The notes under the pieces: generated by a model
Seen by the model: only the letters and a program-made list of their open reading frames with translations
Told to the model about the DNA's origin: nothing
Database searches by the model: none
Made by a program: the position numbers and the translations under genes
Part shown: positions 1 through 25,267 of the stretch, in pieces
How positions within the stretch are numbered: the first letter of the stretch is position 1
Layout: each line of letters begins with the position of its first letter
IMG/VR virus record: IMGVR_UViG_3300035670_001164
Coordinates: 1 to 25,267 of that record
Length of the DNA: 25,267 bases
Source: a virus
Direction: 5' to 3' (one strand)

Positions 1-127
1 CAACGGCGGTGTCCAAATCATGAAAACCACGCTTCGCATCCGTCCTCGGCGTATCGCTGACCATTTTCGTGGCGTCACGAATATGGTCTTCACCGACCAT
101 TTTGTTGGTGTCACCAAGATGGTTCAT
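1..127 (-). CDS. Partial phage protein with SDTPRTDA motif
   Basis: The 5' part of a gene that runs off the left edge; 42 codons are visible. Its ATG overlaps the stop of the 124-aa gene as ATGA. The N-terminus holds two imperfect 12-residue units (MNHLGDTNKMVG, EDHIRDATKMVS) followed by DTPRTDAK. An SDTPRTDA-type sequence is common at the N-terminus of small phage proteins of unknown function that continue into a coiled-coil-like stretch, so the ATG at 64 (MVSDTPRTDA) is a plausible alternative or ancestral start. The C-terminal part is outside the window and no function can be given. Its tight coupling suggests it belongs to the accessory operon that begins at 1170. Confidence 0.6.
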   Translation of the reverse strand, partial: MNHLGDTNKMVGEDHIRDATKMVSDTPRTDAKRGFHDLDTAV

Positions 128-130
128 TTC
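59..130. repeat. Imperfect 36-bp direct repeat, two copies
   Basis: Two adjacent units begin at 59 and 95 with the same nine bases (gaccatttt) and share further blocks such as tgg, gtcac and atggt. The period of 36 bp equals 12 codons, so in the minus-strand gene it gives an in-frame 12-residue duplication next to the start codon. Confidence 0.7.
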
Positions 131-498
131 GCCTGCTCCACGACTCCACACGGGAGCCACGTTTTACCGCCGTCGGTGCTGTATTCTCGCTCATCCAGCC
201 ACAAGTCTCTGTCAGCTTGGACAGACACCCAGCCGAGGAGAACTCGGTCCTGCGGGTTGCGCTTGAATCTCATCCACGCCCCCAGCGGCACCTCATCCGC
301 TGTCCATGGGCGGAGCGTTGCGGCGGGTTTGATACGGTAGTCGCAGCTATCGAAATCCCAACAGGGTTCATCTGTATCGCACCAATCTGGTTTCAACGAC
401 TCTTTTGGATTCCACTGCTTCCCGCACCTTTGGATTTGGTATCCGTCCAAATACGCCTCCATAATCAGGATAGCGGCTCGTGTTTCATTGCGTGTCAT
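124..498 (-). CDS. Conserved phage protein, W/YRIKP type
   Basis: 124 aa, ATG start overlapping the upstream stop as ATGA and itself ending in an ATGA overlap. It begins with a helix-like segment (TRAAILIMEAYLDGYQIQ), then an aromatic region with W-x-D and YRIKP near residues 54-58, then WTADEVPLGAWMR near 65-77 and a C-terminal stretch with WLPCG. The layout of a short N-terminal helix, a pattern like DFDSCDYRIKP and a later W-x-x-x-E-x-P-x-G is familiar from many uncharacterised small phage and prophage proteins. No catalytic motif is visible. It sits among small accessory genes downstream of the lysozyme. Function unknown. Confidence 0.8.
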   Translation of the reverse strand: MTRNETRAAILIMEAYLDGYQIQRCGKQWNPKESLKPDWCDTDEPCWDFDSCDYRIKPAATLRPWTADEVPLGAWMRFKRNPQDRVLLGWVSVQADRDLWLDEREYSTDGGKTWLPCGVVEQAK

Positions 499-653
499 TT
501 CGATTCCTTCCTCGCTAGGTATTCCGCCACCGCTTCGTCGGCCACAAACTGTAGCTTGTAGCCCTTCTTGGTTGCGTATTCCTTCAGTCTCTTGTGCGTG
601 TCATCGCTGACGACGAAGATCTTGGGAGTGGGTCGTTTGGGTTTGATGTTCAT
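495..653 (-). CDS. Small ribbon-helix-helix-like protein
   Basis: 52 aa. The ATG overlaps the lysozyme stop as ATGA, and the gene ends with another ATGA overlap, so it is clearly part of the cluster. After a basic start (MNIKPKRPTPKIF) comes a beta-strand-like segment and VSDDTHKRLKEYATKKGY, then a second helix (VADEAVAEYLARK). A short strand followed by two helices, with D-x-x-H-K-R-L-K in the first, resembles CopG/Arc-type ribbon-helix-helix DNA-binding proteins. If so, it could be a phage transcription regulator or an antitoxin-like protein. No toxin gene is seen beside it. The fold is inferred from pattern only. Confidence 0.65.
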   Translation of the reverse strand: MNIKPKRPTPKIFVVSDDTHKRLKEYATKKGYKLQFVADEAVAEYLARKESK

Positions 654-979
654 TTAAGATGCTTTTTGACTTTGTTCCAGTAAGTGAGAGTCGCTGACTT
701 CCGGTGACCAGTTGGACCACCGTTCCAGATTCTCGCGGCTTCTTCGTTGGTCTTACCGGCTGCGTACCGGCTCAAATAGATCTCGCAGACCTGACGAGCC
801 GCAACTCGGTTGGTCATCTGCTGGTGAGTGTAGTGCGTACCAGCGATCCGGTTAACGTCCACCACAACGCTCTTGTGGATCTGGAGCGCACCGATTGCTC
901 GACCGCCGTCACCAACGGCATTGTCTCGACCGTTGGACTCCACGGTGATGAGAGCCGCAATAAGAGGTCCAAGATTCAT
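650..979 (-). CDS. Lysozyme-like / lytic transglycosylase-like endolysin
   Basis: 109 aa from the ATG at 979, chosen because it overlaps the upstream stop as ATGA; the upstream in-frame extension lies inside the 64-aa gene. The sequence carries the lysozyme-superfamily pattern: ITVESNG near residue 14 with the likely catalytic Glu14, AVGDGGRAIGALQIH at about 21-35, and IWNGGPTGH at 84-92. It would cleave the peptidoglycan glycan strand. There is no signal peptide or membrane segment, so export would need a holin or damage to the membrane. It is the best endolysin candidate, yet lies more than 12 kb from the holin-like genes. A virion-associated or other cell-wall role cannot be excluded. Confidence 0.82.
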   Translation of the reverse strand: MNLGPLIAALITVESNGRDNAVGDGGRAIGALQIHKSVVVDVNRIAGTHYTHQQMTNRVAARQVCEIYLSRYAAGKTNEEAARIWNGGPTGHRKSATLTYWNKVKKHLK

Positions 980-1170
980 CGGAGACCTTTCAGCCAAGCA
1001 GCCGCTTTGGCTTGATACAGTTCGTCGGCTGAGAGCAACCGTCCGCTGTTGTCGCTGATGCCGATAAGCTCCCGAGTATGGAGCCATACTTCCCGCGCTC
1101 TGAGAGCCTCCAGAATGCTGGAGTGCTGGCTCAGTGACTTGTTCTCTCTGTCTCTGCAATGGTATTTCAT
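976..1170 (-). CDS. Hypothetical 64-aa protein, first gene of left operon
   Basis: 64 aa, rich in charged residues (MKYHCRDRENKSLSQHSS...), with a C-terminal helix-like part (SADELYQAKAAAWLKGLR). It is the first gene after the 210-bp non-coding region and ends in an ATGA overlap with the lysozyme-like gene, which supports it as real. Its start is preceded by an A/C-rich, G-poor leader (ACACCCATCAAACACC) with no Shine-Dalgarno sequence. No family is recognised. Its position directly before the lysozyme could mean a lysis or regulatory role, but nothing in the sequence shows this. Confidence 0.6.
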   Translation of the reverse strand: MKYHCRDRENKSLSQHSSILEALRAREVWLHTRELIGISDNSGRLLSADELYQAKAAAWLKGLR

Positions 1171-1380
1171 GGTGTTTGATGGGTGTTAATGGTTTCGACA
1201 GCTTATTGCCGTCGATGGAGAGAGTTAAACCCAACGTCGGGTTCTCTGCAACAGAAAACTTTAACTTTTTTCAGGAGCATCCAAAACCAGCGAAAACCTT
1301 AGGAAAATGCGGTGTTTCTATGGGTAAAAACCTAACCCGTCGCAGGATCTCCCCGCGCACCATGCCGCATTTTCCAAGAG
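1171..1380 (-). promoter_or_regulatory. Non-coding region before left operon, with inverted repeats
   Basis: 210 bp between the rusA stop and the 64-aa gene, the longest gap in the window. It holds an 11-bp perfect inverted repeat (1302-1312 with 1365-1375, extended by 3 bp across a one-base bulge), a small hairpin (aaccc/gggtt near 1218-1233, flanked by agag/ctct) and an A/T-rich stretch near 1250-1272. On the minus strand TTGCAG lies 17 bases before TTAACT, a weak resemblance to a sigma-70 promoter. It is a reasonable place for a promoter or operator of the lysozyme operon, or a replication-related site, but no element is certain. Confidence 0.4.
1302..1375. repeat. 11-bp inverted repeat, 52-bp spacer
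   Basis: ggaaaatgcgg at 1302-1312 is the exact reverse complement of ccgcattttcc at 1365-1375. Skipping one base (1301), ctt at 1298-1300 also pairs with aag at 1376-1378. The outer arm lies within 3 bp of the rusA stop. It could be a paired binding site for a regulator or a long RNA hairpin. Confidence 0.65.
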
Positions 1381-1803
1381 TCAGTCAGCGTCGATTCTCA
1401 CGCTGCAACCGAAACGGCTGAGACCGTAAGACTTGGTAGCTAAAATCTGGTAGATTTGGCTGTCATCGAGCCAGACTCGCTGAGTGTCGGTGATCGCGTC
1501 CGTCACCGCTTTAATGAGGTTGTCCAAGTCTGGCTTTTTGCAGTGCCAGATTGGCCAGTTTTCCTTCAAGCTTCCGTCTCGCTTGAAATGCGCTTTAGGT
1601 CGCGGCAAGAAGAAGTCCAGCTGGACGCGAACAGGATGCGCCACAAGCGATTCTGGAGCGTTTGCGACGGCTTGCAGCCGCACCGCTTGCTTCCAAGACT
1701 CCGCGCTGTCTGGAGTGTAAACGCCAGCATGACCCCCACGCACAAACGCTTTCACTCGCGGTTGAGCTTTCGGGATACCGGCCACAAAGAAATCAATCTT
1801 CAC
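1381..1803 (-). CDS. rusA: RusA-family Holliday junction resolvase
   Basis: 140 aa from a GTG at 1803 that overlaps the SSB-like gene stop as GTGA; a longer in-frame extension lies inside that gene and is rejected. RusA enzymes are dimeric, metal-dependent endonucleases that cut four-way junctions during phage replication and recombination. Visible signatures are VAGIPKAQPRVKAF at 7-20, KKPDLDNLIKAVTDAI at 89-104 and VWLDDSQI at 110-117. The aspartates D92, D94 and D113/D114 match the acidic metal-binding set of the family. The length is normal. It closes the recombination cluster and probably resolves junctions formed by the Bet/exonuclease pair. Confidence 0.9.
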   Translation of the reverse strand: MKIDFFVAGIPKAQPRVKAFVRGGHAGVYTPDSAESWKQAVRLQAVANAPESLVAHPVRVQLDFFLPRPKAHFKRDGSLKENWPIWHCKKPDLDNLIKAVTDAITDTQRVWLDDSQIYQILATKSYGLSRFGCSVRIDAD

Positions 1804-2120
1804 GGTGAATGGGTAATCTCCTGAATCCGTCCGGTGACTCGCGGATTTGCGTACCACCAGCCGGTTGACGATTTGTCTGCAACCGCATCGCAATCCCCAT
1901 CGAACATGATATGCGTTCCAGCAATCAACTGGTCCGCGATCTCAATGTCAGCCGCATCGAACGACCGGAACTGCACTCGCTGTGCGTAAGGTTTCCCATT
2001 CGCCAGCTTGCGGTTCTCGAACTCAATCACTGCGAGCAGGAACGATTTGCCCTCAGCGGTCTGGTGGACCTCAGCGTCAGCGTAAAGACGGCCAAACCCA
2101 CGCGCCCATAAATGTCTCAT
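1800..2120 (-). CDS. ssb: SSB-like single-stranded DNA-binding protein
   Basis: 106 aa; the ATG overlaps the upstream stop as ATGA. The sequence reads as one OB-fold: GFGRLYADAEVHQTAEGKSF near the N-terminus, then AVIEFENR, AQRVQFRSF, an A-D-Q-L-x-x-G-T-H-I-M-F-D-G-D segment and W-Y-A-N-P-R-V-T-G-R-I at the end. This follows the strand order of bacterial and phage SSB proteins (G-R-L ... F-x-V-A-x, ... L-x-x-G-x-x-V-x-V-x-G). It is shorter than E. coli SSB and lacks the acidic DDDIPF-type tail that recruits host proteins. It probably protects single strands used by the Bet annealase next door. Confidence 0.75.
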   Translation of the reverse strand: MRHLWARGFGRLYADAEVHQTAEGKSFLLAVIEFENRKLANGKPYAQRVQFRSFDAADIEIADQLIAGTHIMFDGDCDAVADKSSTGWWYANPRVTGRIQEITHSP

Positions 2121-2551
2121 CGAGTGTATCCCTCCAGTCGAGCCGGTGAGTAAGACGGACTCTTCACGATCTTGCCATCATTGCGACGGACAATGTGCCG
2201 GTTTTCTCCAACTCGATGAGAGCGGGAGTCAGCCGGAATGCAGTCGATCTCGTCGTCAGACCAGCATTTGCTCATGTTGGATCGGTGGATCTCGCAGAAT
2301 GCAGCGTCCACTTGATGCGGACTAAATCCCGCAGCCAGCGCGGCTCCATAGACGACGTACAAGAGGTCGCCAACTGCGTCGAGATACTCTTTCGCGTTGG
2401 TCGCTTCGGAGAGTTCTTGAGCCTCTTCGTCAATCAGCCGATACCGAAGGTTTTGAGTCACCGGATCTGGCATGATTGGAGTGGATGGAACGTACTGCTG
2501 GAAGGTCCGCATGAACTCGCGGACAAGCTCCATTGGATGAGTTTGATTCAT
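2117..2551 (-). CDS. MazG/HisE-like nucleotide pyrophosphohydrolase
   Basis: 144 aa with ATGA overlaps on both sides. The all-alpha NTP-pyrophosphatase pattern is visible: a helix ending in RLIDEEAQELSEA at 38-50 (E42, E43 and E46), then EYLDAVGDLLYVVYGAALA at 55-73 with D58 and D62, and F-C-E-I-H-R-S-N-M-S-K at 85-95. These enzymes hydrolyse (d)NTPs or related nucleotides to the monophosphate and pyrophosphate, using Mg2+ held by the E-x-x-E and D residues. Phages often carry such genes, perhaps to adjust nucleotide pools or lower alarmone signals. The exact substrate cannot be read. It is coupled to the exonuclease and SSB genes. Confidence 0.85.
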   Translation of the reverse strand: MNQTHPMELVREFMRTFQQYVPSTPIMPDPVTQNLRYRLIDEEAQELSEATNAKEYLDAVGDLLYVVYGAALAAGFSPHQVDAAFCEIHRSNMSKCWSDDEIDCIPADSRSHRVGENRHIVRRNDGKIVKSPSYSPARLEGYTR

Positions 2552-3651
2552 TTGATCTTGGTTAGCGTTGGTTGACCGGCTTTGGATTCAGTGCATCCGT
2601 CGAGCAGTGCAGCCAGCTTAGCTTCCAGCTCGCGTCCTTTGGTTCCAGTCGCAGTCTTCACCGCATCTTTGAGCTTTGTTTTGTTGATACTGATCGCAGG
2701 AGTCAGTTGCTCGTAAGTTCCCAACTCCAAGAACCGAGAAGCGACCATTTCAGAGTTCGTAATGGACTCGCGCACCGCACCGTCTTTAAGCGTCCAACCT
2801 TCGATTGCGTCTCCTTCACTCAATCTCCGTCGAGCTTCTGACCGGCAAGCTTCAATCACTGCTTCGGCTTGTGCTGCACGATCAAGAAACGCTGCGAGCG
2901 TTGAGTTGGTGAGCGTTGCCGCAATCGCGTCAGGAGTGATGCCAGCAGGAGCGTCAGCGAGCGGAGGAGCGACTGCCAACTCTCGCGCTTCTTTGCAGTA
3001 CGGTTTTCCTTTGCAGTACTTGCAAGCGGCTTCAAACGGAGTGCGCGGTTGACCAACCTTCTGAATCTCCTTCATCAGTCCGTTGGATTCGAGAATCGCG
3101 GAATGAATGTCTGAGGACTCGTAAACCGCTACGCTCGGAGGTCCAGCAAGCGGCTGGATTATTGCGACGGTAATCCGATCAAGCGTGAATCCCCAAGACT
3201 CATCAAGCAGCGCGACCAAGCACCGCAACTGGAGATTCTCCGCAGCATTCTCGACCGATCCCCTGCCGCTCTTGTAGTCGATAATGAGACCGTAGAGCAT
3301 CCCATTGTCGCTCACAGTGTAGATAACATCCGGCTTTCCACTCCAGAGCTTATTGCCGTCTTTGTCCAGCGACCACAGACGTTTCTCGCGGAAGCAGTTG
3401 GCCTCAGCGTCACCAAAGGTTGCTTTGACCAATTCCGCTTCCTGCTCTCTGCAACGATCAATGATCCACGTTTCATCAGTGGTGAGGTCGTTAACCGTTT
3501 CAAGTGCTAGAGCAGCATGGATGCGGTTCCCAATCGCTGCGTCGGTGGTGGACTCGACCTCAGCAACTTGACGTTCAAGATCAAAGCTCCCAAGACAAGC
3601 AGCGTACCGGCTCGCTGCGGACGCTGACGGTAGGTTTCGACGCTCATCCAT
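2548..3651 (-). CDS. PD-(D/E)XK exonuclease (RecB/Cas4-like, DUF2800 type)
   Basis: 367 aa. The N-terminus reads LPSASAASRYAACLGS, as in the DUF2800/PDDEXK_1 phage nucleases. The nuclease core is visible: GNRIHAAL (H45), WSGKPDVIY (D108), IIDYKSGRG (D125 and K127) and ENLQLRCLVALL (Q141). Cysteines C19, C210, C213 and C219 follow an N-terminal Cys plus C-x2-C-x5-C layout like the iron-sulphur clamp of AddB and Cas4 nucleases. It would degrade a strand of duplex ends to make single-stranded DNA for the Bet annealase encoded just upstream (8-bp gene overlap). The C-terminal 140 residues are Ala-rich and may help oligomerisation. The family name rests on motifs only. Confidence 0.85.
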   Translation of the reverse strand: MDERRNLPSASAASRYAACLGSFDLERQVAEVESTTDAAIGNRIHAALALETVNDLTTDETWIIDRCREQEAELVKATFGDAEANCFREKRLWSLDKDGNKLWSGKPDVIYTVSDNGMLYGLIIDYKSGRGSVENAAENLQLRCLVALLDESWGFTLDRITVAIIQPLAGPPSVAVYESSDIHSAILESNGLMKEIQKVGQPRTPFEAACKYCKGKPYCKEARELAVAPPLADAPAGITPDAIAATLTNSTLAAFLDRAAQAEAVIEACRSEARRRLSEGDAIEGWTLKDGAVRESITNSEMVASRFLELGTYEQLTPAISINKTKLKDAVKTATGTKGRELEAKLAALLDGCTESKAGQPTLTKIK

Positions 3652-4327
3652 TGGAAACCTCCGGTTGAATGGACTCGGTGGTGTTTACGGTAGCTGTCGG
3701 AACCGGATTGTTTTCCGGCAAGAACTCGTGCGGTTGCAGCTCCACTTTCGGCTCTAGCTTTGAGCGGAAAATCGGACGGCTCGGAGTGACGTTGACCTGC
3801 ACTTGCGGCGGGACCGCCTCCTCTTCGTCCACGATTCCGCTGAACCCAAACGCTACACGAGCGCACTGAATCAACGCTTTGTGTCGCAGCATCCGTCGCG
3901 GATTGACCTTCCACGGTTCCGTTGCGCGGTAGCACTCGCTGAAGTACTCAGTGACCTCAACCGGATGCGAACGATCCTTATGGTGGATCGTAGCAGTCAC
4001 GCTGAACGGTTTGCCGTCTTTGTCTTCGGTAGTGAACTGGATGCCGTTGAACTGCGGATGCGAGTTCATCATCTTAATCCATCCATCGACGGAGACGACC
4101 GGCTGGATGCCACCGTTGCGAGCAGGGAATGCGTAGATTTCTCGCGTAAACGGGTTGAGTCCGTACTGGTTAGCGGTGACGACGAACGAGAGCAGTTCTT
4201 CGTTGGTCGCTTTGGGCATCAGAGTTGCCTTCAGCGTCTCCAGCAGCTTTGCCGGTTCAACGCTGAATCGACTCGCCATTACTGCGAGCGCGGACTGCTT
4301 TTGCTGAGGTATTAGTTCGTTTTTCAT
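3644..4327 (-). CDS. bet: Bet/RecT-family single-strand annealing protein
   Basis: 227 aa from the ATG at 4327; an upstream in-frame start (4402) would add 25 residues without family resemblance. The core is typical of lambda Bet-like proteins: ANQYGLNPFTREIYAFP at 52-68, VVSVDGWIKMMNSHPQFNG at 77-95, a VTEYFSECYR segment and W-K-x-x-P-R-R-M-L-R-H-K-A-L-I-Q-C-A-R-V-A-F near 140-162. It coats single-stranded DNA and anneals complementary strands in phage recombination. The C-terminal 60 residues are Pro/Val-rich and probably disordered. It pairs with the following exonuclease as a two-component recombinase. Confidence 0.92.
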   Translation of the reverse strand: MKNELIPQQKQSALAVMASRFSVEPAKLLETLKATLMPKATNEELLSFVVTANQYGLNPFTREIYAFPARNGGIQPVVSVDGWIKMMNSHPQFNGIQFTTEDKDGKPFSVTATIHHKDRSHPVEVTEYFSECYRATEPWKVNPRRMLRHKALIQCARVAFGFSGIVDEEEAVPPQVQVNVTPSRPIFRSKLEPKVELQPHEFLPENNPVPTATVNTTESIQPEVSNG

Positions 4328-4466
4328 TGGTCTTCTTTGGTCTTCCACCAAGCTTGCCGTTTTGGCGAGCAGCAGCGGATTTTGCCGGTGATTTGGCAGC
4401 ACCCAACTCCCCCGCGATTTGGCGGAGGCTTACAGCAAATATGCAGTTGCAGTGGGGACATTTCAT
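4257..4466 (-). CDS. Small CxxC protein with GKLGGRPKK motif
   Basis: 69 aa. It starts MKCPHCNCIF, a zinc-ribbon-like knuckle (C3, C6, C8), followed by IAGELGAAKSPAKSAAA and NGKLGGRPKK. The A-A-x-x-N-G-K-L-G-G-R-P-K-K pattern is frequent in small phage and plasmid proteins and makes this frame more credible than the alternative frame over the same DNA. The last 71 bp overlap the bet gene, which is a long overlap for this genome; the region past GGRPKKT may be real or only reading through. Only one pair of metal-binding Cys is seen, so zinc binding is uncertain. It is the first gene after the tail module. Confidence 0.55.
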   Translation of the reverse strand: MKCPHCNCIFAVSLRQIAGELGAAKSPAKSAAARQNGKLGGRPKKTNEKRTNTSAKAVRARSNGESIQR

Positions 4467-4502
4467 CGGCGGGACAGCAGATAACCCACCGATAGGAAAC
4501 TG

Positions 4503-7193
4503 TCAACTAACTTCGAGATCGACGTATCGAATCAGCCGGTAAAGCGGACCATTGGTAACGTCCTCGTAGTTCGCGGCTTGGATTGTCTCACCGAAGCCGT
4601 AAGAGCGCATTGGTCGCCAAGTGGTCGCAGGAGTCAGGATTCCACCGCTCGCATCAATCACTTGATTGGAGCAGTCGAAGTTAAATGATGCGAAGCCTTT
4701 TGACCGGCTGTACGTTGCAAGCTCCGTCTGGCTAACAACCCAATAGTATTGAGCCAACGTATTATCGTACAACTCTTTAGCTTGTACTCCGTTTGCTAAG
4801 AAAGCGTTGTATTGATTTTGATCTATAAAGAAACACGGACCTTCTGACGGATCTAAGCAAGTGGTTGTGAGATCCTTTGGAATAAGATCGCCCAATCTAC
4901 TTGGACTCAGAATGCCAGATGCATTGAAACTATAAATCGGACACCAGACCTCACCGTGAGCCAATGGAATAGAGCGGTTCCAGCCGTTGACATGGGATTC
5001 CAAAAGATTCCACAAAAACGCTGACTTTGGAATCTTGTGGTAAAACTGACCAATCCCATCGTAGTTGATAGCGTCAACTGTCGGTGCGTAGGGAAGATTA
5101 AAATATGTGTCTGCGGTCCACCTTATGTCGGCAATGTAAGCTTGTTCTGTATTGGTGACAGAAACTTGCGTGAACCATGGAGCCAGACAAGCCATTGCAG
5201 CGTTGTTCTGATCTTTGAAGATGTCATCCGCAACGCCGTTGTCTTGGACAGTCTGGTTTGGTTGACCAAGTATCCTGACAGATGCATCAACCCCATCTTT
5301 GCCTCCCCACTTGTTGACCCAAAAGTCAGAGCCAAAGACGTTGGTAACGACTGGAGTCAGAGGGTCTGTGGTAAAGACTCGCTCCAAATTGTAGTCGTAA
5401 ACACTACTGGAGAAACCCCACGGTCCACCGGACGGAACGTAAGCACAATTGACTGCTGGTCGAGAATTTGCGCCACCAACCGCAGTGCTTATCTGCGGGA
5501 AAACGTAGCCATACTGACCGCTGTAATTGCTCGGTTGAGCGATTATGTAAGTTCTAGTTGCTGAAATGTAAGGCGTATTTGAATAACTAAGAGCAGGAGA
5601 AAAACCTTTGGGTCTTAATTCAGTTCGCAACTCAATAACGTTTGCGCTTCTTTCGTAATTTGTCGCATCACTAAAAGCTATGTCAAACGCATCAATACCA
5701 ACAGCAGTGCTTGCTCGCACTGTTAAACCAATTGGGCTTAATCTAACAATTCCAACCTTCTCTTCAGAGATATCAACTTCGTCGTCATAGTTGTTAAGAA
5801 ACCCCTCTTCAACAGCAATGCGTCTGCGGAGAGTCCGCATTGTCTCCATCCATGTTGGAACGTTTCCAGCTAACCACTGAGTTGCCGCTGTTGGTGAACC
5901 TACAACCTGAGTGTAGTAATAGGATGGATATGCAATTGATATGTAAGTCGTTGTTGGATTGATTTCCCAATATGGATCATTAGCACCAAAGAACACATTG
6001 CAATCAATAGGATAGATCCTGACGATTGCGTTTGGTCTTTTGCTGCTCATTACCAGCAAGTCACCGCTAACCTCAACATTGATTCCAATCTGGTCCAATG
6101 TTGGCATGAATGAAGTTACGCCAGTGAAGACTTTGAAATAATCTTCATAAGTTAAGCCAGAGACTGCATCGTAAATCTGAACTCTAGCGCGTCCCCAAGT
6201 AAAGATTGCATCGCCAATGGCAGTGTTGGCATCAGTAGGGTCTGAGTATTCTGGAAAGGTTGAGCGGATGTCATAAGCGAAAGCAGCATCAACCCAAGCT
6301 CCCATTGCTCGCATCCATTGCAGGAGCAAAAACGGATTGGCAATGTTGTTGGCTTTAGCTGAACGCTCCATGCAAACGGACAGAGAGTCCGCTTGTCCAT
6401 ACATCGGAGGTCCACCGGCAAAGTAAGGAACGTCTCCAATGAAGTACGGGAAGAAATATACGCAGGGAGTGCCATCCCTCCACGTTGCTGCCCAAGAGCC
6501 GTCAGCGCGTCTCCTGAACGATCTACAGCCCATTGCGGGAACTGTGTGCGTCTCCGCTGAGCCATCTGGCAGTTGCAGCAAAACCTTAAGGTCATTGCTT
6601 CCACAGTTGTGGACTCTCCAGCAGTCAAACCGCTTGTAACTGTTGAGAATCTTAAAGGTCAAAAGACCTTCAATTTTGATTTCAGCAACAGCGATTTTGT
6701 GGTTGTGGATTCTACCGGGAGGCAGAGACGGAACAGAACCAACTGAAGAGAAGTAAGATCTAACGTAAGACAGAAAACCGGAATCCCAATCGTCCCAACC
6801 TAGATGTATGTCATACGGAACATCGTCAACGGTCCTTCTGTGTAGCTCAAATGACTTTTGAATCGCTTCAACATTGCAATATGTAGAGTCGAATGTCTCG
6901 ACATACTGGTCCAGATAGACTTGCCCACCTTCAACGTCTAAGTGTTTGGTCTCAAGCTTTGAAATCTCAATCTCAATCTCAGTTTGCGTTGGAGTGCTTC
7001 CGGTTACATAGAAGCTTGTAGCTGGATCAATACAATAATCGTATTGAACCCCAAATGGCAGACTTGCAAACCCAACTACAAACGGAGTCTTGCCGTCTAA
7101 TACTCTCGCGCACTTATTGTCGAATCTCGCATACAGGTTATTGAGATTGCGAGCATTCCACATTCGATCTTTGCGATCTTGTGCGAATGGCAT
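4503..7193 (-). CDS. Large 896-aa protein, putative tail-tip/baseplate component
   Basis: 896 aa, the longest protein of the window, starting at an ATG one base after the upstream stop (TGATATG). No known domain is recognised. The sequence is aromatic- and Asn/Ser-rich with many Tyr and Trp, and few Lys, as is usual for secreted or virion proteins with extended beta structure. A proline/glycine-rich part near 240-265 (ADGSWAATWRDGTPCVYFFP and FAGGPPMYG) stands out. There is no signal peptide or coiled coil. It is the last gene of the tail module, after the tape measure and several small proteins, where tail-hub or receptor-binding proteins usually lie. That role is inferred from position. The DNA looks more AT-rich than the neighbouring genes. 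Confidence 0.7.
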   Translation of the reverse strand: MPFAQDRKDRMWNARNLNNLYARFDNKCARVLDGKTPFVVGFASLPFGVQYDYCIDPATSFYVTGSTPTQTEIEIEISKLETKHLDVEGGQVYLDQYVETFDSTYCNVEAIQKSFELHRRTVDDVPYDIHLGWDDWDSGFLSYVRSYFSSVGSVPSLPPGRIHNHKIAVAEIKIEGLLTFKILNSYKRFDCWRVHNCGSNDLKVLLQLPDGSAETHTVPAMGCRSFRRRADGSWAATWRDGTPCVYFFPYFIGDVPYFAGGPPMYGQADSLSVCMERSAKANNIANPFLLLQWMRAMGAWVDAAFAYDIRSTFPEYSDPTDANTAIGDAIFTWGRARVQIYDAVSGLTYEDYFKVFTGVTSFMPTLDQIGINVEVSGDLLVMSSKRPNAIVRIYPIDCNVFFGANDPYWEINPTTTYISIAYPSYYYTQVVGSPTAATQWLAGNVPTWMETMRTLRRRIAVEEGFLNNYDDEVDISEEKVGIVRLSPIGLTVRASTAVGIDAFDIAFSDATNYERSANVIELRTELRPKGFSPALSYSNTPYISATRTYIIAQPSNYSGQYGYVFPQISTAVGGANSRPAVNCAYVPSGGPWGFSSSVYDYNLERVFTTDPLTPVVTNVFGSDFWVNKWGGKDGVDASVRILGQPNQTVQDNGVADDIFKDQNNAAMACLAPWFTQVSVTNTEQAYIADIRWTADTYFNLPYAPTVDAINYDGIGQFYHKIPKSAFLWNLLESHVNGWNRSIPLAHGEVWCPIYSFNASGILSPSRLGDLIPKDLTTTCLDPSEGPCFFIDQNQYNAFLANGVQAKELYDNTLAQYYWVVSQTELATYSRSKGFASFNFDCSNQVIDASGGILTPATTWRPMRSYGFGETIQAANYEDVTNGPLYRLIRYVDLEVS

Positions 7194-7194
7194 A

Positions 7195-7410
7195 TCAATA
7201 GAACCAAGAATCTTCCGAAGTCTGAACCACAGTGCGACCCACCGGCTGCTTGATCTTCAGCGTTGTTCCGTTTGGGGTCTGCTCAATAGCTTGATCCGGT
7301 CCAGCTACCAACTGGATCTTGCGGACTACATCAATCAACTGATTGATAGCACGAGCGTGTTCGGCTTTGATACCACGCTCTGCAACCTTTGCTGGTAGTG
7401 TTACAGCCAT
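7195..7410 (-). CDS. Small 71-aa conserved phage protein
   Basis: 71 aa, its ATG overlapping the upstream stop (TAATG). It contains INQLIDVVRKIQLVAGPDQ and QTPNGTTLKIKQP, a helix followed by a strand-rich end. The N-Q-L-I-D-x-V-R helix plus a P-N-G-T-T-L strand is a form I associate with small phage structural-module proteins without assigned function. It is wedged between the paralogous pair and the 896-aa protein, so it is probably a minor tail component or assembly factor. No enzyme motif is present. Confidence 0.7.
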   Translation of the reverse strand: MAVTLPAKVAERGIKAEHARAINQLIDVVRKIQLVAGPDQAIEQTPNGTTLKIKQPVGRTVVQTSEDSWFY

Positions 7411-7787
7411 TAGATTTCGCAGAATTGAGCGAAGATTTTCGCGGTGCTACCAGCCGTCTGACATTTTACATACAAAGCGAATCTAACATATGGAAGCAAT
7501 ATGAATTGCTGCGGAGGTATTTCCATAAAGAAGGTGCCAGTTGTATGTGATGAGACATCTCCAATACCAACTGATGAAACCAAATCCATATTGTAGATCA
7601 GAACTTTGTACGGCAAAGACAGGTCCGCAGTGATATCAAGACTCTCAGACGCAGAGCCAACGTCTTGAGTCTGCTGACCCATGTCCACGCCAGTCATGTT
7701 TGCTACCGCATTCCAAGTCTGAGCGTTGATCGACGCTCCGTTTTTGCTGGCGTATAGCCGCGCTGACATTTGAATTTCGTCGGCCAT
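7410..7787 (-). CDS. Structural protein, paralogue 2 of a tandem pair
   Basis: 125 aa beginning MADEIQMSARLYASKNGA. It is clearly related to the next gene upstream: same N-terminus, MTGVDMGQQTQDVGSASE versus MAGVDMGSQTQSIGASSSE, an LPYKVLIYNMD/APYKLLISNLD block, and the same ending Q-F-C-E-I or T-F-C-E-I. The predicted fold is all beta with strands spaced by Gly/Ser turns. It follows its paralogue after an 11-nt leader and is coupled to the 71-aa gene by TAATG. A minor tail or decoration role fits position and composition, but no family name can be given. Confidence 0.8.
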   Translation of the reverse strand: MADEIQMSARLYASKNGASINAQTWNAVANMTGVDMGQQTQDVGSASESLDITADLSLPYKVLIYNMDLVSSVGIGDVSSHTTGTFFMEIPPQQFILLPYVRFALYVKCQTAGSTAKIFAQFCEI

Positions 7788-7798
7788 AAGTCAGTTGG
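7788..7798 (-). promoter_or_regulatory. 11-nt SD-less leader
   Basis: CCAACTGACTT separates the TAA stop of the 124-aa gene from the ATG of the 125-aa gene. It has one G and no Shine-Dalgarno sequence. Confidence 0.5.
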
Positions 7799-8173
7799 TT
7801 AAATCTCGCAGAAAGTCGCTTGAATCGTCACCGCGCTAGTGTTAGCCAGCAAGTAGAGGCTCGCGTTAATGTAGGGAATCAAGAGCGTCTCGCCAGCGGG
7901 AAGCCGCATTGTGCCAGCACCAGCGGTAAATCCAGAAGTAAACGACAATTCGACATAGTTGGTGTTGTCCAGATTGGAGATCAGCAGCTTGTAAGGAGCA
8001 GTGACATCGACTGGAACATCAAGAATCTCAGATGAGCTTGCGCCAATAGATTGGGTTTGTGAACCCATATCAACGCCAGCCATCGTTGCGGATTTGGTGT
8101 ATGTTACGCTCGGCAAAAACGCGCCACCTTTGGAAGCGTACAAGCGAGCCGTCATTTGGATTTCGTCAGCCAT
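7799..8173 (-). CDS. Structural protein, paralogue 1 of a tandem pair
   Basis: 124 aa beginning MADEIQMTARLYASKGGA. Its first 18 residues differ from the downstream 125-aa protein at only two positions, while the middle (residues 55-100) has diverged strongly. The core includes LDVPVDVTAPYKLLISNLD, a Gly/Thr-rich segment, and LPAGETLLIPYINASLYLL. The pattern of alternating hydrophobics and small residues points to an all-beta virion protein. The conserved ends with a variable middle suggest duplication followed by change of one exposed region. Located after the tape measure and a 279-aa protein, it is likely part of the tail tip or a fibre attachment. Confidence 0.8.
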   Translation of the reverse strand: MADEIQMTARLYASKGGAFLPSVTYTKSATMAGVDMGSQTQSIGASSSEILDVPVDVTAPYKLLISNLDNTNYVELSFTSGFTAGAGTMRLPAGETLLIPYINASLYLLANTSAVTIQATFCEI

Positions 8174-8184
8174 GTTGGGTTAGG
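8174..8184 (-). promoter_or_regulatory. 11-nt A/C-rich SD-less leader
   Basis: CCTAACCCAAC lies between the TAA stop of the 279-aa gene and the ATG of the 124-aa gene. It contains no G at all. Confidence 0.55.
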
Positions 8185-9024
8185 TTATGTTAAATTGTTA
8201 GGTGGTACGTCGTAAGGATACGCAAAAAGATCCCAAGCGGCAAAGGTCCAAGTCTCGTTCCGTTCCACTTGGTTGGTCTTAATTGTCAGCGAGGTTGAGT
8301 CGTTAGTCTTCAACCAAGCCCACACAGTACCGTCTGGAGTCAAATTAGGATCTGCCGGTGGTCTTGGCATCACATTTCTTACCGAAGCCGGAAAGAAATT
8401 GAAGTTGGCAAGAAAAGGTCCGCTGTACACCGCAGAGATAATCGGTGGAGTCGCAGGAAGACCGTTCAGCGCGGAGTAGGATGAAATACGAGTCAATGAG
8501 ACGCGAGAAGTCTGGAAGCTGGTTTGACCTCTTGAGAGACGCTTCGTTAGCTGATAAGCCAGCGGAAACTGGCTCTCTGGCATTGGAAGTTTGTTGTTCT
8601 TCGGGTCTTCTCCAGCCAGCTTAACTGCCGAGTAATACTCTTGCTCGGAGATGTACTTTTTAGCCTCTGCTCTAACTTGCGGCAACTCAAACAAAGACGC
8701 ATCGACGTACTCGGTGCGGAACTCGTATCGAGTGTTAGGCTCCTCTTCAGTCGGATCTCTTGGAGCCGTTGGGTTATTGGTATCTAAAAGAGTGCCAGAG
8801 AAGACCACCGTCGCTTCGGAATATGGTCCGTTCTCGCTTATCTGATACTTGCCACCGGCAAGAACCCAACTTGCAGAAGCTATGCGAAGAGCGTTTTTGC
8901 TTCCACGGTAGCGGTATGTGATCTGCCGTCCGGTTCCATCTCCTCCACTGTATTCTCGGGATACTTCAATGTATCCAGAGCCTACTAAAGAAAGGTCTGC
9001 GTCGTTGGTCTTGATCGTTCCCAT
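8185..9024 (-). CDS. Tail-associated protein, 279 aa, unknown
   Basis: 279 aa, ATG one base after the tape measure stop (TGATATG). No domain is recognised. The first 100 residues alternate polar and hydrophobic residues (SGYIEVSREYSG, QITYRYRG, YEFRTEYVD), and a helical segment follows (QVRAEAKKYISEQEYYSAVKLAG cut at about 115-137). The second half has Pro-rich turns and ends DVPPNNLT. Genes directly after the tape measure usually encode distal tail or baseplate proteins, so a distal-tail role is a fair guess by position only. No Cys residues and no signal peptide are visible. Confidence 0.75.
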   Translation of the reverse strand: MGTIKTNDADLSLVGSGYIEVSREYSGGDGTGRQITYRYRGSKNALRIASASWVLAGGKYQISENGPYSEATVVFSGTLLDTNNPTAPRDPTEEEPNTRYEFRTEYVDASLFELPQVRAEAKKYISEQEYYSAVKLAGEDPKNNKLPMPESQFPLAYQLTKRLSRGQTSFQTSRVSLTRISSYSALNGLPATPPIISAVYSGPFLANFNFFPASVRNVMPRPPADPNLTPDGTVWAWLKTNDSTSLTIKTNQVERNETWTFAAWDLFAYPYDVPPNNLT

Positions 9025-9025
9025 A

Positions 9026-10090
9026 TCAATCCCGAGTATTTTCCGCAGTCTTGCCGGTGTTCTTCACGATTTGGCGAAGCTGCAAAGTCTGCTCGATGGC
9101 TTGCTTGATAGCAGTGTCTTGAGCGGATTGAAAGCCAGTAAATCCACCAATGCGAGCGAGAGGATCTTGTCCTCCACCAAGCGAGAATCTTGGTCCTTTT
9201 ACGGTCTCAAATTCTGGCTTACCAATAGGAGGGGGAGTAGGACCGCCAAATTTCTGAGTTCTGTCAGCAGCAATAGCTTCTTGCGTTTTTCTTGCAAGAA
9301 ACTCATCTGACTTTTGAAGTTCAATTCGTCTTTCTGCTCTACGAACTGCTCTTTGAGCGCGATCTGTAAATGATTCTGTTGGTTGAGTTATCCCCTTAAG
9401 AGCTTCAGCAGTAGCTGTTACTCCAGCGGCAATACCGGGAGCAGCGAGTGCTTTTATAATTCTTAACTGTTCATCAAGCAAAGTGTTAGCTTTAGCTAGA
9501 ACATCAACATCATCTTTTGATATTAGAGTACGATTTGAAGTTGTACCATAATCACCTAAAGCTGCTCCAGCAACTTTAAGCTTCAATCCGTACAATTCAG
9601 TCATTGCAGCGGATGTTTCTGCTGACCTTCCAGAGTTCTTGTAAGCTTCAGCAACTTTAACTGCTCCATCAATCGTTGAGATTTGAGAGTCATACAACTG
9701 ATCAGTTGTGAATCCCAACGCTTTTAACGTCTTGATAGCATCTTCATCGCCAGAAGTTGCTTTCAATCTTGTCTGTTCAAACTTGCTTAGAACTGAACCA
9801 AATTTATCAAAAGTCACGCCAGTTTCACCAGCAAGAATCTGAAGCCTCTGAACTTGATCGGTCGTCAGATTAAGTTGCTCTGATAAATCTGAAATCTCAT
9901 CAGCCGCTTGGATTACATTCTTTGTAAACGCTCCGATTGCAGCAACCGACAAAGCCGCTCCAAGCTTACCAGCCACAGCAGACTTAAAGCTAGATCCAAA
10001 CCTCTCGCCAACGCTCTGAGCGCGTTTAACACCCATCTCAAACGCACTGGCATCAAGACCAAGCTTAACTAGAAGAGAGAGAACACCCAT
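9026..10090 (-). CDS. Short tape measure-like protein
   Basis: 354 aa. The N-terminus GLDASAFEMGVKRAQSVGERF is the pattern seen at the start of many phage tail-length proteins, followed by an Ala/Gly-rich hydrophobic segment (AVAGKLGAALSVAAIGAF, about 38-55), then long helices (ADEISDLSEQLNLTTDQVQRL, with L-N-L-T-T-D-Q-V-Q-R-L also common in this family) and a C-terminal charged region with R-A-V-R-R-A-E-R-R. It would set tail length and help eject DNA. At 354 residues it is much shorter than lambda gpH (853 aa), which predicts a short tail. It follows the chaperone-like gene by one base. Confidence 0.75.
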   Translation of the reverse strand: MGVLSLLVKLGLDASAFEMGVKRAQSVGERFGSSFKSAVAGKLGAALSVAAIGAFTKNVIQAADEISDLSEQLNLTTDQVQRLQILAGETGVTFDKFGSVLSKFEQTRLKATSGDEDAIKTLKALGFTTDQLYDSQISTIDGAVKVAEAYKNSGRSAETSAAMTELYGLKLKVAGAALGDYGTTSNRTLISKDDVDVLAKANTLLDEQLRIIKALAAPGIAAGVTATAEALKGITQPTESFTDRAQRAVRRAERRIELQKSDEFLARKTQEAIAADRTQKFGGPTPPPIGKPEFETVKGPRFSLGGGQDPLARIGGFTGFQSAQDTAIKQAIEQTLQLRQIVKNTGKTAENTRD

Positions 10091-10091
10091 A

Positions 10092-10643
10092 TCAGTTTGC
10101 GTTCTGGCTTTGCCAAATGGCTTCGCTTTGATCGTCCCACAACTGGACCTGACCCATCATCTCTGCGTGAGCTAGAATCAACCTCTCAGCGTCACCAATC
10201 GGCATCTTGATAGCGTCATCGGGTCCAATACCGATGTTCAAACATCCAACTAGAACCCGTTCCGGCCACGGCATCGCGGGACGCTTTGATTGGGTTCCAG
10301 CTTCCATCAACACTTCAGGAGCGGTTGACTGGTCTTTCAACCACAACTGGAACTTCTCGGATTCCGCCAGCAGATTGAGTTTGGCAATCCGCTTTCCCCA
10401 CAACCACAAGACAAAATCCTTCCAGACTGACTTGATGGATCGAATGGATTCCAGCGGAGACTGTGAGCAAACAACCACAGCCTCTACTAGATCACTCGAA
10501 GTGATTTCCCCACCTAAGACGTAAGGAGAACCCAACCGCTGCAAGAGTATCGCGTGACCTACGGTGTAGGGAACAAGACGAACCCCAAGCACTGTTGGTG
10601 CTGGAGGTCCGGTCTCTGCGAGTATCTTTGCAAGATCGGCCAC
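10092..10643 (-). CDS. Tail assembly chaperone-like protein
   Basis: 183 aa from a GTG two bases after the tail-tube gene stop. The sequence is helical with many Trp (VWKDFVLWLWGKRI, FQLWLKDQS, VQLWDDQSEAIWQ). Its place, between the tail tube and tape measure genes, is where siphophages encode chaperones that coat the tape measure during tail assembly. Residues LVPYTVGHAILLQRLGSP resemble a T-x-G-H-x-x-L-x-x-x-x-S-P pattern found in several such phage proteins. No slippery frameshift site or extended second frame is seen before the stop, unlike lambda G/GT. The assignment rests mainly on synteny. Confidence 0.6.
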   Translation of the reverse strand: MADLAKILAETGPPAPTVLGVRLVPYTVGHAILLQRLGSPYVLGGEITSSDLVEAVVVCSQSPLESIRSIKSVWKDFVLWLWGKRIAKLNLLAESEKFQLWLKDQSTAPEVLMEAGTQSKRPAMPWPERVLVGCLNIGIGPDDAIKMPIGDAERLILAHAEMMGQVQLWDDQSEAIWQSQNAN

Positions 10644-10645
10644 GA

Positions 10646-11110
10646 TTACAGAGTAAACGTCGAAGCGTTTCCGGTCAAAGCCGTCGCGTCGAGATACTTC
10701 GTAAGCGTCACGGTAACCATGACCTTACCGCTGCTGGTGAACTTAACGCTTCCACCACCGGCATAGACGTAGTTTCCGTCGATAGATCCGCCACCAATGG
10801 TCACGCCATCGCTGGAGGCAATCGTCGCATAGCCATTGACCGCAGGAAGACCAGCGGCAAGCTTGGCTTGAGCGAATGAAGCGGCAGACGGAATGAACGT
10901 CACGTTGAGGCTAATCCGCTCGTTAGCGGACACTTGCGCGACGGTTTCACCGGCAGAGTTCTTGATCTGCTCAACGTCAGCCTCATGGGTCGCGTCATAA
11001 CTCTCGATGGTGCTGATAGCACCAGTTGTGAGAGCCACTCCCGCAGGAGTGTAAAGAGTGATCGTTCCCTTCGCTCCATAGACTAGAGCGAGTCCTTTTG
11101 ATACTGCCAT
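10646..11110 (-). CDS. Major tail tube protein candidate
   Basis: 154 aa. The composition is Gly/Ser/Thr/Ala-rich with regular strands (GTITLYTPAGVALTTGA, ISLNVTFIPS, VMVTVTLTKYLDA). Segments VEQIKNSAGETVAQVSANE and GNYVYAGGGSVKFTSSGK fit a beta-sandwich tail tube subunit, in which N-S-A-G-E-x-V is a typical inter-strand stretch. It has a dedicated 19-nt A/C-rich leader rather than an overlap with the upstream gene, consistent with strong independent translation of an abundant structural protein. It precedes the chaperone-like and tape measure genes. The order tube, chaperone, tape measure is standard for siphophages. Confidence 0.7.
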   Translation of the reverse strand: MAVSKGLALVYGAKGTITLYTPAGVALTTGAISTIESYDATHEADVEQIKNSAGETVAQVSANERISLNVTFIPSAASFAQAKLAAGLPAVNGYATIASSDGVTIGGGSIDGNYVYAGGGSVKFTSSGKVMVTVTLTKYLDATALTGNASTFTL

Positions 11111-11129
11111 GTTAGTTTGTGGTTAGGTG
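11111..11129 (-). promoter_or_regulatory. 19-nt G-less leader before tail tube gene
   Basis: CACCTAACCACAAACTAAC lies between the TAA stop of the 161-aa gene and the ATG of the tail tube candidate. It contains no G and cannot act as a Shine-Dalgarno sequence. Confidence 0.6.
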
Positions 11130-11615
11130 TTAAATTGCGTTTGCTGCTGCGAAAATTGTCATGGAACGAGTGTAAGTTCTAGCTCTTTCGCTAGTGTCAT
11201 TGATTCCGAAGTCAGTCGGAACAACAAACTGAGCGTTGAATCCTCCAGACGGATCTGTGTCGTCTGTGTTCAACTCCGAGATGTTACCGTCAACGCAGAG
11301 GTATTGCAGGAGGTTCTCGAAAATCTGAACCACTGCAAGCAAGTGAGCCTCTGACGTATCATCCGCGCTCAACTGGAGAACCGCTGAAACGTCTAGCTCG
11401 CAAGTCCGGTCCAACGGATGCACCGGAACCGCAGTTGATGCTTTGACGACAATGCGCGGGAAGTCCGGCATCCGGTCTTCAAGATCGGCATCCGCGAACG
11501 CACCGTGTCCGTAGCTGGTGAGGCAAGCAGGAGTCCCAAGCGGAGACTCTGACCAGTCTTGAGCAGCCAGCCAGTCAACCAAAGCTCGTTCAGTGCGTAG
11601 AGCGACAGCGTTCAT
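11130..11615 (-). CDS. Tail terminator-like protein
   Basis: 161 aa, ATGA overlap with the upstream gene. The layout fits small tail terminator/completion proteins: an N-terminal helix with RTERALVDWLAAQDW, a central FPRIVVKASTAVPVHP strand, then CELDVSAVLQLSADD and an AHLLAVVQIFENLLQYL helix. P-R-I-V-V followed by a beta strand, a D-D-T-S-x-A-H turn and a long helix is a recurring arrangement in lambda gpU-like and related proteins. It lies between a neck-type gene and the tail tube gene, where the terminator usually sits. Such proteins cap the tail tube and join it to the head. Confidence 0.55.
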   Translation of the reverse strand: MNAVALRTERALVDWLAAQDWSESPLGTPACLTSYGHGAFADADLEDRMPDFPRIVVKASTAVPVHPLDRTCELDVSAVLQLSADDTSEAHLLAVVQIFENLLQYLCVDGNISELNTDDTDPSGGFNAQFVVPTDFGINDTSERARTYTRSMTIFAAANAI

Positions 11616-12394
11616 GTTACAACAACTCCATGTTTCTCCAGCACTTCTGCGGCTTCCTCCATCTTGGCTCTAATGTGGATCTCAAGCTCTTTGGCTTCGT
11701 CGTCATACGCTTGCTGCATCGCTTTTGCGTAGATCGAATTGACCTTTCCGATCTGGTTATCAGCAAGACCAATATTCATGCGAACGTGCGAGTGCGGAGA
11801 GATACCGGCTTTCGCGTTGTATGAATAAGCAGACGATCCACGATGAACCGATACGTTCTCACTCGGCAGACCGTATTGGTTGGCTAGATTCAACAACGCT
11901 TGATTAGCTGCGATTGAACGAACACCAGCGGAACCTTTGCGAGCGCGTCGAGTACCACCAAATTGCGTAAACGATGGAGACAGTTTCTTGATACCTTTGA
12001 CGACGCAGCTTTTTAGATAACCAACACTACCAGCAGCGCGACGACGCAAGCTTGCTGCGGCTTCACGCATCTTCTCACCGTAGAGACCTTCCTTACCGGC
12101 TTTCTTGTTCTTGGCTTGAGCGATCAAGTGGACCACTCGCAATTCACGCGAGCGACCAACCAGCTTGCCGGTCTTCTTGTCTCGACGACGTTCACCAACC
12201 GGACGGTTGAAGTAGTCGAGAATCTTGTTTCTCGCAGCTTGCGGTGACTTAGGGGGGAGCAAGCAATACAACCGCAGCAACAGATAGAACGTGCGAGCGT
12301 TGATCGCTTCAGCCAGCGACCGTTTAGTTCTCGGGAGGTACTCTCTCCAAGCAGCGGAAAAGCGGGTTGTATCGACGACGACGGTTGGAGTCAT
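11612..12394 (-). CDS. Neck / tail completion protein candidate
   Basis: 260 aa, overlapping both neighbours by ATGA. The protein is highly basic (RNKILDYFNRPVGERRRDKK, KKAGKEGLYGEKMREAAASL) with a helical N-terminus (RTKRSLAEAINARTFYLLLR) and a helical C-terminus (EIHIRAKMEEAAEVLEKHG). A helix at each end, a basic centre and a position just before the tail terminator recall minor tail protein Z or HK97 gp10-like proteins, but it is longer than the latter and I see no decisive motif. The basic centre could contact DNA at the portal or neck. Confidence in the gene is high, in the role low. Confidence 0.65.
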   Translation of the reverse strand: MTPTVVVDTTRFSAAWREYLPRTKRSLAEAINARTFYLLLRLYCLLPPKSPQAARNKILDYFNRPVGERRRDKKTGKLVGRSRELRVVHLIAQAKNKKAGKEGLYGEKMREAAASLRRRAAGSVGYLKSCVVKGIKKLSPSFTQFGGTRRARKGSAGVRSIAANQALLNLANQYGLPSENVSVHRGSSAYSYNAKAGISPHSHVRMNIGLADNQIGKVNSIYAKAMQQAYDDEAKELEIHIRAKMEEAAEVLEKHGVVVT

Positions 12395-12846
12395 TTGGTT
12401 TTGGCTCCCAAGTCCAGAACGTAATACGCACCGGACCCATCGCGTCGAGCGGACATAATCCGCAGTTGCCGTCCATCGTAGGTCACAAGACGACCCACAA
12501 CCGGAATCATTTTACCGAAGGTCAGCAGCAAGCGGTCTGTGTTCTCTTGGAGAATTAAGCTCCCGTTCTCCTGCAATAGCCGGTCAGCGTTTGAGCCAAC
12601 GTCACAAGACCACACAGAAGCGTCAACGGTTACAAGAGTTGAGTCAGCCAACCGCCAATCAGCCAGCTTCACCAGCAGCCGGACTTGAACGTTATCTTGG
12701 AACCCGCCAGAGATCACCGAGTTAGCGTCAGTGATCGCAGCCGGTAAACAGCGCACCAGTTGTCCCTGCCAGAGAAACGACGGATTCCCCATCGCGCTCT
12801 GGAGAACGCTCATCCCCAACTGTAAGCTGGTGGCTATTAAATTCAC
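12391..12846 (-). CDS. Head-tail connector candidate with LLQEN repeat
   Basis: 151 aa from a GTG that overlaps the previous stop as GTGA. The C-terminal part, PVVGRLVTYDGRQLRI and DGSGAYYVLDLGAK, has the strand pattern of small head-tail joining proteins (G-x-x-V-x-Y-x-G-R-x-L-R-I ... S-G-A-x-x-x-L-D-L). The middle (residues about 87-110) holds LLQENGSLILQENTDRLLL, a repeat-like stretch that resembles tail-fibre linkers and part of the 52-aa protein encoded at 16130-16288. With the next two genes it probably forms the neck. The repeat inside such a protein is unusual. Confidence 0.6.
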   Translation of the reverse strand: MNLIATSLQLGMSVLQSAMGNPSFLWQGQLVRCLPAAITDANSVISGGFQDNVQVRLLVKLADWRLADSTLVTVDASVWSCDVGSNADRLLQENGSLILQENTDRLLLTFGKMIPVVGRLVTYDGRQLRIMSARRDGSGAYYVLDLGAKTK

Positions 12847-13349
12847 GGAGCAGAGAAGAACACTCCAGTAATCACCAGTCGAGATCCGTTCTGAATATGA
12901 GCCGCAATGCTCTGAGCATTACCGTTTTCGTAGTGATACACTTCAGCGTAATTTGCTCCAGCAGGAATCAAAGCCTCAACCTCAGTCTTAGCTGCTGATG
13001 CAAGATTGTTAGACCAAATCTCAGCGCAACAACCGTAGGTTGAAGTTGCTGGAAGACTGATCCGCAGATTGCCGGTCGCTGCTCCAGAGACTCCGGTGAA
13101 TGTTACATCAACAGTGAACCAGCGAAGATTACCGATCTGCGTGTAACGAGCGGAATTGATCGTCTGCGTAAACGTGCGACCACCACCGGAATCAGTAACA
13201 GTCGGGACATAAGCGGTCGCTGTGTTGAGACCGCTAATCAGCGAATACAATTCGGTGAAGTTGTCGTTCGCTTTGATCCACGACCCACGCAGAGTGTCTC
13301 CGGTATTGTCGTTTGCGGTTGATCCGGTGTTAATGACTTGTTGCGACAT
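12843..13349 (-). CDS. Tail fibre-like protein with TANDNTGDTLR motif
   Basis: 168 aa. The N-terminus INTGSTANDNTGDTLRGSWI continuing into KANDNFTELY is a well-known phage tail-fibre or neck-attachment motif (T-A-N-D-x-T-G-D-x-L-R-x-A-x-x-K-x-N-x-N-F-x-E-L). The rest is beta-rich (RTFTQTINSARYTQIGNLRW, FTVDVTFTGVSGAATGNLRI) and ends with HIQNGSRLVITGVFFSAP, similar to fibre C-terminal domains. It could be a short fibre binding the host surface. The ATG comes one base after the lipoprotein stop (TTGATATG). It lies apart from the other tail genes, next to the lysis block. Confidence 0.75.
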   Translation of the reverse strand: MSQQVINTGSTANDNTGDTLRGSWIKANDNFTELYSLISGLNTATAYVPTVTDSGGGRTFTQTINSARYTQIGNLRWFTVDVTFTGVSGAATGNLRISLPATSTYGCCAEIWSNNLASAAKTEVEALIPAGANYAEVYHYENGNAQSIAAHIQNGSRLVITGVFFSAP

Positions 13350-13350
13350 A

Positions 13351-13581
13351 TCAATCCTTTGGCAATGCGTACCAACCTTCCGCGAGCGTTATACGGTTGC
13401 TAGAGCGCACAGAAACTCCGTCCGCACCTTTGACCCACACTCGCGCTTTAACGCTCTCAGCAAGCCGTACCGGCTCACCGCTTGGGACCATAACAACGCG
13501 AGTCCCACAGCCACAACTACCCACCAGCGCGGTCAATGCGATCCAGAAGCTTTTCTTTAAGCTCTTTGTCTGGTTTTGCAT
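13351..13581 (-). CDS. Small lipoprotein, outer-membrane spanin candidate
   Basis: 76 aa from the ATG at 13581; a TTG two codons earlier is possible. The N-terminus is basic (KSLKK), then hydrophobic (FWIALTALV) and ends in V-G-S-C, a lipobox with acceptor C23, so the mature protein would be lipid-anchored. The mature part (RVVMVPSGEPVRLAESVKA... LAEGWYALP) is a short strand-rich form seen in several small phage lipoproteins. The first 65 bp overlap the 47-aa gene in another frame, as Rz1 genes do with Rz. With the holin-like genes upstream this suggests a lysis role, but a matching inner-membrane spanin is not obvious. Confidence 0.7.
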   Translation of the reverse strand: MQNQTKSLKKSFWIALTALVGSCGCGTRVVMVPSGEPVRLAESVKARVWVKGADGVSVRSSNRITLAEGWYALPKD

Positions 13582-13660
13582 CTTCAACAGTCGGTGGGGT
13601 TTTAGCCAGACCAGTCAGCCACTTCAAAAGAGCGGCGACGATCTGCTCGATGATGTTCAC
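13517..13660 (-). CDS. 47-aa lysis-cassette small protein
   Basis: 47 aa from a GTG that overlaps the previous stop as GTGA. It starts with an amphipathic or weakly hydrophobic helix (NIIEQIVAALLKWLTGLA), then a short Pro/Thr linker (KTPPTVED) and a charged helix (DKELKEKLLDRIDRAGG). The form, a membrane-touching N-terminal helix and a charged tail, could suit a very small inner-membrane partner of the overlapping lipoprotein, but the first helix contains E and K and may not span a membrane. The four-way chain of overlaps supports that it is translated. Confidence 0.6.
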   Translation of the reverse strand: MNIIEQIVAALLKWLTGLAKTPPTVEDAKPDKELKEKLLDRIDRAGG

Positions 13661-13836
13661 TGCGGTTTCTTCTCAGCGTCTTTGGCAGCGATCAAACCAA
13701 ATCCAACAGTCACAGCAGCAACGGTTGCGGTGAGGTCAATGTTGGTCGAAGGATCGCCGTCGAACAGTGCTTTGAGCGCACCGCCAACAGCGACCATGAT
13801 TGCACCGATTCCAGCGGCAGTAGTTTTCCAGTTCAT
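13657..13836 (-). CDS. Holin-like protein, 59 aa
   Basis: 59 aa, ATGA overlap with the upstream gene. Two hydrophobic segments are visible: TTAAGIGAIMVAVGGALKAL (5-24) and LTATVAAVTVGFGLIAAK (35-52), joined by the short polar turn FDGDPSTN, and the end is charged (KDAEKKPQ). M-N-W-K-T-T-x-A-G-I followed by A-L-x-D-G-D-P and G-L-I-A-A-K-D is a common form of small phage membrane proteins found in lysis cassettes and often called holin-like. Two spans with both ends on one side would make a class II holin topology. No experimental link to lysis can be seen from sequence. Confidence 0.7.
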   Translation of the reverse strand: MNWKTTAAGIGAIMVAVGGALKALFDGDPSTNIDLTATVAAVTVGFGLIAAKDAEKKPQ

Positions 13837-14003
13837 TTCTTAATGGCTTTGTAAAGACCGATTGCGGCGGCAATAAAGGCCAACACAGCGGCTCCGAGTT
13901 GAAACCACTGTGTTAGCTGCGGAATGAATGAAACCGCACCAGCAGCGGCAGCGGTCGCTAGAGAGATTCCAACTCCACTGCTGTTGTTGGTATCGGTTTG
14001 CAT
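13833..14003 (-). CDS. Small membrane protein, possible holin/antiholin
   Basis: 56 aa, ATG sharing a base with the upstream TAA (TAATG). A Ser/Asn-rich start (MQTDTNNSSG) leads into a moderately hydrophobic Ala-rich part (ISLATAAAAGAVSFIP) and a stronger segment (LGAAVLAFIAAAIGLY, 37-52), ending in a basic KAIKK tail. One or two membrane segments are likely. It is followed directly by the 59-aa holin-like gene, so the two may act as holin and partner. It is too short for a family assignment. Confidence 0.65.
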   Translation of the reverse strand: MQTDTNNSSGVGISLATAAAAGAVSFIPQLTQWFQLGAAVLAFIAAAIGLYKAIKK

Positions 14004-14155
14004 TACTCGGATTTAGGTTGGGCGGCGTTGACGATGAGATCGACCAGCGGCAAAGCAACTTTGGCGTTTTGAATGCCACCGGCTTTAACCGCAATATCAA
14101 TGAGTTGCAGGAGTCCGTTGGCTTGCTCTTGAGTCAGCTTGATAGTGATTTCCAT
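14003..14155 (-). CDS. 50-aa conserved phage protein
   Basis: 50 aa: MEITIKLTQEQANGLLQLI, then DIAVKAGGIQNAKVALPLVD and a short end. The ATG follows the upstream stop after one base (TAATATG), and the stop overlaps the next start. It consists of a strand and two amphipathic helices with A-V-K-A-G-G at the turn, a pattern found in other small phage proteins next to lysis or tail fibre genes. No function is known. It is not hydrophobic enough to be a membrane protein. Confidence 0.65.
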   Translation of the reverse strand: MEITIKLTQEQANGLLQLIDIAVKAGGIQNAKVALPLVDLIVNAAQPKSE

Positions 14156-14156
14156 A

Positions 14157-14543
14157 TTAGGCGACCACAGCTTCAACGACCGGAGCTTCAACGTCAACAA
14201 CCGGCGGCACCCACGGCAGCGGCAGCGCAACCACGGGCGGGTTGATCTGCTCGGCGATTTGGATGACCACGTTGGCTTCGATAGCCGTCTGATTGACGCC
14301 ATTGCTGAAGCACCAGCCCAACACTTGCGCTTCGGTCAGATCAGGATACGGCGTGAAGTTCTCGCTGGGAGGCGCGAACGACGCGCTGCCGTAGCAGGTT
14401 CCGCTGTAGGTCTTCGCGTCGTCGCCGGTGCCGGTGGTTTCGGTGCCGTTGCAACGCCAGTCGGCGGTGATGACGACATCGGTGAGCGAGCCTTCGGTCG
14501 GCTTGACCAACAGGCGTTCGATGATCCAGTTGATGGTAATCAT
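14157..14543 (-). CDS. DUF7936-like phage protein
   Basis: 128 aa. The N-terminal part matches a pattern often seen beside phage tail-fibre genes: INWIIERLLVKPTEGSLTDV, V-V-I-T-A-D-W-R-C-N-G-T, a short G-S-A-S-F strand, then F-T-P-Y-P-D-L-T-E-A-Q-V-L-G-W near 83-97 and a helix ending INPPVVALPLPW. I assign it to the DUF7936-type group from memory of this layout. The C-terminal 20 residues are Pro/Val repeats (VPPVVDVEAPVVEAVVA). Function unknown; probably a virion or fibre-associated protein. The DNA looks richer in G and C than the neighbouring genes. Confidence 0.75.
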   Translation of the reverse strand: MITINWIIERLLVKPTEGSLTDVVITADWRCNGTETTGTGDDAKTYSGTCYGSASFAPPSENFTPYPDLTEAQVLGWCFSNGVNQTAIEANVVIQIAEQINPPVVALPLPWVPPVVDVEAPVVEAVVA

Positions 14544-14554
14544 GGTGGTATGGA
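14544..14554 (-). promoter_or_regulatory. 11-nt G-less leader
   Basis: TCCATACCACC lies between the fibre gene TAA and the ATG of the 128-aa gene. It has no G and no Shine-Dalgarno sequence. Confidence 0.5.
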
Positions 14555-16117
14555 TTAGGCTTCCAGAGCGGCAACACGAGTGCGGAGTGATTGAATTTCG
14601 GCAATCAGCAGAGGGACAAACGATGAGACATCCATTTGCTGATACCTTGGATTGCCATCAACATCGACAGCATCCTTTTCTCCAGTGACGGCATAAGGAG
14701 CGACAGTTTGAGCTTCATGGGCGACAAGCATGGGACGTTCAACCGTCGCGCCCTTCATCTTGCCGATGTACACCTTCAAAGAATCAATAACAGATCCGCT
14801 GTTTGAAACAGGTCCGATGATATCCTTGGCTCGGTAATCGGATGTCGTGTTGTAAGCGACAAGACCACCAGAGCGGTTGTAGCTGATAGAACCACGGCTG
14901 GTGACTGAAGCCTCTGTGTCAAAGTCGATGAAAATGTTGTTACCAGTTGTGGCGGTATGCCAAACATTGACGGCTTCAACCGTGGCGGCACCAGTGCTTT
15001 GAAGCGCAGCAGCAACAGTTCCAACAACGGAAAGTCGCCGAGATGAGGCTATCAAAGCACTCGTCGTCCCCACCAACAGATTCCCGCTCGCGTCGAGCGT
15101 CATCGCTTGGGTAGGAGTGAAGACTCCGCCAGCCGAACCAGAAACAGCATTGTACCACTTATGGACTCCATCTTCGATTCCATAAATACCAGCAGAACCA
15201 GCGTTTCCGTAAGACCACTCAGGTCCGCTGTTGTACTTCAGTACAGCGTTTCCAGAGAAATAGGTATTTTCAGCACTGCTCAACCCTGCGGTTGAAACGA
15301 ATAAACCGCATCCCACCTTTCCGATTTCAAATGTTTTGTAGAAACCAGTTCCACCAGCACTCGGCGTAACCCCCACGCCGACGTTGCCGGAGGAGTCGAT
15401 GGTCAGACGAGTTCCTCCGCTATTGGCAAACAAAAACTGCCCAGCGCTGCTTCCGATAGAAAATGTATGGATGGCACCATCGTTTGATCCATCACTTGTG
15501 GCGGTCAACGTGAGTTGTCTGGCTGAATAACCACCACGGAAATAGGCTGTTCCAAGAGTGGCTTGATAAACATCCAGCTTCGCACTCGGAGAAGTCCCCA
15601 CACCCAGCCCCGTGGAGTTCAGACGCATGGCTTCGGAGCCGCCGACGTACCAGATTGCAGTTCCATCGGAAGCGATGGTGTATTTGTCAGAATACCCAGA
15701 ACCGGGAGTCTGAATTGCAAAAGTTCCGTTGGTAGAACCAAGATAAGAGAATGATCCGCTTGCGTCTTGAATTCCAATAAATGCACTGTTTGATCCTGTT
15801 CGCTTAAAAAGAGCAATGGTTCCTGAGGCTGAAACAACGTCAAACGGATTCGCAGGACTCGCCGTCCCAATGCCCACCCGATTGTTCGCCGCATCCACAA
15901 ACAAGGTGTTCGTGTCCACCGTCAGATCGCCGGTGATGGTGGCGGAGGCGAGGGTGGCGGTGGGACTGGTAGCAAGAAGCTGGTTGAGAGTGACTTTCTT
16001 CGTCGTTCCAGTCGCAGCCATCGACGTATCCGAAAGATCCACAATGACCAACGGATCATTTGCCGGATCGGTGGAAGTCGAGATCGACGTTAGTGCTGTA
16101 ATCTTAGAGTCTGGCAT
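14555..16117 (-). CDS. Tail fibre/spike with S74 intramolecular chaperone domain
   Basis: 520 aa. The N-terminus (PDSKITALTSISTSTDPAND) is a head- or tail-attachment segment found in many fibres. The middle has repeated stretches such as NRVGIGTASPA, GLGVGTSPSA and NVGVGVTPSA, common in trimeric fibres. The C-terminal 95 residues are a peptidase S74 chaperone: TSDYRAKDI carries the Ser/Lys pair (about S426 and K431) for self-cleavage, and the end is a coiled coil (LLIAEIQSLRTRVAALEA). The domain guides trimer folding and is then cut off. It is likely the main receptor-binding fibre. It follows the 52-aa gene after 12 nt without an SD. Confidence 0.9.
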   Translation of the reverse strand: MPDSKITALTSISTSTDPANDPLVIVDLSDTSMAATGTTKKVTLNQLLATSPTATLASATITGDLTVDTNTLFVDAANNRVGIGTASPANPFDVVSASGTIALFKRTGSNSAFIGIQDASGSFSYLGSTNGTFAIQTPGSGYSDKYTIASDGTAIWYVGGSEAMRLNSTGLGVGTSPSAKLDVYQATLGTAYFRGGYSARQLTLTATSDGSNDGAIHTFSIGSSAGQFLFANSGGTRLTIDSSGNVGVGVTPSAGGTGFYKTFEIGKVGCGLFVSTAGLSSAENTYFSGNAVLKYNSGPEWSYGNAGSAGIYGIEDGVHKWYNAVSGSAGGVFTPTQAMTLDASGNLLVGTTSALIASSRRLSVVGTVAAALQSTGAATVEAVNVWHTATTGNNIFIDFDTEASVTSRGSISYNRSGGLVAYNTTSDYRAKDIIGPVSNSGSVIDSLKVYIGKMKGATVERPMLVAHEAQTVAPYAVTGEKDAVDVDGNPRYQQMDVSSFVPLLIAEIQSLRTRVAALEA

Positions 16118-16129
16118 GAGTCGAGAGCG

Positions 16130-16288
16130 TTAGTCGGTTGAGAGTGAGAAAATGATCTTTGAAGTTCCGTCTTCTTGAAGAACGAATGAAGTGCCGTCCT
16201 CTTGCATCATCCAGCGGTCCATAGCTGGATAGATCACCTCAATGACATCATCCGATGTCGAGAGATTGAGTGACAGCGCGAGCGTCAT
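16130..16288 (-). CDS. 52-aa protein with duplicated QEDGTS motif
   Basis: 52 aa, ATG one base after the previous stop. The sequence ends with a near-tandem duplication, MMQEDGTSFV followed by LQEDGTSKII. Before it lies a short region (SLNLSTSDDVIEVIYPAMDR). The duplicated L/M-Q-E-D-G-T-S unit resembles short repeats at the ends of phage fibre or connector proteins and is also found in the 151-aa connector candidate. It sits directly before the S74 fibre gene and may be an attachment or trimer-forming element. It is short, but its junctions are tidy and in keeping with the operon. Confidence 0.6.
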   Translation of the reverse strand: MTLALSLNLSTSDDVIEVIYPAMDRWMMQEDGTSFVLQEDGTSKIIFSLSTD

Positions 16289-16289
16289 T

Positions 16290-16550
16290 TTATGGGCGAG
16301 CGAAGTATGCGATCACCGCTCCACTCGCAAGTTGGAAGCTGGAGATCTTGCCAACAATCGTGAAGCCAGCGGGAATGGTCGTCCCACTCCAAGTGCCAGA
16401 GATTCCCTGACCGCTAAGTGAAGTGAAGACGGCAGCGGACACAATCTGCAACGCAATGTATCCAGAAGATTGTGCGGCAGTATTGGTGACCAGAGTGAAC
16501 CCCTGATGACCCATCGAATCCTGCGTTGCAATATCGGTTTGAACGGCCAT
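16290..16550 (-). CDS. 86-aa small structural protein candidate
   Basis: 86 aa, beginning MAVQTDIATQDSMGHQGFTL and continuing with beta-strand segments (YIALQIVSAAVFTSL, IPAGFTIVGKISSFQL) to SGAVIAYFARP. The I-P-A-G-x-x-I-x-G-x-I-x-S-F-x-L-x-S-G-x-V-x-A-Y pattern occurs in small phage proteins near capsid or fibre genes. It has its own A/C-rich leader after a hairpin. It could be a head decoration or fibre-linked protein. No family is certain. Confidence 0.65.
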   Translation of the reverse strand: MAVQTDIATQDSMGHQGFTLVTNTAAQSSGYIALQIVSAAVFTSLSGQGISGTWSGTTIPAGFTIVGKISSFQLASGAVIAYFARP

Positions 16551-16611
16551 TTTGTTTTTCGGTTAGAGGGGAGGTCACCGGAACTTTCCAGCAACCTCCC
16601 CAATTTTACGG
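16551..16611 (-). promoter_or_regulatory. Intergenic hairpin and A/C-rich leader
   Basis: An 8-bp perfect stem (16568-16575 with 16594-16601, ggggaggt/acctcccc) encloses 18 bases that hold an inner ggaa/ttcc pairing. On the minus strand it is followed by the leader TCTAACCGAAAAACAAA just before the ATG of the 86-aa gene, with no U-run after it. It could stabilise the capsid-gene mRNA 3' end, slow transcription, or affect translation of the gene below. It is not a standard intrinsic terminator. Confidence 0.6.
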
Positions 16612-16788
16612 TTAACCTTTACGAACTTTCGGTGCTAAGGCCCCCTGAATCCACAGTACGAGTTTGCCTCCCTCAGGAACAGAAGCAGTGTTGAAATTAG
16701 TGCGTTGGAGATCCGCGCTAATCTCGGGACCAGATACCAGCTTAGTCTTGCCGGTCTTGTCCACTGCTATGGTGGTTGCGATACGCAT
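16612..16788 (-). CDS. 58-aa protein after the capsid gene
   Basis: 58 aa: MRIATTIAVDKTGKTKLVSG, then an AV/LV strand region (PEGGKLVLWIQGALAPKVRKG). The ATG is preceded by a canonical AAGGAT within a 12-bp palindrome, so it has one of the few clear Shine-Dalgarno sequences in the window. It follows the capsid stop by 11 nt. The sequence is basic and strand-rich; it may be a head decoration, cement or head-completion protein, by analogy with the lambda order in which small head proteins follow the protease. No family can be named. Confidence 0.65.
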   Translation of the reverse strand: MRIATTIAVDKTGKTKLVSGPEISADLQRTNFNTASVPEGGKLVLWIQGALAPKVRKG

Positions 16789-16800
16789 ATCCTTAAGGAT
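16789..16800 (-). promoter_or_regulatory. 12-bp palindrome carrying an SD sequence
   Basis: atccttaaggat is a perfect palindrome placed between the capsid-gene stop and the next ATG. Its minus-strand half AAGGAT gives an SD close to the ATG, while the other half could pair with it. Confidence 0.6.
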
Positions 16801-18941
16801 TAAGCGGTGATGAGAACCTCAGCTTGCGTCTTATCGCCAGCCGCGACACCAAACATGATGTCGTATGAAGCCATATGGCTACGGGTCGCACGGCTGTACC
16901 AGACCGACAGCAAGACCGACAGACCATTCTGGCTCTCAACAGTGCGCTGCTCAACAAACTCACCAGCAATCATTCCAACCGGAAGACCGGAGGCAATAGC
17001 GATAGCATCACGTCCGCAGACGAAGCCAGCAGTGTTGGCAATCGCACCAGTCCAGTCGTTCTGCTCAAAGATTCCCTCAAAGCCAAACAAGCCGTTGTTC
17101 AACGGACCATAACGAGCATCAGGGAAGGTGTTGGCAGCGGCAGAGAACTGCAAGCGAGCCAGATGTCCACCGTCCAACAGAAGCAGCTTCTGGCGATAGT
17201 TCTTAGCGAGAGCCAAGATCGCCGGAATGTCCGAAGTGTCGAAGTTAGCAGCAGTGCCAATCGTAGTTCCAGCACCATAATTAGCAGCCGTCATCACAGC
17301 GGTAATCTTCTTGCTGATACCGAGAGCGAAGACATCAGCAGAACCAGCAGCGAGATCAGCGAGCGCAAACCCCTGATTGAGTTCAGCTTGAGTGACGGTG
17401 AACAGCTTGCTGATCTGGTTAACAGTGACGGCAGTAGCAGCAAGCTCACTATCGTTGCTGGTCTCAAAGTTGGTCGCGTTATCGACCGTAGCAGAAGAAC
17501 CAGCTTGAACGAACTTCTTGACCTGAACGGTGGCTTTCGGACGCAAGTTATCCAGACCAACGTTGCGAGTGAAGTTGCCAACCATCGCCAACTTGGTCCC
17601 CATCTCAGTGATGACAGCATCAGCGAGATAATCGACGACCAGACCAGCGGCAAAGGTGTTGCCGTTCTGGGGAGCGATCAGATTACTCTGACGGAGCAAC
17701 TCAGAATGATTCTCGATCAAGAAGCGACGGCGGTCAGCACCAGCCTTCATCTTCTTGTGCTGCTCCAGCAGCGGGTTGCCGAGGTTCTCAATAACGGGTC
17801 GCACCGGCTCAGGAGCAGGAGCGGCAGCGGGAGCCTTCAGCGAAGCTTCCAGAGCGGAAAGCTTAGCAAGAATCGCGGTGAGATCAACGGAAGCGGCAGG
17901 AGCAGCCGCAGCCGTCACAGTAGTGCTATCGGACATATTTGTGTCGGGTTGTTGTGTTGGTTGCGGCAAAGAAGCTTTGCCATTTTCGCTGACAGCGTTG
18001 TTGCTATCCGCAGAAATCTTGTCGTCAGGAGATTCGTTCTCCTCATTTTCCTCACGCTCCAATTGAGCGTACAAAGCGCGGAACCAATCTCGACCGGCAG
18101 CACCTCCCCAGAGGTTAGCTGCTACGTCAGCCGGTGTATTTGGTTCAGCTTCCAAGAATCGTTCATTGCGACCCCACCAAGCGTTTGCTTTTTCAACCTT
18201 ATCTTCGGTGGGAGCTTCACCAGCAACGAGTGATTCAGCCTCAAGAACCGTCTGCTTCTCAAGACCGTCACCAGCAAGACCTTCAGCGTATTGCTCAAGT
18301 CCGCGACGAAGGTTGTTCTTAACCGTCTCGGGAGCGGTCTTAGTGACAGCGCGAGCATGCCACTTCGCAGCCATCGCAAGCTGTTTGATTTGCTTATCCA
18401 CAAGACCAAAAGCAACCGCTTCAGGAGTGGTAAACCAAGTCTCCGCTTTCATAGCAGCGCGGATTGACTCGGGAGAGCGTCCGGTCTTTTTAGCGTACAC
18501 TCCAACCAAGACCTCAGCGTGTTGGTCGAGAGCGTCAGCCATCTTCCGCATATCTTCGGAAGTACCCGAAGCCATACCGGAAGGATCGTGAATCATCATC
18601 AATGCAGCGTCGGCCATCTCGACCTTATCGCCAGCAAGCGCGATAATCGAAGCAATCGAAGCCGCAATGCCAACGACGCGAGTAGTCACCGGAGCGCGAC
18701 GACCGCGCAACTGGTTGTAAATCGACAACCCATCCCAAACGTTACCACCGGGAGAGTTGATCTCAACCAAGAGCGGACCATTGCCCACTTCGTTGAGAAC
18801 ATCCGAGAACTGCTTGCCAGACAGACCAGAACCGCCAAACCAGTCTTCGCCAATCTGGTCAAAGATCTGAATGGTCGCAGTCTCACCAGCGGAAGCCGCT
18901 GGAGCGTAATACAACCAATCGCTTTTTTTAGTGAAGCTCAT
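16800..18941 (-). CDS. ClpP-like prohead protease fused to major capsid protein
   Basis: 713 aa in one frame. Residues 1-200 form a ClpP/S49-type head maturation protease: VEINSPGGNVWDGLSIYNQL, GIAASIAS with the nucleophile S95, and MMIHDPSG with H118. Residues 210-340 are an acidic and Gln/Pro-rich linker with a Trp-rich insert (NAWWGRN, LWGGAAGRDWF), likely scaffold-like. From about 350 comes an Ala/Pro-rich delta-like helix (LTAILAKLSALEASLKAP) and then the coat domain (NTFAAGLVVDYLADAVITEM, through SHMASYDIMFGVA). The protease would trim the scaffold and start of the coat. An internal Met336 at 17936 could begin a separate coat product. The start overlaps the portal stop as ATGA. Confidence 0.85.
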   Translation of the reverse strand: MSFTKKSDWLYYAPAASAGETATIQIFDQIGEDWFGGSGLSGKQFSDVLNEVGNGPLLVEINSPGGNVWDGLSIYNQLRGRRAPVTTRVVGIAASIASIIALAGDKVEMADAALMMIHDPSGMASGTSEDMRKMADALDQHAEVLVGVYAKKTGRSPESIRAAMKAETWFTTPEAVAFGLVDKQIKQLAMAAKWHARAVTKTAPETVKNNLRRGLEQYAEGLAGDGLEKQTVLEAESLVAGEAPTEDKVEKANAWWGRNERFLEAEPNTPADVAANLWGGAAGRDWFRALYAQLEREENEENESPDDKISADSNNAVSENGKASLPQPTQQPDTNMSDSTTVTAAAAPAASVDLTAILAKLSALEASLKAPAAAPAPEPVRPVIENLGNPLLEQHKKMKAGADRRRFLIENHSELLRQSNLIAPQNGNTFAAGLVVDYLADAVITEMGTKLAMVGNFTRNVGLDNLRPKATVQVKKFVQAGSSATVDNATNFETSNDSELAATAVTVNQISKLFTVTQAELNQGFALADLAAGSADVFALGISKKITAVMTAANYGAGTTIGTAANFDTSDIPAILALAKNYRQKLLLLDGGHLARLQFSAAANTFPDARYGPLNNGLFGFEGIFEQNDWTGAIANTAGFVCGRDAIAIASGLPVGMIAGEFVEQRTVESQNGLSVLLSVWYSRATRSHMASYDIMFGVAAGDKTQAEVLITA
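17937..17963 (-). promoter_or_regulatory. Possible internal translation start leader
   Basis: The 27 bases before the ATG of Met336 contain only one G (CAACCAACACAACAACCCGA and ACACAAAT), like the G-poor leaders before other genes of this phage. The encoded residues QPTQQPDTN need few G, so composition alone is weak support. Confidence 0.35.
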
Positions 18942-20503
18942 TCTGTTTTCTTAGCTCGCGGCTTGCGTTGTTTCTTTACTACAGCAGTGACAACAGTGTC
19001 GTCAACTACTGGTGATGTATTGCCATTATCAGGAGCAGCAACTGGAGCAGGAGCGTCGTCCTCGCTCTCAACCTCAATAGCCGCAACCGGAACGCTCGGA
19101 GCTTTCTCTTTCTGGATCGTGGAAATCTCAGAAACATCCAAGCCATACTTTCCAGCCAACTGACGAACAAACAAAGCTTGCTGTGCTTTAGCTTCTAGCG
19201 AAGAACGCCAGTCAAGACCTCTCGCACCATAGACCTCATCGTAAGTCACAATACCAGCTTCCAACTCAGCCAACTGAGCGGCAGAGTTACGGCCAACATC
19301 AACGTTTGGAGATCGGGGAGCGGTAATCGAAACTTCATACCAATCCGCTGGAGCGTCATTAAGAGTCGGATCTGTCTTGATCGCGTACTCCATAACGTAC
19401 TCGTAAATACGTCGAGCCGCTGAAGCCATCACTTGATGTCGTGACTTAAACCAAACCGCAGACATATCCAGCGCACCGCGATAGACAGTTCCCTGCATCG
19501 ACTCTGGATAGACAAGAACGTAAGGAATACCAACGCCAGCACAGACTTTTTCGGTCAGTTGCCGCCAGTATTCCCGCATATTTACACCGGGACGCTCCGT
19601 TGCGAACTGCTCAAATGAATCACCGTTCTTCAGCACTTTAACAGCAGAGCCAAAGACTTGCTCGTAATAGTTCTCAGCGGTGTTCTGAGTGGTTCCAGCC
19701 GTACCAGCGCGGAGGTTGCTGGCTTGGACCTCACCGGAGACCGTCTTAACGATCTGAGCGACGGAAGCACCAAGCTTGCAAGCTTCCATCTCCAACTTTT
19801 GAAGGTCGTCAAGATCGTGCAAGTCATTGATGACAGACGATACAAACGGAAGACCTCTAAGCTGTGCGGGACGATTTGGTTCGTAGATATGCACTACGGA
19901 GTCCGCGCTGATGCTGCGGACATCAACCAGATTCCCCTGACTCTTTTCGTTACCGATAAAGTAAGCGACAGCGCGACCAGTGCGAGGGTCAAAGCGGATA
20001 CCGTCAAAGACTGTCTCGTCTGACTCCATTCCTTTGGGAGTCGCAATAGACTGAGCTTCAATAAGCTGCAATCGCGGTTTGCCGCTATCACCTTTGGTTA
20101 ACAGCAGGAAGCTCTCACCATCATAGAACCAACCGCGAGCGGCTTGTCCCATCAGAGTTCCAAAAGACTGGCGAGAACCAATGTCAGGATAACGCGACCA
20201 AATATCAAACCACTTCTTAGCCGCAAGATTCCAAGCCGGATCACTAGAAGCCGGTTGAACAGAAAAGCTTGAACCAACTGTGTAAGACTCAAACAAGTCT
20301 CCCAATCTGTTCATTATCGCGTTGTTCTGTTCAAAAAACCGCGATTTGCGAACAATGGCTTGACGGGTCGAACTGGTTACGTCGAAGCGAGCCGAAGTGT
20401 AAGACGTATCGAGATACGAACGACGCAAAGACTGACCGGCTCCTTCGTACTTGTTAACTGGAGCGGGAAACAGCTTATTGGCTATGGTTTGCAGGATTCC
20501 CAT
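18938..20503 (-). CDS. Portal protein, lambda gpB family
   Basis: 521 aa, normal for lambda-type portals. The ATG shares its A with the upstream TAA (TAATG). The N-terminus has GILQTIANKLFP and RRSYLDTSYTSARFDVTSST, then an ARGWFYDGESFLLLTKGDSG stretch, IEAQSIATP, and a VYPESMQGTVYRGALDMSAV region around 335-355 typical of the stem/crown transition in this family. The C-terminus is Lys/Arg-rich (KKQRKPRAKKTE) and Pro/Ala-rich before it. Portals form a 12-subunit ring at one capsid vertex, through which the terminase pumps DNA. Its place between terminase and protease is as in lambda. Confidence 0.92.
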   Translation of the reverse strand: MGILQTIANKLFPAPVNKYEGAGQSLRRSYLDTSYTSARFDVTSSTRQAIVRKSRFFEQNNAIMNRLGDLFESYTVGSSFSVQPASSDPAWNLAAKKWFDIWSRYPDIGSRQSFGTLMGQAARGWFYDGESFLLLTKGDSGKPRLQLIEAQSIATPKGMESDETVFDGIRFDPRTGRAVAYFIGNEKSQGNLVDVRSISADSVVHIYEPNRPAQLRGLPFVSSVINDLHDLDDLQKLEMEACKLGASVAQIVKTVSGEVQASNLRAGTAGTTQNTAENYYEQVFGSAVKVLKNGDSFEQFATERPGVNMREYWRQLTEKVCAGVGIPYVLVYPESMQGTVYRGALDMSAVWFKSRHQVMASAARRIYEYVMEYAIKTDPTLNDAPADWYEVSITAPRSPNVDVGRNSAAQLAELEAGIVTYDEVYGARGLDWRSSLEAKAQQALFVRQLAGKYGLDVSEISTIQKEKAPSVPVAAIEVESEDDAPAPVAAPDNGNTSPVVDDTVVTAVVKKQRKPRAKKTE

Positions 20504-20904
20504 TAGCTCATGCGGGTTGTGGCTTCACGCCGAAATTGCGTGAAATCACCGTAATACCGAGTGGTTGCAACAAGAACACTGCCAAGCATCTTGTTGTAAA
20601 TCTGGAGATCAGACGGACTAGTGATGCCGTCTCCATTTAGGAGAACAACAGCGTAATCATAATCACTCAACAGTGATTCCCACATTTCCAACATCTCGCC
20701 AGCGGAGGCGGAACCTTTACCGGGTTCAGCGAACTCAACCGAAACATCAGAACTGGAAGTGCTGCGGACTAGCTGACCAGACTCCAGAGTGTTAGCAGCA
20801 ACAGTCAGCTTTGCAGTCAAAGCTTGCAGCAAAGTCAAAGCACCAAGACTTGCGTATGTAGTACGCAAGTAAGATCGCTTTGTTGCTACGGTGTAAGTCA
20901 CCAC
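20503..20904 (-). CDS. Possible gpW-like head-tail joining protein
   Basis: 133 aa from a GTG (MVTYTVATKRSYL...), with the start uncertain because the frame stays open upstream to the terminase stop and no SD is visible. Residues 17-75 (ASLGALTLLQALTAKLTVAA, then LESGQLVRSTSSSDVSVEFA and an EMLEMWESLLSDYD helix) loosely resemble the gpW layout of helix, two-strand hairpin and helix. Its place between large terminase and portal is exactly that of W in lambda, but gpW is only about half this length. The second half (VVLLNGDGITSPSDLQIYNK, TRYYGDFTQFRREA) is unassigned. The role follows mainly from position. Confidence 0.6.
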   Translation of the reverse strand: MVTYTVATKRSYLRTTYASLGALTLLQALTAKLTVAANTLESGQLVRSTSSSDVSVEFAEPGKGSASAGEMLEMWESLLSDYDYAVVLLNGDGITSPSDLQIYNKMLGSVLVATTRYYGDFTQFRREATTRMS

Positions 20905-20935
20905 TGAGCGGACTATCCACAGAGCAAAGCTTGTG

Positions 20936-22786
20936 TCAAGAGGCAGAACTTTCCGCTGTGCTAGATCTCAAGTCATTCCAAAGCATCACCATTGCTAACT
21001 GCATGATCTCGCAGTCATGCAAATGATCCGGCCAACGAGTGTTTCGCTTGAACCACAAGTGCTTGATTCGACCGGAACGGTTAGCTGTTGGCTTTAAAAC
21101 GTGGGAATCCAAGTGCTTCCAGTATGTATCAGAATCAGCTGCAAATGCTCCTTCAGCCTCAAGCGGTGCAGGAAGACTGCAAACGGTCCATTGATTAGCT
21201 TCCGATCCTTTACGGAGCCGCTGGAGAACGTCGCGCATATGCTCAGTGTCAAATACCAAGAGCGGCTGTACAACATCCGTCCGCATAGATGTTGAGGTTG
21301 TTATTCCAAATGGATGGATTGAGCCAGTCTTAGAAGTGAACCGCGCACCAGTCTCTCGACCTTTCATCGGCAACCAACCGATCAACATCGGCTTCCGAAG
21401 ACCTCCCTCCGGTGGATAGCGGAGACCGCAGGGATAGGTTATCGGAGAGTTGCTGAGTTGGGAAAACTCCGCACAAGCATCGTACACCGCTTGAGTGTTG
21501 AAACCGGAATCAACACCAACATCCATGTCATGCACTTTATAATGCAGTTGGATGCGTCGGAGAGCGGCAAAGTCATCAGCGTGACCAGCCGCAACCAGTC
21601 TTGAGTTTCCGCCGGACCACTCGCGGCAGACCCACCAGAGAAACGGAGCAGCAGCTTGAACGTCTGCGGTGAGGTAGCGTCTGGCTTCCGGCATCTCAGC
21701 ATCTGAGACGACCTCCACTCGCTCCTGTTGGGTCTCTTGGTTTTCCCACGGTTCCGCGAGCATACCGTTGATAAATCCCTGCAATCCCATCATCGAGCTT
21801 TTGGCTTCCAAGAATGCGACCGCGAGATTTCCCCAAGTGCATTTGCGATCCGGTGAGTAGAGAGACGATAGATGGTAAGAGCGGACACTCGGGAGGCTCG
21901 CTTTGTTCTCTGGAACCCACTTCCCATGACGCAGCGCGGCAACCTTCTGGCTGTCGGTAATCTTTCCCTGACACAATTGGCAAACGTAATGAGCGGTGGT
22001 CCGTATTTGCTGCCAATCCGGTCTTCCTTCTTCAGTCTTCGCGTTGTCCCAAGTCACTTGTCGCCACTCCAGCTTGATCGGCTCTTTGCAGTGCGGACAC
22101 GGGATGTAATACCGCCGTTGGTCTCCTCTCAAATACCGCTGCCAGATTCGTCCCTCGGAGGTCGTCGGAGTGCTGGTGAAGAACGCTTTGCTGCTGGAGA
22201 ACGCTTTGAGTCGTTGCTCAGCAAGATCCAGAGCGTCGGCTTCTTTTGCGGTTGCTTCGGCAAACTTGTCCACTTCATCCCCAACCAGAATGCGGACGGG
22301 TCGAGACGCTAGATTCGCTGGTGAGTTGCTACCAACGAAGGTCAGAGTGCAGCGATCAAACTGCTGCTCTAGATTTGTAATCTGGTCTTTGTCAGTTGGG
22401 AACCGCGCAACCATTGCCGGTGAGTCTTCCAGCATTGGCAACCAGCGGGATTTGCTGAAGCTGCGAGCCAGATTCTCTGAAGGCATCAACCACAGCGCGG
22501 GACTCGGCTCAACGTCAATCGACCAAGCCAGACCGGCCATCAGAGTGGTAGTCTTACTGGTTTGACTTCCCCAACAGAGCGTGACCTCAGAGACTGCCGG
22601 ATCTTTCCAACACTCAAGCGGCTCTCTGCAATATGGTCTGACTGCCGTGGAGAATGGTCCGGGGTGTTCAGTCTGACGCTGACTTAGCGATAGATTGGCT
22701 TCAGCCCACTCAACCACAGACTGCCGTGGAGTTGGTCGCCAGAGTTGCCGTCGGAACTCCAAGATCTCGCGCTCTAGATCGGTCAT
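20936..22786 (-). CDS. Terminase large subunit, GpA family
   Basis: 616 aa, similar to lambda gpA in length and layout. The ATPase has a Walker A-like WGSQTSKTTT (72-81), Walker B ILVGDEVDKF (166-175) and an FFTSTPTT coupling motif (202-209). A zinc-finger-like insert shows C230-x2-C233 and C269-x2-C272. The nuclease part has LTADVQ (D375), DVGVDSGFNTQAVYDAC (422-438) and a late HLHDCEIMQLA, the acidic metal-binding set that cuts concatemers. It would act with the small subunit and the portal. The stop of the PD-(D/E)XK-like gene shares one base with the ATG. The methylase and nuclease-like gene separate it from its small subunit. Confidence 0.95.
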   Translation of the reverse strand: MTDLEREILEFRRQLWRPTPRQSVVEWAEANLSLSQRQTEHPGPFSTAVRPYCREPLECWKDPAVSEVTLCWGSQTSKTTTLMAGLAWSIDVEPSPALWLMPSENLARSFSKSRWLPMLEDSPAMVARFPTDKDQITNLEQQFDRCTLTFVGSNSPANLASRPVRILVGDEVDKFAEATAKEADALDLAEQRLKAFSSSKAFFTSTPTTSEGRIWQRYLRGDQRRYYIPCPHCKEPIKLEWRQVTWDNAKTEEGRPDWQQIRTTAHYVCQLCQGKITDSQKVAALRHGKWVPENKASLPSVRSYHLSSLYSPDRKCTWGNLAVAFLEAKSSMMGLQGFINGMLAEPWENQETQQERVEVVSDAEMPEARRYLTADVQAAAPFLWWVCREWSGGNSRLVAAGHADDFAALRRIQLHYKVHDMDVGVDSGFNTQAVYDACAEFSQLSNSPITYPCGLRYPPEGGLRKPMLIGWLPMKGRETGARFTSKTGSIHPFGITTSTSMRTDVVQPLLVFDTEHMRDVLQRLRKGSEANQWTVCSLPAPLEAEGAFAADSDTYWKHLDSHVLKPTANRSGRIKHLWFKRNTRWPDHLHDCEIMQLAMVMLWNDLRSSTAESSAS

Positions 22787-23289
22787 CAGAAAAGCTCCTC
22801 AATAATCTGACCGCTCTTGATCTGGTAGCGAGCGGCTCCAGTCATATCAATCAGAGCCACTCTTTCACTGCGTCCGTTAACCGTTTTGTCGGTTGCTTGA
22901 TGGTTAGCCGCCCATGTTGCATTGCGGTTGAAGATTTCAACCATCATAACCAAGTCATCGTCGAACAAGTGCAGTACTCCAAAGAACGGAATGCGAAGCT
23001 CTTTGGTTATCAGCAAAGCCGCTTGAAGCTTTGACCATGAAATCATCCATCGGTTGCCGTAAGTGGTCTGGAGCTTGGTGAGACCGTAATTCCGAGTTTT
23101 GACCTCATAGCTTCCGACAAGAATGCCTCTGGCTGGATCGTGTATAAAACCATCAATGCGGGATGGCTCATCGTTGGAGATTCCGAGAAACTCGAAGCCG
23201 GTTTGACGCTCGATAGCTTTGAGCGCGATTCTGTTTTGCCGGAGTGCTTCGATACCGGCTGGCTTTTGGCAGTTTAACACTTCATTCAT
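22786..23289 (-). CDS. Small PD-(D/E)XK nuclease-like protein
   Basis: 167 aa; the ATG overlaps the methylase stop by 8 bp. The N-terminal helix (GIEALRQNRIALKAIERQTG) is followed by RIDGFIHDP (D46) and SYEVKTRNYG (E62, K64), which read as the D...E-x-K core of PD-(D/E)XK enzymes. A strand-helix-strand follows (WMISWSKLQAALLITKELRI, PFFGVLHLFDDDLVMMVEIF). The size and core fit restriction-type or junction endonucleases. Next to a methyltransferase it could be a restriction partner or a nuclease whose action is restrained by methylation, but it may instead serve in packaging or recombination. The fold is inferred from motifs only. Confidence 0.7.
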   Translation of the reverse strand: MNEVLNCQKPAGIEALRQNRIALKAIERQTGFEFLGISNDEPSRIDGFIHDPARGILVGSYEVKTRNYGLTKLQTTYGNRWMISWSKLQAALLITKELRIPFFGVLHLFDDDLVMMVEIFNRNATWAANHQATDKTVNGRSERVALIDMTGAARYQIKSGQIIEELF

Positions 23290-24490
23290 CTGAGTTGTGT
23301 TTTTGAAGTTGAGCTTTTTTTCCGGTGAAGTCTTCCCAACGTTTAACGATAACGTCGCAGTATTTCGGGTCCAATTCCATCAACCGAGCTTTGCGTCCGG
23401 TCTTTTCGCAAGCGATTGCTGTGGTTCCAGACCCTCCAAAAAGATCCAAGACAACATCCGATGGTTTGCTGCTGTTTTTAATTTGGTATTCGAACAACTC
23501 AACCGGCTTCATGGTTGGATGCTCGCCGTTTCTGCTTGGCTTGTTGAAATTCAAGACGGTTGTTTGCGTCCTGTCAGAACCCCAGAAATGCGCAGCGCCA
23601 TCTTTCCACCCATACAGACATGGTTCGTGTTTCCAATGGTAGTCTTGCCTCCCTAAAACCAATGTGTTTTTGTTCCAGATGAGGCACTGGCGAATCTTCC
23701 ATCCGACTTCAAACGCTGCCTTTCGAAAGTTAAGACCTTCAGAATCTGCGTGCCAGATGTAGAACACAGCACCTTCTTTCATCACCGTATCAGCCGTCGA
23801 GTAGATGTCTCGCAGGAACTGAGCAAACGAATCGTTGTCCATCGAGTCGTTTTGAATGGTCAAAGCATCCTCAGTTTTGCCCTCGTAAGCCACATTGTAT
23901 GGAGGATCTGTAAGCAGCAGGTTTGCATGTTCTCCTGCCATCAGACGATTTACAGATTCAATGCTTGTGGAATCTTCACCCATAAGCCGGTGATTCCCAA
24001 GAATCCAGATGTCTCCGAGCTTGGTTATTGGCTCAACTGGAGCCTCTGGCACTTCATCTGGATCTGTTTCTCCTTCGACTGTTTCTACCGTCAGCAAAGC
24101 GTTCAGTTCTTCGTCGGAGAATCCGGTTAGATCCGTATTGAAGCCGTCTTCCTGTAGAGTCAACAACTCGGCTTTAAGCATTTCATCGTCCCAACCTGCA
24201 TTGAGAGCGATCTTGTTGTCTGCGATGACGTAAGCTCGAATCTGCGATGGAGTCAGGTGACCGAGCCGCAAGCATGGCACTTCATCAAGTCCGAGCTTCT
24301 TTGCAGCCATGACGCGACCATGACCGGCAATGATTGTTCCGTTAGCGTCAATCAGGACTGGATTGGTGAATCCAAACTCTCGGATGGAAGCTGCGATTTG
24401 CGCCACTTGCTCATCGGAATGAGTCCGAGAGTTTCGAGCGTACGGGATGAGGCTGGAGACCAGCAGGTGTTCTATTTGAATCATTTCCAT
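23282..24490 (-). CDS. ParB-domain DNA methyltransferase (N4/N6 type)
   Basis: 402 aa. Residues 1-95 form a ParB/Srx-like N-terminal domain: NSRTHSDEQVAQIAASIREF, and TIIAGHGRVMAAKKLG at 52-67 with the family's G-H-x-R. Residues 155-395 form the methylase: LLLTDPPYNV at 191-200 (catalytic DPPY), HPTMKPVEL at 324-332, DLFGGSGTTAIACEKTGRK at 349-367 (SAM site) and ELDPKYCDV at 372-380. The order DPPY before FxGxG marks a class beta N4-cytosine or N6-adenine enzyme. It would modify phage or host DNA, perhaps against restriction. The ATG overlaps the small terminase end; a second ATG two codons later is possible. Confidence 0.93.
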   Translation of the reverse strand: MEMIQIEHLLVSSLIPYARNSRTHSDEQVAQIAASIREFGFTNPVLIDANGTIIAGHGRVMAAKKLGLDEVPCLRLGHLTPSQIRAYVIADNKIALNAGWDDEMLKAELLTLQEDGFNTDLTGFSDEELNALLTVETVEGETDPDEVPEAPVEPITKLGDIWILGNHRLMGEDSTSIESVNRLMAGEHANLLLTDPPYNVAYEGKTEDALTIQNDSMDNDSFAQFLRDIYSTADTVMKEGAVFYIWHADSEGLNFRKAAFEVGWKIRQCLIWNKNTLVLGRQDYHWKHEPCLYGWKDGAAHFWGSDRTQTTVLNFNKPSRNGEHPTMKPVELFEYQIKNSSKPSDVVLDLFGGSGTTAIACEKTGRKARLMELDPKYCDVIVKRWEDFTGKKAQLQKHNSDE

Positions 24491-25134
24491 GGATCAGTTG
24501 AATGCAGAGTTTTGAGACACACTTCTTGAACCCAACGCTCAAGCTCGCGCTCGGCGTGTTCTGGGTCATGCGGAGCAATGCGACCGGCAAGCTGCTTGGG
24601 CATCGCTTTGAGAAGGCTCGCCACCGCTCCATCGTGATCTTGCATGACTCGTTTTACCCAAGAGCCGGAGACTAAAGTCTTCTCCTTTTCGGCAAGCGCG
24701 ATTACATCCTGACGAGCGTTCATCAGGTTCTTTGCAGCGACAGCGTGGACACCAACCATTCTGCCAGCGTCCATTGTCTTGTTTCTGAGAGCTTGAACGG
24801 CAAGACCATAGGACGCTCGCTCAATCTGCTTCTGCCGCTCGTAGGCTCCAGCAGGAGTGTCAGACGCTACAATAGACTGATTGATCGTTGCTGCGGCTTC
24901 TGGCGGTCTGTGGGGACCATCTGGAATGGACGCTGCCGCTTCATTGAAGACAGATTCTTGCTGTTGGATCGCAGCCAGCTTCTGAGCGTTACTTGGTCTA
25001 CCACCAATGCCTTTGCGAGATCCACGCCAAGCGTCGGCTTCTTCTGGTGAGGTCAACGGCATTCCATTAGCCACAAGCTGTGAGACTCGACCTTTGGATA
25101 AACCGCTGTGCTTGCAGTATTCAGTCTGAGTCAT
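24481..25134 (-). CDS. Terminase small subunit, Nu1-like
   Basis: 217 aa; the ATG overlaps the previous stop as ATGA. An N-terminal winged-helix-like DNA-binding part is seen (TQTEYCKHSGLSKGRVSQLV, then ANGMPLTSPEEADAWR), as in lambda Nu1 and similar phage small terminases in which a short HTH is followed by a residue set ending in W. A basic linker (SRKGIGGRPSNAQKLAA) and a long helical C-terminus (YERQKQIERASYGLAVQAL through AERELERWVQEVCLKTL) follow and may oligomerise and bind the large subunit. It would recognise the packaging site. It is longer than Nu1 (181 aa). The large subunit lies two genes downstream. Confidence 0.8.
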   Translation of the reverse strand: MTQTEYCKHSGLSKGRVSQLVANGMPLTSPEEADAWRGSRKGIGGRPSNAQKLAAIQQQESVFNEAAASIPDGPHRPPEAAATINQSIVASDTPAGAYERQKQIERASYGLAVQALRNKTMDAGRMVGVHAVAAKNLMNARQDVIALAEKEKTLVSGSWVKRVMQDHDGAVASLLKAMPKQLAGRIAPHDPEHAERELERWVQEVCLKTLHSTDPWK

Positions 25135-25267
25135 TGCAGCATGATCGGCAGTTCATCTGGCTTCATCTTCAAGAGTTCTTGAAGACCGCGCTTGACGGTG
25201 TTGTACGTCGGTTGCTTCGGGTCCGACTGGTAGAAAGCAGCGACTTGATCTACGGTGAAAGATCCGC
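25131..25267 (-). CDS. Partial C-terminus of upstream gene, unknown
   Basis: The 3' end of a gene that enters from the right edge; 44 residues are visible, ending LLKMKPDELPIMLQ, and the TGA overlaps the small terminase ATG as ATGA. The visible part (GSFTVDQVAAFYQSDPKQP, then TYNTVKRGLQELLKM) looks helical. No function can be assigned from this fragment. Confidence 0.6.
   Translation of the reverse strand, partial: GSFTVDQVAAFYQSDPKQPTYNTVKRGLQELLKMKPDELPIMLQ

Follow-up and report, generated by a model that had tools for sequence, protein, structure and literature searches.

The small PD-(D/E)XK gene that lies between the terminase subunit genes of this virus, here called NUC, is a conserved and nearly constant member of the packaging operon, and sequence comparisons indicate that it and the adjacent DNA methyltransferase gene, MT, are functionally independent neighbours and not a restriction-modification pair. 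The explanation that we favour, with moderate confidence, is that NUC is an accessory PD-(D/E)XK endonuclease of cos-phage packaging, and MT an independent, exchangeable anti-restriction gene. Gene order, the independence of the two genes, the conservation of NUC and cassette exchange by recombination are shown by the comparisons; that NUC cuts DNA, on which substrate it would do so, and the anti-restriction role of MT are inferred. The window, meaning the whole stretch of DNA analysed, comprises 25,267 bp and is a linear virus record of IMG/VR, and the close relatives with which it was compared are metagenomic contigs throughout.

Four genes form a single overlapping operon on the minus strand. 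TerS, the terminase small subunit (24481-25134, 217 aa), matches phrog_57 (E=1.5e-9). MT (23282-24490, 402 aa) is a ParB-domain N6/N4 DNA methyltransferase with ParB_N and N6_N4_Mtase domains and a match to phrog_498 (E=1.8e-178). NUC (22786-23289, 167 aa) is a small PD-(D/E)XK protein of Hjc-type fold, recognized by its invariant residues and predicted structure. TerL (20936-22786, 616 aa) is a gpA-type large terminase in which Pfam detects both the ATPase region (GpA_ATPase, E=2e-65) and the nuclease region (GpA_nuclease). The sequence-only reading of this DNA had placed a ParB-methyltransferase and a PD-(D/E)XK gene between the terminase subunits, and the open reading frames, Pfam, PHROG and the predicted fold agree with it. 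The tight overlaps that it described are also present (10 nt for TerS/MT, 8 nt for MT/NUC and 1 nt for NUC/TerL), and they make the proposed co-translation with the packaging genes plausible as coupled translation.

NUC matches no database family above threshold in Pfam or PHROGs. Its only Pfam match is sub-threshold (PDDEXK_14, E=0.19), and no Hjc or other resolvase model matched. Nothing significant was returned by searches of 50,697 phage records, PDB sequences, PADLOC, PHROGs, or bacterial and archaeal genomes. The residues previously proposed as catalytic, D46 (23152-23154), E62 (23104-23106) and K64 (23098-23100), all on the minus strand, are invariant across 78 distinct NUC sequences with identities down to 58%, so that none of these relatives carries a mutated equivalent; E27, K87 and Q89 are likewise invariant in this set. 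An AlphaFold2 model built from 31 sequences (pLDDT 83.5, pTM 0.79) has its best structural match in the archaeal Holliday junction resolvase Hjc (2wcw; Z 10.3, rmsd 2.7, 109 residues aligned), equalled by the SPARDA nuclease 9qcc (Z 10.3), whereas restriction enzymes match less well (DpnI, Z 6.4; PvuII, Z 5.5). NUC thus combines the D...(D/E)xK motif of the PD-(D/E)XK superfamily with its core fold in the predicted structure. With archaeal Hjc it shares the fold over residues 13-156 and the D-ExK catalytic set, but identity is 13%, junction cleavage by NUC is putative, and the phage that encodes NUC also encodes RusA. The model identifies NUC as a nuclease-fold protein, and a common fold does not prove function.

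The position of NUC is strict. Relatives are encoded in at least 171 IMG/VR stretches, and NUC stands directly before TerL in 289 of 289 loci, which are all the examined loci with room for it; its placement is therefore not due to chance. Of 129 related loci that have both terminase genes, a set to which some contigs contribute more than one locus, 128 have NUC between TerS and TerL. Selection on NUC resembles that on the packaging genes: dN/dS, taken as the median of pairwise Nei-Gojobori values for pairs with 0.05<dS<1, was 0.039 for NUC, 0.029 for TerS, 0.032 for TerL and 0.046 for the portal gene, and reached 0.335 for MT, a value probably inflated by swapped segments. NUC therefore behaves as a core packaging gene, and MT as an exchangeable accessory. 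The distances of NUC and TerL are correlated (0.89), which is partly explained by gene adjacency, and co-variation of NUC with TerS beyond linkage is weak (partial r 0.34).

A direct TerS-TerL junction was found by DNA pattern in at least 54 contigs, a lower bound comprising 53 contigs of a sister clade, with TerL about 76% identical and no NUC, and one contig (L086) that belongs to the NUC-carrying clade and has a 98% identical TerL, yet also lacks NUC. The start contexts correspond: TerL of the sister clade begins MEIL-TDLQ and NUC begins MEIL-NCQ, and the MT and QueC cassettes use the same context, which suggests that cargo was inserted at one translationally coupled point. By this comparison NUC itself is an insertion between TerS and TerL; gain in one clade and loss in the other both fit. 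NUC was not detected in ten near-complete sister genomes, in a search run without a positive control alongside. At the clade level, NUC co-occurs with a recombination module (1381-4402, minus strand) in which Pfam identifies RecT (3644-4402), a PD-(D/E)XK exonuclease-like protein (2548-3651), an SSB-like protein (1800-2120) and the RusA resolvase (1381-1893). A gene of the phosphoribosyl-ATP pyrophosphohydrolase (PRA-PH) family also lies inside this module (2117-2551, Pfam). RecT is present in 14 of 14 genomes with NUC and RusA in all nine such genomes tested; each is absent from all ten genomes without NUC. This association is clade-level and equivalent to one evolutionary event. Two sister-clade genomes, G028 and G033 (loci L368/L369 and L372/L373), encode in their replication region a 198-aa PD-(D/E)XK-like protein, which is possibly their resolvase and has no sequence similarity to NUC.

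The phages appear to be of the cos type. Contigs have GGTGATCGCGCGGG as their very first letters, usually some 270 bp ahead of TerS (86 of 159 loci), and contig ends carry the same 14-mer, which runs into Illumina adapter sequence in G011 and G013. The common termini and the adapter read-through look like physical cos ends.

A role for NUC in packaging or concatemer processing is suggested by analogy with HNH packaging nucleases and with T4 and T7, phages that need a resolvase before packaging. NUC would then be a clade-specific, now core, component of packaging in cos-type phages that have a gpA-like terminase. It may cut DNA structures that block packaging, such as branches or junctions arising from RecT-type recombination, or it may assist cos cleavage, in either case beside a TerL that seems to keep an intact nuclease of its own. 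MT, docked in the TerS-NUC junction, would methylate phage DNA and so counter host restriction. Accessory HNH nucleases of the HK97 gp74 type are known from phage packaging modules (PMC5304195, PMC9611059, PMC10448857). Like them, NUC is a small nuclease-fold gene beside terminase genes and cos, but it is a PD-(D/E)XK protein with an Hjc-type fold instead of an HNH protein, its place is between the two subunit genes of a gpA-type terminase, and its participation in cos cleavage is putative. A bolder version, which we put forward tentatively and hold somewhat doubtful, makes NUC a third constitutive part of gpA-type packaging machinery: an endonuclease with the Hjc fold that came in together with the RecT/RusA module and debranches concatemers or aids cos cutting, while exchangeable DNA-modification genes dock at the operon junctions. 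Against a packaging role, a second resolvase would be redundant where RusA is already encoded, and the sister clade and L086 indicate that this type of terminase can do without NUC.

NUC could instead be a nuclease that degrades host DNA or excludes superinfecting phages and merely rides in the late operon. Its fold is as close to the SPARDA effector nucleases as to Hjc, and distantly resembles DpnI, and late expression of the operon is likely. We consider this unlikely, since the strict placement of NUC and its TerL-like constraint speak against it, and since phage DNA would need protection from it, yet NUC is kept in genomes that are free of MT.

Recombination in the operon bears on another alternative, in which NUC acts as a free-standing endonuclease of the homing type, promotes the exchange of TerS and the cassette, and never belonged to packaging. 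The window and one relative (L019) differ by 2 mismatches in 1815 bp (23118-24932, minus strand), a tract that takes in TerS from its middle to its end, the whole of MT and about the first 57 codons of NUC, and then by about 60 mismatches in the next 250 bp. Beyond the tract edge, inside NUC, two other loci (L084 and L083) match the window instead of L019, so that the window has a chimeric NUC gene, joined from two alleles with the breakpoint within the gene. Because the near-identity to L019 collapses inside NUC, the cassette most likely moved by homologous recombination, and the window is, judging from these alignments, most likely a recent recombinant that gained part of TerS, MT and the 5' end of NUC as one 1.8-kb tract. 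In favour of homing, NUC sits at an exchange boundary; nuclease genes in such places, often near terminases, have been documented in phages, and both the packaging view and the homing view of them have been discussed (PMC10448857). The sister clade also offers an uninterrupted TerS-TerL site, and it and L086 supply homologous sites that lack NUC. Homing nevertheless seems improbable, because NUC is nearly fixed in its clade, evolves at a dN/dS of 0.04 and has its active site intact in all copies, unlike genes in a cycle of gain and degeneration; moreover, it was never found elsewhere in a genome and matches no homing family.

A split terminase, in which NUC would provide the nuclease of the terminase or stand in for it, is suggested by the PD-(D/E)XK fold of NUC and its place directly before TerL, but this is very unlikely and was rejected, since in an alignment with lambda gpA the nuclease domain of TerL keeps its acidic positions (TADVQ, DSG and HDCE), so that NUC seems not to take its place, and since the sister clade has a 76% identical TerL without NUC. 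Least credible of all, with hardly any probability left to it, is that the two genes make up a type II restriction-modification system in which NUC attacks competing DNA and MT shields the phage genome: the genes are adjacent and overlapping, NUC has a nuclease fold and MT belongs to the type II-like methyltransferase models (PADLOC PDLC03229, E=2e-148), but NUC mostly occurs without MT, the same NUC is found with unrelated MT target regions, the two genes are under different selection, and NUC is unmatched in PADLOC.

The distribution of the two genes in relatives contradicts such a pair. Of the 129 loci, 91 have no gene between TerS and NUC, 28 have MT there and 9 a different insert of 1.2 kb; after identical NUC and TerL DNA was collapsed in a larger locus set, the corresponding counts were 73, 26 and 5. 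By DNA pattern, at least 107 contigs have a direct TerS-NUC junction, again a lower bound. A NUC protein that is identical over 153 aa is accompanied by MT in L117 but not in L126, L131 and L197. Conversely, L117 and L148 have NUC proteins that are 100% identical over the 153-aa core and MT target regions that are only 24% identical, while the window and L019 share an identical MT and have NUC proteins of 85% identity. No N6/N4 methyltransferase was found anywhere in the near-complete MT-free genomes, including the 31.9-kb L197 contig, and no C5 or D12 methyltransferase in those of them that were checked for these types. In one genome with MT (G013), a C5 cytosine methyltransferase gene is also present (C1:27319-27834), well away from the packaging genes. 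The sequence-only reading had proposed a restriction-modification-like pair or control of packaging-site cutting by methylation, and had itself named independent carriage of the two genes in relatives as evidence against its proposal. Independent carriage is what the survey found, and neither the pairing nor methylation-controlled cutting holds up: the genes do not regularly co-occur, and identical NUC beside MTs with differing target-recognition regions, like identical MT beside NUC of 85% identity, indirectly contradicts a shared recognition site. Its further suggestion, protection of the phage DNA, fared better, being plausible and favoured for MT alone, though not for MT as a partner of NUC.

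MT has the motif order of the beta class (IV...I), with DPPY at 195 and FGGSG at 351 in addition to ParB_N, and all 25 distinct copies keep DPPY and the FxGxG motif. Conservation is about 85-98% over residues 1-195 and 360-395; between them, residues of about 200-340 (23471-23893, minus strand) are only about 45% conserved and form the probable target-recognition region, of which eight types occur among 23 distinct MTs. From these alignments, the specificity region is rapidly swapped between conserved ends, and MT, an optional gene, would protect phage DNA from host restriction by methylating it. MT matches the phage ParB-domain methyltransferases of phrog_498 over its full length, and members of this family in other phages are also near terminase genes; in Faecalibacterium phage Epona, for example, an annotated methyltransferase precedes TerS. 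Unlike those members, MT here sits inside the TerS-NUC junction, and its conserved ends enclose an exchanged specificity region.

The alternative insert in the TerS-NUC slot encodes, in the copies read, QueC (PF06508, E=5e-45) and a TGT/DpdA-like transglycosylase, whose model matches tRNA-guanine transglycosylase over the whole chain (Z 14.2) and has DpdA 7ui4 among its Foldseek matches. A preQ0 synthase and a transglycosylase fold are thus both present in these relatives, which points to modification of the 7-deazaguanine type. QueC with DpdA is known from phage 7-deazaguanine DNA modification (PMC6884629), and the cassette similarly has QueC beside a TGT/DpdA-fold protein. It differs from the known systems in that its transglycosylase is short (about 200 aa) and matches PHROG queuine-transferase models marginally, that it docks in the terminase operon, and that its chemistry is predicted. 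A second slot lies between cos and TerS. In L056, L058, L072, L073, L086 and L195 (about 270-1090 of these loci) it carries a phosphosulfate-reductase-like gene of phrog_424 that matches SspD of phosphorothioation (E=1.6e-16), and in L102, L138, L182 and L229 it carries QueC and a second type of transglycosylase, 29% identical; L229 belongs to the NUC-less sister clade.

If NUC acts in packaging as we favour, gpA-class terminases would gain a packaging-associated nuclease whose fold is unlike that of the HNH enzymes in HK97-like phages, and the clearing of branched recombination products before packaging would become directly testable. The docking slot shows phages exchanging whole predicted DNA-modification chemistries (methylation, 7-deazaguanine and possibly sulfur-related) at one translationally coupled point, and its variants offer a natural series for studies of anti-restriction.
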